This document shows, one piece after another, positions 1-55,222 of a stretch of 55,222 nt of DNA (positions within the stretch are counted from its first letter, which is position 1; every line of letters begins with the position of its first letter). The notes below the pieces were generated by a model, which was not told the origin of the DNA, did no database searches, and saw only the letters and a program-made list of their open reading frames with translations. The stretch comes from a virus. The translations under genes and the position numbers were made by a program. The DNA lies in IMG/VR virus record IMGVR_UViG_3300046740_000635, positions 1-55,222 of that record. One strand, 5' to 3'.

Positions 1-1
1 T

Positions 2-1426
2 GACACTGATCTCTGCCGGGAGATCTTCGACCGCTTCATGACGATCTTCCCGAAGACCGAGCTTAAGGTGATCGACCTGTCGCTGCGCATGTTCATCCTG
101 CCGCAGGTGGTGCTGAACCAGGCCAAGCTGGCCGAGCACCTCAACCTGGTGCGGGCCGAGAAAGCCGCCGCCTTCGCCCAGGTGGCGCACATATCCCCGG
201 ACCGGTTCTCGTCGAACCTGAAGTTCGGCGAGTTACTACGGGAGTATGGCGTCGAGCCGCCGACCAAGATCTCCCCCACGACGGGCGAGCGCACCCTGGC
301 GCTGGCGAAGAACGACCGCGAGTTCAAAGACCTGTGCGCCGACCCCGAGCAGCCCGCCAAAGTCCAGGCGCTGCTGGCGGTCCGGTTGAACGCCAAGTCC
401 ACCATCGAGGAGACCCGCGCCGCCACGCTCCTCAATCTTTCCCAACGCTCGTGGGGAATGGAGGGCGATGGCTGGATGCCGGTGCCCTATAAGTATTTCG
501 GCGCGCATACGGGCAGGTTTTCGGGCGACGGTGGCTACAACTTCGCCAACCTCAAACGCGGCTCTCCCTTGCGCGACGCCATCGAGGCGCCCGGCGGGTT
601 CCGCATCGCGCACCGGGACAGCTCGCAGATCGAGGCGCGCATCGTCGCCTGGCTGGCCGGGTGCGACGAGCTCGTGGCCGCCTTCGCCGAGGGGCGGGAT
701 GTCTATTCCGAGTTCGCGTCGCGCTTCTATGGGCACACGGTGACCCGCGAGGACAAGCTGGAGCGCTTCACCGGCAAGACCGCCATCCTGAGCCTTGGGT
801 ATGGCGCCGGCGCCGAGCGGTTCCGGCACGCCCTTCACATAGGTCAGGGCGGCGTCAGCGTCACGCTGGACCTCGTGGAGGCCGACAGGCTGGTCAACGC
901 GTACCGCGACCTCTACGACGAGATCCCGAGGTTGTGGCGGCTGGGCAACGAGGCGATCAGACGAATGATCCAGGCCACGGGCGAGCCCGCGCTGTACTTT
1001 CCGGTGGTCGAGCTGGGCGAGACGTGCGTGTGGCTGCCCAACGAGACCGCCATCGTCTATCCCAACCTGCGGCGCGAGCGTGACGCGCTGGACCCCGCCA
1101 GGACCAACACCGTCTACGACGGGCCTTATGGTGGGATAAAAAAGCTCTACGGCGCCAAGCTGATCGAGAACGTGACCCAGGCGCTGGCTCGCATCGTGGT
1201 GACCGATATCATGCTGCGCGTGAAACAATTGACCGGATACCGGCCTTTCATGTCGACATACGACAGCCATGACTATATCGTGCCCTGGGCCGAGGCTCCC
1301 GCGTTCGATGCGATACTTGAACGACAATTCCTGGTGGGACCCGCCTGGGCCGAGGGGCTGCCACTGGCGTCCGAGGGTGGCTGGGGCGCCACGTTGCTGG
1401 AGGCCGAGCGAGGAGTGAACCAATGA
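2..1426 (+). CDS. DNA polymerase I (family A), 5'-truncated by window edge
   Basis: Replicative DNA polymerase of the Pol I family. The reading frame is open to the left edge, and the codons before the ATG at 38 still read like polymerase (DTDLCREIF...FPKTELKVIDLSLRMF), so the true N-terminus lies outside the window. About 474 residues are visible. Counting from the ATG at 38, motif A is DSSQIEAR with the metal-binding Asp near residue 194. Motif B is RFTGKTAILSLGYG, with Lys about 247 and Tyr about 255. Motif C is STYDSHDYIVP, with Asp about 409; the usual HDE triplet is YDS here. The part seen is the palm/fingers region; any 3'-5' exonuclease domain would be upstream. The stop overlaps the next start (ATGA). 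Identification is firm; only completeness is uncertain. Confidence 0.93.
   Translation, partial: DTDLCREIFDRFMTIFPKTELKVIDLSLRMFILPQVVLNQAKLAEHLNLVRAEKAAAFAQVAHISPDRFSSNLKFGELLREYGVEPPTKISPTTGERTLALAKNDREFKDLCADPEQPAKVQALLAVRLNAKSTIEETRAATLLNLSQRSWGMEGDGWMPVPYKYFGAHTGRFSGDGGYNFANLKRGSPLRDAIEAPGGFRIAHRDSSQIEARIVAWLAGCDELVAAFAEGRDVYSEFASRFYGHTVTREDKLERFTGKTAILSLGYGAGAERFRHALHIGQGGVSVTLDLVEADRLVNAYRDLYDEIPRLWRLGNEAIRRMIQATGEPALYFPVVELGETCVWLPNETAIVYPNLRRERDALDPARTNTVYDGPYGGIKKLYGAKLIENVTQALARIVVTDIMLRVKQLTGYRPFMSTYDSHDYIVPWAEAPAFDAILERQFLVGPAWAEGLPLASEGGWGATLLEAERGVNQ
233..247. repeat. dispersed palindrome copy (TTACTACGGGAGTAT)
   Basis: A copy of the 15-bp degenerate palindrome found across the window: half-sites TTAC(T/G)(A/C)C around one central base. 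It lies inside the DNA polymerase gene. This is one of the weaker copies, with one half-site exact. Confidence 0.4.
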
Positions 1427-1427
1427 A
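1399..1427 (+). repeat. 29-bp direct repeat, copy 1 (gene junction with RBS)
   Basis: An exact 29-bp sequence, repeated at 1827-1855, begins GGAGGCCGAGCGAGGAG and ends CCAATGAA. It holds the ribosome-binding site (AGGAGTGA) and the start codon of the downstream gene. In this copy the upstream gene reads through the TGA in another frame and ends at the ATGA overlap. Confidence 0.9.
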
Positions 1428-1599
1428 GGAATACACCACCGAGTTCCAACGCGGAGCCGAAGCGATGCGGGCCGCGTGCATCACTATCGTCGAGCCGCTT
1501 GGAACCTACTCGGACACCGTCGAGATGCAGACGATATTACGGATCAGGTCGGAACTTGAACGTTTGATCCGAACCATCGAGCTTACCCATGGGGACTAA
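1423..1599 (+). CDS. small hypothetical protein, 58 aa
   Basis: A short gene beginning MKEYTTEFQRGAEAMRAA and ending IRTIELTHGD. Its ATG overlaps the polymerase stop (ATGA) and has a strong AGGAG eight bases upstream. Its end overlaps the start of the next gene by 11 bases, so it fits the tightly coupled replication operon. The second half looks helical (MQTILRIRSELERLIRTIEL). No family recognised. Confidence 0.7.
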   Translation: MKEYTTEFQRGAEAMRAACITIVEPLGTYSDTVEMQTILRIRSELERLIRTIELTHGD

Positions 1600-1846
1600 A
1601 CAGCATCCGGCCGCGTTCGATTGTTATGCCAACGCCGAGCCCGACGAGCCCATGTTCGTCCTGCTGGCCCGCGACAAGGACGCGCCGTTGTTGGTCAAGC
1701 TATGGGCGCAGCTGCGCGAGGGCGCGGTCGAGATGGGCGCCAAGCCGGTGGAGGACCTGGTTCAGGTCAACGAAGCGAAACAATGCGCTTACGAGATGGA
1801 GCGCTGGCGCATCACCAGGAACAACCGGAGGCCGAGCGAGGAGTGA
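1589..1846 (+). CDS. small conserved phage-type protein, 85 aa
   Basis: An 85-residue acidic protein with the core EPMFVLLARDKDAPLLVKLWA. It resembles small phage proteins encoded beside replication genes, where a segment reading roughly EPxFxLxAxDxxAPxLVxxWA recurs. The function of that group is unknown to me. The start overlaps the upstream 58-aa gene. The gene ends at the TGA embedded in the AGGAGTGA ribosome-binding site of its neighbour, indicating translational coupling. Confidence 0.75.
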   Translation: MGTKQHPAAFDCYANAEPDEPMFVLLARDKDAPLLVKLWAQLREGAVEMGAKPVEDLVQVNEAKQCAYEMERWRITRNNRRPSEE

Positions 1847-1855
1847 ACCAATGAA
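1827..1855 (+). repeat. 29-bp direct repeat, copy 2 (gene junction with RBS)
   Basis: Second exact copy of the 29-bp junction sequence at 1399-1427. Here the upstream gene stops at the TGA within AGGAGTGA. The downstream ATG is at 1851. The same DNA is therefore read in different frames by the two upstream genes. Confidence 0.9.
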
Positions 1856-2198
1856 CCATATGGCAACACCGGAGGATTTCCGTAATCCCACGGGGCCGAC
1901 GACCAAACCCAAGCAACGCGTACTGTTGCGTGCGTGTATCGATGCCCTGCGAGAAGACGACCATGTGAACGAGCGACACTCGGAAGTGCTGGACCATCTG
2001 GAAGCCATACACCGTGAGCTGCGTAACCGGTGGTCACCCCCGGCGCCGTCGACCTGCGTGCCGGTTACGCCCACTCTGGCCCGCAGGGTGCGGGCGTTCC
2101 ACGCGCGACACTCGAACTGGACCTATCACGACATCGCCGTGAGGTTCAACGTCCAGATCGGGCGGATCAGCGAGATCCTCCGAGGCAAGCGGGTGTGA
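1851..2198 (+). CDS. small helix-turn-helix protein, 115 aa
   Basis: A basic 115-residue protein. Residues about 72-115 form a probable helix-turn-helix: TLARRVRAFHARHSNWTYHD followed by IAVRFNVQIGRISEILRGKR. The xxFNVxxGRISExLxGKR pattern is common in small phage DNA-binding proteins. The ATG at 1851 was chosen because it has the strong AGGAGTGA site and lies in the repeated junction. It is a candidate regulator and a possible binder of the dispersed palindrome; that link is inference only. Confidence 0.75.
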   Translation: MNHMATPEDFRNPTGPTTKPKQRVLLRACIDALREDDHVNERHSEVLDHLEAIHRELRNRWSPPAPSTCVPVTPTLARRVRAFHARHSNWTYHDIAVRFNVQIGRISEILRGKRV

Positions 2199-2449
2199 GC
2201 GTTTACGACGGGAGTAAGATGCTCGCCCTGGATGGCATCCAGATGGCTGGTCACTGTTCCGTGTGCGGCGCGTTCGCGAACCTGGCCGAGTTCGATGTGG
2301 TGCCCGTGCACGACGCCATGGACATGGAGAACAGGGACCCCGACGCGCCGTGGATGGACATCAGGGTCATGACGCGCGGTCGATGCATGGGCTGCGTCAT
2401 GGCGAAACTAAAGACCTGGGCCAAGGGTAGACCAAGGAGTGAACCATGA
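2195..2449 (+). CDS. small zinc-ribbon-like protein
   Basis: An 84-residue protein with two CxxC pairs (HCSVCG and GRCMGCV) spaced like a small zinc-binding domain. The GTG at 2195 overlaps the upstream stop (GTGA), the usual arrangement in this operon. The ATG at 2219, preceded by GGGAG, would give 76 residues and also keeps both CxxC pairs. The interval between the two possible starts contains a copy of the dispersed palindrome (2203-2217). Function unknown; nucleic-acid or regulatory binding is a guess. Confidence 0.7.
   Translation: MSVYDGSKMLALDGIQMAGHCSVCGAFANLAEFDVVPVHDAMDMENRDPDAPWMDIRVMTRGRCMGCVMAKLKTWAKGRPRSEP
2203..2217. repeat. dispersed palindrome copy (TTACGACGGGAGTAA)
   Basis: A strong copy with half-sites TTACGAC and TTACTCC around a central G. 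It sits at the junction of two small genes and overlaps a possible ribosome-binding site for the ATG at 2219. Confidence 0.6.
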
Positions 2450-2670
2450 ACGATAGACGGGCGGTGCTGGAGAACCAACTCGCGCATATGGATGGCGTCC
2501 CGCCTGACGGGTTCGAAGATTGCGAATGGGTTTGTCGCTGCATGAAACCAAACGGCCTTATTCAAACGCATTGGTGGATTTACGAGGACAGCGCGCATGA
2601 ATGCGCGGAAACAATCGAAGGGGAATATCCGGGAACGGTATGCGCGGTTTTCACCAGAATGAAATGTTGA
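2446..2670 (+). CDS. small hypothetical protein, 74 aa
   Basis: A 74-residue acidic, Cys- and Trp-containing protein (FEDCEWVCRCMKPNGLIQTHWWIYED). The ATG overlaps the upstream stop and follows AAGGAGTGA. It is the last gene of the first small cluster, followed by a 50-bp non-coding interval with a palindrome copy. No family recognised. Confidence 0.65.
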   Translation: MNDRRAVLENQLAHMDGVPPDGFEDCEWVCRCMKPNGLIQTHWWIYEDSAHECAETIEGEYPGTVCAVFTRMKC

Positions 2671-2693
2671 CATTGCGCGAAATCTCCACGACG

Positions 2694-2708
2694 CTACTAC
2701 CGTCGTAA
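2694..2708 (+). promoter_or_regulatory. dispersed palindrome copy upstream of parB-like gene (CTACTACCGTCGTAA)
   Basis: An intergenic copy of the recurring palindrome, 12 bp before the ATG of the ParB-like gene and immediately before its AAAGGAG. The same arrangement (ACTACCGTCGTAAAA then ribosome-binding site) occurs at 7674-7688. A TTGACA hexamer at 2667-2672 could be a -35, but I see no good -10 at normal spacing. Likely an operator or other protein-binding site. Confidence 0.6.
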
Positions 2709-2720
2709 AAGGAGAACCCA

Positions 2721-3767
2721 ATGTCTGATGCCGCTATTATAAACGTTCCACTCAACATGATCGACATCAACCCTCACCGACGACTCGGCGACTATCCTTA
2801 TATCGAACGCAAGGTCGAGGCCCTCATGCGGTCCTACGCGGACATTGGCATGTGGCCCGGCGGGGTCGTCGCCCGTAAAACTGGCGGCCGTTACCAACTG
2901 GCGTTCGGCCACCACCGCAAGGAAGCGGCGCGGCGTTCAGGTATGAAGGCCATGGCGCTGACCATCATGGATCTGAGTGATGAACAAATGCTCGGTTACA
3001 TGGGCCGGGAAAACATGGAGGACTTCAATGCCGACTTCCTGGTGATGCTGGAGACATGGGAAGCGGCGCGGGATTTTTTGCTAGGCCAGCCTAGCAAATC
3101 TATCCAACCCACTAATATCGCCCGTGTTTTGGGTTGGACCGTGGTAAAATCAAATCGGAATACCAACTTTCAGAATGACACCGCCACGGCATGTGTCGCC
3201 GCCTCCGAACTAATCGCCGAGAAGTTGATCCAGCGATCCGCTCTGGAGGGTCTGACGGTCAAGGAAGCCCGTGAGGTATGTGGTGGAGCGCGCAAGATTG
3301 CGCGACAGATCACCGAGATCAGTGAACAGGTCGGCGCGAAAAAGGAAGACATCGCGGCGGCTCGCAAACAGGTCGGCAAGGCCGTGACGCGCACGCTCGC
3401 GGACCTAAAAGACAAACAGGTTAAGGGTGTGACAGGGAAAAACCTGCGCGAAACCGTAGCCGTCAATACATATCGTTTCGCGAAAGAGGCCAGGAAGGAA
3501 AGCAAGGTCCCCTTGTTCGCCGTGTTCGCTAAATCGTTGGTAGCGCAGATCGCGCGTTGGAACAACAGTGATACGGTTAAAGATAAGATCGACGAAATGA
3601 TCAAGTCATTGCCGAGCCTCGAACTGTTGGAGGATCTTCAGGCACTCGACCGCGTGGTTCTGGCATTGGAACATTCCGTCATGCGTAATGAGGCCAGCAT
3701 CAATAATCTGTGTGCCAAACCGGCGGCGGTCGTGAAACTGCGCGCCATCGAGGGAGACCTGAGATGA
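2721..3767 (+). CDS. ParB-like nuclease/partition-domain protein, 348 aa
   Basis: The N-terminal third matches the ParB/Srx-like domain. It begins IINVPLNMIDINPHRRLGDY and carries the GHHRKEAARRSG motif at residues about 63-74, the equivalent of the ParB GxRR box. The middle and C-terminal parts are helical and lysine-rich (residues about 190-300), consistent with DNA binding and oligomerisation. No ParA partner is seen nearby. In phages such proteins can be DNA-binding regulators, nucleases or partition factors. The ATG has AAAGGAG upstream, and the stop overlaps the next start (ATGA). It is the best candidate to bind the palindrome just upstream; this is untested. Confidence 0.8.
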   Translation: MSDAAIINVPLNMIDINPHRRLGDYPYIERKVEALMRSYADIGMWPGGVVARKTGGRYQLAFGHHRKEAARRSGMKAMALTIMDLSDEQMLGYMGRENMEDFNADFLVMLETWEAARDFLLGQPSKSIQPTNIARVLGWTVVKSNRNTNFQNDTATACVAASELIAEKLIQRSALEGLTVKEAREVCGGARKIARQITEISEQVGAKKEDIAAARKQVGKAVTRTLADLKDKQVKGVTGKNLRETVAVNTYRFAKEARKESKVPLFAVFAKSLVAQIARWNNSDTVKDKIDEMIKSLPSLELLEDLQALDRVVLALEHSVMRNEASINNLCAKPAAVVKLRAIEGDLR

Positions 3768-4261
3768 GCACCTACCTGCGTCGCACCGTGGCGGAACAAT
3801 CCAAAATCTATCAGGCGATCAAAGACCGGGCCGCTGAATATCTTATGTTGCACACATGCTTTCGTAAAAGCGCCGTGATCGCCGACCTGAACCTGGAAGC
3901 GTTCGCCGACTCAATCCGCTGGGATTATATCCGCGATATGCTTCAGGATATACACAAGGACGTGGAGATCATCCCCATGGCCGAGGCGTTTTTCAAAGGT
4001 TATATCGAGGTGGATGGCGTCAAACGGCAAAACACACCGGCGTTGCAGAAGCGGTTGCCGGAACGGTTCATCGCGTCGGGGCACGGTAAGAAAGCCGCTG
4101 GTTATGTCCTGGCGGTGCCAGACAACGGGCACTTCGTCCTGAAGGTCATGAGCCATAAAAACGCCGTGGCGACGGGCACCCGCAAGGCCGCTGATAAGTT
4201 CACTCGCAACGCTCGGTTGGCTGGTGTACCCATGCCGGAACGTATCGAGGTATCGCGATGA
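3764..4261 (+). CDS. hypothetical protein, 165 aa, coupled to parB-like gene
   Basis: A protein starting MSTYLRRTVAEQSKIYQAIK. The ATG at 3764 was chosen because it overlaps the ParB-like stop (ATGA). The N-terminal half is helical. The C-terminal half is basic and ends VPMPERIEVSR. The stop overlaps the nuclease start downstream, so all three genes are translationally coupled. No recognisable domain; association with ParB-like function or recombination is inferred from position only. Confidence 0.7.
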   Translation: MSTYLRRTVAEQSKIYQAIKDRAAEYLMLHTCFRKSAVIADLNLEAFADSIRWDYIRDMLQDIHKDVEIIPMAEAFFKGYIEVDGVKRQNTPALQKRLPERFIASGHGKKAAGYVLAVPDNGHFVLKVMSHKNAVATGTRKAADKFTRNARLAGVPMPERIEVSR

Positions 4262-4941
4262 GCACGACGGTCGTAAACCCCGAGGGGTTCTCCTGGAGCT
4301 ACACGGCGCTCAAGAACTTCGAGACGTGTCCGAGACGATACTACAGCTACAACGTCGCCAAGGACGTCAAGGAGCCCGAGAGCGAGGCGCTGATCAAGGG
4401 CAAGCGGATCCACGAGGCGTTCGATGCCCGCGTCGCCAAGGGCACGCCGCTGCCCCCTGGGATGACCATGCACGAGGGCCTCCTCGCCCGGCTGGCCCGT
4501 GCGAAGGGCGAGATCCGCACCGAGCAGAGACTGGCCCTGGGGTCCGACCTGAGCCCATCCAAGTTCTTCGGTCGAAGTGCGTGGTTCCGCGCCGTGCTGG
4601 ACTATACCAACGTCAACGAGGCGGGTGACCGGATCGTGGTCATCGACTACAAGACGGGTAGGCCGAGCGAGGACATGACCCAGCTCCAGCTGGCGGCCGT
4701 CACCGTGTTCGCGCATCATACCCGCGCGCGGCGCGTGTCGGTGGCGCTGGCGTTCGTGGCGTATGATCAGATCGAACGGGCGACGTTCACGCGGGAAGAC
4801 ACCACCGAGATCTGGAGCGACGTCCTGCCCAGGGTAAGGAGAATGATCGATGCGAGGCAAAGCCAGAACTATCCTCCAAAACCCGGAGGATTATGCAAAC
4901 GTTGGTGTGCCGTTACCTCCTGCCCGTTCCATGGCAAATGA
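4258..4941 (+). CDS. PD-(D/E)XK nuclease, RecB/Cas4-like
   Basis: An exonuclease-type protein of the PDDEXK_1 family. The N-terminus carries SYTALKNFETCPRRYY, the usual opening of RecB-like nucleases, with a Cys. The catalytic core is RAVLDY (Asp about 115) then VIDYKTG (Asp about 130, Lys about 132), then a Gln-rich helix (QLQLAAV) as in motif IV. A C-terminal cysteine cluster (GGLCKRWCAVTSCPF), with the N-terminal Cys, could hold a 4Fe-4S cluster as in Cas4. The ATG overlaps the upstream stop. Likely processes DNA ends in replication or recombination. Confidence 0.88.
   Translation: MSTTVVNPEGFSWSYTALKNFETCPRRYYSYNVAKDVKEPESEALIKGKRIHEAFDARVAKGTPLPPGMTMHEGLLARLARAKGEIRTEQRLALGSDLSPSKFFGRSAWFRAVLDYTNVNEAGDRIVVIDYKTGRPSEDMTQLQLAAVTVFAHHTRARRVSVALAFVAYDQIERATFTREDTTEIWSDVLPRVRRMIDARQSQNYPPKPGGLCKRWCAVTSCPFHGK
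4262..4276. repeat. dispersed palindrome copy (GCACGACGGTCGTAA)
   Basis: A copy with half-sites GCACGAC and TTACGAC around a central G, within the first codons of the RecB/Cas4-like nuclease gene. Confidence 0.5.
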
Positions 4942-5410
4942 TCCCATGGGCATGTATGGCCAGCAGGCGGCGCCGCCCGCGTATCAGCAGGCCTCGCAGG
5001 CCCAGCAGTCCTTACAAAGCCTGTTGAACGCCGCCGGGCAGAACTTACAGAACATGCAGAACAGGATGGTGAACGCGGCACTCGATCCGAGCATCGTCGG
5101 GCAGCAGCTGCAGAACGCCAACGCGTACGGCCTGGCGTTCAATCCCCTGGATTACGCCGCCGTCCACCAGGCCAGTGCCGTGGTATCGGTGAACCCAACG
5201 ACGGAACTGGCCCGCTTACGCCTGATCAAGGCCATCGACCAGTTGCCGGCGCGCGTGGTCGCGCGGATCAGCAAGATGTCTTTCCGCGCCGAGCCGCCGG
5301 CGTTCGTCATCGAGTACACCGGTCCGGCGGGCGTGCTGGTACTGACCGACACGCTGGACGAGTTCCCCACCGCCGCGCACATATCGAGGATCATCCTGGG
5401 GGTGTCGTGA
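4850..5410 (+). CDS. hypothetical Gln-rich protein, up to 186 aa
   Basis: A protein of unknown function. Residues about 40-75 are Gln/Asn/Ala-rich (YQQASQAQQSLQSLLNAA) and the C-terminal domain is mixed alpha/beta, ending HISRIILGVS. The ATG at 4850 has a good AAGGAG eight bases upstream but overlaps the nuclease gene by 92 bases. An internal ATG at 4931 (MANDPMGMYG) overlaps by only 11 bases but lacks a clear ribosome-binding site. I keep 4850, with the start uncertain. The downstream gene begins at the GTGA overlap. Confidence 0.6.
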   Translation: MRGKARTILQNPEDYANVGVPLPPARSMANDPMGMYGQQAAPPAYQQASQAQQSLQSLLNAAGQNLQNMQNRMVNAALDPSIVGQQLQNANAYGLAFNPLDYAAVHQASAVVSVNPTTELARLRLIKAIDQLPARVVARISKMSFRAEPPAFVIEYTGPAGVLVLTDTLDEFPTAAHISRIILGVS

Positions 5411-5733
5411 GGATACCAGACGATTACCTGTTATGTTTTCGTATCGATATGCTACATCCGTTCGAGCAGCGTCGGATACTGCGGAGGCAGTTTCCCAGGC
5501 GCGTGCGGGACCTTCTGTGGTTCGAGGTCCGCTGGTGGGAGGACACGCCCTGGGTGGCCGTGCTGCATGAGACGGCTGGGTCTCAACAACAGGTTCCGTG
5601 GCGGAACAGGATCAACGAATATGTCATCGCCAGCGCCCCCATGCTCAACGTGACCAAACGGATCAGCAACAAATTCATAGGCTACGCGGTGATCGATCCA
5701 GAACTCATCGCGTATGTATTGCTATCGTTATGA
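5407..5733 (+). CDS. hypothetical protein, 108 aa
   Basis: The GTG start overlaps the upstream stop (GTGA), and the stop overlaps the VRR-NUC start (ATGA). The protein is Trp- and Arg-rich in the middle (RRVRDLLWFEVRWWEDTPWV) with a hydrophobic C-terminal stretch (AVIDPELIAYVLLSL). No family recognised. Position between nucleases suggests a replication or recombination accessory. Confidence 0.65.
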   Translation: MRIPDDYLLCFRIDMLHPFEQRRILRRQFPRRVRDLLWFEVRWWEDTPWVAVLHETAGSQQQVPWRNRINEYVIASAPMLNVTKRISNKFIGYAVIDPELIAYVLLSL

Positions 5734-6035
5734 CTCCCGAGGGAAAAGTCAAACAAAAGATCAAGGACGCCTTGAAGAAGTATCCTGACGACGTATACTG
5801 GTACATGCCGGTGCCCTCCGGTTATGGCGCGCGCACGGTGGACTTCATAGGCTGCGCCTGGGGCTGGTTCTTCGCCATCGAGGCCAAGGCACCCAGGGGC
5901 AGGGCCACCGCGCTACAGGAGGCGACCCTGGACCGGATACGCGAGGCCGGTGGCAGGACGTTCCTGATATACGACGAAGTTGGGATCCAGGGGCTGGACG
6001 ACTGGTTGGAGATTTTGAGTTTACTACAGGAGTGA
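5730..6035 (+). CDS. VRR-NUC domain nuclease, 101 aa
   Basis: A small stand-alone VRR-NUC (PD-(D/E)XK superfamily) endonuclease, the size usual in phages. Key residues: ARTVDFIG with Asp about 38, then AIEAKAP with Glu about 51 and Lys about 53, followed by a helix (ALQEATLDRIREAGG) and LIYDE. Stand-alone VRR-NUC enzymes cleave branched DNA. The ATG overlaps the upstream stop, and the TGA is shared with the GTGA start of the SNF2-type helicase, a frequent phage pairing. Confidence 0.88.
   Translation: MTPEGKVKQKIKDALKKYPDDVYWYMPVPSGYGARTVDFIGCAWGWFFAIEAKAPRGRATALQEATLDRIREAGGRTFLIYDEVGIQGLDDWLEILSLLQE
6021..6035. repeat. dispersed palindrome copy (TTACTACAGGAGTGA), weak
   Basis: A weaker copy in which the right half coincides with the AGGAGTGA ribosome-binding site and start of the helicase gene. 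The left half-site TTACTAC is exact. Confidence 0.3.
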
Positions 6036-7615
6036 AGATATTGAACGCCGAGACACCGATAACGTTCATTACCCGGGACGGACGTCACGTCGTGGTGCCC
6101 TGGGATGCCACCCTGGCGAACGCCGTGCCGCACGCCAGGGACTTCACCTGGGAGGGCGAGCGCCGCCTGCTGCTGCCCAACGAGCCCGAGGAGGCGCGCG
6201 TGGCGCGCAACGTCGGCGTGCCGGTGCCGGCGCCCATCCTCACACGCTACGACTGGGCGGGCACCCAGCCCTGGGACATCCAGCGTACCACCGCCGCGCT
6301 GCTCACCGAGAGCCCCCGGTGTTATGTGCTAAGCTCGATGGGCACGGGTAAGACGCGCGCGGTCATATATGCCACTGACTGGCTCATGCGCACGAAACAG
6401 GCCAGTCGCGCCCTGATCATAGCCCCGCTATCTACATTGACTCCAGTGTGGGAACGCGAGTTGTTCCAGCTCATGTTAAAACGACGTGTGAGTATTTTAT
6501 ATGGAAGCAAGGAAAAGCGCCTGAAACTATTAAAATCAGGTGCGGATATTTGTGTGATCAATCATCATGGGCTGCGGGTACTCGGTCAAGAAGTGCAAAA
6601 ATCGGGCTTCGACATCGTGGTCCTGGATGAACTGGCTATCTATCGCACCCGTAACACGGAGTTATGGAAGGCGGCGCGCGATCTCGTCAGCCTGGATACG
6701 ACCAGGTTCGCCTGGGGTCTGACCGGCTCGCCCACGCCCAACGCGCCCACGGACGCCTGGGCGCAGGTCCGTCTGCTCACGCCCGAGCGCACGGTCCGCT
6801 CGTTCGTGGCCTTCCAGGATCTCACCATGCGGAAGCTATCGCAGTTCCGCTGGTTCCCCAAACCCGACGCCAACGTCATCGTGCACGCGGCGATGTCGCC
6901 ATCGGTCAGGTATACCCGCGATGACGTGATGGAGCTGCCCGAGTGTTCGGTCGTCGACCGCGCGGTCAAGCTGGATACCGATGCCGCGAAAGCCTACACG
7001 ATGATGTTCAACAAGGCGCGTATATTAACAGAAAAGAACGAAAGCGTGTCCGCCGTGAACCAGGGCGTCCTGCATAATAAGTTGTTGCAATTGTCGTGCG
7101 GGTTCCTTTATACCGACACGAAGACGGTGTATGCCCTTCCCGCGCAAGGACGCCTCGACGCACTGACCGAAGTGCTGGACGAGACGGAACGCAAGGTGCT
7201 GGTGCTGGTGCCGTTCCTGCACGCGCTGACCGGTGTGGCGACACACCTACGAAAACATAATTACGATATCGCGACGGTGCACGGTGGCACGTCGCGCGGC
7301 TCGCGGGATAAGATATTCAACGACTTCCAGATGGGGAAGTCACCAAGGATCATCGTGGCGCATCCGCAAACCCTGAGCCATGGACTGACACTGACCGAGG
7401 CCGATACCATCGTGTGGTATTCACCGACGACATCGAATGAGACTTACGAGCAGGCCAACGCCCGCATCAATCGACCAGGGCAGAAACACAAGACCATGAT
7501 CGTGCACATGGTGGGGACCACGGTGGAGCGGGCCACCTACACACGTTTGCGCGACCGCCAGCGCATGCAGAATTGTCTGCTGGACCTGTTCCATAAGCAG
7601 GATAAAGCATTTTAA
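6032..7615 (+). CDS. SNF2-type superfamily 2 helicase, 527 aa
   Basis: A DNA-dependent ATPase/helicase. The GTG start overlaps the VRR-NUC stop and follows ACAGGAG. Motif I is SSMGTGKTRAVIY (Lys about 107). Motif II is VVLDELAIY (Asp about 199, Glu about 200; DELA rather than DEAH). Motif III is GLTGSPTPN. The second RecA domain has VHGGTSRGSRDKIFNDFQ and motif VI QANARINRPGQ (residues about 474-484), typical of SNF2-like phage helicases. It is the last gene of the first operon segment; about 90 bp of non-coding DNA follows. Likely acts in branch migration or recombination together with the nuclease. Confidence 0.92.
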   Translation: MKILNAETPITFITRDGRHVVVPWDATLANAVPHARDFTWEGERRLLLPNEPEEARVARNVGVPVPAPILTRYDWAGTQPWDIQRTTAALLTESPRCYVLSSMGTGKTRAVIYATDWLMRTKQASRALIIAPLSTLTPVWERELFQLMLKRRVSILYGSKEKRLKLLKSGADICVINHHGLRVLGQEVQKSGFDIVVLDELAIYRTRNTELWKAARDLVSLDTTRFAWGLTGSPTPNAPTDAWAQVRLLTPERTVRSFVAFQDLTMRKLSQFRWFPKPDANVIVHAAMSPSVRYTRDDVMELPECSVVDRAVKLDTDAAKAYTMMFNKARILTEKNESVSAVNQGVLHNKLLQLSCGFLYTDTKTVYALPAQGRLDALTEVLDETERKVLVLVPFLHALTGVATHLRKHNYDIATVHGGTSRGSRDKIFNDFQMGKSPRIIVAHPQTLSHGLTLTEADTIVWYSPTTSNETYEQANARINRPGQKHKTMIVHMVGTTVERATYTRLRDRQRMQNCLLDLFHKQDKAF

Positions 7616-7630
7616 GCATGAGGCTGGATG

Positions 7631-7642
7631 TAACGTGCCTTT
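7631..7642 (+). repeat. 12-bp repeat TAACGTGCCTTT, copy 1
   Basis: An exact 12-mer found again at 55093-55104, the other sizeable non-coding region. It lies in the 91-bp interval (7616-7706) between the helicase and the 144-aa gene, upstream of a palindrome copy. Possibly part of a promoter or a regulatory leader. Confidence 0.4.
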
Positions 7643-7673
7643 TGTTTACCACCCCCCGCGAAACGAAAAAACG

Positions 7674-7688
7674 TAACTACCGTCGTAA
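7674..7688 (+). promoter_or_regulatory. dispersed palindrome copy upstream of 7707 gene (TAACTACCGTCGTAA)
   Basis: An intergenic copy, ending 18 bp before the ATG at 7707 and directly ahead of AAAATAAGGAG. It shares ACTACCGTCGTAAAA and its spacing to the ribosome-binding site with the copy ahead of the ParB-like gene. No clear sigma70 -35/-10 is visible. Likely an operator. Confidence 0.6.
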
Positions 7689-7706
7689 AATAAGGAGTGA
7701 AACCAT

Positions 7707-8141
7707 ATGGACCAGATGAACGGAACCACCGTCGTGCGTAACACCCGGATGACCATGGACAACATGATCGAACGCTATGTGTTGCTCAGGGATAAGAAGA
7801 AGGAAATGGAGGACGCCTACAAGGCCTCGGTCGCGCCTATCATAACGTTCATGGAACGGCTTGAGGGATACATGCTGGAGGCCATGAACGAGAGCGGTCT
7901 CAGCTCGATGAAATCCAAACACGGCACCTCGTATAAGTCTCTGCGCACCTCGGCCAAGGTGGTCGACTGGCCGGCCGCGCTCGGTTACATCAGGGCCAAC
8001 GAGGCCTGGGATCTGCTGGAGGCGCGCGTCTCCAAACTGGCCGCGCAGGAACTCATCAAGGAAACCAAGGAGCCAATTCCAGGGGTTGAAACCGCGTCGG
8101 AATGGGTTGTGAATGTCCGTCGCGCGAACGACAATTCGTAA
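7707..8141 (+). CDS. conserved phage replication-cluster protein, 144 aa
   Basis: An acidic/basic helical protein starting MDQMNGTTVVRNTRMTMDNM. Features: RYVLLRDKKKEMEDAYKA, then a helix, GLSSMKSKHGTSYKSLRTSA, DWPAALGYIRANEAWDLLEA, and a C-terminal ASEWVVNVRRAN. This layout recurs in phage proteins next to ssDNA-binding and primase genes, but I know of no defined role. A strong TAAGGAGTGA precedes the ATG. It begins the second replication segment together with the 371-aa protein. Confidence 0.75.
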   Translation: MDQMNGTTVVRNTRMTMDNMIERYVLLRDKKKEMEDAYKASVAPIITFMERLEGYMLEAMNESGLSSMKSKHGTSYKSLRTSAKVVDWPAALGYIRANEAWDLLEARVSKLAAQELIKETKEPIPGVETASEWVVNVRRANDNS

Positions 8142-8164
8142 ATATCCACAAGGAGTGACACACA

Positions 8165-9280
8165 ATGAGTGGTAACCAACTGGTCAGCCTGGGCGCGCTG
8201 CCCTCGCATCTGGCCAACGCGCCGCGCCGTCTTAATCTGAACGCGGCGGCGCGTGCCAATCTGCAGGCATCGTTCGCGGTATTGAAGATACGCGGCAAGA
8301 ACTGGCGCGTGCGCTATCGGGGTGACGAGACGCTCATCCAGATGTCGGCGGGCACCGGTCACGACGGGCGCCCGTTGCCCGAAGCGCCCGTCATGCACGT
8401 CGATGTCGTCATCGTGGGCGTCGCCTCGGCGATCAGCAAGAAGTGGTTCAACGGCGGCTACGCTGACGGCGAGAGCCGGGCCCCCGATTGCTTCTCCATC
8501 GACGGTATGTCGCCCGATCCCGCCAGCGCGCTGAAGCAGAACACGCATTGCGCCACCTGCCCGCAGAACATCTGGGGGTCGGTGACCACCGAGAGCGGGC
8601 GCAAGGCCAAGGCATGCCGCGACGGGCGCCGCATCGCCGTGGTCCCCGGCAGCGACATCGCCAACGAGACGTTCGGCGGTGCCATGCTGCTGGACATCCC
8701 GCCCACCTCGCTGACCAACCTCGACGCCTATTCGCGCCAGCTTGAGCGCAATCAGGCGGACATGTCAATGGTGGTCACGCGCATCTCGTTCAACCCCGAC
8801 GTCACGCACCAGGAACTGGTGTTCAGGGCGATGCGCTGGGTCGAGTCGGCGGAAGACACCGCGCTGATCGAGGAACACGCGCTTGGCGATCAGGTGAAGC
8901 GCATGCTGGAGGAAGAGACCTCCGACGTCACGGCGGACCCGCTGGTGCCGGGCGAGCGTCCGGCGCACCTGGCGCTGGTGCCGCCCAGGCCGGCGCGTCC
9001 GGCACCCGCCGCCGCCATGGAGGCCGAGACGCCGAAGCCCGCGCCGGAGCCGCCGCCTCCGGCACCCCCACCCGCGCCCCAGCCGCAGCCCGTGGCGGCG
9101 AAGCGCACGGCGGGGTTCGCGGCCCAGCCTCAGGTGGCACAGCCTCAGGTGGCGACTCAGGCCGCGCCTCAGGCCGCGCCTCAGGCACTGGCCGAAGCCG
9201 TCGCCGCGCAGACGACCGTCATCCAGGGCGCGCCCGCATCGCTGGAGGAAGAGATCGACAATCTGATGCGCGACCTTTGA
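8165..9280 (+). CDS. putative ssDNA-binding/replication protein, 371 aa
   Basis: Residues 1-265 form a folded domain containing HCATCPQN and a later Cys (KAKACRDG), a likely zinc site. Residues about 265-345 are a Pro/Ala/Gln-rich linker with short repeats (QPQVAQPQVATQAAPQ). The C-terminus is acidic (EEEIDNLMRDL), the usual feature of single-stranded-DNA-binding proteins that recruit partners. It lies just before the primase-helicase. The ssDNA-binding role rests on this architecture and position and is not proven. An AAGGAGTGA site precedes the ATG; a hairpin follows the stop. Confidence 0.6.
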   Translation: MSGNQLVSLGALPSHLANAPRRLNLNAAARANLQASFAVLKIRGKNWRVRYRGDETLIQMSAGTGHDGRPLPEAPVMHVDVVIVGVASAISKKWFNGGYADGESRAPDCFSIDGMSPDPASALKQNTHCATCPQNIWGSVTTESGRKAKACRDGRRIAVVPGSDIANETFGGAMLLDIPPTSLTNLDAYSRQLERNQADMSMVVTRISFNPDVTHQELVFRAMRWVESAEDTALIEEHALGDQVKRMLEEETSDVTADPLVPGERPAHLALVPPRPARPAPAAAMEAETPKPAPEPPPPAPPPAPQPQPVAAKRTAGFAAQPQVAQPQVATQAAPQAAPQALAEAVAAQTTVIQGAPASLEEEIDNLMRDL

Positions 9281-9296
9281 TGAACGTTTGACCTTG

Positions 9297-9326
9297 CGAA
9301 GGGCGCGGCTGCAACCGCGCCCTTCG
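9297..9326 (+). terminator. stable hairpin between 371-aa gene and primase-helicase
   Basis: A perfect 12-bp stem, CGAAGGGCGCGG (9297-9308) with its complement at 9315-9326, around a 6-base loop. The tail is only TATT, so it is a weak intrinsic terminator at best. It may attenuate transcription or stabilise the upstream mRNA. It fills the gap before the GTG start at 9347. Confidence 0.6.
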
Positions 9327-9346
9327 TATTCATGGAGGTCAGTTCA

Positions 9347-12337
9347 GTGGTCGAGGAAACGAACACGGGTACGGAACAATTTCTCGCGCGTGTGGTTCCG
9401 GCGCAAGGCAATTATCTCACGATCACGTGGCCCGGTCCTAACCCTAAAGCGGGATGGCCATACCGCAGCTACAAACCTTCACAAACGGATCAGGCGGCGG
9501 ACATCTTAAGATGGGCCACGCGTCGCGGCGTGGATGCCTATCACGCGGTCGCGTCGTTCAACATGGCCGAGATATCCGTCAACACGCGCGGCGATCAGGT
9601 GACGCGCGCCAGACGCGAGCAGACCAACGTACATCTCATACGCACGCTGGTGATGGACGCCGACGTCAAGCGCGACGGCGACGGCAAGGACCCCACGAAC
9701 ACGTTTCACGACCGTCGTAAAGCCATCGAGTGGCTGGTCGGATTTTGCAAGGCCACCTCGATCCCGATGCCCAACCTCGCGGTCAACTCGGGCTACGGGT
9801 TCCATTGGTACTGGATCCTCGAAGACCCGATCACGCTGGCCGCGTGGCAGCCCATGGCCGACAGCCTGAAGAACGCCATGCTGGCCAACGGCTGGGTGGG
9901 CGACACCGGGCCCACCGTCGACGGCGCCCGCATCCTGCGCCCGCCCGGGACGATGAACTTCAAAGCGGGCAAGGACAAAGGCGTGCCCGTCACGGTGCTC
10001 CCCAGGTTTACCCTGGCGGACTATCCGAACCAGTGGATCGCGGACGCGCTGGCGCCCTGGATGGGCATGACCCAGACCAGGGCGCGCACCGGCACGGGCG
10101 GCGCCAGCATCACCATGCTGGGTCCGCGCCCGGCGCACCTGGGCACGCCGAACGCGGCGCTCAACCAGGCGGCGCATGGCGGGCTGGAGAGCCGCTATAA
10201 ATTCTCCGAGATCGCGAAGAAGTGCGAGCAGGTCAAACTCAGTCTGGCCAGTAACGGCAAAGGCGATCCGTATCCGCTCTGGTATCTCAGGCACATCACG
10301 CTGAGCGTGTTCACCAGTGATGGTCGCGACTTCGTCCACGAGTTCTCCAGGGGCGATCCCAGATATGTCCCGGCCGACACGGACGCCGCCGTCCTGCGCG
10401 CCGAGGACGAGCGCGACCGCAAGGGTCTCGGCGCGCCGCTCTGCGCGCAATACGACACCACCCGCCCAGGTGTCTGCGACACATGTCCGTTCAAGGGCCA
10501 GATCAAAACCCCGTTGGTGCTTGGCGCCGAGGCCGACGACCTGCCTTTCAACTACCGTCGTAGAGCCGTGAACGGCGAGCCGCGCATCGAACGGCGGGAA
10601 GGCAGCGGCGAGGACGTCGAGTGGAAGCTGCTGTTCGAGGGCGACGTGGCCGACCCCAGGCTGGACGCGGTGTCGATAGGCGGGCACCGGCTGACCATGA
10701 CCTACCGGCTGGCGGGCAAGGAGTACCCGGTATCGGGCACCGCCGCCGACATGACCACGCAGATCCCGGTTGGCTATTTCGAGCGGCAGGGCATGGCGGT
10801 CACGCGCCACACCGCCGCGCATATTGGAGACTTCGTCATGGCGTGGATCACGCAGTTACGCATGCGTCAGGCGACGCGCAACGACGTCGTCAGGCCGTTC
10901 GGATGGAACTTCAACGCCGCCGGCGAGCGCAGCGGCGTCGCCATCGCCGGCACGCTCTACCGCACCGACGGGCGCGAGGAGGCCGTGGCCGGGGGTGACC
11001 CCAAGATCCTCGCCATGTATCGCCCGGCCGGCGACATCAAGCACTGGAAGCGCGCGGCCCAGTTGTTCGAAGGCACCGGCAGGCCGGACCTGCAGGCGAT
11101 CATCGCCACCTCGTTCGGTGCCATGCTGATCTCGTTATGCGGTGACGTGCGCGGCATGACGCTGAACTTCTGGTCGACCGAGAGCGGCGTGGGCAAGTCC
11201 AGCGCGATCAAGGTGGGCCAGTCGGTATGGGGCGATTACAAACTCATGCAATCGATGCAGGACACGCCCAACGCGGTCATGCGCAGTCTGAGCGAGCCCA
11301 GGATCCTGATACGCTACTGGGACGAACTACGCGTGCGCAAGGATTACCAGGAGCAGTTCGTGGAGATGATCTTCACGATACCGCAGGGCAAGGAACGCGC
11401 GCGGCTGCATTCCGACACGACGTTGCGCGAGGTCGGCGAGTGGGAGACCATGCTGGTGTTCACCTCCAACCGGCCCTGCCAGGACTACCTGCTGGCGCGC
11501 GACGATGGCACCGACTCGGGCATGGCGCGCGTGCTGGAGATCGAGATGGCCAAGGTGACCACGGCCTACGATCCGCTGGCCGGGCAGCACATCAAGCTCT
11601 GCGAGACCAACTACGGCCATGCCGGGCGCGTGTTCGCCAAATACGTCGCCACGCACCTGCCCGAGGTGCAGGCCAAGCTGGCGACGATCCTGAAGTCCCT
11701 TGGCACCGGCCTGGAGATGCAGCAGGACGAGCGGTTCAGCGTCACCGCCATGGCATGCACGCTGGTGGGCGCGGCCATCGCCAGGAAACTGGGTCTGTTC
11801 GACTTCGACCTGAAGGGCATCAACGATGTCCTGACCAGGGCGTTCAGGACCCAGCGCGAGCAGCGCTCCACGCGGACCCTGGTCTCGGCCGATGGCGGCA
11901 TGGATATCGAGGAGATCGTCAACGAGTTCATCTATTCGCAGGCGGATTACCGGTTGCGCACGCATGCTTTCGCCACGCTGGGCGGCGGGCGCGTCGAGGC
12001 GATCCATTCCCCCAAGGGCAACGTGGTCAGGCTGCAGATCGCCGACGCGCTCAAGGTGGTGCGCGTCTCGCGTCCCGCGTTCCAGGAATGGTTGCGTGAT
12101 CGCAACCGTCCCGCCAGCACCATCGTCGAGCACCTCAAGACGAAGATGGGCGCGCTCGAACACCGCAAGGTGATCGGCGCCGGCACCGGGTTCGGCGGCG
12201 GCGGGCTGACATGGTGCCTGGACATCCCGCTGACCGGGCGGCTCGCCGACATCGTGCTGAACACCGAGGAACCCATCGCCGGCACGCGCCCGCCAGCGAA
12301 GAAGGCACGCAAGGCACCGACCGACTTAATCCGGTAG
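9347..12337 (+). CDS. primase-helicase (AEP/PrimPol-like plus SF3/DUF927-like ATPase), 996 aa
   Basis: A large fused replication enzyme. The N-terminal archaeo-eukaryotic-type primase shows VMDADV (Asp about 104 and 106), AVNSGYGFHWYW (residues about 145-156) and ILRPPGTMNFK. A cysteine cluster (CAQYDTTRPGVCDTC) follows near residue 370. The C-terminal ATPase has Walker A STESGVGKSS (Lys about 617), Walker B ILIRYWDEL (Asp about 659, Glu about 660) and the sensor VFTSNRP. I chose the GTG at 9347 because GGAGG lies 8 bases upstream; the ATG at 9332 is part of that site and itself has none. It probably primes and unwinds DNA for the phage polymerase. Confidence 0.85.
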   Translation: MVEETNTGTEQFLARVVPAQGNYLTITWPGPNPKAGWPYRSYKPSQTDQAADILRWATRRGVDAYHAVASFNMAEISVNTRGDQVTRARREQTNVHLIRTLVMDADVKRDGDGKDPTNTFHDRRKAIEWLVGFCKATSIPMPNLAVNSGYGFHWYWILEDPITLAAWQPMADSLKNAMLANGWVGDTGPTVDGARILRPPGTMNFKAGKDKGVPVTVLPRFTLADYPNQWIADALAPWMGMTQTRARTGTGGASITMLGPRPAHLGTPNAALNQAAHGGLESRYKFSEIAKKCEQVKLSLASNGKGDPYPLWYLRHITLSVFTSDGRDFVHEFSRGDPRYVPADTDAAVLRAEDERDRKGLGAPLCAQYDTTRPGVCDTCPFKGQIKTPLVLGAEADDLPFNYRRRAVNGEPRIERREGSGEDVEWKLLFEGDVADPRLDAVSIGGHRLTMTYRLAGKEYPVSGTAADMTTQIPVGYFERQGMAVTRHTAAHIGDFVMAWITQLRMRQATRNDVVRPFGWNFNAAGERSGVAIAGTLYRTDGREEAVAGGDPKILAMYRPAGDIKHWKRAAQLFEGTGRPDLQAIIATSFGAMLISLCGDVRGMTLNFWSTESGVGKSSAIKVGQSVWGDYKLMQSMQDTPNAVMRSLSEPRILIRYWDELRVRKDYQEQFVEMIFTIPQGKERARLHSDTTLREVGEWETMLVFTSNRPCQDYLLARDDGTDSGMARVLEIEMAKVTTAYDPLAGQHIKLCETNYGHAGRVFAKYVATHLPEVQAKLATILKSLGTGLEMQQDERFSVTAMACTLVGAAIARKLGLFDFDLKGINDVLTRAFRTQREQRSTRTLVSADGGMDIEEIVNEFIYSQADYRLRTHAFATLGGGRVEAIHSPKGNVVRLQIADALKVVRVSRPAFQEWLRDRNRPASTIVEHLKTKMGALEHRKVIGAGTGFGGGGLTWCLDIPLTGRLADIVLNTEEPIAGTRPPAKKARKAPTDLIR
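9706..9720. repeat. dispersed palindrome copy (TCACGACCGTCGTAA)
   Basis: A copy inside the primase-helicase gene, with half-sites TCACGAC and TTACGAC around a central C. Confidence 0.5.
10549..10563. repeat. dispersed palindrome copy (CAACTACCGTCGTAG)
   Basis: A copy inside the primase-helicase gene that holds one of the four exact ACTACCGTCGTA 12-mers in the window. Confidence 0.55.
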
Positions 12338-12340
12338 TAA
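12326..12340. repeat. dispersed palindrome copy (TTAATCCGGTAGTAA)
   Basis: A copy at the end of the primase-helicase gene that includes its stop codon and lies just before the next ribosome-binding site. The right half-site is exact. Confidence 0.5.
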
Positions 12341-12355
12341 AACAGAGGGGGAAGG

Positions 12356-12748
12356 ATGTTACGGAAACTGACGGTGGACGAACGCGCCCAGCTGTGGGCC
12401 CGCACCCGGCCTGGTGCCCACCATGCCCAGGGGCCCTGGACCAGGGTCGAGATCTCCATGCTGAAGAGCGGCCACGTCACGCACGGGCTGAGCGATAAGG
12501 CGCTGTGGTCATGGTGCCAGACGCATGAGGTGAAGCGCCACCCCGACGCCATCGAGGCCAAGCTGGTGGAACTCAATCATTTCGTGCCGCTCACGCCTTA
12601 CGAGCGCGCCCGTGACGCGCTGCGCAAGGAGGTGGAGGCGGCGCGCGCCGAGGCGCCGAGCGCGCCGCTCTACCGGCCGTCGATCCGGGAGATCGACGCG
12701 TTCATCCACGGCGTGTCGGTCAAGACCCAGGCCGGGAGACGCGCCTGA
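12356..12748 (+). CDS. hypothetical protein, 130 aa
   Basis: A basic, mostly helical protein starting MLRKLTVDERAQLWARTRPG. It has a Trp-rich middle (ALWSWCQTHEVKRHPDAIEA) and a C-terminal helix (YERARDALRKEVEAARAEA). GGGGGAAGG precedes the ATG. It is the last gene of the + strand replication arm, and its 3' end overlaps the convergent PEP-CTERM gene by 29 bases. The middle resembles a helix-turn-helix in pattern (VTHGLSDKALWSWC), but I cannot assign it. Confidence 0.65.
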   Translation: MLRKLTVDERAQLWARTRPGAHHAQGPWTRVEISMLKSGHVTHGLSDKALWSWCQTHEVKRHPDAIEAKLVELNHFVPLTPYERARDALRKEVEAARAEAPSAPLYRPSIREIDAFIHGVSVKTQAGRRA

Positions 12749-13472
12749 CGAAGCCCAGGCCCAGCAGGCCCACGCCCATAAGTGCCAGGCTCATGGGTTC
12801 CGGCGTGCTGACATCCGCGCCCGGCGTCGGGACCAGGAAGAAGCTCTCGGCGCCGTCCGATGCGTTGGACCACCGCGCGTAGAACTCGATCTGCGAGTCG
12901 GGTTGCAGGTCGTTTCGGTCGATGTTGAAACCACTCAACACGTAGTCCGGGAAGCCGGTGCCGTTGTTCGCGGTCGGCAACGGTGTCCCGACCAGCGGAT
13001 TGTAGTCGGCCAGGATGTTTTTGTTTACCACGTCGACCACGACGAACCTCTCAAGCACTTCCGGTCCCTGGCCGGTGCCGGTGTTCACGTCGATACCGAC
13101 ATCGAGTTTACCATTGAGATCCAGCTGGCTCAGCAGGAACGCGCGCAAGAACGAAACGAGATAGGGCGTGCCCTGTACATCATCACCGAGTTGCTGGTGG
13201 CCCAGCGCGGCCGTTGAGAAGTCGCTGAAGGCGGTCTGGTTGCCGCCCTGCTTGTAGTTGTTGTAGCCGAAGTCGGCGGGCTGCTGGGGCTGCTGGGTGC
13301 CGCATATAAGACACGGCGTGTTCAGCGGCTGGTTGCCGGGGGGCGGCACGGCGATGAGCTGGAGCGCGCTGGTGAACGCGTTGTCGCTGTAGCCCAGCAG
13401 ACTGATGATGTCGGCCTGGGCGGGCAGGGCCAGACCCATGAGGGCGGTGGCCGCGAGGAGGATGTTCCGCAT
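12720..13472 (-). CDS. PEP-CTERM sorting-domain protein, 250 aa
   Basis: A predicted secreted or surface protein. It has a Sec signal peptide (MRNILLAATALMGLALPAQA) and a C-terminal PEP-CTERM signal at residues about 223-250: TPEP, a 15-residue hydrophobic helix (LALMGVGLLGLGF), then RR. In bacteria this tail is recognised by an exosortase (EpsH family), which anchors exported proteins linked to exopolysaccharide. The middle (residues about 25-220) has no recognised domain. The gene ends the virion operon, after an HNH nuclease and a membrane peptide, and looks like an accessory gene acquired from a host. A phage origin for such a protein is unusual. Confidence 0.85.
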   Translation of the reverse strand: MRNILLAATALMGLALPAQADIISLLGYSDNAFTSALQLIAVPPPGNQPLNTPCLICGTQQPQQPADFGYNNYKQGGNQTAFSDFSTAALGHQQLGDDVQGTPYLVSFLRAFLLSQLDLNGKLDVGIDVNTGTGQGPEVLERFVVVDVVNKNILADYNPLVGTPLPTANNGTGFPDYVLSGFNIDRNDLQPDSQIEFYARWSNASDGAESFFLVPTPGADVSTPEPMSLALMGVGLLGLGFVRRVSRPGS

Positions 13473-13484
13473 CTGTGACTTCCC

Positions 13485-13739
13485 TTAATTGTTGAATTTC
13501 TGCCGGTTCACTTTGCCCGAGACAATGCGCAGGTTGCTTCTCGCATCCGTGCCGCCCTTGGACAAGGGTTTGATATGGTCGACCGTTAGTTTCGAATGCG
13601 GCGAGATCTTACCCGCCTTGATCTCGGCGGTGCGCGCCTGGTCGCGCACGACGCGCTTCTTCTTGCCCGCCTCGCTGGTCTCCCGCGCGATGTACCATGC
13701 CCGGTTCCGTTCGTAGTTCGCGTGCGATTTACTGGCCAT
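13485..13739 (-). CDS. HNH endonuclease, 84 aa
   Basis: A small HNH nuclease: VDHIKPLSKGGTDARSNLRI holds the catalytic His pair and the Asn of the fold. The N-terminal half is basic (YERNRAWYIARETSEAGKKK). The ATG at 13739 was chosen because it lies 7 bp after the stop of the small membrane protein. A longer frame would start at 13775 but overlaps that gene. It could be a free-standing homing nuclease or a packaging-linked HNH protein. Its place in the accessory end of the operon favours the former. Confidence 0.85.
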   Translation of the reverse strand: MASKSHANYERNRAWYIARETSEAGKKKRVVRDQARTAEIKAGKISPHSKLTVDHIKPLSKGGTDARSNLRIVSGKVNRQKFNN

Positions 13740-13746
13740 CACGGGT

Positions 13747-13917
13747 TCATCCCTGAATGACAAACCCAAACACACGCCATCCCAACAGGAAGATCAGCAC
13801 CGCGTAAACCCAGCCGTTGTAGGAGGTCCAGTAGACCTGCCCGGTCGGTGTCCGTCCCCATGCGCCGAACAACAGCGTGATGACGAAGATCACCCAGAAC
13901 AATAATCCAATCGACAT
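13747..13917 (-). CDS. small two-pass membrane protein, 56 aa
   Basis: A short gene starting MSIGLLFWVIFVITLLFGAW. Two hydrophobic helices (about residues 3-20 and 36-55) flank a polar loop (GRTPTGQVYWTSYNGW). The ATG has AGGAG eight bases upstream and follows the stop of the 2362-aa gene by 9 bases. It could be a holin-like protein, but no endolysin gene is adjacent and the HNH and PEP-CTERM genes follow. Function not assigned. Confidence 0.75.
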   Translation of the reverse strand: MSIGLLFWVIFVITLLFGAWGRTPTGQVYWTSYNGWVYAVLIFLLGWRVFGFVIQG

Positions 13918-13926
13918 CACACACTC

Positions 13927-16900
13927 CTAGTGGTTGGCGAAGCTCCCCGTCTCCATGAGCTGACGCTCGCCGGCCTTGGGTAGCCTGAGGCCGAACGCGC
14001 CCGGATGCAGCGTGCCTTTCCGGCGTTCGTTCAGCTGCTGCAGCAGCTGATCATGGGTGATCTTCGAACCGAAGTTGACGTTCCCGTCGGCGTTGAACCG
14101 GCGGATGTCCGACATGACGGCGGCGCGGTCACCGGGGTCCGCTTCGAGCCACCTCTGGACCAGTCTGCTCCGGGTCTCGTTCATATGGTCGCGTGCCTGG
14201 ACGATGGCCTGCCGACCCATGCGCGCCTCGGATACGCTGGAGGGCGCGATGCCGACCGCCTGGTAGGCCACGTCCAGCGGACTGATCTTCGACGGTGCCA
14301 GGATCTGCTTGCCGCGCGCGTCGACAGCGCCCTTGGTGGCGAGCCCATAAGCCTTGACCGGGTCGCGCAGGATGCGTGGCAGCATGGCTACCGCGCCGCC
14401 TCGCAGTTCGCCGTCCATCATCTTGGCCATGCCGCTCACGATGCTGCCCACGTCCTCGCCCGCCGCGCCGAGCATGAGATGGCCGCCGAACTCGGCGAAG
14501 TCCTTCGGCGAGTAGCCATTAAGCTGGGGTATGTTCAGCATGTTGTTCACACCCAGCCGGTGCGACATGTCCGCGCCGAACAGATGCGGCACGCCCTGGC
14601 CCACGATCTCACCCAGGGTGGGGCCGATGGTCTTCGCCAGCCACTGCCGCATCTCCAGCACGCGATCCTTGGGTTTGTGACCCGTCGCCAGGTCGTAGGC
14701 GCCACCCAGGTAGCGCACGGGATCGGCGACCCAGGTCAGCGCGCCCGCCATGAGCGAGTGCATCATGACCGTGCCGGTGAATTGCAGGAAGGCTTCCTTA
14801 CGCACCGCCGGATCGACGCCCTTGCCGAACGAGTCGCGCATCAGGTTGGCGATCAGCCAGGTCTCGTTGAGGCCGTATTGTTTGAACTGCATGATCGGCG
14901 CCGCCGCGCGGCCGAACATGCCCTTCTCCGTGGTGATGCGCGCCCGGTTGGCCACCGAGTAGTTGGGCGCCTTGCGCAGGGTGTTCTCCGCGAAGTCCAT
15001 CGCGTCCTTGATGCCCTCGCCCTTGCCGCGCGCCGTCCTGAACGCGGCCCACGCGCCGCTGATGCGGCTCATCTCGTCGCTGGCGTGGGTCGTGGCGCTG
15101 GATATCTCCAGGAAGCGGTCCCACAGATTGCCGGCCGTGGTGGGACGCGACAGTTCCCTGAGCGACGCCGCCTCAGTGTTGCCGAACAACCCGAGGTCGG
15201 TGAAGTGTTTGAAGAACCGGTTCACTTCACTACCGTCGTAACCCCTGGTCAGTAATCTTTGTTTGGCCATCTCGGCGAAATCGTAGTTGACCGAGCTGAG
15301 CGGCTTGCCGATCAGCGCGTCGAGCGTGTTCCTGGCACCCTTGCCTATGATGGATGGCGCGAGATCCTTGAGCGACCGACTCAACTCCAACGCGGCGCGT
15401 CCGAAGCCATGCCGGGCTCCGATGAATACGGCCATCTTCATGTGCATCTCGGCGGCTTCGACCGCCACGCGGGACAGGCTCATCATGCTCTGCGCGTAGC
15501 CGAACGCCGAGACCTTCCGCGCCAGGGCGAACCCACCCGCGTGGTTCAGTTCGTCACCGTTCTGAAACCGCTTGCGTAGCTCGTGGTAAAGCTGGTCGCG
15601 CAACACGCTGTCGCCATCCCCGGCGCCGGCCCGCTGGTCGTTGAACGCCTTCATCCTCTCGAAGGCCGCGTCCCGCTCACCGCCGTGCATTATGGTGCCG
15701 ATGCGCCGGCCCGATGCCTGGAGGTCGGTGCCGAGGGCACGCGCCACATCCTTGGACGCGCCCGCCACGTAGCGGCGCCTGGCGGTGGCGCGCTCCTGGC
15801 CGGACGCGTACTGCATCTGCAGGTGCGCCGCCATTTCCTCCAGCGCGTTGGCATGCGCCCGCAAGGCGGGGTCCCGCCGGACCGCCGCGATCATCTCATC
15901 GACCACGGGGGAAAGGCGCATCTGCCGTTGCGCCACGATATCGTTGCGCTCGCGCACGTCCTGGACGTCGGCCACGCCGTCGGCCAGTTGCTTGTTACGG
16001 AACGCCGCCGCCTCGCTCGGCTTCTCGAAGAACTGCACGCCGTATCCGGGGTCGCCGGGTTGCCCGCCATACTCGACGACGAAGTCACCGTAGCGGCGCA
16101 TCGGGAAGTAGTCCCCGTCGACGAAGCCCATGCGGGTCAGTTTGGCCATGCCCCTGGCTATGCGCTTATGATCCTGGGCGATGGCGGCGTTGTCGGGGTC
16201 GGACAGGAACGCGTCCAGCCGCTCCTTGCTGGCCATGGTGTGGCGCATCAGTGCCTTCTCGGCGTCGGTCGCGTTGGGCATGAACCGATTGACCAGGTTG
16301 TCGGCCACCGCCTGCCGCTCGACGGCGTATTTCTCGGTCAGCAGGTCACGGGTTTTGACATAGAGGGCTTGCTTCTCCGGCGTCATGGCGTCGAAGCGCG
16401 ACTGCAACGCACTCAGTTGGGCGCGCTCGTCGGGCGTGGTCAGGTGCGCGTTGGCGTCCGCCTCGCGCGTGCCCAGGGCCGCGCGGGCATACCCGGCGTC
16501 GTTCATCAGTTCGGCCACGTCGTCGTGCTTCACAAGTTCGCGCGCGACCTCGGCGAACCTTGGCGCGAACTTGCGCAGGAAGCGGTCGCTCGCCACCTGG
16601 GCGTGTTCCTGCGCCGTGCGGATGGCCACGGCGTGGTTGACGTCGCCGTCCTGGAATTTACTACGGAAGCGATCAATCAGCCGGTCGAAATGAATGGTGG
16701 ACAGCAGGTTGCGGAACGCGCCGGGTTTGAGGTTATCGCCCACCGCGTCCAGGGTGCGCTCGGCCACGTGGCTGGCGCGCTCGCCGAATGCCTCGTGCGC
16801 GGACCACGCCAGCGGTGCCGAGTCGGCCCGCAATCGGGGATCGGGGTGCAGGTATTTCTCGTTGAACTTCGCGGCACGCTGCGCGATGTCGGTGACGGGC

Positions 16901-19900
16901 TGCATGATATGATCGAGCAGCGTGTATTCGGCGCCGCTTTGGGCTCTGCGTAACCCCAGCCCATCACGTACCAGATCAACGAAACTACTCCATACGGACC
17001 GCCCGCGCGGACGCGGTTGCATACCAAGCGACGTCATTTTCTTACGGAACTTGTCCGACGCCACGAGGCTATTGGCGAAAGACCACAAGTCCGCGTTGGT
17101 CATCAGCATCGTATGCAACTCATGCTCGTTGCTTAGCGCATACATGATGCTTTCAGCCTGGCGTTTGGTTTCCGGGACATTCTTACCGAACTCTCCCACG
17201 GCCAGCTTATCGCTGAAACCTTCCCTGAGCGCCTCCGCTATCGCGTGCAGGGCCTGAAGATCTTTATGTCCTGGGTCGTGCTGCCGTAAAGTTTCTATGT
17301 AATGGAAGAACGCCGAGTGCACCATCTCATGCAGCGCCGTCTCCAGGTGCGTCCCATGCTGATGCTCCAGGTCAAGGTTGACCATGATATGTTCGAGGCC
17401 GGGATCCTGTTCGTAATGGCCGTAAGTCCGTTGTCTTATCCGGCCGATGTCCTTATCACCGATATAGCCCAGTTCGTGCCCTCGTTCCGCCGTTACTACG
17501 GGAATACCACGCGCCAGTTTGTATAGTTGCCGGGCCAGTGCCGCCAGATCAGGACGTTCCGCGATGACCAGCGGGTCCTGCATGATGTTGCGCGCCAGAT
17601 CCTGGTCGGTGAATGGCACATCGTATTGTTCCGATGTGCGTATCGCGTGTTCCACGCCGGCGGTCAGGCGCGAGTCCGTTAATACCCGTAACGAATTGGC
17701 TGATGTGGGATCGATGCCCGTGGACGTTGGCGCGTGTTCCAGCGTTTCGCCGCCGCCACGCTTCGCCAGGCTCTCCCTGAACGCCGCGCGCGTGGCCATG
17801 GCCTGCGCCTGATCGGCGACGGTACCCACGGGGTCCACGATCCTGGCCCGCGCTTCCTTCAGCGCCGCGATGCGCTCGGGCGCGACCTGAGCCAGTCTGC
17901 CTTCCAGTATTTTGGTTCGCTCGGCGTATTTCTCGCGGGCCTCCTTCGCCGCTTCGGCGGTCCGGGGTTTCTGTTTCGCGCCCGGCATGTCCTTCTTCGC
18001 GCCCGCCAACAGGTGCGCGTCAAGTTGCTTCCGGTGCGTCTCGGCCAGCAGCGGGTTGCTCACGCGTTTGATCTCGGCGTCGAACGCGGCGGCCAGGCTC
18101 GTGGCATCGGCGTTGCGCGGTCGCCCCACGGTGCCCTTTTTGTCGAACTCGGCCTGTGCCTGTTCGACCGTCATGGGATCGGTCGGATCGAGTACCTTGT
18201 TGATGTAGTCGGCGGCCTTGCGCTCCTGGACATGCGCGACCGTGACGGGTTTGTTCTTGGTATCGAGTGCCATGGTCAATCCGGCGCTCTCACCCTCGCC
18301 ACCGCCCACGGCGGTCTCCTCGATCCCTTCAGCGGACGTGGGCTTATCAACCTTGCCGCGCTTCTGTTCCTCCTCGCGTACGACCGAGGCTTCGCTACGC
18401 GTGGGTTCATCGCCGGTGCGCGTGACCAGACGCTCGCCCATGACCTTCTTGTGGAACAGCTGCGCCAGATCCTCGCGGGCTTTTTGCGTGACCTCCGTGC
18501 CGCCGGCGCGTGGCGCCATGATACGATGCGCGATATCGACCAGTTGCTCGCGCGAGCCGTTGCTCATGTGCACCAGGTTGCCCAGGTCCCGCAGTGCCTC
18601 CGTCATGGCCTTGCCCCTGGGCGTCCCTGGCGGCAGCCCTCCCATGGCCTGCTTGCGCACGGTCTCTATGTCAGCGAGCGCCTGGCCCCGCGCCAGTTCA
18701 GCGGCGCGCACGGTCTGTAGGTCATCCGTGGTCGGCGCGGCGGTCTCTTCCTCGCGCGCGACGTAGGCCTGGGGTCCGGCCTTCTTCTCCGGGATGACGA
18801 CGGTGGGTTGCTTCTTGCGGCCCTTGGATGCCGCGACCGCCTTCTCGACGGCGGGTTTCTCGGCCGGGACCGGGGCCTCCGGAGTTTTCCCGCTTTGTTT
18901 CGTATCGACAAGGGTCGCCAGTTCTTCCTCGGTGGGTCCGGCGGCCACGGTCTCGCGCGTCTTGCGTAACGTTTCGGCGGACGAGCGCATGCGCGCTTCC
19001 AGATCGGCCTGGGCCGTCGAAGGGCGCTCGGTAGCCGGTGCCGAAGGGAGTGAAGTCTCCGGCACCGGCGGAGCCACGGTTTCCCTCGGGGGAACCAACC
19101 CCTCGGACCGCTCTGGGCGTGATGCGGGAACGCCCGGCTCGACGGTAGAGGTTGGCGGAGTCGGTGTCGACGCCGCTTTACGCCGCTCCTCGCGGTCGTA
19201 GCGCGTGGCCACGTCGTTCGGCGACATGTTCTTAAGTTGTGTCGGCGACGCGCCGTATTCGCCGACCAGCACGTCCACCATCTCGGATTTTGTCTTGCCC
19301 TTGGACGGGCGCTCGCCCGGTGCCTGGGGTTTTACTCCCGGAGTAACCGGTGGTGTGGACTCTGGTGGCGCGGCCCCACCGCCGCCGCGTGGAGCGGCTG
19401 GCGGTGGCTCCACGGGTGTGTTGGGTGGCGGCGGTTCACGCGGGAACATCTCGCCCTGCGTGGGCGCTGGCGGACGCACCTGGGTCGTGGGGTCGAACAG
19501 GTTGCCTTGCGATGCTTCCGGTGGGAGCCCTGGCTGCACGCCGGCTATGGCCGGCTCGCGCGGCGCTTGCCCCGCGCCCGCCTGACCCTCGGTGAACATC
19601 TCGCCCTGGCCCGACATGCCGGGCAGCATGCCCTGGCCCGGCGTCGTGGGGTCGAACGCCGGAGGTGGCGGTGGCGGCGGTGGCCCCAGCGCCTCGCCCA
19701 GTGCCGCCACCGCGTCGGGTGGCACGCCCTCGGGGGGTCTGACCTGGGGTGCTTCCGGTCTGACCGGGTGCAGCGCGCCACCGGCGGCGCCTATGACCGC
19801 GCCCGTCAGCGCGCCGCTGGCGACACCCCGCGCGATGGCACCCTGGTCGAACTCCTGCCGCGTGCCGATGCCCTGCTGGAACTGCTGACCGATGGCTACG

Positions 19901-21015
19901 TTGGCGCCGCCCTGGCCGCCCATGAGCGCCGCGCCCTCGCCACCCCCCACCACCGCGCCCAGCAGGCGCCCCTTGCCACCCAGCTTGCCCAGCACGCCCC
20001 TGGCGGCCAGGCTCATGGCGCCCTGACCAGCCGCCGCGCCGACCAGTGCCGCCTCCAGCATCATCGGGTCGATGGCCTGCTTTTTCAGCAACTCCTTCGC
20101 TTCGGTGTCGGAATAACCGCCGCGCCGCATCTCGGCGTAGGCCGGCGACTGCATCATCGTGGCTTCGGGCGTGTTCTTCAGCGTCTCGACGGCGCTGTTG
20201 TACTGCTCGCCCATGTTCTGCAGGCCGAACGTGCCCATCTCGCCGACGACGCCACCCGCTCTGGCGACCTTCGTCGCCGCGCCCACCAGTGACATCGCCT
20301 TGATCGCCAACCTGCCCACCAGGGCGGCGGGCAGCAGCGTCATGGCGATGTCGGGGATCAGGTTGATCGCGTTGGCGCGCATGTAGGTAAGGTAGCCAAC
20401 CTCGCCCGGCGTCGGGATGTGGTTACCCTGCGCGTCGACACCGCCGAACATCGAGGCCGACAGGCCACGTTTCAGCGATGGCGAGCCTTCCTCAAGCAGC
20501 TTGTCCATCCACTGGCTGACGTTGTCGCGCTGCTGGTCGGTCCATGCCTTGGTCGACGGGTCGGCGCCGACCTTGTCCTCGAAGTAGCGCGCGGCGCCCA
20601 GCACGCCTTCGAGCGCGCCGCCGCCACCATGCTGGATCGTAGTCCACAGGTCGCCGAAGAACCCCCGCTCGCGCGACTCGTCGCTGACACCCGAGTGGCC
20701 ATACGTCTCGCCCGGCGTGGCATCCCTGGCCTCATCCAGGCTGAGCGTGCGATAGCGCGGTGTTGTTGGTGTCGGAAGCGCGGTGCGCGGCAGCGCACCG
20801 GGTTGCTCTGGAGTGGGCCGTGTCGGGATGGGCTGCGCGTATGGCTGCGTGAAAGCCTGTGTCGTGGGCAGGCCCGTGGGCTGGCCGCCGTAGCCGCCCT
20901 GCGACGGGAGGAACTGGCGGTTGAAGTCATTCTGGAACGCGACGTCGTACTGACTGGGTTGCTCTTCGGGCTCTGGCTCACGCGTGAGCGTGTCGGTGTT
21001 CGGGGCGAAGGCCAT
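13927..21015 (-). CDS. 2362-aa polyvalent/internal virion protein with zincin and PLxRFG-like region
   Basis: A giant protein likely carried in the virion and injected. The N-terminus is Pro/Gln-rich. Residues about 220-260 and 320-410 hold Gly/Ala-rich hydrophobic segments that could cross a membrane. Residues about 410-650 are a Pro-rich linker. A metallopeptidase-like motif HEMVH is at residues about 1229-1233 (ALHEMVHSAFFH). The C-terminal third has PIMQFKQYG (about 2040), resembling the PLxRFG element of large polyvalent phage proteins. It follows the transglycosylase protein with a 3-base gap. Position and size match ejection proteins of podoviruses. No RNA polymerase motifs of the N4 type are seen. 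Confidence 0.75.
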   Translation of the reverse strand: MAFAPNTDTLTREPEPEEQPSQYDVAFQNDFNRQFLPSQGGYGGQPTGLPTTQAFTQPYAQPIPTRPTPEQPGALPRTALPTPTTPRYRTLSLDEARDATPGETYGHSGVSDESRERGFFGDLWTTIQHGGGGALEGVLGAARYFEDKVGADPSTKAWTDQQRDNVSQWMDKLLEEGSPSLKRGLSASMFGGVDAQGNHIPTPGEVGYLTYMRANAINLIPDIAMTLLPAALVGRLAIKAMSLVGAATKVARAGGVVGEMGTFGLQNMGEQYNSAVETLKNTPEATMMQSPAYAEMRRGGYSDTEAKELLKKQAIDPMMLEAALVGAAAGQGAMSLAARGVLGKLGGKGRLLGAVVGGGEGAALMGGQGGANVAIGQQFQQGIGTRQEFDQGAIARGVASGALTGAVIGAAGGALHPVRPEAPQVRPPEGVPPDAVAALGEALGPPPPPPPPAFDPTTPGQGMLPGMSGQGEMFTEGQAGAGQAPREPAIAGVQPGLPPEASQGNLFDPTTQVRPPAPTQGEMFPREPPPPNTPVEPPPAAPRGGGGAAPPESTPPVTPGVKPQAPGERPSKGKTKSEMVDVLVGEYGASPTQLKNMSPNDVATRYDREERRKAASTPTPPTSTVEPGVPASRPERSEGLVPPRETVAPPVPETSLPSAPATERPSTAQADLEARMRSSAETLRKTRETVAAGPTEEELATLVDTKQSGKTPEAPVPAEKPAVEKAVAASKGRKKQPTVVIPEKKAGPQAYVAREEETAAPTTDDLQTVRAAELARGQALADIETVRKQAMGGLPPGTPRGKAMTEALRDLGNLVHMSNGSREQLVDIAHRIMAPRAGGTEVTQKAREDLAQLFHKKVMGERLVTRTGDEPTRSEASVVREEEQKRGKVDKPTSAEGIEETAVGGGEGESAGLTMALDTKNKPVTVAHVQERKAADYINKVLDPTDPMTVEQAQAEFDKKGTVGRPRNADATSLAAAFDAEIKRVSNPLLAETHRKQLDAHLLAGAKKDMPGAKQKPRTAEAAKEAREKYAERTKILEGRLAQVAPERIAALKEARARIVDPVGTVADQAQAMATRAAFRESLAKRGGGETLEHAPTSTGIDPTSANSLRVLTDSRLTAGVEHAIRTSEQYDVPFTDQDLARNIMQDPLVIAERPDLAALARQLYKLARGIPVVTAERGHELGYIGDKDIGRIRQRTYGHYEQDPGLEHIMVNLDLEHQHGTHLETALHEMVHSAFFHYIETLRQHDPGHKDLQALHAIAEALREGFSDKLAVGEFGKNVPETKRQAESIMYALSNEHELHTMLMTNADLWSFANSLVASDKFRKKMTSLGMQPRPRGRSVWSSFVDLVRDGLGLRRAQSGAEYTLLDHIMQPVTDIAQRAAKFNEKYLHPDPRLRADSAPLAWSAHEAFGERASHVAERTLDAVGDNLKPGAFRNLLSTIHFDRLIDRFRSKFQDGDVNHAVAIRTAQEHAQVASDRFLRKFAPRFAEVARELVKHDDVAELMNDAGYARAALGTREADANAHLTTPDERAQLSALQSRFDAMTPEKQALYVKTRDLLTEKYAVERQAVADNLVNRFMPNATDAEKALMRHTMASKERLDAFLSDPDNAAIAQDHKRIARGMAKLTRMGFVDGDYFPMRRYGDFVVEYGGQPGDPGYGVQFFEKPSEAAAFRNKQLADGVADVQDVRERNDIVAQRQMRLSPVVDEMIAAVRRDPALRAHANALEEMAAHLQMQYASGQERATARRRYVAGASKDVARALGTDLQASGRRIGTIMHGGERDAAFERMKAFNDQRAGAGDGDSVLRDQLYHELRKRFQNGDELNHAGGFALARKVSAFGYAQSMMSLSRVAVEAAEMHMKMAVFIGARHGFGRAALELSRSLKDLAPSIIGKGARNTLDALIGKPLSSVNYDFAEMAKQRLLTRGYDGSEVNRFFKHFTDLGLFGNTEAASLRELSRPTTAGNLWDRFLEISSATTHASDEMSRISGAWAAFRTARGKGEGIKDAMDFAENTLRKAPNYSVANRARITTEKGMFGRAAAPIMQFKQYGLNETWLIANLMRDSFGKGVDPAVRKEAFLQFTGTVMMHSLMAGALTWVADPVRYLGGAYDLATGHKPKDRVLEMRQWLAKTIGPTLGEIVGQGVPHLFGADMSHRLGVNNMLNIPQLNGYSPKDFAEFGGHLMLGAAGEDVGSIVSGMAKMMDGELRGGAVAMLPRILRDPVKAYGLATKGAVDARGKQILAPSKISPLDVAYQAVGIAPSSVSEARMGRQAIVQARDHMNETRSRLVQRWLEADPGDRAAVMSDIRRFNADGNVNFGSKITHDQLLQQLNERRKGTLHPGAFGLRLPKAGERQLMETGSFANH
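15227..15241. repeat. dispersed palindrome copy (TCACTACCGTCGTAA)
   Basis: A copy within the 2362-aa gene that contains one of the four exact ACTACCGTCGTA 12-mers. Here it is in the antisense orientation relative to the gene. Confidence 0.55.
17493..17507. repeat. dispersed palindrome copy (TTACTACGGGAATAC), weak
   Basis: A weaker copy inside the 2362-aa gene. The left half-site is exact; the right half deviates. Confidence 0.35.
19332..19346. repeat. dispersed palindrome copy, perfect (TTACTCCCGGAGTAA)
   Basis: A perfect 7-1-7 palindrome inside the 2362-aa gene, in its Pro-rich linker region. Confidence 0.6.
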
Positions 21016-21018
21016 GGC

Positions 21019-24000
21019 TCATGCCACCCGTCGCCTGGGCAGCCCGGTCAGGTCCTGGCCGTAGCCGGATTGTAGCGCGCCATAGGTCCCGGCGCCCGCG
21101 CCGATGCCCGTGTTCTGGGGGTTGACCACCGACGGCATCATGTCGGGCGCGCCACCCGTGGGACGTGCCGGTGATAGCGGCGTGGGCGTCAGCGCCGGAG
21201 CTGGTACGCCGGGGGCCCTCAAGGGTTCCGATCCGGCGAGGCCGATGAGTGCCTTCAACCCTTCGCCCGCCGCGTGAGGTATGGACTGAACAATCTCACC
21301 TTTTTGGTTCTTGATGGCGTAACCCGGCGTGCCGTCCTTGGCGGTGACCGCCTGCAGGCTGAACTGACGCGCGGTCGGACTGCCTGGCCTCGCACCCGCC
21401 GATAATCCGTCGGCGAAATACTTGGCGGCCGGCGCGGCTATACCGGCGCCGCCTTCCGATGGTGTCATGATAAGCTGTTTGAAGATGGACCCGGAACGCG
21501 CGTATTCCTCGGCGTCCGTCCCCGCCGGTATCTCTCCCGGCGGATAGTAATCCTTCACCATACCGGAGACGTCTTTATCCCGCTCGCCACGAGCTTTATC
21601 CACCTCTGTCTTGTGCTGCAGCTGTTGTTGTTTCATCGCGATATCCGCGTTGGCTTTGTCTATCGCGGCCTGCGTCCGCAGACCCACGTTCTCCGCTTTT
21701 TGGGTTTCGATCTCAGGCCGCGCGTTCGCCCACCTGGCCTGCGCGTTGTGCAGGTTGATCTCGGCGTTGACCTTCTGATGATCCTGCAAGACCTTGGTAT
21801 AGGTCTGCGGATTACGTAGCTCGATCATCTTCTGCGCCAGGACTTCGTGCGTGATATGTAACGGACTGCTGATCGGGTCGCCATGACTGCCGTCGGCGAT
21901 TTTATAAGCCCAGATCTCGCCGTTCTTATCCATGCCGGCGCGCGCGTAGGCGCCGTCGGGGAAGAACGCGTATGATTTCAGCACATGGTTTATGGCGCCC
22001 TGCGTGTCGCCCGCCAGCAACGCCTGATCGGCGGCCATGAGATGCGACACCGCGCCCTGGTGGCTGACCTGGGCAACCCACTCCTGCGCCATGCCCGCCA
22101 TTTCGGGACGCCCGCTGATGATCAGGTAGTGCTCCATCGCCGACTGCATGCCGCGCCAACGGTCGGTGTCGCCCAGCCCGGCGGGACCGGACTGCTGCAG
22201 CTTCTCCAGCACCCCGTCCGGCCCGGCCGCCGCGTTCGCCGCCACCAGTTCCGGCACGTTGTAGGGTTTATGCTCCGGCGTGCCACCGGGAACCATGGCC
22301 GTGGTGAGCTGCGTGGTGGGGAACATGGTCTTCATGTTCTGCACCTGGTCCGCGCGCTCCACGCTGCTGGCGGCGTAACCGTCCCAACCCATGCGCGCCA
22401 CGTCTGGCAGGCGATGCGGCCCAGCCCGATAGGCGAACGCGGCCTGCACCGTGTTGTAACCGAGGCCACCGAAAGTACTGTCGCCCGTCGCCAGGTATTT
22501 ATAATATCGCACACCGAGACGCAGGCTGTCGTAATCGTCCAGCGGGTTCAGTTCGTGCCGGGGGTCGATAAGGTCTCGCGTATCGCCTATGACCTGCGTT
22601 AATCCTTTCGCGTCGGTGACGACGCCATTCTTCCCCGTGCCATGGGTAAGCCCTGACTTCCACTGGCTCTCGCGCTCGATGGTCGCCGCCATGAACGCGC
22701 GGTCGAGGCCCTGGGCACCCTCGGCCTGAATGGCCTTGTCCATCAGGGCCAGCTTGTCGGGATGCGCGTGCTCGGCGCGCCGCAAGGCGCCGTAATCCAC
22801 GGGTGGCGCCAGCAAGGGTGGCGTGGCCTGCGACTGCTCGACCGTTCCGCCGGTGCCCGCGACCACGACCGGACCCGGTGGCGGGTGCGCCGGCGCACCC
22901 GCCGTGGGTGGTTGCGCGGGTGTGAGCGCGGTCGGTTGCGCGGTGGCGGGCGCGGCGGGCGCGGCCGGGGGCGGTTGCGATGGTGGCGGGATCTGCACCG
23001 GTGTGTTCGAAGCGGCGGTGCCGACCGGGGCCGGGGGCGCGTATGCCAGGCTGGTGGGTTGCTCCTGACCCGTGGGCTCGGCGGCCTGCGCGGACCCTAT
23101 CGGGTTGAGCATCCCCATGAGGCGTCCGCCCAGGGACGGCGGCCCGGCCGCCAGCGGCACGCGCCCGCCCGGCGTTCCAGGAGTACCTCCCGGCACGGCG
23201 GGGTTGCCAGGGTTGAACGGCGCGCCCTGTTGCGGTGGCGGCGTGTAAGGCTGACCCGGTTGCGTGCGGGGGATCGGCGCGTTCGGATCCTGCATGGTCT
23301 GGTAGGGCGGTGGCGGTCCGGAGGGAGACCCCGGCGGACCGGCGACGCCCGCCGCGTTGTAAGGCGTGCCAGACATCTGCGATTGCGCGGGCGGATAGAC
23401 CGTAGCACCTATGGGTGCGTTAGTGATCCCGCTCCGACCCGCCCACGCGCTGGGGCTTGTGCCCAGGCCCAGACTGGCACCCACGGGTGCCGGCGGATAC
23501 ACAGGCGCGCCCGAGGGAGAACCCGGTGCGCCTTGCACACCCGCCGCGTTATAGGGCGAACCCGACATCTGCGTCGGCGGCTGCGACATAACGCCGACAG
23601 CGGGACCCGAGGGAGAACCTGGCTTACCCGGCACACCCGCCGCGTTATAGGGCGAGCCCGACATCTGTGATTGCGGCCGGGGAAGTCCCGTCGATACGTC
23701 GTAGCCACCGTAAGGCAGCGTGCCGTTATCCGTCCTGAATGTTCCGTTCGGCCGGTTCAGCGTCGCGTCCGAAGGATAAACCGATGGTGGTCGCGCACCT
23801 CCCGTGGTCGTAGGCGTCAGCCCCGGCTCGACATCGCCCGGTCCCGGCTCGCCACCCGTCGGTCCGCTCTCGGTGGGTTTGGCGCTGACCGGCCCGGCCG
23901 GTAACGTGGTTTGCGCCGGCGCTCCCGGACCGCCCGGGGGTGCCGGGGTTTGCTGCGCGCCAGGGAAACCCTGCTGGCCGGGTACCTCGCTCACCCCGGC

Positions 24001-24168
24001 CTGTTGCTTCTCCAGCGCTTCCTGTTTCGCCCGATCTTCTTCGCGTTTCCTGTCGATCTCGTCGAGCGCGACCTGGCGCCGAACGCCCTGGTAGGAGTCG
24101 TACAGGTTGAAGATACTCTGCGCGCCCTTGAACAGCCCATCCGAGAACGAACCCAGTGGAAACGCCAT
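21019..24168 (-). CDS. internal virion protein with lytic transglycosylase domain, 1049 aa
   Basis: A large ejection-type protein. Residues about 55-440 are Pro/Gly-rich low complexity with at least three copies of a 20-residue unit, QMSGSPYNAAGVxGxPGSPSG. An SLT-type lytic transglycosylase follows: AATIERESQW with the likely catalytic Glu at about 500 (ES dipeptide), then AKGLTQVI, and NTVQAAFAYRAGP. This part would cut peptidoglycan during DNA entry, like the transglycosylase of T7 gp16. The rest (about 620-900) is helical. It precedes the 2362-aa gene in the same operon. Confidence 0.85.
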   Translation of the reverse strand: MAFPLGSFSDGLFKGAQSIFNLYDSYQGVRRQVALDEIDRKREEDRAKQEALEKQQAGVSEVPGQQGFPGAQQTPAPPGGPGAPAQTTLPAGPVSAKPTESGPTGGEPGPGDVEPGLTPTTTGGARPPSVYPSDATLNRPNGTFRTDNGTLPYGGYDVSTGLPRPQSQMSGSPYNAAGVPGKPGSPSGPAVGVMSQPPTQMSGSPYNAAGVQGAPGSPSGAPVYPPAPVGASLGLGTSPSAWAGRSGITNAPIGATVYPPAQSQMSGTPYNAAGVAGPPGSPSGPPPPYQTMQDPNAPIPRTQPGQPYTPPPQQGAPFNPGNPAVPGGTPGTPGGRVPLAAGPPSLGGRLMGMLNPIGSAQAAEPTGQEQPTSLAYAPPAPVGTAASNTPVQIPPPSQPPPAAPAAPATAQPTALTPAQPPTAGAPAHPPPGPVVVAGTGGTVEQSQATPPLLAPPVDYGALRRAEHAHPDKLALMDKAIQAEGAQGLDRAFMAATIERESQWKSGLTHGTGKNGVVTDAKGLTQVIGDTRDLIDPRHELNPLDDYDSLRLGVRYYKYLATGDSTFGGLGYNTVQAAFAYRAGPHRLPDVARMGWDGYAASSVERADQVQNMKTMFPTTQLTTAMVPGGTPEHKPYNVPELVAANAAAGPDGVLEKLQQSGPAGLGDTDRWRGMQSAMEHYLIISGRPEMAGMAQEWVAQVSHQGAVSHLMAADQALLAGDTQGAINHVLKSYAFFPDGAYARAGMDKNGEIWAYKIADGSHGDPISSPLHITHEVLAQKMIELRNPQTYTKVLQDHQKVNAEINLHNAQARWANARPEIETQKAENVGLRTQAAIDKANADIAMKQQQLQHKTEVDKARGERDKDVSGMVKDYYPPGEIPAGTDAEEYARSGSIFKQLIMTPSEGGAGIAAPAAKYFADGLSAGARPGSPTARQFSLQAVTAKDGTPGYAIKNQKGEIVQSIPHAAGEGLKALIGLAGSEPLRAPGVPAPALTPTPLSPARPTGGAPDMMPSVVNPQNTGIGAGAGTYGALQSGYGQDLTGLPRRRVA

Positions 24169-24170
24169 GG

Positions 24171-24908
24171 TCAGGTTACCCCCGCTTCACGCCGGAGCCG
24201 GGCCAGGGAGGGCGCGATGGCGTCGATGATGACCTGCAACCGCGCGTCGTACTCGGCCCATATCTCCGGATGGTATTCTTTGAGATAGCCGGCGCGCCCC
24301 TCGCTCCACCACGCCGAACACCGCGCGCAATCGGGCGAGCCGGTCATGTGATCGTAAAGCCTGGGCAACGGCACGTTCTCGGAGCGTAAGTAATCCAGCA
24401 CTTCCTGGTGCGTCCAGTCCAGCACCGGCAACCATAGCTCCATGCCGTCCGCGACCGCGCCCGACATGACAGGCAGGCGGGGCATGTCGGCGCGCTTGCT
24501 GCCGCGTATGATCAGCGTGATCCCGTCGGCGCGCATGCGCTCAAGCAGCGGCAGCATCAGGTTGGCGTAGCAGCAGTCGTATCGCGAAGAGAGCGCGCTT
24601 TTTGCCTCGCCCATGAGTCGGCCGACAGGATGATGCGAGTAAGGCATGAGGTCCGTTGGCAATCCGTTTGCCGCGATCCATCCTGTAACGTTCGTTTCGA
24701 TGCGAACGAACCGAGGGGCGAATGCTTCAACAAGCGATACGTTTTCTCGCATCTCGGGCAGAAGGTCGCCCGTGTCGAGGTGGTAAATGGTGATCTCATG
24801 GAGACAGTTCCTGAGGAGTTGGATGCACGCACGGCTGTCCTTGCCTCCCGAATAAGAGAGCCCGACCTTCTCGTGCCGGTCCAGCGGCGAGTAGTCCATC
24901 AACCTCAT
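24171..24908 (-). CDS. PAPS/APS-reductase-like PP-loop protein, 245 aa
   Basis: An adenine-nucleotide alpha-hydrolase of the phosphoadenosine-phosphosulfate reductase family. The PP-loop SYSGGKDS spans residues about 18-25. A CC pair at about 112-113 (DCCYANLMLPLL) and CARC at about 194-197 match the CC...CxxC pattern that binds a 4Fe-4S cluster in APS reductases. DndC-type phosphorothioation proteins share the fold. I chose the ATG at 24908 because it overlaps the methyltransferase stop (ATGA); a longer start at 24923 is possible. The substrate is unknown. Coupling with a methyltransferase suggests a joint modification of a nucleic acid or small molecule. Confidence 0.82.
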   Translation of the reverse strand: MRLMDYSPLDRHEKVGLSYSGGKDSRACIQLLRNCLHEITIYHLDTGDLLPEMRENVSLVEAFAPRFVRIETNVTGWIAANGLPTDLMPYSHHPVGRLMGEAKSALSSRYDCCYANLMLPLLERMRADGITLIIRGSKRADMPRLPVMSGAVADGMELWLPVLDWTHQEVLDYLRSENVPLPRLYDHMTGSPDCARCSAWWSEGRAGYLKEYHPEIWAEYDARLQVIIDAIAPSLARLRREAGVT

Positions 24909-25567
24909 CTGCGCCGCGCCCACCAGATGATCGGGCGCACCCCCGAGAAGATCCGGTCATGCAGATCCGGATCGATGAACATGGAGCGGAACACCTCGTT
25001 GCTGCCCTGGGGCAGCAGGAATGCTTCGAGGTCCCACCCGGCGACGCGGTTGACCACGCGCAAACTGTCGAACGGGATGAAGCGCGCGCCCAGATGTTGT
25101 AACGATAGCGCATCATCCTCGGCGCCGAAGCGGGCGCAGTCGAACACGAACAGCTTACCGCCCGGCCGCACCACCCGCCACGCCTCGCGCAGCGCGTGCA
25201 CGAACCCGTCCGACTGGCACAGGGAATACAGGAACATGGCGCCGTCGAACGACGCCTCGTCGAACGGCAGCTCGTGCATGTCGCAACAGAACGTCGCCAC
25301 GTCCGGCGGCGCCTGCGACAACTGGAACGAATTGTTGTTGACCAGCCAGAACCTCAGGTCGGGACGTAACTCCCGTAGTAAACGGACCGGCTCGCCGAAC
25401 CCGCACCCGATGTCCACCCAGGTCGAGTCCTGGTCGGGCGCCATGTGCCCCAGCAGGATCGCCATGTGCTCGCGGTCGTCCTTGTCCAGCCGGCATCCCT
25501 GCAGCACGCGGATGCCCCTGGCGAGCGCGCCGCGCGACGCCTCGGTGAGTTTGTCCTGGTCGATCAT
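24905..25567 (-). CDS. class I SAM-dependent methyltransferase, 220 aa
   Basis: A Rossmann-fold methyltransferase. Motif I is WVDIGCGFGEP (Asp about 52), followed by MHELPFDEASFDGAMFLYSL and WRVVRPGGKLFVFDC, typical of class I enzymes of the UbiE/type 11 kind. I see no NPPY or PC motif of DNA methylases, so a DNA target is not indicated. The ATG at 25567 overlaps the stop of the upstream ejection protein gene (ATGA). It is followed by the PP-loop reductase with another ATGA overlap, so the two are co-translated. Confidence 0.88.
   Translation of the reverse strand: MIDQDKLTEASRGALARGIRVLQGCRLDKDDREHMAILLGHMAPDQDSTWVDIGCGFGEPVRLLRELRPDLRFWLVNNNSFQLSQAPPDVATFCCDMHELPFDEASFDGAMFLYSLCQSDGFVHALREAWRVVRPGGKLFVFDCARFGAEDDALSLQHLGARFIPFDSLRVVNRVAGWDLEAFLLPQGSNEVFRSMFIDPDLHDRIFSGVRPIIWWARRR
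25367..25381. repeat. dispersed palindrome copy (TAACTCCCGTAGTAA)
   Basis: A copy inside the methyltransferase gene with an exact right half-site. Confidence 0.45.
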
Positions 25568-26433
25568 GTCGCGATGGCGATGGCGGCGACACCGGCGGCG
25601 GCGCCCGCCAGCCCGCCCACGCCGGAGGCCTGGTTCTGCGCGATGGCGGTGTTGGCGTTGAACCCGGCCATGGAGTTCTGGAAGTTGGTGTTCATGATGT
25701 TGGCCGCGTTCATGTTGGAGGTGTTGCTCAGCCCCTGCCACTGCGTCGGCGTGCCCATCAGGTTGCCGTACGTCGACGATGTGTTCAGCCCGGCGTTGAT
25801 CCCGGCGCCCCCCTGGCTGGCGGCACCCTGCCCGGCGCCCTCGGCGGTGCTGTAGGACTGCGCCACCTGACCAGGGTAGCCACGGCCGATGTTGATCGCC
25901 TCGCCCTGCAGGGCCAGCCCGGTGGCTTCCGTCTGGTTGCGCGCCTGGGTCCCGGCGCCGGCCTGGGCGGCGGCCTGCTGGATGCGGGCGCCCAGGTCGA
26001 GCGCGCCGTAGCGGGCCTGGCTGGGGTCGATGTTGAACCCCTCCAGGGTCTGCAGCGCGGCGTTGCGCTGACCCGAGAAGGCGTTGGCCACGTCGGCCTG
26101 CGCCGCCGCCGAGCGCTGGTCCGCCCGTCCCGGCGTGTTGTAGTCCTGAGCCTGTTTGGCGAACGCGCCTTCCATGGGCCGGTAGGTTTTCTCGTAGTAT
26201 TGCTGCGCGGTTTGCGCGTTGGCCATGTTCTGGCGTTGCGCGTCCATCGACAGGTTCGACGCGTCCATCATGTTCTGCATGAACGCCTGGGTCCGGGGCG
26301 CCTCCTCGGCGTATTGCTGCTTGGCCCAGTCCAGCTGGTCTTTCGATGTCTGCGCGCCGATCTTCGCCGCCTCCAGCGAGGATGCCGACACCGCCGAATA
26401 GTCCGGTGGAGCGGGCGCCCGGCCCTTACTCAT
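25564..26433 (-). CDS. internal virion (ejection) protein, gp14-like, 289 aa
   Basis: An Ala/Gln/Asn/Gly-rich protein of the size and composition of small podovirus internal core proteins. The N-terminus (MSKGRAPAPPDYSAVSASSL) leads into long helices (residues about 20-180). A Gly/Asn-rich section follows, and a hydrophobic C-terminus (SGVGGLAGAAAGVAAIAIAT) could insert in a membrane. It lies next to the two large ejection proteins, as in T7-like order gp14-gp15-gp16. No cysteine and little charge at the C-terminus. The assignment rests on composition and context. Confidence 0.7.
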   Translation of the reverse strand: MSKGRAPAPPDYSAVSASSLEAAKIGAQTSKDQLDWAKQQYAEEAPRTQAFMQNMMDASNLSMDAQRQNMANAQTAQQYYEKTYRPMEGAFAKQAQDYNTPGRADQRSAAAQADVANAFSGQRNAALQTLEGFNIDPSQARYGALDLGARIQQAAAQAGAGTQARNQTEATGLALQGEAINIGRGYPGQVAQSYSTAEGAGQGAASQGGAGINAGLNTSSTYGNLMGTPTQWQGLSNTSNMNAANIMNTNFQNSMAGFNANTAIAQNQASGVGGLAGAAAGVAAIAIAT

Positions 26434-26894
26434 GACACGTTCTCCGGCAGGAGGTTACTACGGTAGTGACGCGGCCTTAGATTGAGATATCTGCACTGAT
26501 CCCTGGTCATCTCCATGATCACCAGGTCCGACCCGTCGGGATAGACGTCGTCGATGACGGCGGCCACGGTCCAGCCAAGATGCTTGTTGACGCGCAGCGC
26601 GACATGGTTGGTCGACTTCACCAGCCCCATGGCCTTGCGGCAGTTCAGTTGCGCGAACGCGTAATGGAAGATCATCCAGAGGAAGTCGCGCGTCACCCAG
26701 TTATCCTTCGACCCCGCCGAGTGCATCATGAGCGAGGAACCCAGATATCCCGTGAACACGACACCGCCCACGGTCTTCCCGTCGCGGTGCATGGCCACCA
26801 CGTGGTCGGTCTTCTCGTTGAACACGCCCTCGATGCGTCCCATGACCCAGTCGCCGTCGCCGGGATGGTTGATGCGGATCTCGCGCTGGCTCAT
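26430..26894 (-). CDS. GNAT-like acetyltransferase, 154 aa
   Basis: An alpha/beta protein with a GNAT-like order. It has DHVVAMHRDGKTVGGVVFTG in the beta-strand region, then AFAQLNCRKAMGLVKSTNHVA and LRVNKHLGWTVAAVIDDVYPDG, resembling the acceptor-end helix and strand of acetyltransferases. Proteins of this kind are commonly encoded beside podovirus internal virion genes. The classical Q/RxxGxG/A motif is not clear, so activity is uncertain. The start overlaps the 74-aa gene stop, and the stop overlaps the ejection protein start. Confidence 0.7.
   Translation of the reverse strand: MSQREIRINHPGDGDWVMGRIEGVFNEKTDHVVAMHRDGKTVGGVVFTGYLGSSLMMHSAGSKDNWVTRDFLWMIFHYAFAQLNCRKAMGLVKSTNHVALRVNKHLGWTVAAVIDDVYPDGSDLVIMEMTRDQCRYLNLRPRHYRSNLLPENVS
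26455..26469. repeat. dispersed palindrome copy (TTACTACGGTAGTGA)
   Basis: A near-perfect palindrome with one mismatch between arms, inside the 3' end of the GNAT-like gene and 22 bp upstream of the ejection-protein start. Confidence 0.6.
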
Positions 26895-27115
26895 TTCAGT
26901 TTCGCCCCGATATCGCCCTCGGTCACCAGGCCAAGCCTGACCAGGTCGTTCAATGTGACCGCGCGGTCCAGCGGATTACCGCGATGGCCGCCCAGCGACT
27001 CGACACCCTGGCGTAGCTGACTCGCCACCGTCACCAACGATTGCAGGTCGCTGATCGGCTGGCTGATCGAAGGCACGTTGAAGTTCCGGGAAACCTGGTT
27101 TGGGTTGAGCGCCAT
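26891..27115 (-). CDS. small virion-operon protein, 74 aa
   Basis: Starts MALNPNQVSRNFNVPSISQP. The ATG at 27115 was chosen over an upstream extension because it overlaps the stop of the tail-hub gene (TGATG). The C-terminal part (RAVTLNDLVRLGLVTEGDIG) looks like a small helical domain. Proteins of this kind occur between podovirus tail and ejection genes. Function unknown. Confidence 0.7.
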   Translation of the reverse strand: MALNPNQVSRNFNVPSISQPISDLQSLVTVASQLRQGVESLGGHRGNPLDRAVTLNDLVRLGLVTEGDIGAKLK

Positions 27116-29406
27116 CACACGGTCTTCAGTTCGCGCATCGTCGACGCGAGTTCGACGCTGTGGATCGAACATCTGGCGATGATCTCGAACTGCCAGTTGA
27201 ACGCCTTGCGCCCCGACGGGAAGCGGAAGATGCAGCGTGTCTGTTGCAGCCACTCCTCGTGGATCAGGTCCTGCGATGGACCGGCGTAAAGCCGGAACCG
27301 CGCGTTGACGCCGGGCGGCAAGGTCAGGTTCTCCATCGGCGTGTCGGGCGGCGGGACGACATCCGTCGGCGCCGGATCAAGCACCTCCGGATCGAGCGAT
27401 ACCTGGCAGGCGCCCAGCGACACCGGACTGGCGAAGTAGAACTCGCGCGACCGCCAGCGGTAGATCAGCGGCGGCGTGTCCATGCTGTCCCATTTGTACA
27501 CGACCTCGTTGGCCATGATGTAGGCGTCGCCCGTGTAGACATCGTTCCAGATGCTGACCACGTCGACGAACGGCGACACCGAGCATATCCCCAGGCGTTC
27601 CTCGGTGTAGTCGATGAGGAAGCCCATGCCGGTGCCGTTGATCGCGAGGTATTGCGCGCGGTGGCGGCAGGCGACGAGGTTATCCCCGTGGAACCGCTTG
27701 ATCCAGATCTCGCGCGTGAGGTTGCTGAGCGTCTGGTTCTGCGCGCCGTAGTAATTCAGCGCCACCAGACCATTGGGCGAGGAATAATAGACCCCCGCGA
27801 GGTCGGTCACCACCGAGCCGCGCGAGATGCATGGCTCCGGCGTCTGGATCTGCGCGAAGATGTACTGCGCCGGGGAATTGCCCGTGCCGGTGCTGGGGAA
27901 CCCCGAGGTCAGCACGACCAGGGACTGCTGCCATAGCGCCAGCGCCACGATGGGATAATGCAGGCTCTGGTCGTAGCCCGCCGGCCACGCGTTGGGCCGG
28001 TTGGGTTCACAGAAGTGGATGGTGTTGCCGGTGAAGCCCACCAGCATGCCACCGGGGATCGAGATCAGCCCGTCCAGGTCTTCCACGGGCGGCGCGAAAC
28101 TCACCGATGCCAGTATGTTGTTCTGCACCACCGTCGTGTTGGGGATGGTATCGTTGTAGACCGTGATGCCGATGGCCAGGTCGACCACGAAATAGAACGT
28201 GGCGCCGCCGGAGACCCCGGCAACGGTACGATACAGCCTGGTCGTGACGATGGGTGGGTAATTCTTGCCCGACGGCGTGGGCGGCGCCGAAGCGGGCAGG
28301 TTGGCCACGTGCCATACCGCGTCCGTGGCACCCGACTTCACGATGGAAGGCGCGGACGGCGAGCTCTCGGTGCCCAGCGAGTCGACGAACGTATAACAGT
28401 AGGACCGGTCCTCCAGTGGCGCGTCGCCGCTGGGATCGTAATGCACGTCGAACGTGAGGCCCGAGCCCGTCCCGGAAATCAGCGTGGGCGTGATCGGATT
28501 GGCCGGCGTGGTGGTGTAGTGCGTGTCGGGCCCTATCGGCATCAGGTCCCTGGCGCCCATGTCGAACCTCACGGCCGCGCCGGTAGGCCCGACCGCTCCC
28601 GGTCCCGCGTCGATCAGGCGGACCGGCTCGTTCGCCGGGTTGACGGGATTGGTGTTGTAAGTGCCGGGTAACGGCACGTCGACCACCGACACCAGGGCGC
28701 CGCCGACGACCTGCAGGTGCACCTCGATCTGCGCCCCCTCACCCGTGGTGCCCTGGAACAACGCCGACGCGGCGTCCGTGCCCCCGGTGCCGGCACTGGC
28801 GATGCCGACGTTCACCGCCTGCGTGGTGTTCAGCAGGAACCGCTGCGGCAGGTGGCCGAACGCAAGCACGCCACCAGGGACTTCCAGCACGGTGTTCTGC
28901 GTGTAGTTGGCGCCTGGGGTCACGACGGTGGCGCCATTCGGGACGAGCGCCGGGATGCCGCCGCCAATGGGTGACACGACGGGCGCCGCCGCGTCCGACG
29001 GATCGACGGGGATGAACCCCAGGCTGTAGTGTGGGTCGCCATTTTTAATACGGTCGTAAGTATTCCACCAGGCGCCCGCGTCGGGCACGCCGGGCGGGTT
29101 GGTCCAGAACACCCGGTGCAGCGTGTCGTTGGCCAGAGGCGAGACGCAGACGCAGGAGAACTCGCTCGGCAAGGGCAGCCATTCCTCGGGGTCCCCAGGC
29201 TTGGGACCCGGCACGCGATAGGCCTTGCGTACCTCCCAGGTCGCCTTGCCGGACAGGTCGATGACCGGCTCGGGCTGCGGCAACCCGTTCAAGGGCCCGT
29301 GCGCCAGGTCGGTGTTGGTGGCGCGCGAAGCCATGTTGTCGGGCAGGAGCCTGGGCTCCCGCCTGGGTATCTCACCTCCGAAATCCTTGACCGCGAACGC
29401 GACCAT
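27115..29406 (-). CDS. tail hub/stabilisation protein (beta-propeller type), 763 aa
   Basis: A large structural protein, likely the short-tail nozzle or hub comparable to P22 gp10 or T7 gp12. The N-terminus is FGGEIPRREPRLLPDNMASRA. Later repeats of strand-rich blocks resemble a propeller: ISIPGGMLVGFTGNTIHFCE, PIVALALWQQSLVVLTSG, and RGSVVTDLAGVYYSSPNGLV. The C-terminus contains YRWRSREFYFASPVSLGACQ and RFRLYAGPSQ. The family was assigned from this pattern and from its place between fibre and ejection genes. The start follows directly on the stop of the 150-aa gene (TAGATG). Confidence 0.72.
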   Translation of the reverse strand: MVAFAVKDFGGEIPRREPRLLPDNMASRATNTDLAHGPLNGLPQPEPVIDLSGKATWEVRKAYRVPGPKPGDPEEWLPLPSEFSCVCVSPLANDTLHRVFWTNPPGVPDAGAWWNTYDRIKNGDPHYSLGFIPVDPSDAAAPVVSPIGGGIPALVPNGATVVTPGANYTQNTVLEVPGGVLAFGHLPQRFLLNTTQAVNVGIASAGTGGTDAASALFQGTTGEGAQIEVHLQVVGGALVSVVDVPLPGTYNTNPVNPANEPVRLIDAGPGAVGPTGAAVRFDMGARDLMPIGPDTHYTTTPANPITPTLISGTGSGLTFDVHYDPSGDAPLEDRSYCYTFVDSLGTESSPSAPSIVKSGATDAVWHVANLPASAPPTPSGKNYPPIVTTRLYRTVAGVSGGATFYFVVDLAIGITVYNDTIPNTTVVQNNILASVSFAPPVEDLDGLISIPGGMLVGFTGNTIHFCEPNRPNAWPAGYDQSLHYPIVALALWQQSLVVLTSGFPSTGTGNSPAQYIFAQIQTPEPCISRGSVVTDLAGVYYSSPNGLVALNYYGAQNQTLSNLTREIWIKRFHGDNLVACRHRAQYLAINGTGMGFLIDYTEERLGICSVSPFVDVVSIWNDVYTGDAYIMANEVVYKWDSMDTPPLIYRWRSREFYFASPVSLGACQVSLDPEVLDPAPTDVVPPPDTPMENLTLPPGVNARFRLYAGPSQDLIHEEWLQQTRCIFRFPSGRKAFNWQFEIIARCSIHSVELASTMRELKTV
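29045..29059. repeat. dispersed palindrome copy (TTAATACGGTCGTAA)
   Basis: A copy inside the tail-hub gene with an exact right half-site (TTACGAC on the other strand). Confidence 0.4.
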
Positions 29407-29859
29407 CTACTTTCGCCTGCTCCCATCCCTGGCGCCACGCGCCGCCGTCGGCACCTCGTCACCCAGCCAGATCCCAAGCACGGCGGCGCTGTCCACGGCA
29501 TCCGAGTCCTGCATACCATACTGGTCGGGACGGAACCCGCGCGCCGTCTGCCCGGAACGGATATGCACGTAATAGAGCGCGGGATCACCACGCGCGGGCA
29601 CCTGTACCACGTCACCATTCGGATCGGTGTAGCTCGTCGCGGCACTCCCCGGTCGACCGTACCAGACATCGGGTGGTGGCACGGATGGATCGAGGTTGGT
29701 GTCACGGATGACGATGTCACCGCTCGCATCACGTGGATCGCCGAGCGCGTTCCGCGCGGAACCGGGTGCATCGCGTTCAAGTTCTTCGCGTAACGCGAAC
29801 ACGCCCGCGACCCCACTGACGAGCGCGGTCACGGGGAACGTCATACGATAGTCGTTCAT
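29407..29859 (-). CDS. hypothetical virion-operon protein, 150 aa
   Basis: Acidic and Pro/Gly-rich, starting MNDYRMTFPVTALVSGVAGV (one hydrophobic segment at residues about 9-25). The C-terminus is basic (ARGARDGSRRK). A strand-rich centre includes GDVVQVPARGDPALYYVHIR. It lies between the 64-aa gene and the tail hub, with immediate stop/start junctions. No family recognised. Confidence 0.65.
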   Translation of the reverse strand: MNDYRMTFPVTALVSGVAGVFALREELERDAPGSARNALGDPRDASGDIVIRDTNLDPSVPPPDVWYGRPGSAATSYTDPNGDVVQVPARGDPALYYVHIRSGQTARGFRPDQYGMQDSDAVDSAAVLGIWLGDEVPTAARGARDGSRRK

Positions 29860-30050
29860 GTCGTCACCTTCTCGATGACGGGCAGGATCGCATCGATGAT
29901 CCGCTCGACGTCGATCAACAGATCGACATCCGTGGCACCACGCCCAGGAATGACAATAGCGTCCCCCACCATTTCAGCGTGCGCACCAAGTTGGTTGAGG
30001 ATCGCAGCGGTGATCGCGTCGTTGAGTTTGTCTCGGTCAGCGGTGGTCAT
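29856..30050 (-). CDS. small hypothetical protein, 64 aa
   Basis: A 64-residue protein, MTTADRDKLNDAITAAILNQ..., with two amphipathic helices and an acidic centre (GATDVDLLIDVERIIDAI). Start and stop overlap both neighbours (ATGA), which supports it as a real coupled gene. Function unknown. Confidence 0.65.
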   Translation of the reverse strand: MTTADRDKLNDAITAAILNQLGAHAEMVGDAIVIPGRGATDVDLLIDVERIIDAILPVIEKVTT

Positions 30051-32524
30051 ATTGTCACCTGTTGCATCTCGGTGTCGGACAGGGCGCGGTTCCAGTAGGT
30101 CACGCGGCGTATATAGCCGGTTGGCATGGACTGGTATCCAACCTGATCACCAAAGAATTTAAGCGTTGTAATGACAGGAAGCGAACCATTCCATGGGTTC
30201 AATGCCATCATGGTTCCACCAACCGCGCCCTTGGCTGTTGCCTGTTGATACGCGATTGCCGCCTTCCGCACGGCTCCAACTGCTATAGCGCCCATGACGC
30301 CACCAGATACAACACTACTTCCGTTCGCCGTGATTACCATGTTACCCGCGAGATTATCCTGTTGCACATAAAGACTGATGAAATCGGTAGTTACAATGGC
30401 TCCAGTCAAAGATGTGACATGAGAATATGAACCAATCGGTTCACCAAGATATACAAACTCAGCTTGCAACGTGCCGAAGTTCGCGTTGAACCAACTCACG
30501 TTGGTTAGCATCGATGCGACATCAGCCGCCCTGGTCACCGACACCGATGTCGTTGGGATGTGACTGGTCGGGAACGCGCCAGCCTCGACCTGATTGCCCC
30601 AGACCCATACACCATCGACGTTGTTACCCGCGAACACGGCGCTACCGGTGTTATCACAAGGAACGATATTCGCGATATAAGCACCAACGGTCGAGGTGGA
30701 TGTATTGCTCGCGGAGCACCGATACCAGCCATTGCCCACCGCTTGGATTTGTCCCGAGCCATTTGGTGCCTGACTACTAACTGTTCCGTTCGACAGGTCG
30801 AACACCACCGACTGGTAAGTCGGGTAGGAACTGTTTTCCAGTCCTATCCTGCACAACTTAATTCCAGCCGCCTTCATGTAGACGGAATACGTATAAGTCG
30901 TGTTGATCGCACCAGTCTGCTGGCCGACGAAAAGCTGATGCACGGTGTTCGTCGAACCAGGAATTAACGCCATCGCATCACTGGCGCCCGATGGGCTGAC
31001 GCCGATGTTTTGCGTATAGCCATCCTGTGATGCGTTGGCTGGCTGATTGGCCGCCCAGTTCACGCTCGGAGCGACGACATTGGCGCGCTGTTCTTCGATC
31101 AGCAAACCTTGCAACACACCCGCTTTGTAATCCCAACGCGGCGCGTTGACCGCCGCCGTCTGAACCAATCCGCTGGCGTTGACATAGGTCGCGGTCGATG
31201 CGCGCGTGAACGTGATACGGCTGTCGAGCGTGCCGGGTGTCATGAAGTCGAGCGATAACGTGGGACCATCAAGTGTGGTCGCGCTGATCAGTTCGCTCTG
31301 GCTCAGTTGCCGGGGCCAGTAGCGCGTGCGTCGTGCCCACTGGCTCATGGAATATTGGTAAATCACCGGACCAGACAGGGTCAGCTTAACAATCACGGGA
31401 AGCGACGCGGGAGGACCAACCGAATTGAAATCATGCGGGATCGCATTATGCGCCGCGTTAACATTTTTGTTGATGGCCCATGACATGGCGCCGCGTTGTG
31501 ATACATCACGAAACACCGTCAGTGACGGGCCCCAGTTGGCGGCACCAACACCGGTCCCGCTGGCATTGACAGAAACCCCATTTATAGTACGCGCCACGCT
31601 TGTCCCCTGCGCGTCGCCTTGATCCGGGAGGATGAAATCACTATTCGGATCAGTCCCAACAAAAGCAATGGGACCATTGTACGAGAGCGGCGTCCCTTCC
31701 ATGATATACTCATGTACCAAACTACCCTGCGTCGTGCTGAACCCGGTCACCGACGCAATCGGATAACCCAACACATCCACCGCGCGTGTCACCGCCGTCG
31801 TCGTGGTCGGGATATAGCTGGATGTGAAGTTGAGTTCGACCTGACCGCCCCAGGCGAAGATGGTTTGCGCGGGCGTGCTGGTTTGCGTTGCATCTCGCAG
31901 GTCAGTGCCGATCAACGGATACCATGTCGTCGCCGTCAACGCCGGGGTGGCGAATACGAACCGTTGCCATTGCGTGGTAAGAGTGATGCGCGGCGCGGAA
32001 TACCACGTGACGTTGTTTGTCGCCCCGAGGTAAATCTGCTCCCCGCCCGCGTTGCCTTTCAGCCATACACTGAACGCATAGGATGCCGCCGTGGCGGTAA
32101 TGCCCTGGCATATGAAACTGTATGCCCCCGCACCCGTTACCGCCGGATAAACAATACGCGTAGCTGTCACGGTTCCGTTGGGAGACGCGATCTGGTTTGC
32201 CGTTGGTGTGGGTGCCACGACAACACCCGCCGCCAGTATCCACACCGCGTTCGCCAGGTTCTCGCTCTGCAACGCAAGGTTCGTGCTCGTATCCTCAAGC
32301 AACAAACCCTTGAGTTGCAACGTCACCGGATCGTAATCGAAGCGCGGCGCATTGATCGCCGCCGAGGCCAGCGTTCCGCTGGCATTGGTGTACCAACCAG
32401 ATGAGGCACGTGAGAACACCGCGCCCACGCCGAGTGAGCCACCCATGAAGTTCCGTTCGAACGACGGTGATGAACGGCCGCTTTTACCCGTCCATAACCA
32501 GGGCCTGTTGGAAAACGCGTTCAC
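30047..32524 (-). CDS. tail-associated protein with two LamG-like modules, 825 aa
   Basis: A putative fibre or decoration protein made of two related halves. Each begins with a similar block: FSRASSGWYTNASGTLASAA (about residue 38) and FTRASTATYVNASGLVQTAA (about residue 437), followed by NAPRxDYxxxxLxGLLxE. This recurs in phage proteins with concanavalin A/LamG-like carbohydrate-binding folds. Start is GTG at 32524. Codon use is visibly more AT-rich than the neighbouring genes, as often seen in host-recognition genes acquired by transfer. Likely involved in binding cell-surface sugar. Confidence 0.7.
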   Translation of the reverse strand: MNAFSNRPWLWTGKSGRSSPSFERNFMGGSLGVGAVFSRASSGWYTNASGTLASAAINAPRFDYDPVTLQLKGLLLEDTSTNLALQSENLANAVWILAAGVVVAPTPTANQIASPNGTVTATRIVYPAVTGAGAYSFICQGITATAASYAFSVWLKGNAGGEQIYLGATNNVTWYSAPRITLTTQWQRFVFATPALTATTWYPLIGTDLRDATQTSTPAQTIFAWGGQVELNFTSSYIPTTTTAVTRAVDVLGYPIASVTGFSTTQGSLVHEYIMEGTPLSYNGPIAFVGTDPNSDFILPDQGDAQGTSVARTINGVSVNASGTGVGAANWGPSLTVFRDVSQRGAMSWAINKNVNAAHNAIPHDFNSVGPPASLPVIVKLTLSGPVIYQYSMSQWARRTRYWPRQLSQSELISATTLDGPTLSLDFMTPGTLDSRITFTRASTATYVNASGLVQTAAVNAPRWDYKAGVLQGLLIEEQRANVVAPSVNWAANQPANASQDGYTQNIGVSPSGASDAMALIPGSTNTVHQLFVGQQTGAINTTYTYSVYMKAAGIKLCRIGLENSSYPTYQSVVFDLSNGTVSSQAPNGSGQIQAVGNGWYRCSASNTSTSTVGAYIANIVPCDNTGSAVFAGNNVDGVWVWGNQVEAGAFPTSHIPTTSVSVTRAADVASMLTNVSWFNANFGTLQAEFVYLGEPIGSYSHVTSLTGAIVTTDFISLYVQQDNLAGNMVITANGSSVVSGGVMGAIAVGAVRKAAIAYQQATAKGAVGGTMMALNPWNGSLPVITTLKFFGDQVGYQSMPTGYIRRVTYWNRALSDTEMQQVTI

Positions 32525-32528
32525 GGCA

Positions 32529-32993
32529 TCAGCCCCAGATCACGTTCAACGATATCGTCACGTCCGTGGTGCTGCCCAGCGTCACCCCCGAGCGGGCTAT
32601 CAGGGCGGCGTACAGGCTGGTGCCCGTGGGCAGGTCGAACGGCATGACCGCCGTCGTGGCCTGCACCACGGAGGGCGCCGAGGCGCCCAGCAGCGCGGTG
32701 TCCGTGAGATGCAGGACACCAATGACCTTGGCCAGGTCCGCCGCCGCGATGGCGACCGCCGTTCGGTCGGTGACGGTGCTGGCGGTGGGAGACGCCGAGA
32801 ACAGCACCAGGTCCATCGTCGGGATCACCCCCGAAGCGAACGTGACCGACGCGCCCTGGACGATGGCCGCCCCACCGGATACGGAAGCGATGTAGGGGAA
32901 CACCAACAGGCCACCGATGGACGCGCCGATGGCGTAAGCCGCCGCCTGTACGGCCGGCCTGACCTGACTTTGCGGGTTCGACGTGCCGCTCAT
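32529..32993 (-). CDS. small structural protein, 154 aa
   Basis: A Ser/Thr/Ala-rich, strand-rich protein, starting MSGTSNPQSQVRPAVQAAAY. It contains GASIGGLLVFPYIASVSGG and ends VTLGSTTDVTISLNVIWG. It resembles small phage head or tail decoration proteins in composition and is located between fibre-type genes. The start overlaps the stop of the 57-aa basic protein gene (ATGA). Function inferred from context only. Confidence 0.65.
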   Translation of the reverse strand: MSGTSNPQSQVRPAVQAAAYAIGASIGGLLVFPYIASVSGGAAIVQGASVTFASGVIPTMDLVLFSASPTASTVTDRTAVAIAAADLAKVIGVLHLTDTALLGASAPSVVQATTAVMPFDLPTGTSLYAALIARSGVTLGSTTDVTISLNVIWG

Positions 32994-33163
32994 TTGCGTT
33001 TCCCTCCGGCTTTGCCACCTTTACGCGCCGCTGATAACGCGATGGCGATGGCCTGCTTCCTGTTCTTCACGATGGGGCCACCCTTGCCCGAATGCAGGTT
33101 GTCCGCCTTGAACTCAGCGAACACCTGTTTCTTCTTTTGATCGGGCGTGCCGACGAGGGGCAC
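32990..33163 (-). CDS. small Lys-rich protein, 57 aa (GTG start)
   Basis: A short gene beginning with GTG at 33163: MPLVGTPDQKKKQVFAEFKA. It carries IVKNRKQAIAIALSAARKGG, a pattern seen in a widespread family of small basic proteins in phages and bacteria (KQAIAIALSxA, DUF6496-like). It fits exactly between the upstream stop (33164) and the downstream ATGA overlap. Nucleic-acid binding is plausible from charge; the role is unknown. Confidence 0.72.
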   Translation of the reverse strand: MPLVGTPDQKKKQVFAEFKADNLHSGKGGPIVKNRKQAIAIALSAARKGGKAGGKRK

Positions 33164-33508
33164 CTACTTCACCCAGACCCAGGAACCGACCCCCGCCGAG
33201 GTGACCACCCACAGCATGGTGACCTTGGTATTGACCACCAGTGCCGTCGGCGCGCCGGACACGGCGCCACCCGTGGCCGTCTGCATGGTGAGCGTGGTCA
33301 CCGCCGCCGTGGACACGATGGACGCCATGTCGCCCGCCGACGGCCCGGCTGGCAGTCTTACCGTCAGCGTGGCCAGCGTACCAGCCGGGGTCAGGAACAG
33401 ACTGGGTCCCGACATGGAGATGACCGCGCCGGCGATGGGCGTGGCCGCCTGCGGCGCGATGCCGCCGTCGGGGAAGAACGTTCCGTTATTGAACAGGAAG
33501 CTGGGCAT
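33164..33508 (-). CDS. small fibre/decoration-type protein, 114 aa
   Basis: Starts MPSFLFNNGTFFPDGGIAPQ. It is Ala/Thr/Val-rich and strand-rich (GTLATLTVRLPAGPSAGDMA; VVTSAGVGSWVWVK at the end). The composition resembles small phage fibre or head-decoration proteins that end in a GxWxWV strand. It lies among fibre genes. No enzyme motif seen. Confidence 0.65.
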   Translation of the reverse strand: MPSFLFNNGTFFPDGGIAPQAATPIAGAVISMSGPSLFLTPAGTLATLTVRLPAGPSAGDMASIVSTAAVTTLTMQTATGGAVSGAPTALVVNTKVTMLWVVTSAGVGSWVWVK

Positions 33509-33531
33509 GGCGATTATCCTTTCCTAAGAGA

Positions 33532-34431
33532 TCATGTTAACACAACGCCGCGCCAGGACGTGCCATCGTGCATCATAAGTTTGTGGTTCACCGTGTCGTA
33601 GGTCAGCGCCACGCGACCCGCCGATGCCTGAAACGGCGCGCCTGTTGGCGGTCCGGCGCAGGCGGAAACGTGCAAGAAATGAGAGGTCGCCGTCGTCGCG
33701 TTCGGCTGGCCGTTATAACCAACGATAAGGTCGGTGCAGCCGAAACCACCCGCGATGCCAGTGTTATACGCGGGATAAATGTAGGTGCCCGTGCTGGTTA
33801 CCAGAAAGCTTCCATCGGAACCGCCAAACCCAACCGCGAGTCCTCTGTCAGGGTGCATGTTTCCGCCAACGCCGCAGCTTATCTCAAGATTATACGTGGG
33901 CGCTGGAGTTCCTATACCGACCGGCGCGCTAAGGAACGCGCCATATTCGTTCGTCGCCTGTGATGATCCTTCCTGATACAGGAAATAGTGATTGGTTATC
34001 GTTCCACCACCGGATTTATAGTTTCCGTGCCCAAAGTAATCCACGCCATTGACCAGCGTCCCGGGGGTGGCGATGCCGGATACCGCCATGATGCCGTTAA
34101 CCTGTTGCACGACGCTACCGGGGACATTGTCGAAAACCGACGCGTTGCCGTAAATCGCGGAAGTGTGTCCGGAAAGCGGGACCGCGTGACCGTTCGCCTG
34201 CACGAACATGTAGCTGACGAGTCCCAGACTGTCGCCGCCCGTTTGGTTCGCGGTATAGACAGTCGTGCTCGCTATTTGATTAAATATATAGTCTGCCGTG
34301 GGCTGCGTCGTGACGCCGCTGATGTTGAGATTATGCTTTCCGGCATCCGCGAGCGGCAGAAACGGGCCACCAGTCGTCGTGCCACTTTTTGGCTGTAAAA
34401 AACTCGTACCAACAACAGCGAACGTCGGCAT
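33532..34431 (-). CDS. putative tail fibre protein, 299 aa
   Basis: A Gly/Thr/Asn-rich protein of fibre type. ATG at 34431 was chosen because a strong AAGGGGGG lies upstream; the open frame continues to 34542 without a good start. The N-terminus MPTFAVVGTSFLQPKSGTTT matches that of the SGNH-hydrolase protein, suggesting a shared virion attachment peptide. It ends VALTYDTVNHKLMMHDGTSW followed by RGVV, a common phage fibre C-terminal pattern. Function: likely part of the receptor-binding apparatus. Confidence 0.65.
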   Translation of the reverse strand: MPTFAVVGTSFLQPKSGTTTGGPFLPLADAGKHNLNISGVTTQPTADYIFNQIASTTVYTANQTGGDSLGLVSYMFVQANGHAVPLSGHTSAIYGNASVFDNVPGSVVQQVNGIMAVSGIATPGTLVNGVDYFGHGNYKSGGGTITNHYFLYQEGSSQATNEYGAFLSAPVGIGTPAPTYNLEISCGVGGNMHPDRGLAVGFGGSDGSFLVTSTGTYIYPAYNTGIAGGFGCTDLIVGYNGQPNATTATSHFLHVSACAGPPTGAPFQASAGRVALTYDTVNHKLMMHDGTSWRGVVLT

Positions 34432-34441
34432 GAAACCCCCC

Positions 34442-34654
34442 TTATCCGATACCCGGGAACCTGGCGCGGACCTTGGCGCGGACCTTGGCCGCGACTGGTT
34501 TGCCGGCGGAACGCGCCAGCGCGTTTCGCGCATGCGATGCATCCGGGATCGGATAGCTTCCGGAACCGGAACCTTTGGGGCCTTCGCCCTTACCCGGCAG
34601 AGCGAAATCCTTTCGTGGCAGCTTCTGGCGCTGCCCTGAAGACAATTTTGCCAT
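34442..34654 (-). CDS. small basic protein, 70 aa
   Basis: A basic protein, MAKLSSGQRQKLPRKDFALP..., with the core SYPIPDASHARNALARSAGK and the end VRAKVRARFPGIG. This matches a widespread small family with YPIPDxxHARNALAR...VRxAVRxRFP (DUF6582-like), often encoded in phage genomes and seen as minor virion or DNA-associated proteins. The start overlaps the upstream stop (TGATG). Role unknown. Confidence 0.72.
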   Translation of the reverse strand: MAKLSSGQRQKLPRKDFALPGKGEGPKGSGSGSYPIPDASHARNALARSAGKPVAAKVRAKVRARFPGIG

Positions 34655-35874
34655 CACGCTTTCAGCACCAGGCGCGCGATGTCGGCCGCGAGGCAGCGCG
34701 CGATGTAGGCGTGTCCCGCGTCGTTCGGATGTGTGTTGTCAGAGCTGATATAAAGGTCGCAATTGCCAGTACCGTTGGGCGCCGTCGCGTTACCGGTGCC
34801 GGTCATGTACGGCCCGGCTGGGCTGCTTATATTTGGAATGAAATAAACCAACGGATTATTGATCGCCGCGACGGCATTCGCGATGGCGGTTTCGAACGGT
34901 GCCGTGGTGGCGGTTGGTATGTTGCCTCCGTTGATGCCGGTCACGACAATTGGAACTCCCGTCAGTACTGGTTGCTGGATAATAGCGGAAAGATACGTCA
35001 TTACCTCGGTCTGGACCGCCGCCGGGGTGAACGCCAGATCGTTTGACGCGTCTTCTATCACAACGATACCCGGTGCCGCCGTTATCATATCGGACAATCG
35101 TTGCCGGTAGTTTCTCTGCGTGCCTGATGCCGTGGCCAGGTATCCGGTGCCGCCGACGCCGCCATTCCAAATATCGCGAATACCCAACAGATCCGCCATC
35201 ACCTGGGGAAATGCGTTGTAAACGATACTCGCTCCGCCCGCCGCCACCCAACTATCCCCCACCACGAACATGCGCTGGGGCAGGCCCGCCGGTCGCGTGA
35301 CGGTCTCCGTTGGGCCTACCGTCACCGCCTGGAAATGCAGCGCCGCATTACCCTCCATGGTGATCGTGCGAACCGCGCGTCCGCCCGCCGCCGTGAAGTC
35401 CAGAGTGATATACCCCCCGCCAGCGACGGGTGCCGTCGGCGTGAGGGATACGTATTGGCCGTTGACGATAAATCGCGCGGTCGCGGAACCCGCGACGTTT
35501 AACACGGTGAACATGACCTTCACCGCGTCCGCTACTATTTCGAAACGTCCCAGGAAGGGTGTATAACCACCATTCACGGTGACGCTGTTCAGTTGCGTGA
35601 ACAGCGCGCCGTCCAAAGCTGGCTGCCCTCCCAGATAATTGATCGCCGCCGCTTTTGGGCCTGTGTTGATCCAGACATTGCTCAATCCGGCTGTCGGCGT
35701 CCCGCTCGCGGTTATCGTGGGTGGCGTGGTCATGATGGGATTGACGCGCGGATTATTGGCCCTGGCGACGGCGGCGGAATGTGCCATGGACGTCAACGTG
35801 CTGGCAGCGCTAACGGCGGCGGCACCACTGGAAGAACGTAAAAAACTCGTACCGGTATTAGTAAACGTAGGCAT
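34654..35874 (-). CDS. SGNH/GDSL-family hydrolase in tail locus, 406 aa
   Basis: A tail-associated esterase-type enzyme. Block I is VVGDSW (Ser about 208). Block II is NGGVGGTGY. Block III is ASND, replacing the usual GxND. Block V is DNTHPND (Asp about 379, His about 382). Residues 1-200 are strand-rich and begin MPTFTNTGTSFLRSSSG, related to the N-terminus of the 299-aa fibre. SGNH enzymes on phage tails commonly deacetylate capsule or O-antigen sugars. The substrate is not visible here. Confidence 0.82.
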   Translation of the reverse strand: MPTFTNTGTSFLRSSSGAAAVSAASTLTSMAHSAAVARANNPRVNPIMTTPPTITASGTPTAGLSNVWINTGPKAAAINYLGGQPALDGALFTQLNSVTVNGGYTPFLGRFEIVADAVKVMFTVLNVAGSATARFIVNGQYVSLTPTAPVAGGGYITLDFTAAGGRAVRTITMEGNAALHFQAVTVGPTETVTRPAGLPQRMFVVGDSWVAAGGASIVYNAFPQVMADLLGIRDIWNGGVGGTGYLATASGTQRNYRQRLSDMITAAPGIVVIEDASNDLAFTPAAVQTEVMTYLSAIIQQPVLTGVPIVVTGINGGNIPTATTAPFETAIANAVAAINNPLVYFIPNISSPAGPYMTGTGNATAPNGTGNCDLYISSDNTHPNDAGHAYIARCLAADIARLVLKA

Positions 35875-35901
35875 GACCTTACCCCTTCACATGATCAACC
35901 G

Positions 35902-36156
35902 TCATGCCTCGACCTTCTGCCGTTCCTCGCTCCACGCGTCGGTCCAGGCCACGCGCAACGCCTCGACCAGCCGGCATTCGTTCCACAAATGTAACATTGG
36001 CGTGTTGCCGTAGCGCTCGATGGCGGCCGTGAGCGACGCGTCGAACGGCAGGTGGTCCGCGTTCAACGAGTCCCGCAGACCATGGTGCGCCACCAGCAGG
36101 TTGTCGATGGCGGTGCCCACCATGGCCATTTTGTAGAGCGCCAGCGATCCGTCCAT
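35902..36156 (-). CDS. hypothetical protein, 84 aa
   Basis: A helical 84-residue protein, MDGSLALYKMAMVGTAIDNL..., with LWNECRLVEALRVAWTDAW near the end. The start overlaps the upstream stop (TGATG). Found between fibre genes; a small chaperone or assembly factor is possible but nothing shows it. Confidence 0.6.
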   Translation of the reverse strand: MDGSLALYKMAMVGTAIDNLLVAHHGLRDSLNADHLPFDASLTAAIERYGNTPMLHLWNECRLVEALRVAWTDAWSEERQKVEA

Positions 36157-36362
36157 CAGCGCAACGTCCCGGCCTGACCCGTGGCGGTGCCGCGCGGGGA
36201 CTTCTTCGCCAGTGCCTTCTTCATGGCGATGGGCTGGCCCGGCGAGGTGGGGCCGGGGATGGGCTGCTGGGCGAAGCTGTGCCCCGGCCCACCGGCCACG
36301 ACATGCGTGGGCGAGCTGCCGCGAGAGCTCGGGTTGACGTTCTTAGGTCCTGACTTAGCCAC
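36156..36362 (-). CDS. small basic low-complexity protein, 68 aa (GTG start)
   Basis: The GTG start has GGAGG upstream and overlaps the large fibre gene by 8 bases. The protein is Pro/Gly/Ser/Lys-rich (MAKSGPKNVNPSSRGSSPTH...AMKKALAKKSPRGTATG). It resembles other small basic peptides scattered in this operon. Function unknown. Confidence 0.6.
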   Translation of the reverse strand: MAKSGPKNVNPSSRGSSPTHVVAGGPGHSFAQQPIPGPTSPGQPIAMKKALAKKSPRGTATGQAGTLR

Positions 36363-38859
36363 GAAAGCCTCCTTTTTCCATTGCGTCCAGCCGTACGGCG
36401 AGTTCCTTGATGGCGTTCAACATGGCGAAGGTGAGCGCGGTCGTATCCAACGTGCGAAGATCATCGATGGGTCCTACCTCATCGAGGTCCGCCGGGATCC
36501 GCTTCACCATCTCAGGCATGGCCTGCTCAGCCTCCTGCGCGACCAGACCCACGTACTCAGCATCATCCCGCTCGTCGTCGCCGATCCTTCCGCCACGATG
36601 CCCCCCGCGTGACCAGTTGTCCCTGTAGCGGTAGCGCACCGGACGCAGCGCCATGATGGCCTCAAGCCCACGGTCGTAGTCCACGACGTCCCGCTTGATC
36701 CGCGCATCCGATGACGCCGCCCACGAACCACCACCCGGTTTCAACGCGTTTGGCGCGTTCAGCTGCCAATTGGTAAGGTTACCGAACCAGACCGCGCCGC
36801 CGGTCATGACGAAGTTCACATCGGCCGTGCTTCTCAGTCCGATGACGTTCAACGAGATGGCTCCCCACTCCTGTATGGGAGCGCCGGAGGTATCCGTCTG
36901 ACCCCAACGCAACGCCTGTGTCGGCGAGAGGCTGGGGTCTATCCACATGCCCGCCGACCCGCCCGTGGACTGTGCATAAACCGCGACACAAGGCAGGCCG
37001 ATATTGGATGTCGAGAAGATATCCGCGTTGTTCACCCTCAGGTTTCCCGAGAGCGTGCCCCCGGTCAGGGGCAGATAGCCGCTGATCGCGGACGACACCT
37101 GCGCCGCCGTCTGGTAGCCGCTCGGGTTGCTCGCCGCGTAGCGCGACGTATCGACCGGATGGACGTGATCGCCGCGCGCCCACGCGGTGGACACGCCCGC
37201 CGCCACGGCGCCGTTCATGCTCGGCGCGGCGTTGGAGGACGGCAACACGTTCGTGACGTCCGCCATGGCCATCGTGACATTGCCCGAGCGGCCATTCCAG
37301 GTGGCGACGCCCGTGACGGACGAGGCGACCTGCGCCATGACGAACGCCGTCGTGGCGAGTTGCGCGGTGTTGGTCCCGAGGCCGGCGGTGGGCGCCGAGG
37401 GCGTGCCTGTGAACGTAGGACTCGCCAGTGGCGCACCGCCCACGCCGGTCACGTCCGACGACGTCAGCGTGACCGCGCCCGTACGCGTGTTGAAACTGGT
37501 GACACCGGCGGTACTGGCACTGACTTTGGCGTCCACGTAAGCCGTGGTCGCACCGCCCACGTCGGTGAAGTCCTTGGTGGTGAATGTGACGTTACCAGTA
37601 CGAGTGTTCCAGGTGGTGACGCCCGAGGAAACCGCCGCGACCTGACCCAGGACGAACGCTGTCGTGGCGAGTTGCGTGGTATTGGTCCCGACGGTGGCGG
37701 TGGGTGCCGAGGGTATCCCGGTGAACGTGGGGCTCGCCAGCGGCGCGCCGCCCACGCCGGTCACATCGGCCAACGTCATGGTGACCGCGCCCGTGCGGGT
37801 GTTCCAGGAAGCCACGTTATTCGTATTGAGCCACGTCAGAGCCGCCTGCACGTCCTGGTTACCCTGGATGGGGGGTATGACGGCGATCTCGGACGCGGTG
37901 AAGAACTTCAGCCCCAGCTTCAGGTGTACCCAGACGGTCCCGTCGCAGATCAACCAGTCATGTTGTGTGTAGTCGTCAGCCGGGATGTTCGACCCGACGG
38001 GAGGCCGGCCGTTGTCCACGACGATGACGTAATAACCTTTATAGCTGGGCTGGGCGGGGGGAAGCGGGCCCGGCGAAGGCGTGATACCCGACACCACCGT
38101 GAACAGCGTGGTGTCCGTCAGTACGTGACACTGACCCACGAACAGCAGGTTCTCCGCCAGCAGCTCGATCTCGCCCTGAAGCACGTCATCCCGCTCGTCC
38201 ACGTAGAGCTTGTTTGTCGCCTGCGTATCGATGGTGGGCAGCGCCACGGGGAGGAACAACGGACCGGTCAACGTGCCTCCGGTCAGTGGCAAGGACCCGC
38301 TGGAACCCCCACCTCCACCCCCACCTCCACCCCCGCTGGCGACCTTGCTGTCCACGTAGGCCCTGGTCGCCGCCTCGGTGGGGAACGTCGGATCTTCGAA
38401 CAGGTAAAGCGGTCCCTGCATGGTACCGCCCAGGATGTTCAGATACGCCGCGTTGGACCCTCCTCCCGCGCCCTGGTCGGGCGGCGGCAACGGCATGGGT
38501 CGCACCGGAGGGACGCCGGTGACCTGCACGCCAAGCTCGATGGTGACTTCCCTGGTCGACGTCCCCCGCAGCACGAACCGCAACGTGTATGCCAGGCCCG
38601 GCGTGCCGAACTCGGTGAACACGATAATCTGCGTGCTGGACGCGTCCATCTCCGCGTCGCGTATCATCACGGGTGTCGGGTCATAAGCCGGTGGACTGTT
38701 GGGCGGCGGATAGGGCGCCTCCGACCAGCCGGACATGCCCTGGATGATCTCCTGGGACAGGATTTCCGTGATCGTCTCACCCGGATCCAGCCACCACAGC
38801 ATATCGCCCACGATACGCGCGATGTCGGTGGTCTCTTTGTTGATGCGCTCTACCAACAT
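36355..38859 (-). CDS. tail fibre with C-terminal S74 chaperone domain, 834 aa
   Basis: A long fibre protein. The N-terminal region (residues 1-125) begins MLVERINKETTDIARIVGDM. A Gly-rich hinge is at about 175-190. The shaft has three related blocks, NTRTGAVTMTLADVTGVGGA then PLASPTFTGxPSAPTA and TQLATTAFV. The C-terminus (about 716-834) is the peptidase S74 intramolecular chaperone: SSDARIKRD (self-cleavage Ser about 716), ALRPVRYRYRDNW, YVGLVAQEAE. S74 domains trimerise the fibre and then cut themselves off. Its domain is closely related to that of the fibre at 39625-40758. Confidence 0.85.
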   Translation of the reverse strand: MLVERINKETTDIARIVGDMLWWLDPGETITEILSQEIIQGMSGWSEAPYPPPNSPPAYDPTPVMIRDAEMDASSTQIIVFTEFGTPGLAYTLRFVLRGTSTREVTIELGVQVTGVPPVRPMPLPPPDQGAGGGSNAAYLNILGGTMQGPLYLFEDPTFPTEAATRAYVDSKVASGGGGGGGGGGSSGSLPLTGGTLTGPLFLPVALPTIDTQATNKLYVDERDDVLQGEIELLAENLLFVGQCHVLTDTTLFTVVSGITPSPGPLPPAQPSYKGYYVIVVDNGRPPVGSNIPADDYTQHDWLICDGTVWVHLKLGLKFFTASEIAVIPPIQGNQDVQAALTWLNTNNVASWNTRTGAVTMTLADVTGVGGAPLASPTFTGIPSAPTATVGTNTTQLATTAFVLGQVAAVSSGVTTWNTRTGNVTFTTKDFTDVGGATTAYVDAKVSASTAGVTSFNTRTGAVTLTSSDVTGVGGAPLASPTFTGTPSAPTAGLGTNTAQLATTAFVMAQVASSVTGVATWNGRSGNVTMAMADVTNVLPSSNAAPSMNGAVAAGVSTAWARGDHVHPVDTSRYAASNPSGYQTAAQVSSAISGYLPLTGGTLSGNLRVNNADIFSTSNIGLPCVAVYAQSTGGSAGMWIDPSLSPTQALRWGQTDTSGAPIQEWGAISLNVIGLRSTADVNFVMTGGAVWFGNLTNWQLNAPNALKPGGGSWAASSDARIKRDVVDYDRGLEAIMALRPVRYRYRDNWSRGGHRGGRIGDDERDDAEYVGLVAQEAEQAMPEMVKRIPADLDEVGPIDDLRTLDTTALTFAMLNAIKELAVRLDAMEKGGFRG

Positions 38860-39615
38860 TTATTGCTTCCGCCTCCCATGCGCGAAGTACGGGAAGGCAC
38901 GGCGTGGCGACTGCTGGTGCGAGTGCAGCCGCTCGGCGATATCGCGGGCACGCATCATGCCCTGGCGGAACCGCGTGCCGTGGTACTGCGCCAGTTGCGG
39001 CGCCGACCACGGCTTGGCCGGCATCGCGTACAGTCGCGCGATGGTGCCGTCCAGCATGGTCTCGAACCAGGTGGTGAACAGCTCGGGGAGCACGTTCAGC
39101 CTGATCACGTCGAAGCGTATGGGACGCAGCGCCACCAGTGCCCAGCCGGAACGTTGCGCCGTTGGCGTCATGAAATCCACCAGTTGCGCCGGCGGATTGA
39201 TCTCCCAGTGCGTCAGGCCGTGCGCGTACAGGACCCAGACCACGCTCATCTCGGCGTTGAACGGATTGAAGTCCACCGTGCTGACGCCCGGCCCCATCAC
39301 CCAGTTGATCTTACTCCGGTAGTAAGTGCTCCGGATGCAGAACTCCTGAATGGCGTTCCACAACTCCATCTGGATGACCGGCAGGGTGATCGCCGGCAGC
39401 AGCGTCTGGATGTTGTCGTAGAGCCGGTCGAAGCCGCCCGTGGTACCCACCGACCCATCGGCGGGACCACCCGGACCGGTATCGACGTCGGGTTCGACCG
39501 GACCACCGCCACCGCCGACGGTTCGTTCAATCGGGCTGAACCCGATGACGAACTCGCCAATCGCGGAGCTGAAGGTGGTCCTGGCTTCCGGGCGGTTGAT
39601 GAGAGTGGACGACAT
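38860..39615 (-). CDS. structural protein, 251 aa
   Basis: A protein of unknown fold. A Gly/Pro/Asp-rich stretch (residues about 35-60) is followed by an ordered part: LPAITLPVIQMELWNAIQEF, RSTYYRSKINWVMGPGVSTV, and a C-terminus rich in His, Arg and Gln (RARDIAERLHSHQQSPRRAF). The LWNAIQEFC pattern recalls tail-adaptor or gatekeeper-like phage proteins, but a separate adaptor candidate is present at 42952-43320. Placed between two fibre genes, with direct stop/start junction (TAAATG) downstream. Confidence 0.6.
   Translation of the reverse strand: MSSTLINRPEARTTFSSAIGEFVIGFSPIERTVGGGGGPVEPDVDTGPGGPADGSVGTTGGFDRLYDNIQTLLPAITLPVIQMELWNAIQEFCIRSTYYRSKINWVMGPGVSTVDFNPFNAEMSVVWVLYAHGLTHWEINPPAQLVDFMTPTAQRSGWALVALRPIRFDVIRLNVLPELFTTWFETMLDGTIARLYAMPAKPWSAPQLAQYHGTRFRQGMMRARDIAERLHSHQQSPRRAFPYFAHGRRKQ
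39311..39325. repeat. dispersed palindrome copy (TTACTCCGGTAGTAA)
   Basis: A strong copy inside the 251-aa structural gene, with half-sites TTACTCC and TTACTAC around a central G. Confidence 0.55.
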
Positions 39616-39624
39616 ATGCGTGCC

Positions 39625-40758
39625 TTACGGTTGCTCAAGCGCGGTCACGCGCGCCGCCAGTTCCTTGCAGGCATTGACCAGCGCGAACGTGAGCGCCGTC
39701 GTGTTCAGCGTGCGGAAGTCATCGACCGGGCCCACGCCATCCAGTTCGGCCTCGATACGTCCGACCATCTCGGGCATGACCGCCTCGACTTCCTGCGCGA
39801 CCAGGCCAACGTATTCAATGTCCTGTTCGTCGGATAGCCGGCCTTCGCGCTGACCACTGCGGGACCAGTTATCCCGATAGCGATAACGCACCGGACGCAG
39901 CGCCAGGATGGCGCCCAGCCCTTGATCATAACCCACGACATCCCGCTTGATCCGTTCGTCCGACGACGCCGCCCAGGTTCCCCCACCAGGTTTCTGCGCG
40001 GTCGGCGAGTTCAGCACCCAGGTGGTGAGGTTACCGAACCAGAGCGCCCCACCAGCCATGGTGAAGAACACGTCCCCGGTGGAGAACAGGCCCAGCGTGT
40101 TAAGGTGGACACCGAACCATGGCACCAGGGGGGCTCCGGAAGAGTCGACCGAGCCCAGGATAAGATTGTCTTCCGTCACGCTGGTGGTGTGATCGACCCA
40201 CATGCCACCACCGGACGGACCACCGCCGGAAGGGATATGACTGGAATAGACCGAGACACACGGAAGACCGATACCCGAGGTCGAAGCGAGGATGTTCTGG
40301 GCGGCGGTGATGGCGCCGGAACTCAGCTGACCGGTGACGCTGTCGATGGAGAACTTACTTCCGACACTGAAATTACCGTTGATGTGCCCGCTGGAGGCCG
40401 ACAGGACGCCGTTGACCGTGGTGGCGCCGTTGAGCGTGGAGGAGCCGGCGACGGACAGGTTGCCACCGACCGCGAAATCCCCGGAGGAACCGGTGATGGG
40501 CCCACCGGAACCACTTCCGATGATCGCATAGTGCGCGTCCGCGTAGCTTTTGCTGATCGCCTCGTTCGCGCCTGGAGCGCCCGCGCGCAGGTTGAGCGCG
40601 CCGCTCATGGTGCCGCCCCCCAGGGGCAGGAACGGCGCGCCGGTGAACGCCGGAGACGTCCGGTCCGCCTTGCCCGCCCACAGGTTGTTCCACTCGGTAG
40701 CCGGCGGCACGTACCCGGCTATCCAGTTCGGCGACGACCCGGATACGCTGCCACTCAT
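39625..40758 (-). CDS. second tail fibre with S74 chaperone domain, 377 aa
   Basis: A shorter fibre. ATG at 40758 was chosen because it overlaps the upstream stop (ATGA); the open frame extends further without support. The N-terminus is MSGSVSGSSPNWIAGYVPPA. The middle is a repetitive strand-rich shaft (GNLSVAGSSTLNGATTVNGV). The C-terminal S74 domain (about 265-377) has SSDERIKRDVVGYDQGLGAI, ALRPVRYRYRDNWSRSGQRE and YVGLVAQEVE. It is a paralogue of the C-terminus of the 834-aa fibre, differing mainly in the shaft. Confidence 0.83.
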   Translation of the reverse strand: MSGSVSGSSPNWIAGYVPPATEWNNLWAGKADRTSPAFTGAPFLPLGGGTMSGALNLRAGAPGANEAISKSYADAHYAIIGSGSGGPITGSSGDFAVGGNLSVAGSSTLNGATTVNGVLSASSGHINGNFSVGSKFSIDSVTGQLSSGAITAAQNILASTSGIGLPCVSVYSSHIPSGGGPSGGGMWVDHTTSVTEDNLILGSVDSSGAPLVPWFGVHLNTLGLFSTGDVFFTMAGGALWFGNLTTWVLNSPTAQKPGGGTWAASSDERIKRDVVGYDQGLGAILALRPVRYRYRDNWSRSGQREGRLSDEQDIEYVGLVAQEVEAVMPEMVGRIEAELDGVGPVDDFRTLNTTALTFALVNACKELAARVTALEQP

Positions 40759-40997
40759 GCCCGTGGCTCCCGCGTCATGAGCATGGCCGGCGTCACGCCC
40801 GTCGGCTCGGAGCGCGCTTTCGGTGGCTCGTGGCGTGCCTTCACCGCGTCCTCGATCTGGCGGTGGATGTCCACGATCAACGGGTTGACCTCGCGCCAGG
40901 GATGGCCGCCCAGGGCTTCGAGGATCTGGTTCCACCGGCCGACGGGCATCGTCACCATCGCCGGCAGGGACAGGATATCCTGTTGTATCTCACTCAT
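40755..40997 (-). CDS. small virion-operon protein, 80 aa
   Basis: Starts MSEIQQDILSLPAMVTMPVG. The ATG at 40997 has GAGGAG upstream at good spacing. Content: helix RWNQILEALGGHPWREVNPL, then IVDIHRQIEDAVKARHEPPK. The stop overlaps the fibre start. Possibly a fibre assembly factor by position; no family recognised. Confidence 0.65.
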   Translation of the reverse strand: MSEIQQDILSLPAMVTMPVGRWNQILEALGGHPWREVNPLIVDIHRQIEDAVKARHEPPKARSEPTGVTPAMLMTREPRA

Positions 40998-41038
40998 TTC
41001 CAAACTCCTCACATGCTGTCATCACCGTGGAACGTCCA

Positions 41039-42559
41039 TCACAGCGTCTCCCACCAGGCTTCGATGAAGTTCATCGTGCCCGCAGTCGCGTTGGCGCCGC
41101 CCCAGAGACTATAGGTCGTCCCGGCCGGTATCATCGCGAACAGGGTTTGGCTCGTCGTGGAACTCAGGGGCATGGTGAAAACGGCGCGCGCCAGAATGTC
41201 CGTCGCGACGTTATTGATGCGCAGCTCGACGGTCGGTCCGGTCTGTCCGTTCAGAAGGATACTGAGGTATATCGCCTTGCCCAGGTTGTTGGTATACCAC
41301 GTGGACCAGTAGCGGAAACCATACAGCCCGGGGCCGCGTTTGACCCATTGGTAAGGCTGCAGCGCCTGGATCTGCCGCCACGCGACCGCCTCCAAAGGTT
41401 GCACCGCGTCACCGGACAGGACCAGCTTGCCGGTCATCGTGTCGCCGGATTTCAGGACGTAGGAGCCACCACTGGAGGGCGCGAAGTTGTCGGTGACCCA
41501 GCTCTGGAAGGCGAGGTCGCCCTGGGGGATACCATCCACGAAGGCGCGCACGGCGCTCCCCGTCCAACCAAACCCGATGAAGTTCTGCCCAGCCGTCAGC
41601 ACGTTGTATGAGACGCCGCTACCGCTCAGATACAGATAGCCATCAGACCGAAGACGCATCAGGGTTTTTTCAGCGTTCACGCCAGTGACCTGACGCCAGT
41701 CGAAACTGGTACCTCCCGAATTGTAGCTGTTGTAGAAATTCACCTCGCCGCCGCCCTGCGTGTGGTTCCAGCCGATGTAGGCGCCGGCGGGGCCGAGTGG
41801 GTCCGGGGGTGGCGTCTGGTTGGTATTGTAAGCGGCGATCAGCCAACCGTTGGCCCGCAGGTCGCCGCCCACGGTCAGCCCGCCGGTCATCGTATCGCCG
41901 CTCAGCGCCACGCTGCGCTGCCACGCCCCGGTGGACACGCGCCCGAACGTGCCGGCGCCCACCGGCTCGGTGATGAAACCGGTGGTGCCTTGCGCACCGG
42001 TGGCGCCTTGCGGTCCCTGCGGCCCGGCGGTGCCCTGCGGCCCGGCCGGTCCCGGCGCGCCCTGCGGCCCGGCCGGACCCTGGATCGGACCGGCGTCGAT
42101 CCATGTGCCGGTCTCGGTGTCCCAGATCCACAGGTCCTCGGTGGCCTGGACGACGTAAGCGTCACCATCCGAATTGCCGGTGGGCGGCAACGAACCCACG
42201 TTCGGCACCTGCCCCTTGATGTTGATCCCGGTGCCGGCCGCGCCCTGCGGTCCCTGCGGCCCGGCGGTGCCCTGCGGCCCGGCGGTGCCCGGCGTGCCGG
42301 GCACGCCCTGAGCACCCTGCGCCCCGGCCGGCCCAGGCGGTCCTGGGACGGTGCTGGGCGTACCCGGTTCGCCCTGGGCACCCTGCGGGCCGGACGGCCC
42401 AGGCGGCCCTGGGACGGTGCTGGGCGGGCCCGGTTCGCCGGGCGCGCCACCCATGGACACATCCACCAGCAATGGCGCGCCGTCATCCACCTCGACGTCG
42501 ACCGACCAGACCATCGGCAGCAGGGTCACGTCGATGGCTATGACATCGTTACCGCTCAT
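41039..42559 (-). CDS. tail fibre with collagen-like repeats, 506 aa
   Basis: A fibre protein. The N-terminus (residues 1-37) attaches to the virion ([20 protein letters not shown]). Residues about 38-110 and 155-200 are collagen-like Gly-X-Y tracts ([20 protein letters not shown]), separated by a small domain with [20 protein letters not shown]. The C-terminal half (about 215-506) is strand-rich with [17 protein letters not shown] and ends in [18 protein letters not shown]. Collagen-like tracts form trimeric stalks. Likely receptor-binding. Confidence 0.78.
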
Positions 42560-42942
42560 CGCCGCGCCGCCACGAGTCGCGCGGGCGCCACGGCGGTGGT
42601 CACGGCGGCGGCGGTGGTAACGTCGGCGGTGGTGTTGACCGGACCGCCCAGCACGGTCGCCACGTCACCCGAGGCGTAGGTGACCTGCAGATCCCAGGCG
42701 CCGGAGTTCGGCAGTTTCGCCGAGTCGGTCGCCGACAGCACCATGTCGATGAAATTGGGCACGGTCACCGTGCACGACATCGACACGATGAGCGTGCCGC
42801 CGGCCTTGTCGCGGATCTGCGCCAGCGCGAAAGCGCCCGACAGGTCGGCGGGCAGCGTGCGCGCGGTGTCCAGCCACAATTTGAACTGCCAGCGGTAGGT
42901 ATCGCCGCGATACAGGGACAGGGGCAACCGGCCAGGTGTCAT
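42556..42942 (-). CDS. baseplate/fibre-network-type protein, 128 aa
   Basis: Starts MTPGRLPLSLYRGDTYRWQF. The pattern YRGDTYRWQFKLWxD...DLSGAFALAQIRDKAG...LPNSGAWDLQVTYASGDVAT resembles a phage domain seen at the N-terminus of baseplate upper proteins and fibre anchors. The start lies 9 bp after the adaptor stop, and the stop overlaps the collagen-like fibre start (ATGA). It may link fibres to the tail. Confidence 0.68.
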   Translation of the reverse strand: MTPGRLPLSLYRGDTYRWQFKLWLDTARTLPADLSGAFALAQIRDKAGGTLIVSMSCTVTVPNFIDMVLSATDSAKLPNSGAWDLQVTYASGDVATVLGGPVNTTADVTTAAAVTTAVAPARLVAARR

Positions 42943-42951
42943 GCGCTGCCC

Positions 42952-43320
42952 CTAACTCGATATGGTGAGTAATTGCGAAAGCGATTTGTTCATCAGGCTG
43001 ACGGCGCGGCTGTCGTCGCTGAAGGTATCCTCGCGCAGTTCCGCGCGGCCCACGAGGTAATACACGAACGCGGAATAGCAGCTGGTATCGAGTGGGAACG
43101 CCACGTTCATGTCGGTGGCGGAACTGTAAAACGCCAGCGCCTTGCGCAACCCTATGGGCAGGAACAGATCCGGCCGCTTGGTGCGCACCTCGGCCAGCAT
43201 CGCGTTGATGGACTCGAACATCTCGTCGTCGGTGTATCTCAGCGCGCCACCGTTGGTGCCAAGTTTATCTTGCAAGAGGGTGCGGGCCTCGCCGATGAGG
43301 GTGCCGAACGTGCGCGCCAT
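42952..43320 (-). CDS. phage adaptor (head-tail connector) protein, 122 aa
   Basis: A helical protein: GTLIGEARTLLQDKLGTNGG, DDEMFESINAMLAEVRTKRP, DLFLPIGLRKALAFYSS, SAFVYYLVGRAELREDTFSD, and a final helix. This layout (conserved RYxDxExxxxINxxLxExxxxRPDLF and xYxxGxAExxxDxxND) matches the DUF6682-type phage adaptor family, a short-tail connector comparable to T7 gp11 or P22 gp4. Its place close to portal and capsid genes supports this. Confidence 0.8.
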   Translation of the reverse strand: MARTFGTLIGEARTLLQDKLGTNGGALRYTDDEMFESINAMLAEVRTKRPDLFLPIGLRKALAFYSSATDMNVAFPLDTSCYSAFVYYLVGRAELREDTFSDDSRAVSLMNKSLSQLLTISS

Positions 43321-43323
43321 GGA

Positions 43324-43767
43324 TCAACGCCCTCTGCTATGAGGCAAACGTCCTTTGTTGACCTGCCCCAGCACCTTGGAACCGAGCTTCTTGACCGCCG
43401 ATTTGCGGATGACCCACTCGCCCTTTTGCGCCGGTATGAGCCCATCGTCCTTGCCTATCCTGGGCCCCGCCGTGTGCCTGATCTTACCCCCGCGCGCGTA
43501 AACCCCGGACGTCAGATCGTCGTTCATCGCCCTGGTCTGATCGTAGCGGGATGGCACCGGCGCGTTCGGGTCATCCTTTGACCTCCCCGCTTTGCTCAGC
43601 TGGTCGTAGATCCGTTTCCCCTTCGTGGCGCTGGACATCGTGTTGCTGAACGAACTGGATATGCTGTCGCCCATGCTGCTGCCACTGATGCGCGGCGCGT
43701 TGGGGTCATAGTCGACGGAACCGCCGATGTCGTAGCCGCGCCGTCGCGGCGGGGGTTTCTTGGCCAT
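43324..43767 (-). CDS. basic virion-operon protein, 147 aa
   Basis: A Ser/Lys/Arg-rich protein, MAKKPPPRRRGYDIGGSVDY.... The C-terminal part KDDGLIPAQKGEWVIRKSAV followed by KKLGSKVLGQVNKGRLPHSRG is a motif recurring in phage minor structural proteins (DGLIPAQxGEWVIRKSAVxKLG). Two predicted disordered tracts lie before it. The stop overlaps nothing, and the start overlaps the upstream gene stop (TGATG). Function unknown. Confidence 0.68.
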   Translation of the reverse strand: MAKKPPPRRRGYDIGGSVDYDPNAPRISGSSMGDSISSSFSNTMSSATKGKRIYDQLSKAGRSKDDPNAPVPSRYDQTRAMNDDLTSGVYARGGKIRHTAGPRIGKDDGLIPAQKGEWVIRKSAVKKLGSKVLGQVNKGRLPHSRGR

Positions 43768-44063
43768 CAGCGCTTTCTCCTGATCACGCGCTTCACCGGG
43801 CCACCCTTGGCCTTGCCCCCCATCATGCCCCCCATCATCCCGCCCGCGCCGCCCGCGCCGCCCATCATCCCACCCATCGCGCTGCCGAGCACACCCGTGA
43901 AACCACTGGCGAAGCCGCCGGCGAAGCTGCCGCCGCCCTTGATCTTCGGCTTGTTGGGATCCTCGTCATCGTCGCCCGACCAGGAGGAGTAGCCACTGTC
44001 CTTGCTGGTGTCCTCCACCTCGCCGCCCTCGGCGTAACCCCGGCGTTTGCGCTTAACGGCCAC
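43767..44063 (-). CDS. Gly/Met-rich small protein, 98 aa (GTG start)
   Basis: Starts MAVKRKRRGYAEGGEVEDTS with GTG. The C-terminal half is Gly/Met-rich low complexity (residues about 50-85), followed by a basic tail GGPVKRVIRRKR. The N-terminal KRKRRGYAEGGEV resembles peptides of other small virion genes here. It could be a membrane-active or scaffold-like peptide, but nothing specific is visible. Confidence 0.55.
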   Translation of the reverse strand: MAVKRKRRGYAEGGEVEDTSKDSGYSSWSGDDDEDPNKPKIKGGGSFAGGFASGFTGVLGSAMGGMMGGAGGAGGMMGGMMGGKAKGGPVKRVIRRKR

Positions 44064-44334
44064 GGCCCTTCCCCTTCATGACCTTGCCCACCTTGCCACC
44101 CTTGCGGAACCCCATGGGCGGGGAAGGCGGCACGGAGGGCGAGCCGGAGCCGCTGGGAGCCCCTGGCGCGCCCGCCACCGGACCGCCGCCGCCACCGGCC
44201 AGGCCCATGCCGGGCGGCGGCAGGGGCGCCGTGGGCAGCGCGCCCCTGGAAGGCGGTGGCCGGCCACCACCGCCACCGGATTTGGATGGAGAGGCCTTGG
44301 ACTTCATACCGGGCAACGTCGTGGGCCGTTTCAT
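44053..44334 (-). CDS. Pro/Gly-rich basic small protein, 93 aa
   Basis: Starts MKRPTTLPGMKSKASPSKSG and is almost wholly low complexity, with a C-terminal FRKGGKVGKVMKGKGRGR. The FRKGGKV patch is a recurrent element in small phage proteins between portal and capsid or tail genes. The start overlaps the small gene upstream (ATGA). Function unknown. Confidence 0.55.
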   Translation of the reverse strand: MKRPTTLPGMKSKASPSKSGGGGGRPPPSRGALPTAPLPPPGMGLAGGGGGPVAGAPGAPSGSGSPSVPPSPPMGFRKGGKVGKVMKGKGRGR

Positions 44335-44489
44335 TTGCGCTTCCCATACATCTGCCGCTGGCCGGCCTTGTCCTCGGCGCGGTCGCGTGGGGTTTTCTCA
44401 TAGGCTTTCATCGAGACGCCCATCTTCCTGGCGCCCGCCTTGTCCTTTTTGATGTCGGCGGGCGAGCCTTCGTAAACACGTTTCGCCAT
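44331..44489 (-). CDS. small virion-operon protein, 52 aa, nested in frame in the GIY-YIG frame
   Basis: Starts MAKRVYEGSPADIKKDKAGA and contains KKDKAGARKMGVSMKAYEKT followed by PRDRAEDKAGQRQM. It is a typical small phage protein with EGSxxDxKxDKAGAxKMGMSxKxYExTxxDxAED. A strong AAAGGAGTTGTC precedes the ATG at 44489. Because the upstream GIY-YIG frame continues into it without a stop, it may be made both alone and as the C-terminus of a fusion. Role unknown. Confidence 0.72.
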   Translation of the reverse strand: MAKRVYEGSPADIKKDKAGARKMGVSMKAYEKTPRDRAEDKAGQRQMYGKRK

Positions 44490-45281
44490 GACAACTCCTT
44501 TTGGTCGGAGGCGGTAACTACGGTCGTAATCTCGTTTCCAGGCTTTCAGGTCCGCGTCGGTCTTACGTCCCTGACGATCCCACCGCGCGACCAATGACGG
44601 CTTCACGATGCCTTTCTGCTTCTCCGACGACCGCTCGAACCCACAGGCACGGCATCCTTGCTGGCGCGACACCAGCATGTTCACCGTCACGCTATGCACC
44701 GCGTCGTGCTTCGCGCAATGGATCGTGATCTTGTCCTTGGTCTTGGTGCCAGCCAACGATTGAAGCATCCAATGCGGGCTGGCGGCGGCGATCATCGCCT
44801 CGATGTCTTCCTGGGTGCGGCGCTTCTTCGCGCGCACGGCGCTCATCATCTCACTCTGACGTTCGGCGGCGCCGGGTGCCTCCCAACGAACCTTGCGTCC
44901 GTAGGCCAGCCGTTCAGCGAGCAACTCTTTATTCGCTGGTTCAGAAGCCCACGCACGTTTACGTGTAACAGCTTCAGCTGAGAACACGGCACCTCTGTTA
45001 GACGTCACCACGTAACGAATATTATAACCTGGCTTCAGCGTATTTACCCAATGCTGCTCCCGCGCTTCCAGGAACTCGACCGGGCATTCTTCCAATATAC
45101 CAGTCTCGAACGCATCCCAGCCGCCCGAATGTTTGAACGCGGCGGCCAGGCGTGAGTTATGCGACTCACCCCGTTCCAGCTTCCACTGGTGTGTCTTCAG
45201 CCTGTGATCGATCCGTGTCGCGATGCCGACATACATCTTTCCGCTCTCCCGGTGGCGGATGAAATATACCCCTGATGCCAT
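44331..45281 (-). CDS. GIY-YIG homing endonuclease, in-frame fusion with downstream small gene, 316 aa
   Basis: The N-terminal GIY-YIG nuclease has GVYFIRHRESGKMYVGIATR with Arg and His following (IDHRLKTHQWKL), residues about 3-30. LEAREQHWVNTLKPGYNIRY follows. Residues about 115-260 are a basic DNA-binding part with a zinc-like pair CRAC and KAWKRDYDRSYRLRP. The frame then reads into the 52-aa gene (start at residue 265). The region is more AT-rich than its neighbours. AGGAGTGAGG precedes the ATG and a good promoter lies upstream. It looks like a mobile intervening gene between the capsid gene and the tail genes. Confidence 0.85.
   Translation of the reverse strand: MASGVYFIRHRESGKMYVGIATRIDHRLKTHQWKLERGESHNSRLAAAFKHSGGWDAFETGILEECPVEFLEAREQHWVNTLKPGYNIRYVVTSNRGAVFSAEAVTRKRAWASEPANKELLAERLAYGRKVRWEAPGAAERQSEMMSAVRAKKRRTQEDIEAMIAAASPHWMLQSLAGTKTKDKITIHCAKHDAVHSVTVNMLVSRQQGCRACGFERSSEKQKGIVKPSLVARWDRQGRKTDADLKAWKRDYDRSYRLRPKGVVMAKRVYEGSPADIKKDKAGARKMGVSMKAYEKTPRDRAEDKAGQRQMYGKRK
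44515..44529. repeat. dispersed palindrome copy (TAACTACGGTCGTAA)
   Basis: A copy just upstream of the ribosome-binding site of the 52-aa gene, inside the GIY-YIG frame. It is placed with respect to a start codon much as the two copies on the left arm are (about 25 bp before the ATG). Confidence 0.55.
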
Positions 45282-45312
45282 TTGCTGGTCCTCACTCCTT
45301 GGTGAAGTCGGT

Positions 45313-45341
45313 TATATAACCAACCTAACCGAAAGTGTAAA
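45313..45341 (-). promoter_or_regulatory. sigma70-like promoter on the minus strand, upstream of GIY-YIG gene
   Basis: On the - strand: -35 TTTACA (45341-45336), a 17-base spacer, then -10 TATATA (45318-45313). The -10 is inside a perfect 12-bp palindrome GGTTATATAACC (45310-45321) that could be an operator. It lies in the 88-bp interval between the capsid gene stop and the GIY-YIG start, and would drive the whole tail half of the operon. Confidence 0.6.
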
Positions 45342-45369
45342 GATGCAAAAGTCATCAGGGATATAAAAC

Positions 45370-46311
45370 TCAGCCTCGGATTGCGTAAAGCTCTGTAATT
45401 GCTATACCATCCAGAACCTTACTGGCGTATACCTGGAGCCCACGAAGCAGCGTACTGAACGAACGTTCGCTCCTCATTTGCTCAAGTTTCGTGATCTGGC
45501 TGGCGAAGGTGAGCCCGTGCGGGTGCCCGGCGAACACGCGGAACGCGGTCGCCGCGCCCTCGGCCGCCGTCGGCAGCAGGTTGGACGAGTAGAGCGTGAA
45601 GCGGTCGATCATGCCCAGGCGCCCGTTGCGCGTCATCGACACCCCGTCGCCCGATATGGATGCGTTGCGCAGGTCGGACTTCTTGATCATCGCCGCCACC
45701 CACGGCGGGATGACCAGCCAGCGCCCCGTCTCCGGGATGTTCTGCTCGTCCAGCACGGTGCCCATGTCGACGATGCTGTCGACGACGTTGAGCGGGGTCA
45801 CCGCGATGGGCGCGCCGGTGGCGCCCAGGTTGATGTTGAGCGAGATGCGCCCCGCCGTGGCGCCCTTGTTGGCGGCGACGATGCCGGCGTCGATGGTGGT
45901 CAGCACGTCGGTGTCGATGACGATCTTCATCTGCTCCGAGGCATCGTCGGACCACAGGGAGAGCAGGTTGATGTCGCTCTGCACCTCCATGATGTCGTCC
46001 AGCGCCTCGTTGAAGTACTTCGCCTTGTCGATGGTGAAGTCGACGATGTTGGAGCTGGGCCGCTCGATCAGCAGGTCCTGGTTGACCTGATAATCGCGGA
46101 TCGTGATGGTCGGCTTGGTGCGGATATGCACCACGTCGCCCTGGTTCTTGATCTCGCCTTCGTAGTCGGTGTTGGCGATGGCCGACAACACGGTGGCGGA
46201 ATAGAACTTCTCGATCAGCTTACCGGACCAGATCTCGGGAATGAACGTGCCGTGGTAGGCGGGCGTCTGGTTGGCGCCAGCCCACGGGGTGGCTGCTATG
46301 GTGATGGCCAT
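45370..46311 (-). CDS. major capsid protein, 313 aa
   Basis: A coat protein of HK97-type fold as found in podoviruses. It starts MAITIAATPWAGANQTPAYH, then FIPEIWSGKLIEKFYSATVL (helical N-arm), GDVVHIRTKPTITIRDYQVN, a spine region, VIPPWVAAMIKKSDLRNASI, and the C-terminal VYASKVLDGIAITELYAIRG. The strand-rich domains and length are typical. It follows the scaffold gene, with AAAGGAGCGG upstream of the ATG. Confidence 0.85.
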   Translation of the reverse strand: MAITIAATPWAGANQTPAYHGTFIPEIWSGKLIEKFYSATVLSAIANTDYEGEIKNQGDVVHIRTKPTITIRDYQVNQDLLIERPSSNIVDFTIDKAKYFNEALDDIMEVQSDINLLSLWSDDASEQMKIVIDTDVLTTIDAGIVAANKGATAGRISLNINLGATGAPIAVTPLNVVDSIVDMGTVLDEQNIPETGRWLVIPPWVAAMIKKSDLRNASISGDGVSMTRNGRLGMIDRFTLYSSNLLPTAAEGAATAFRVFAGHPHGLTFASQITKLEQMRSERSFSTLLRGLQVYASKVLDGIAITELYAIRG

Positions 46312-46341
46312 TGGAGGCCGCTCCTTTCATACGCATGATTG

Positions 46342-47382
46342 TCATGACTGACGGAAGCGTCCTTCCATGGGCGCGGCGATGATGTCGCGTTCGATACGGT
46401 CGGCTTCCGCCTCGCGTCCCGTCCAGCGACCTTGCTGCTTTTGCCTGTAGAAGGAGTTTACATCAGCCGCCGTCCAGATGCGTTGCTCGGGAGCGCCGGG
46501 CGCTGGCGACGAGACCGCTCGGCCTCGACCCGGCACCGCCAGATCAGCGAGGGGTAACCGGTCCGCCGGAGGGGTCACCTCGGTCTGGACTGGCTGTATC
46601 CCCGGCCTCTGGCCGACCACGGTCTGCTCGTTCTTGTACGCTCGGAAAAAAGCGACTGTGCGGGCGGCGTCGCCCGCGTTGTAGGCTTCATCGATCATCT
46701 GCTTACGCTTCCGACCGCTGAACATATCCATCTGGTCGAGCCAGAGGATGAAGTTGGGGTCGTGATTGATCACGTCCCAATCCGGTATGTCACGCGCCAG
46801 CGCGGCGTCGACGCGGTTCTGCATGGAGAAACTCGCCAGCTGCTGGTTGCCGCCCTCGACGGACAGCACGCGGCGCTCCAGGTCCTGGATCATCGGCGCC
46901 AGTCTGGCCTCGGTCCAGCGCTGCGTCGCCTCGATCAGGTCCTGGCCATAGGTGTCGACGTCCTCGCGCGGGATCTCGCGCACGGGCGGCGGCAAGGGGC
47001 GCGTCCGTGGTTGTTCGAACGTCTCCTCGGCGCGCCTGGGCTGGACATTCATCTGCGCGATCATTGTCTGTAACGAGTTTATCTGGCCGCGCAACTCGGG
47101 GATCTCTGAATTATATTTACCTTGCAACGTATTATAACGCTGCTCCCAGTCCACCGTGGGTTGCTGCCTTGATGGTTCCGGTTCCGGTGGCGGCGTCAGC
47201 TCGAACGGCTGGCCCGGGGTCTCCTCCTCGCCATTCACGACCGGAGTGACGCCCTCCCCGGCGTCGCCCTCGTCCAGGGGGCGGACATTGGCGACGCCGG
47301 CCTCGCGCGCCAGCTCATCGGCGCGGGCCGATGCACGTCGAACCGCGTCGGGGATATGCGGCGCGTAGTTGGTCTCAGACAT
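46342..47382 (-). CDS. scaffolding protein, 346 aa
   Basis: A scaffold by position directly before the capsid gene. It is acidic and Pro-rich at the N-terminus (residues about 40-80). A coiled-coil follows (EQRYNTLQGKYNSEIPELRG then QINSLQTMIAQM). A helical middle contains DVDTYGQDLIEATQRW. The C-terminal helix includes NSFYRQKQQGRWTGREAEAD. The coiled coil plus disordered ends match phage scaffolds. Overlaps the stop of the gene that precedes it by 8 bases. Confidence 0.75.
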   Translation of the reverse strand: MSETNYAPHIPDAVRRASARADELAREAGVANVRPLDEGDAGEGVTPVVNGEEETPGQPFELTPPPEPEPSRQQPTVDWEQRYNTLQGKYNSEIPELRGQINSLQTMIAQMNVQPRRAEETFEQPRTRPLPPPVREIPREDVDTYGQDLIEATQRWTEARLAPMIQDLERRVLSVEGGNQQLASFSMQNRVDAALARDIPDWDVINHDPNFILWLDQMDMFSGRKRKQMIDEAYNAGDAARTVAFFRAYKNEQTVVGQRPGIQPVQTEVTPPADRLPLADLAVPGRGRAVSSPAPGAPEQRIWTAADVNSFYRQKQQGRWTGREAEADRIERDIIAAPMEGRFRQS

Positions 47383-47647
47383 TCACCCCAACCCTTTTAC
47401 TCGACACGGTCATCTTCGACTGGCTCACGTGCTTGTCGTTGAACGCCGAGTCCATCGCCTGCCAGGTGTGCAGAAATCCGCGCGCGTAGGCGCTCTTGTC
47501 GACGCGCGTGGTGACGTCGGCGTCGAGCGAGGAGATCATCATGTTCTGCGCGAACACCTCGTAAGCGTCGAGGAACCGCTCGAAATGCGGGTTGCCCCGC
47601 AGTTCCTTGATCGCCGTGACGGCTTCCGATCCGAGATTAACGCTCAC
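47375..47647 (-). CDS. hypothetical protein, 90 aa (GTG start)
   Basis: Starts MSVNLGSEAVTAIKELRGNP with GTG (GTGA overlap with the upstream zinc-ribbon gene). Helical, with FERFLDAYEVFAQNMMISSL and a basic end (SQSKMTVSSKRVGVNV). It lies just upstream of the scaffold. Function unknown. Confidence 0.65.
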   Translation of the reverse strand: MSVNLGSEAVTAIKELRGNPHFERFLDAYEVFAQNMMISSLDADVTTRVDKSAYARGFLHTWQAMDSAFNDKHVSQSKMTVSSKRVGVNV

Positions 47648-47820
47648 GTCCTTGATCGCTCCAAATACGCCCGCAATCGGGCCCTGGTGACATAACCCAC
47701 GATCTTACCGCAACGGATACACTGGCCGCCGCAGCCGCCCGCGTCCTCGTAATGCCGGCACGGACACTGGCCCCAGCACCCATCAAGCACGCGGCGCCAC
47801 CACGGTCGCTCATCAATCAT
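47644..47820 (-). CDS. small zinc-ribbon protein, 58 aa
   Basis: A gene starting MIDERPWWRRVLDGCWGQCP. It has Cys pairs CWGQCPC, GGC, and QCIRC, typical of a zinc-binding module, and a C-terminal basic helix (RARLRAYLERSRT). The ATG overlaps the upstream stop (ATGA) and the stop is shared with the next GTG start. Role unknown. Confidence 0.7.
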   Translation of the reverse strand: MIDERPWWRRVLDGCWGQCPCRHYEDAGGCGGQCIRCGKIVGYVTRARLRAYLERSRT

Positions 47821-48152
47821 TCCAGGTCCGTGTTTTTCATACTGTAATCCTTGTCCGACGCGCCCGCCGTGCCGAGCTTGCCGGGCCCCAGGCCGCCCCG
47901 GATACGCTTCATGCCGCCCATGCCGCCGCGTATGTGCGACAGCGGATCGGATTTCTTGCCATAGTGGCCCATCGACCGCGCCAGGGGATCGCCCTTGGTG
48001 AGGGTGTTCTTCATCCCCGTGTGCGGCGTGCCCATGTCGACGGCATGCGCGTTCTTGCCGCCGCCGACATGGACCGGTTCGGCGCCGGCATTGGCGGCGC
48101 CACCGCCAAACAACATGCCGCCCACGCCCGACCCGAACGATAATCCCGCCAT
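47817..48152 (-). CDS. Gly-rich small protein, 111 aa
   Basis: Low complexity, Gly/Lys-rich (MAGLSFGSGVGGMLFGGGAA...GMGGMKRIRGGLGPGKLGTA), with one possible membrane-active N-terminal stretch. It is one of several such peptides between portal and capsid. No function assigned. Confidence 0.55.
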   Translation of the reverse strand: MAGLSFGSGVGGMLFGGGAANAGAEPVHVGGGKNAHAVDMGTPHTGMKNTLTKGDPLARSMGHYGKKSDPLSHIRGGMGGMKRIRGGLGPGKLGTAGASDKDYSMKNTDLE

Positions 48153-48153
48153 G

Positions 48154-48351
48154 TCACACCCCGCAGATGCCGTAGGTGCTGGCCGGCTTCTTCTCCGGGT
48201 TCCAGTCCGTCTTACGGATGGACCTGCCCTTCGGATAATGGCGCGAAGACCCGGTGGGGCCGGAGTTCTCGCCGCCCGACCCGCCGCCGGACATCTTCAT
48301 GCTCGACGCCGAACCGGTGGCGCTTTCCATCTTGTTGCCTGAGTCAGCCAT
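48154..48351 (-). CDS. small Ser/Gly/Lys-rich protein, 65 aa
   Basis: Starts MADSGNKMESATGSASSMKM with AGGAGGACGAC upstream, chosen over the ATG at 48378. It ends ASTYGICGV. Resembles the neighbouring low-complexity peptides. Function unknown. Confidence 0.55.
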   Translation of the reverse strand: MADSGNKMESATGSASSMKMSGGGSGGENSGPTGSSRHYPKGRSIRKTDWNPEKKPASTYGICGV

Positions 48352-48374
48352 GTCGTCCTCCTGAAGAACCCATC

Positions 48375-50648
48375 TCACGCATGTGGCAGCCCGCCACCGG
48401 CGAACGCGTTGACGTGCGGCGCGTAATCGCTGTGCGAAGGCGGCCGCGCCAGACGTGTCTGGTTACCCTGCGCCTGGGCGCTGCCCTCGCCACCCTGGAA
48501 CCCGGGCGGCACCGGTGCCGGCGGCCGCGCCGCGCCACCACCGCCACCACCGCCAGCGCCCTTCTGAGGCGGCTGGCCGGGCTGCTCCGGCTGCTGGCCG
48601 GGATGCTGGGCGTCGATGCCCTGGCCCTGGGCGTGCGCCACCATGGCCTGCCCCATCGCCTGGAGGCGCTTCTGGGCGTCCATCTGGGCCTGCAGGGTCT
48701 GGTCGTCGGGTACGATGTCGTCGGGCAGCCCCATGCCCTCGAACACCGCGCGCAGCAGGCGGGCGCGGCCGATCTCGCCGATGATCGGCGCGTCGATGGG
48801 ATTGGCGGTGATCTGCAGCGCCTGCAGCTGCTTCTGCCGGTCGGTGTCGCGCTTGCCCGACGCGGTGGACCCGAGCACGGTGACCTGCTCCTCGCCGGTC
48901 AGCAACCCCGACGTGTCGGTCAGCATGATCATGTCGTAGAAGCTCTCCAGCAGTGGCTCCAGCACGTCGGTATCGACGTTGGCGGCCACCGTCTGCAGCA
49001 CCTTGGCGGCATTGCCCATGAGCATGGACAGGCCCGAGGCGGTGCGCCCGGCGCCGCCCGACAGCGACTCGCCGGTCAGGTACCTGGGTATGGCCGACTG
49101 CTCGTCGGCCATGGTGTTCATCGAATTGATCACCAGCAGCAGTTCCTGCGTGTTGGACTGCGGCTGGAAGAAGGTCACCGGCTCGCGTTGATTACCGAGG
49201 GGGTCGCCCTGCACGTGCCAGCGCTTCCACGGGTACAGCTCGTCGCCGTTCTCGGTCGGGCTGACCATCTCGTCGTTGACGACGACCTGCGGCCCCGAGC
49301 TTATCGACAGGTTGTTGACCAGCGCCCGGTAGGCGGCGTTGGCGACCTCCTGGATGTCTTCGAGGATGTCGGGCAGCGCGTGCCCGGCGACGGTGCCCGG
49401 CACCTTCTCGAACGACGTCATGTAGAACGGATGGCGTTGTCTCGGTGACGGATTGATCTGGGTCTTTATCGTCCAGCGTCCCACGACCCAGCTCTGGATC
49501 ATGTAATCGCGGTCCGCGTCCGGAATGAGTTTCGGGCTGACGCCCTGCTGGAGCAGGGTCTCGCCCTGCACGTTGCCGTGGAACTCGATCCCCTCGATGT
49601 ACTGCGAGCGGTTGAGCGATGGATCCTCGCGGCCCTCGTTGATGGCCTGCTCCGGGTCGGGCGCGTCCAGCCATTCCCGCAACCCGTTGGCGTAATCGGC
49701 CAGCGCGCCGCGCACGGCGGCCTCGTCGTAGCCGGGCACGCCCAGCAGATCGTTGAGGTCGGCGCGGGTGTAGCGCACGCGCTGGATGATCGCGGCGTCG
49801 GACAGCGCCGAGGCGCCGGGCGACCAGTAGATGTCGAACGGATTGACCCGCTCCCAGAACATCACCGGCTTGTTCTGCATGCTGGGTCGCTGGTCGATCC
49901 AGGTCAGCCGGGGCACCATCCTGACCACGGGTCCCTTGAGCACGGCGTAGGGGAACAGCGGCAGGTCCTGGAGGAACTCGCCCAGCGCCTGGTAGAACCC
50001 ACCCGATTTGAGCATGTCGTCCATGGCGTCGGAGGCGGCGTCGGCCTGGGTCATGGCGTTGCGCCGGGCGGCCTGCTGCGCGCTGTGCAACAGGGTCACG
50101 TAGCGCATGTGCACCTGCTCTTCCTGGGCCGGCTGGCCGGCCATCTGGAGCGTCTGCACCTCGGTCGCGATGAGCTGGATGATGGCGGCGCGCACGTCGG
50201 GCGGTATGGGCGGGTCGGCGACCGGCTCGATCTCCCAGGGCCGGGTCGGTCCCAGGTACACGTCCCGCAGGAGGGCGGTGGCGCCCCGGCTCTTGTTCGC
50301 GACGATCCTGGAATATACTTCCGATCCGCCGAAGGCCTGGATCTGCGACAGCTTATCCGAGTCGTACTTGCCTTCGAACATACGCTGCGCGCGGAGCAGA
50401 CGCTGGTTCAGCGGATTGTTGCCCTGGTTGCGGTGGTTCCTGAATATCCACCATTGCTGGCGGATCCAGGACCCCAGGTCGGGCGTCTGGAGTCTCTGGC
50501 TCGCGGATAGCCTGTACGCCGCCGCCTCGCGGTCCCGGTTGTCCAGTTGCGAGGGAGAGATGACGCGCAGGAAGCCGCCATGCTCGCCCGCTGAACGTGC
50601 CTGGGCGGGCGGCGAGGAGCTGGACAGGCCGGCCTGGGCGAGCGGCAA
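48375..50648 (-). CDS. portal protein, 757 aa (TTG start)
   Basis: The podovirus-type portal. It starts with TTG at 50648, preceded by AGGAGG at ideal spacing; there is no ATG or GTG nearby. Content: RQQWWIFRNHRNQGNNPLNQ near the N-terminus, IDQRPSMQNKPVMFWERVNP, YWSPGASALSDAAIIQRVRY, and the wing/stem region with VEQSAIPRYLTGESLSGGAG-like residues (DEQSAIPRYLTGES) and ASGLSMLMGNAAKVLQTVAA. The C-terminus (about 680-757) is Gly/Gln/Pro-rich. The first gene of the virion operon, divergent from the packaging operon. Confidence 0.85.
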   Translation of the reverse strand: MPLAQAGLSSSSPPAQARSAGEHGGFLRVISPSQLDNRDREAAAYRLSASQRLQTPDLGSWIRQQWWIFRNHRNQGNNPLNQRLLRAQRMFEGKYDSDKLSQIQAFGGSEVYSRIVANKSRGATALLRDVYLGPTRPWEIEPVADPPIPPDVRAAIIQLIATEVQTLQMAGQPAQEEQVHMRYVTLLHSAQQAARRNAMTQADAASDAMDDMLKSGGFYQALGEFLQDLPLFPYAVLKGPVVRMVPRLTWIDQRPSMQNKPVMFWERVNPFDIYWSPGASALSDAAIIQRVRYTRADLNDLLGVPGYDEAAVRGALADYANGLREWLDAPDPEQAINEGREDPSLNRSQYIEGIEFHGNVQGETLLQQGVSPKLIPDADRDYMIQSWVVGRWTIKTQINPSPRQRHPFYMTSFEKVPGTVAGHALPDILEDIQEVANAAYRALVNNLSISSGPQVVVNDEMVSPTENGDELYPWKRWHVQGDPLGNQREPVTFFQPQSNTQELLLVINSMNTMADEQSAIPRYLTGESLSGGAGRTASGLSMLMGNAAKVLQTVAANVDTDVLEPLLESFYDMIMLTDTSGLLTGEEQVTVLGSTASGKRDTDRQKQLQALQITANPIDAPIIGEIGRARLLRAVFEGMGLPDDIVPDDQTLQAQMDAQKRLQAMGQAMVAHAQGQGIDAQHPGQQPEQPGQPPQKGAGGGGGGGAARPPAPVPPGFQGGEGSAQAQGNQTRLARPPSHSDYAPHVNAFAGGGLPHA

Positions 50649-50671
50649 CCGCGTTCCTCCTATGTTCCAGG

Positions 50672-50707
50672 ACGCGTGTATCGCCGGGGGCCGGCGATAT
50701 CACGCGT
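50672..50707. repeat. long inverted repeat in portal/terminase divergent region
   Basis: Left arm ACGCGTGTATCGCCGG (50672-50687), 3-base spacer GGG, right arm CCGGCGATATCACGCGT (50691-50707). The arms pair over 16 bases with one bulged T. It lies in the portal 5' leader and touches the -35 of the packaging promoter. Possible roles: operator, pac-site element or leader hairpin. It is followed by a smaller perfect inverted repeat (50744-50758). Confidence 0.8.
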
Positions 50708-50737
50708 TTGGCACGCGCGCCATATGTGGCATATAAA
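50708..50737 (+). promoter_or_regulatory. sigma70-like promoter for packaging operon
   Basis: -35 TTGGCA (50708-50713), an 18-base spacer, and -10 TATAAA (50732-50737). Both match consensus in five of six bases. Initiation would be about 15-30 bases before the terminase small-subunit start. Confidence 0.6.
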
Positions 50738-50743
50738 CCCTTG

Positions 50744-50758
50744 ATCTGGCAACCAGAT
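50744..50758. promoter_or_regulatory. small inverted repeat ATCTGGCAACCAGAT, possible operator
   Basis: A perfect 6-3-6 inverted repeat at or just after the predicted transcription start of the packaging operon. It ends inside the ATG at 50757, so it could act as an operator or as a structure controlling translation. Confidence 0.45.
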
Positions 50759-50771
50759 GCGATGGAACCCA

Positions 50772-51476
50772 ATGCCAAATCCTTTCAGCGCCTGGGTCAT
50801 ACGGGAAAAAGACGAGACCGCGACTGAGTTTTCCACGCCAGTGGAGGTGGTTGTCCCCGCGCCCCCGCCCGCTTTCGATATCCTCGATGACCTGGAAGAT
50901 GAAGAAGAGGCTTCGGTCAACGCGGTCATAGACGCGACGCCCATCCTGGAGACGGGCGATGACACCCCCGACCTGTCCCCCCAGCTGTTATGGGCGTTCT
51001 GCGTCGATGTCGCGCAAAACGTGCAGAGCTTTTCGCAGATCGCCATCCGTTACGGTTTCACCGACGTATCGCGGCTGCGCGATTTCCTGCGCGACCAGCC
51101 CATGGTGCGCCGGCGCGCCAAGGAGATGCGCGCGGTGTGGGAGAGCGACGACAACGTCGACGACCGTATCAAGAAACTATCCGGCCACGCGGTGCTCGCC
51201 GCCCTCCCGGAGACCGCGAAGATCATGCTCGACCCCAGGACACCCAACGAAACCCGGCTCAACGCCATGCAGAAGCACGCCACCATCGCCGGGGTCTACA
51301 ACCCGCCCGGCGCGCGCGGCGGCGCGGTGGTGGCCGGCGCCGGGCCCGGCGTGGGACGCTTCAGCGTGAACATCGTGTTCCAGAACGCCGGCAAAACGGA
51401 AACCATCACCACCATCGAACACGCGCCCGACAGCCACGTCGAACACCCGGACAACCAGGAGATACTCACGTCATGA
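50772..51476 (+). CDS. putative terminase small subunit, 234 aa
   Basis: A DNA-binding protein that probably starts DNA packaging. The N-terminus is acidic and Pro-rich (MPNPFSAWVIREKDETATEF). The middle shows a helix-turn-helix with SFSQIAIRYGFTDVSRLRDF, DQPMVRRRAKEMRAVWES, and HAVLAALPETAKIMLDPRTP. This resembles small terminase subunits with an N-terminal recognition domain followed by oligomerising helices. ATG at 50772 gives a natural N-terminus; the ATG at 50757 would add five residues. Neither has a clear ribosome-binding site. It precedes the large terminase by four small genes. Confidence 0.72.
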   Translation: MPNPFSAWVIREKDETATEFSTPVEVVVPAPPPAFDILDDLEDEEEASVNAVIDATPILETGDDTPDLSPQLLWAFCVDVAQNVQSFSQIAIRYGFTDVSRLRDFLRDQPMVRRRAKEMRAVWESDDNVDDRIKKLSGHAVLAALPETAKIMLDPRTPNETRLNAMQKHATIAGVYNPPGARGGAVVAGAGPGVGRFSVNIVFQNAGKTETITTIEHAPDSHVEHPDNQEILTS

Positions 51477-51697
51477 GCACCTTGCACGACACCACGTTCG
51501 GTTACCTAAAACCAACCGACGCTCAGATGGAAACCATGGACACCACGCGCGCGCTGTTCAAGGTGTTCGTGGCCAACATCGACGACCTGCTGCCCGCCGG
51601 TCCTGATAAAACGTTCGTGCTGCGGCAACTACGCGACTGCGCGATGTGGGCGAACGTCGCGATCACGCGGAACCCCGATGGGAGTCCACGATCATGA
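51473..51697 (+). CDS. Acb2/Tad1-like hairpin-domain protein, 74 aa
   Basis: A two-helix protein: TDAQMETMDTTRALFKVFVA, LLPAGPDKTFVLRQLRDCAM and WANVAITRNPDGSPR. The pattern (R...F...I..LLP.G..KxxxLxxLxxxxMWANxAIxR) matches the family named Acb2/Tad1 hairpin domain, to my knowledge. Members of this group bind cyclic nucleotides and can block CBASS or Thoeris signalling. The ATG overlaps the upstream stop, and the stop overlaps the Tad2 start (ATGA). The sponge role is inferred from the family and from the neighbour. Confidence 0.6.
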   Translation: MSTLHDTTFGYLKPTDAQMETMDTTRALFKVFVANIDDLLPAGPDKTFVLRQLRDCAMWANVAITRNPDGSPRS

Positions 51698-51921
51698 ACA
51701 ACACCGATATCGGTTGGGCCATCGACCAGCTACGCGCCGGAGACCGCGTGCGCCGCGCCGGATGGAACGACAAAGGCATGTATCTGACATTACAGGTTCC
51801 CGACGCGCACTCGAAGATGACGCTGCCTTACGTTTATATCAGCACCGCCCGGGGAGCCCTGGTACCCTGGGTGTGCTCACAGGCGGACCTGCTGGACGAC
51901 GACTGGGAACTGGTGGAGTGA
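51694..51921 (+). CDS. tad2: Tad2 (DUF2829) anti-Thoeris protein, 75 aa
   Basis: A match to the DUF2829/Tad2 family by pattern: IGWAIDQLRAGDRVRRAGWN, DKGMYLTLQ, PYVYISTARGALVPWVCSQA, DLLDDDWELVE. The family hallmark is an RxGWNGKGM block near the N-terminus, then VPWxxSQxDLLAxDW at the end. Tad2 proteins from phages bind and sequester cyclic-nucleotide immune signals (such as gcADPR) made by Thoeris systems. The length (75 aa) is normal for the compact members. The start overlaps the Acb2-like stop. Confidence 0.88.
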   Translation: MNNTDIGWAIDQLRAGDRVRRAGWNDKGMYLTLQVPDAHSKMTLPYVYISTARGALVPWVCSQADLLDDDWELVE

Positions 51922-51925
51922 GATC

Positions 51926-52099
51926 ATGAGCCCGCTTGGAATAATACTCGTCGTGATCCTGATCATCGTATTGTTCGGCGGTGGTTACGGTTACCGAATG
52001 GGTTCCTGGGCCGCCTACCCACAATACGGTTACGGGTTCGGCATCGTCGGCCTGCTCATCGTGGTGTTGCTGATATTGTTGTTGCTGGGGAGGATATGA
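51926..52099 (+). CDS. DUF3309-like small membrane protein, 57 aa
   Basis: A gene beginning MSPLGIILVVILIIVLFGGG. Two hydrophobic helices (about residues 3-20 and 36-56) flank a Gly/Tyr/Trp loop (GYRMGSWAAYPQYGYGFG), as in the DUF3309 family (LGxxLLIILILLLLGxxPxWxYSxxWGYxPSGxxxLLLIVLILLLLG). The stop overlaps the next start (ATGA). Could serve as holin or membrane-modifying peptide; unassigned. Confidence 0.75.
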   Translation: MSPLGIILVVILIIVLFGGGYGYRMGSWAAYPQYGYGFGIVGLLIVVLLILLLLGRI

Positions 52100-52296
52100 T
52101 GGACGAGGGTATCCATGATCTCACGCGCGTGGAGGAGATCCTCCACGACGCCGAGAACTCGGGACGCATGTCGAACTGGGAACAGAATTTCGTCGCCGAC
52201 ATGCTGGCGAAGATCGCGCAGTATGGGCGGGACACCTACATCTCGGACAGGCAGCTGACGGTCATCGACCACCTGGAAGATAAATTATACTCATGA
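52096..52296 (+). CDS. small phage protein, 66 aa
   Basis: Starts MMDEGIHDLTRVEEILHDAE; the rest reads MSNWEQNFVADMLAKIAQYG and DRQLTVIDHLEDKL. The LSxWExxFVxDMxxKxxxYGxxxxxSDxQxxxIxxIxxKL pattern recurs in small phage proteins of unknown role. GGGGAGGAT precedes the ATG and the stop overlaps the terminase start. Confidence 0.7.
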   Translation: MMDEGIHDLTRVEEILHDAENSGRMSNWEQNFVADMLAKIAQYGRDTYISDRQLTVIDHLEDKLYS

Positions 52297-53834
52297 CCAG
52301 CGCCAACATCGGCGTGCCCAGGCCCTTCATGCCGGGCGGGCGCGGCATGGGGTCCACTGGTTATCTCCCCCACGCCGCCATCGACCCGTTCATCATCCCG
52401 ACCAGCCCGGCGCCGGGGGAGGACCCGACCCAGCTGGCCTACGTCCCCCCACCCACCGTCGAGCGCTTCATGCTGGACGGCCACCTGGTAAGGTTCATCG
52501 TCGGCCCCGTCGGAAGCGGCAAGTCCATGGGCTGCATCATGGAGCTGCTCAGGCGGGCGCGCCAGCAGGTGGCCGACGCCAACGGACGGCGTAGCACGCG
52601 CTTCGCCCTGATACGTAATACAATGCAACAATTACGCACGACCGTGCTCAGCGACGTCATGCAGTATCTCAATCCCATGCTCCGGTATTTCGTCACCGAC
52701 AGCACGATCCAGATACGCGCCGATCTCGAAGACGGCACCGCCGTGCATTCCGACTGGGTGATGATCCCGCTCGACACCAAGGAGGACGTGCGCAGGCTGT
52801 TATCGATGCAGCTGACCGGCGCCTGGATCAACGAGGTGCGCGAGGTGCCCTACGAGATCGTCTCCGCGCTGCTCGAACGCCTGGGACGGTTTCCGAGCAA
52901 GCTCAACGGCGGGCCGACCTGGCACGGGCTGATCGCCGACTCGAACCCATGGGACGTGGACAGCCCGTACCACGAGGCGCTGGTACTCAATCCGGATCCG
53001 AAATGGAAGCTGTTCCACCAGCCTTCGGGCGTCTCGCCGGAAGCGGAGAACCTGGAGAACCTGCCGGACGGTTATTACGAAAACGCGATGTCTGGCTCGA
53101 CCGAGGAACGCATAGCCACGCAGATACGTTCCGAATGGGGAACATCGAACGCGGGCCAGGCGGTGTTCCGCCGGTCGTTCGACGCCAACACCCACGTGGT
53201 GGACATGGAGACAGTGGTCAACCCGATGCGGCCCCTGCTGATCGCGATGGATTTCGGCCGCACCCCCTGCGCGCTCATCGGCCAGGTCGACACGCACGGG
53301 CGCTATCTCATCTTCGAGGAGATCGTGACCGACGACATGGGGCTGCACCAGATGCTGGCCGAACGGCTCAGGCCGAGGCTGATGAGCGAGCCCTACGCCG
53401 GCAAGCGAGCCTACGTGGTGGCCGACCCGGCCGGCGCGCAACGCTCGCAATACAGCGAGGAGACCGCGTTCGACGTGCTCAAAAGCCATGGGTTCCTGGC
53501 ATACCCGGGAGCGACCAACGACATCCCACCCAGACTGCTCGCGGTGGAGAAGTTGTTACGCCAGCAGATCATGGGCAAGCCCGGCTTGCAGATATCAAGA
53601 CTTGGCTGCCCGGTGCTGATCCGCGCGATGGCCTCGCAATATCATTACAGGAGGCGGCGCGATGGGCACCTCGACGAGAAGCCGGAGAAGAACAACCATC
53701 CCTACTCGGACGTCGCCGACGCGCTGCAGTACGGCTGCCTGTCGGTGCAGGCGGACCTGACCGGGCGCGCCATGCGGTCGATGATGCCGAGAGTGGTGCA
53801 AACGAAACGGATCTCCAGTGGAGGATGGACATGA
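52293..53834 (+). CDS. terminase large subunit, 513 aa
   Basis: The DNA-packaging motor: N-terminal ATPase with Walker A FIVGPVGSGKSMG (Lys about 77) and Walker B LTGAWINEVREV; C-terminal nuclease with the metal-binding Asp of LLIAMDFGRTP (about 320), VVADPAGAQRSQY (about 378) and the YSDVADALQY block (Asp about 473, 476). Length 513 is typical. The start overlaps the upstream stop (ATGA) and the stop overlaps the 70-aa gene. Confidence 0.92.
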   Translation: MTSANIGVPRPFMPGGRGMGSTGYLPHAAIDPFIIPTSPAPGEDPTQLAYVPPPTVERFMLDGHLVRFIVGPVGSGKSMGCIMELLRRARQQVADANGRRSTRFALIRNTMQQLRTTVLSDVMQYLNPMLRYFVTDSTIQIRADLEDGTAVHSDWVMIPLDTKEDVRRLLSMQLTGAWINEVREVPYEIVSALLERLGRFPSKLNGGPTWHGLIADSNPWDVDSPYHEALVLNPDPKWKLFHQPSGVSPEAENLENLPDGYYENAMSGSTEERIATQIRSEWGTSNAGQAVFRRSFDANTHVVDMETVVNPMRPLLIAMDFGRTPCALIGQVDTHGRYLIFEEIVTDDMGLHQMLAERLRPRLMSEPYAGKRAYVVADPAGAQRSQYSEETAFDVLKSHGFLAYPGATNDIPPRLLAVEKLLRQQIMGKPGLQISRLGCPVLIRAMASQYHYRRRRDGHLDEKPEKNNHPYSDVADALQYGCLSVQADLTGRAMRSMMPRVVQTKRISSGGWT

Positions 53835-54043
53835 ACGACGATCAGTTCATCATCCATCGTCTGCGCGCCAAACCCGTCGAGTACACGGTCACGATACGTC
53901 ATTTCGTGGCCGGCGGCGACTGGGTCATGAGTGTCACCGTCAACGATGTGGCGGATGCGCCGGAAGATCACGCGCGCGTCGCCGACGACCTGCGGCGCGC
54001 GGCGCTCATGATCGAAGAGGACGAGAGATTGCCTGAAGAATGA
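53831..54043 (+). CDS. small hypothetical protein, 70 aa
   Basis: Starts MNDDQFIIHRLRAKPVEYTV. The ATG overlaps the terminase stop (ATGA), so I take 53831 rather than the longer open frame. It reads as a beta-hairpin (EYTVTIRHFVAGGDWVMSVT) followed by a helix (DHARVADDLRRAALMIEED). Function unknown. Confidence 0.65.
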   Translation: MNDDQFIIHRLRAKPVEYTVTIRHFVAGGDWVMSVTVNDVADAPEDHARVADDLRRAALMIEEDERLPEE

Positions 54044-54073
54044 AAATTCGCAAGCTCATTTTGAGAAAAGATC

Positions 54074-54114
54074 CCCGGAGGCAGGTAGGGGGTGGATGGA
54101 GACGGGCCTCCGGG
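54074..54114. repeat. inverted repeat between convergent genes
   Basis: CCCGGAGGC (54074-54082) pairs with GCCTCCGGG (54106-54114) across a 23-base loop. It lies in the 132-bp interval (54044-54175) between the packaging operon and the convergent right-end genes, where a terminator is expected. There is no T-run after it, so its role as an intrinsic terminator is doubtful. Nothing else is seen in the interval. Confidence 0.45.
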
Positions 54115-54175
54115 TAAGTTAACTGTAGGACTCAGAGTAGAAGAGTAAAACAACATATCACATATACGATGCCCG

Positions 54176-54445
54176 CTATTTACATGTCAAGCGCTGCTCG
54201 ATCAGCTCGCGCAGGTGCGCCAGCTCGGTCTCGTTCCTGTCCAGGCGCATCCTGAGAGTGGCACCCGGTTCGAGTCCCGCGCGGGTGCGCTCCAGGTCAT
54301 CGCGCACCGTGTTGATCGATACCGCCAGCAAGGACAGCGTGTGCGAGTTCTGCCACGCGATGGTGGTCAGGCCGGCCAGCCCGAGCGGGATCATGGCGGC
54401 CACCACCTTCAGCCAGTACGGAGCCCCGGCCGAAATATCGACCAC
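54176..54445 (-). CDS. one-pass membrane protein with coiled-coil tail, 89 aa
   Basis: GTG start with GGAG 9 bases upstream. A transmembrane helix (residues about 10-31, YWLKVVAAMIPLGLAGLTTI) is followed by a charged coiled coil (SINTVRDDLERTRAGLEPGA, LRMRLDRNETELAHLRELIE). This layout fits a holin-like or spanin-like protein, but no lysis gene adjoins. It ends LTCK. Unassigned. Confidence 0.65.
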   Translation of the reverse strand: MVDISAGAPYWLKVVAAMIPLGLAGLTTIAWQNSHTLSLLAVSINTVRDDLERTRAGLEPGATLRMRLDRNETELAHLRELIEQRLTCK

Positions 54446-54483
54446 GCGACGGGGCTCCGAGGGGGCTCAGGCGGCTCGACCCG

Positions 54484-55032
54484 TCAGGGCGCGGCCACGA
54501 CGACCGGATTGCTAGGCGGGGCGGCGGTGGCCCCCTGGGCGTTGGTGGCGGTCACCACGCAGGTGAACGTGGTGCCGACGTCCTCGGTCATCACCGTGTA
54601 AGAGGACATGTCGGGGCCACCGACGACGAACGTCCCATCGCGGTGCCAGCCATACTCATACGTCGTGGGCTCGCCATCCCAGTTGCCCATGGTGCAGCGC
54701 AGCTCGCCGGCCAGTTGCTCGGCGTAGGGCACGTCGCGATTGACCGGGGCGGCGGGCTCGACCGGGGGGATGACCACGAGCGACGCCTCGTACGCCTTCA
54801 ACTCGACCTCGGCCGCGTGCATCACGGTCAGCTCGTCGGCGGTCAGGGCGGCGGCATGGGTCGTGGTGATCGACGCGAGCTTCTCCGAAGTGGGCGAGGC
54901 GGCGTTGGGACGCACGGTGACGGGAGGCGGATCTTCATGGGGCGTGGCCACCGGGGGCGGAGCGGACGCGCCTGATACATGCTCGGGCTTGTCGTTGTTC
55001 GGCTTTTCATCGTGGGACGGGTGACGGGCCAT
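54484..55032 (-). CDS. Ig-like domain protein, 182 aa
   Basis: ATG at 55032 was chosen because AGGAGGCTCC precedes it; an upstream open frame to 55167 lacks this. Residues 1-60 are disordered and Pro-rich. Residues about 63-100 are helical. Residues about 110-182 form an immunoglobulin-like domain: LRCTMGNWDGEPTTYEYGWH, GTFVVGGPDMSSYTVMTEDV, GTTFTCVVTATNAQGATAA (pattern C...GxW...YxWxxDG...YTVxxxDVGxxxTCxVTAxNxxG). Such domains sit on phage surfaces and may aid host or mucus attachment. Confidence 0.75.
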   Translation of the reverse strand: MARHPSHDEKPNNDKPEHVSGASAPPPVATPHEDPPPVTVRPNAASPTSEKLASITTTHAAALTADELTVMHAAEVELKAYEASLVVIPPVEPAAPVNRDVPYAEQLAGELRCTMGNWDGEPTTYEYGWHRDGTFVVGGPDMSSYTVMTEDVGTTFTCVVTATNAQGATAAPPSNPVVVAAP

Positions 55033-55092
55033 TGGAGCCTCCTGGGTTCCGCGAGTTATCCCATAACACCAACGACGATACAAGCGTGAAGT

Positions 55093-55104
55093 TAACGTGC
55101 CTTT
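55093..55104 (+). repeat. 12-bp repeat TAACGTGCCTTT, copy 2
   Basis: Second exact copy of the 12-mer at 7631-7642, in the leader of the Ig-like protein gene. The region 55033-55222 is otherwise without a supported gene. Its last bases (ATGGACAGG at 55212) could begin a + strand gene outside the window, which cannot be judged. Confidence 0.4.
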
Positions 55105-55222
55105 CGTAAGTGGGGTTGGTAATTTTTCGTAACGTTTTAAGTTTGTGTTTTCAGTAGTGGACTTCATGTGGGTGGGGAGGACCCAACGCGGCCGGCGGCG
55201 GACCCCCCGCCATGGACAGGTG

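Follow-up and report, generated by a model that had tools for sequence, protein, structure and literature searches.

The sequence analysed here, termed the window, is the whole 55,222-nucleotide stretch of IMG/VR record IMGVR_UViG_3300046740_000635. It derives from a soil phage in which two small genes are squeezed between the DNA-packaging genes (Table 1). The first encodes a 74-residue protein of the Acb2/Tad1-hairpin family and the second a 75-residue Tad2 (DUF2829) protein, and the two are joined by a shared ATGA at 51694, as a first-pass annotation made from the sequence had described. The DUF3309-like membrane peptide that was said to accompany the pair is also present, beginning 4 nt after tad2, and a further small ORF separates it from the large terminase gene (terL). 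The same annotation placed the pair between the terminase genes. This holds for terL, which is recognised by its PHROG match, while the small terminase (terS) is a candidate assigned by position, since its sole PHROG match is of unknown function. Orthologues of this candidate terS are found at the same place in the related records L003, L006, L007 and L051.

Table 1. Genes of the terS–terL string in window coordinates.
Feature	Position	Strand	Length (aa)	Evidence and remarks
Candidate small terminase (terS)	50757..51476	+	239	phrog_36773 only, E 2.7e-5; first in the probably coupled string, precedes cassette and terL
Acb2/Tad1-hairpin protein	51473..51697	+	74	PF24729, profile, AlphaFold fold match
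Tad2 (DUF2829) protein	51694..51921	+	75	PF11195, profile, Foldseek
DUF3309 small membrane peptide	51926..52099	+	57	PF11752, 25.5 bits (cut-off 22.3)
66-aa ORF	52096..52296	+	66	phrog_7521 (unknown function), E 3.5e-6; absent from L003
Large terminase (terL)	52293..53834	+	513	phrog_2 terminase large subunit, E 3e-23

ATGA overlaps occur at four of the five junctions in this string, and translation is therefore probably coupled from terS through terL. The SU10-type portal gene and other head genes are encoded on the opposite strand. It had been proposed that the pair lies under a packaging promoter, a claim to which the promoter scan lent no support: no sigma-70-like promoter was found in the 108-bp divergent gap upstream of terS, and the two matches in the region, compared to 1.1 expected, both fall outside this gap. 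No tRNA was found in the window, and its DNA similarity to sequenced phages is minimal. A GIY-YIG homing-type endonuclease is encoded at 44334-45281, adjoining the major capsid gene.

Both ORFs appear to be real genes rather than products of chance, because relatives encode both proteins and because the hairpin gene has a dN/dS of about 0.18 relative to L003 and tad2 one of about 0.5, the latter based on few changes. Divergence within the neighbourhood is greatest in the hairpin gene, which in this comparison has 88% nucleotide identity to its counterpart (L003 5001-5225) compared to 94–95% for terS, tad2 and terL. The dS of the hairpin gene is 0.38, while that of tad2 is 0.08, and this raised value points to allele exchange more than to positive selection.

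The 75-residue protein clearly belongs to the Tad2 family. It scores 79.3 bits against the PF11195 Tad2-like model (cut-off 25), and a profile built from 22 relatives (A1) matches the Tad2 chains of the PDB with E values of 1e-19 to 1e-14. Its AlphaFold model (pLDDT 88) matches SPO1 Tad2 in Foldseek with E 4.9e-7 and TM 0.85, and the 24 best chains, with E<1e-4, are all of the Tad2 family, with no other family near. In addition, the motifs GWN and W..SQ.D are invariant among the relatives and common to the solved chains; family model, fold and motifs are all shared with SPO1 Gp34.65, SptTad2, HgmTad2 and ModTad2.

Compared to these known proteins, the Tad2 of the window is the shortest form. 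The spacing from GWN to the PW motif is 32 residues in most of the close-Tad2 clade, and between two aligned blocks the protein is some 21–30 residues shorter than SptTad2 and HgmTad2. One study reports that cyclic dinucleotides are bound by a long loop insertion in Tad2 (PMC12043709). The window protein seems, as judged from its sequence, to be a short form that lacks this insertion, and ADP-ribose (ADPR)-type ligands would be predicted for it on this basis. In a Tad2 subgroup that includes L118, L124 and further distant loci, seven inserted residues (EYP.GH.AYP.GSR) precede the PW motif, and a hairpin gene hardly ever accompanies Tad2s with this spacing.

The 74-residue protein scores 35.4 bits against PF24729, Acb2_Tad1_hairpin, above the curated cut-off of 27. 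A profile built from 39 relatives (A2) finds its best PDB match in Acb2 homolog 43 (9ptq, E 6e-7), with weaker matches to the Acb2 proteins of T4 and a Pseudomonas phage; the single sequence, searched against the PDB, returned only chance matches and no Acb2 chain. AlphaFold models the protein with a pLDDT of 94 as a two-helix hairpin (helices 16-39 and 44-65), whose best fold match is also 9ptq (Z 7.6, rmsd 1.6, 63 of 74 residues aligned). Acb2 structures occupy the top Z ranks, at 7.6, 6.6 and 6.1; the leading entries are 9ptq, 7uq2 and 8h2x, with T4 and Pseudomonas-phage Acb2 after 9ptq. Structure prediction had been put forward as a check on the first-pass annotation, and the two models rank Acb2 and Tad2 structures first, respectively. 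However, helical hairpins are common, so that a Z of 7.6 alone is not decisive; unrelated helical bundles reach Z 5.9 against this model, and its Foldseek E values were not significant. The model thus supports an Acb2 monomer fold with moderate confidence.

The window protein shares with the anti-CBASS 2 proteins of T4 (Vs.4) and the Pseudomonas phage (PDB 7uq2, 8h2j) its hairpin family and a position among the top structural matches, but these are 89–93 residues long and less than 20% identical to it. The T4 protein is also a trigger of Panoptes. Homolog 43 is of similar length (76 residues) and is 16–17% identical. In the profile alignment, with the numbering printed for each chain, the ligand-pocket residues Y11 and K26 of Pseudomonas-phage Acb2 correspond to Y11 and R26 in the window protein; the pocket tyrosine of T4 Acb2 is Y8. 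Among close relatives of the window protein, Y11 is more than 90% conserved and nearly all have R at position 26. The Y8A mutation in T4 Acb2 is reported to abolish cyclic-dinucleotide binding (PMC12657218). The motif GRE..S...TK.EE, which is usual among hairpin relatives, is replaced by GPDKT...RQLRD. No plasmid-encoded match to the protein was found.

Tad1 was also considered as the identity of this protein and was rejected. The C-terminal helical hairpin of Tad1 (7uav, 8kbc) corresponds to residues 24-70 of the window model (Z 4.8), but in Tad1 an N-terminal antiparallel β-sheet domain precedes the hairpin (PMC12043709), and the window model has two helices only.

The first-pass annotation had singled out the pairing within the packaging operon as unusual. 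The pairing is not confined to this phage and recurs in many viruses. The closest Tad2 relatives in IMG/VR were collected with the window's own lineage excluded, and the 47 whole records, mostly fragments from soil and other metagenomes, were searched for PF24729. A hairpin above the cut-off is present in 23 of them. Seventeen of these have it on the same strand as Tad2 and no more than 131 bp away, compared to 0.43 predicted by random placement under an assumption of independent records that holds only roughly. The remaining 24 records, many of which are short fragments, show no hairpin gene. Clustering of the adjacent hairpins, with the window's lineage and the isolated Mycobacterium phage MalagasyRose included, yields 17 groups at 70% identity and six at 40%, and the pairs occur in both gene orders. 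Any flanking protein is shared by just 23 of 190 pairs of paired loci, and the carriers are mostly unrelated soil viruses, although contig counts are not equivalent to evolutionary events.

The pairing does not extend evenly across either family. Among the next 30, more distant Tad2 relatives, one hairpin and no adjacent pair were found, and among the close Acb2 relatives tested, Tad2 is present in three only, all from the window's own lineage. Neither gene therefore needs the other, given also the close-Tad2 records in which no hairpin was seen. In bacterial genomes, one hairpin near Tad2 (L140) was found among 40 loci, which suggests that the pairing is mainly a property of a viral clade. 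Of five Tad2-carrying phages (XC38, PaBG, Ahp1, N4 and CBW1004C-Prop1), none has a hairpin above the cut-off. Curiosium, which comes nearest in the position of its genes, carries Tad2 close to the terminase, and no hairpin was found in it. MalagasyRose carries Tad2 (gp4) followed by a hairpin gene (gp5) directly upstream of terS and terL; its two genes are adjacent as in the window, but the order is reversed, the hairpin is part of a 195-residue protein, and both products are annotated as hypothetical. In the Aeromonas phage Ahp1_CNU-2021 (L181 1968-3896), a Tad2-family gene lies immediately before a nicotinamide phosphoribosyltransferase gene, and this combination of a sponge with an NAD-salvage enzyme is another possible counter-defence pairing. 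No description of the Tad2–hairpin pairing was found in the literature searched; a sponge-diversity preprint (doi 10.1101/2025.08.24.671296, cited in PMC13232231) was outside this search, and priority is unproven.

These counts already disfavour the view that the two are chance neighbours, common small phage genes with no functional link. Both families are indeed widespread among phages, variable sites collect small genes, and DUF3309 and HNH-like genes likewise come and go in the terS–terL interval. However, the excess of adjacent same-strand pairs over expectation, even among records that are not fully independent, the six divergent hairpin groups in both orders, and the absence of adjacent pairs from the distant Tad2 set make coincidence very improbable.

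The neighbourhoods of relatives reveal how the pair varies at a given site. L067 and L094 have a flanking TerL-type protein that is about 80% identical and also share downstream genes. At this same site, L094 has Tad2 followed by one hairpin type and L067 has another hairpin type followed by Tad2. In L077 and L100, whose major capsid proteins are 57–58% identical to that of the window, Tad2 and a different hairpin lie near scaffold-like and capsid genes. The pair is near terL also in L079, L092 and L094 and far from it in L072, L081 and L082; the pair is thus often, but not always, found among head or packaging genes.

Within the window's own lineage, L003 has the hairpin–Tad2 pair without DUF3309, and L006, L007 and L051 retain terS and the hairpin gene, which is followed directly by DUF3309, with Tad2 absent. 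DUF3309 peptides are likewise found close downstream of hairpin genes in L027, L094, L011 and L014, in addition to L006, L007 and L051, also where Tad2 is absent. Between DUF3309 and terL, ORFs that look HNH-type, identified by eye, are present in L006 (4181-4699) and L007 (5500-6270), which points to the terS–terL interval as a variable site.

It could be argued that the 74-residue protein uses its hairpin fold in a phage role other than that of a sponge, for example as an accessory packaging factor that co-evolves with the terminase, and that only Tad2 acts in counter-defence. The position of its gene between terS and terL and its retention in the three relatives lacking Tad2 would fit such a role, as would the departure of the GPDKT motif from other hairpin relatives, and the helical hairpin fold says little by itself about function. 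On the other hand, many relatives of the protein have no adjoining terminase in the loci examined, and unrelated hairpin subfamilies occupy the same place beside Tad2. A role other than that of a sponge is considered quite unlikely.

According to the first-pass annotation, one operon would counter both CBASS-type and Thoeris-type signals. The presence of two sponge-family proteins in one operon is well supported, but the division of labour, in which Acb2 would act on CBASS and Tad2 on Thoeris, is plausible rather than established, because the solved hairpin relative closest in both profile and fold, Acb2 homolog 43, is complexed with 3′cADPR, a Thoeris-type signal, and sequence by itself reveals no ligand. 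The hairpin protein may accordingly be predicted to bind cyclic di- or trinucleotides or ADPR-type signals.

Both sponges may instead act on the same pathway, the Acb2-like protein binding one Thoeris-type ADPR signal and Tad2 another, in a two-layer anti-Thoeris system with no anti-CBASS activity. The 3′cADPR complex of homolog 43 speaks for this arrangement, and Tad2 homologues have been solved with 1″-3′ gcADPR, 1″-2′ gcADPR and His-ADPR. However, Y11 and the basic residue at 26 match Pseudomonas-phage Acb2, which was solved with cGAMP, and one solved complex does not give the specificity of a subfamily. A purely anti-Thoeris pair is considered somewhat unlikely.

The favoured explanation, to which a probability of roughly 0.6 is assigned, is that the terS–terL interval has received a modular two-sponge counter-defence cassette by insertion. 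The Acb2-like protein would probably oligomerise and hold nucleotides in pockets between its protomers, and a tetramer is the probable form of the Tad2 protein. Both would bind nucleotide second messengers of host abortive-infection systems and, without degrading them, keep the signal below the effector threshold. The short Tad2 likely targets Thoeris-type signals (gcADPR, perhaps His-ADPR), and its hairpin partner would take up either the cyclic di- or trinucleotides of CBASS or another ADPR signal. Through coupling to the terminase genes, the sponges may be made alongside the packaging proteins, when capsid-sensing defences fire. Such timing would be apt because ThsB1 of Thoeris reportedly detects the major head protein (PMC12043709).

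The presence of several nucleotide-signal antagonists in one phage has been described for T4, which has Acb1 and Acb2, and for SPO1, which has Tad2 and Acb4 (PMC11722364). Unlike in these phages, the two sponge families here are encoded by neighbouring, overlapping genes, and the arrangement is recurrent. More tentatively, soil phages may carry a recurrent two-sponge module in which a short Tad2 lineage without the cyclic-dinucleotide insertion is repeatedly combined with interchangeable Acb2/Tad1-hairpin partners, often among terminase or head genes. They would in this way assemble their coverage of CBASS-type and Thoeris-type signals module by module and produce it together with the proteins that trigger these defences.

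Single sponges are well studied, and a recurrent pairing of two neighbouring families would suggest that phages use modules to build up the range of signals they cover. A binding screen could start from the hairpin partners, and should their ligands prove complementary to those of a constant Tad2, the pairing itself would predict specificity. Finally, placement with head and packaging genes suggests a connection to capsid-sensing defences that can be tested.
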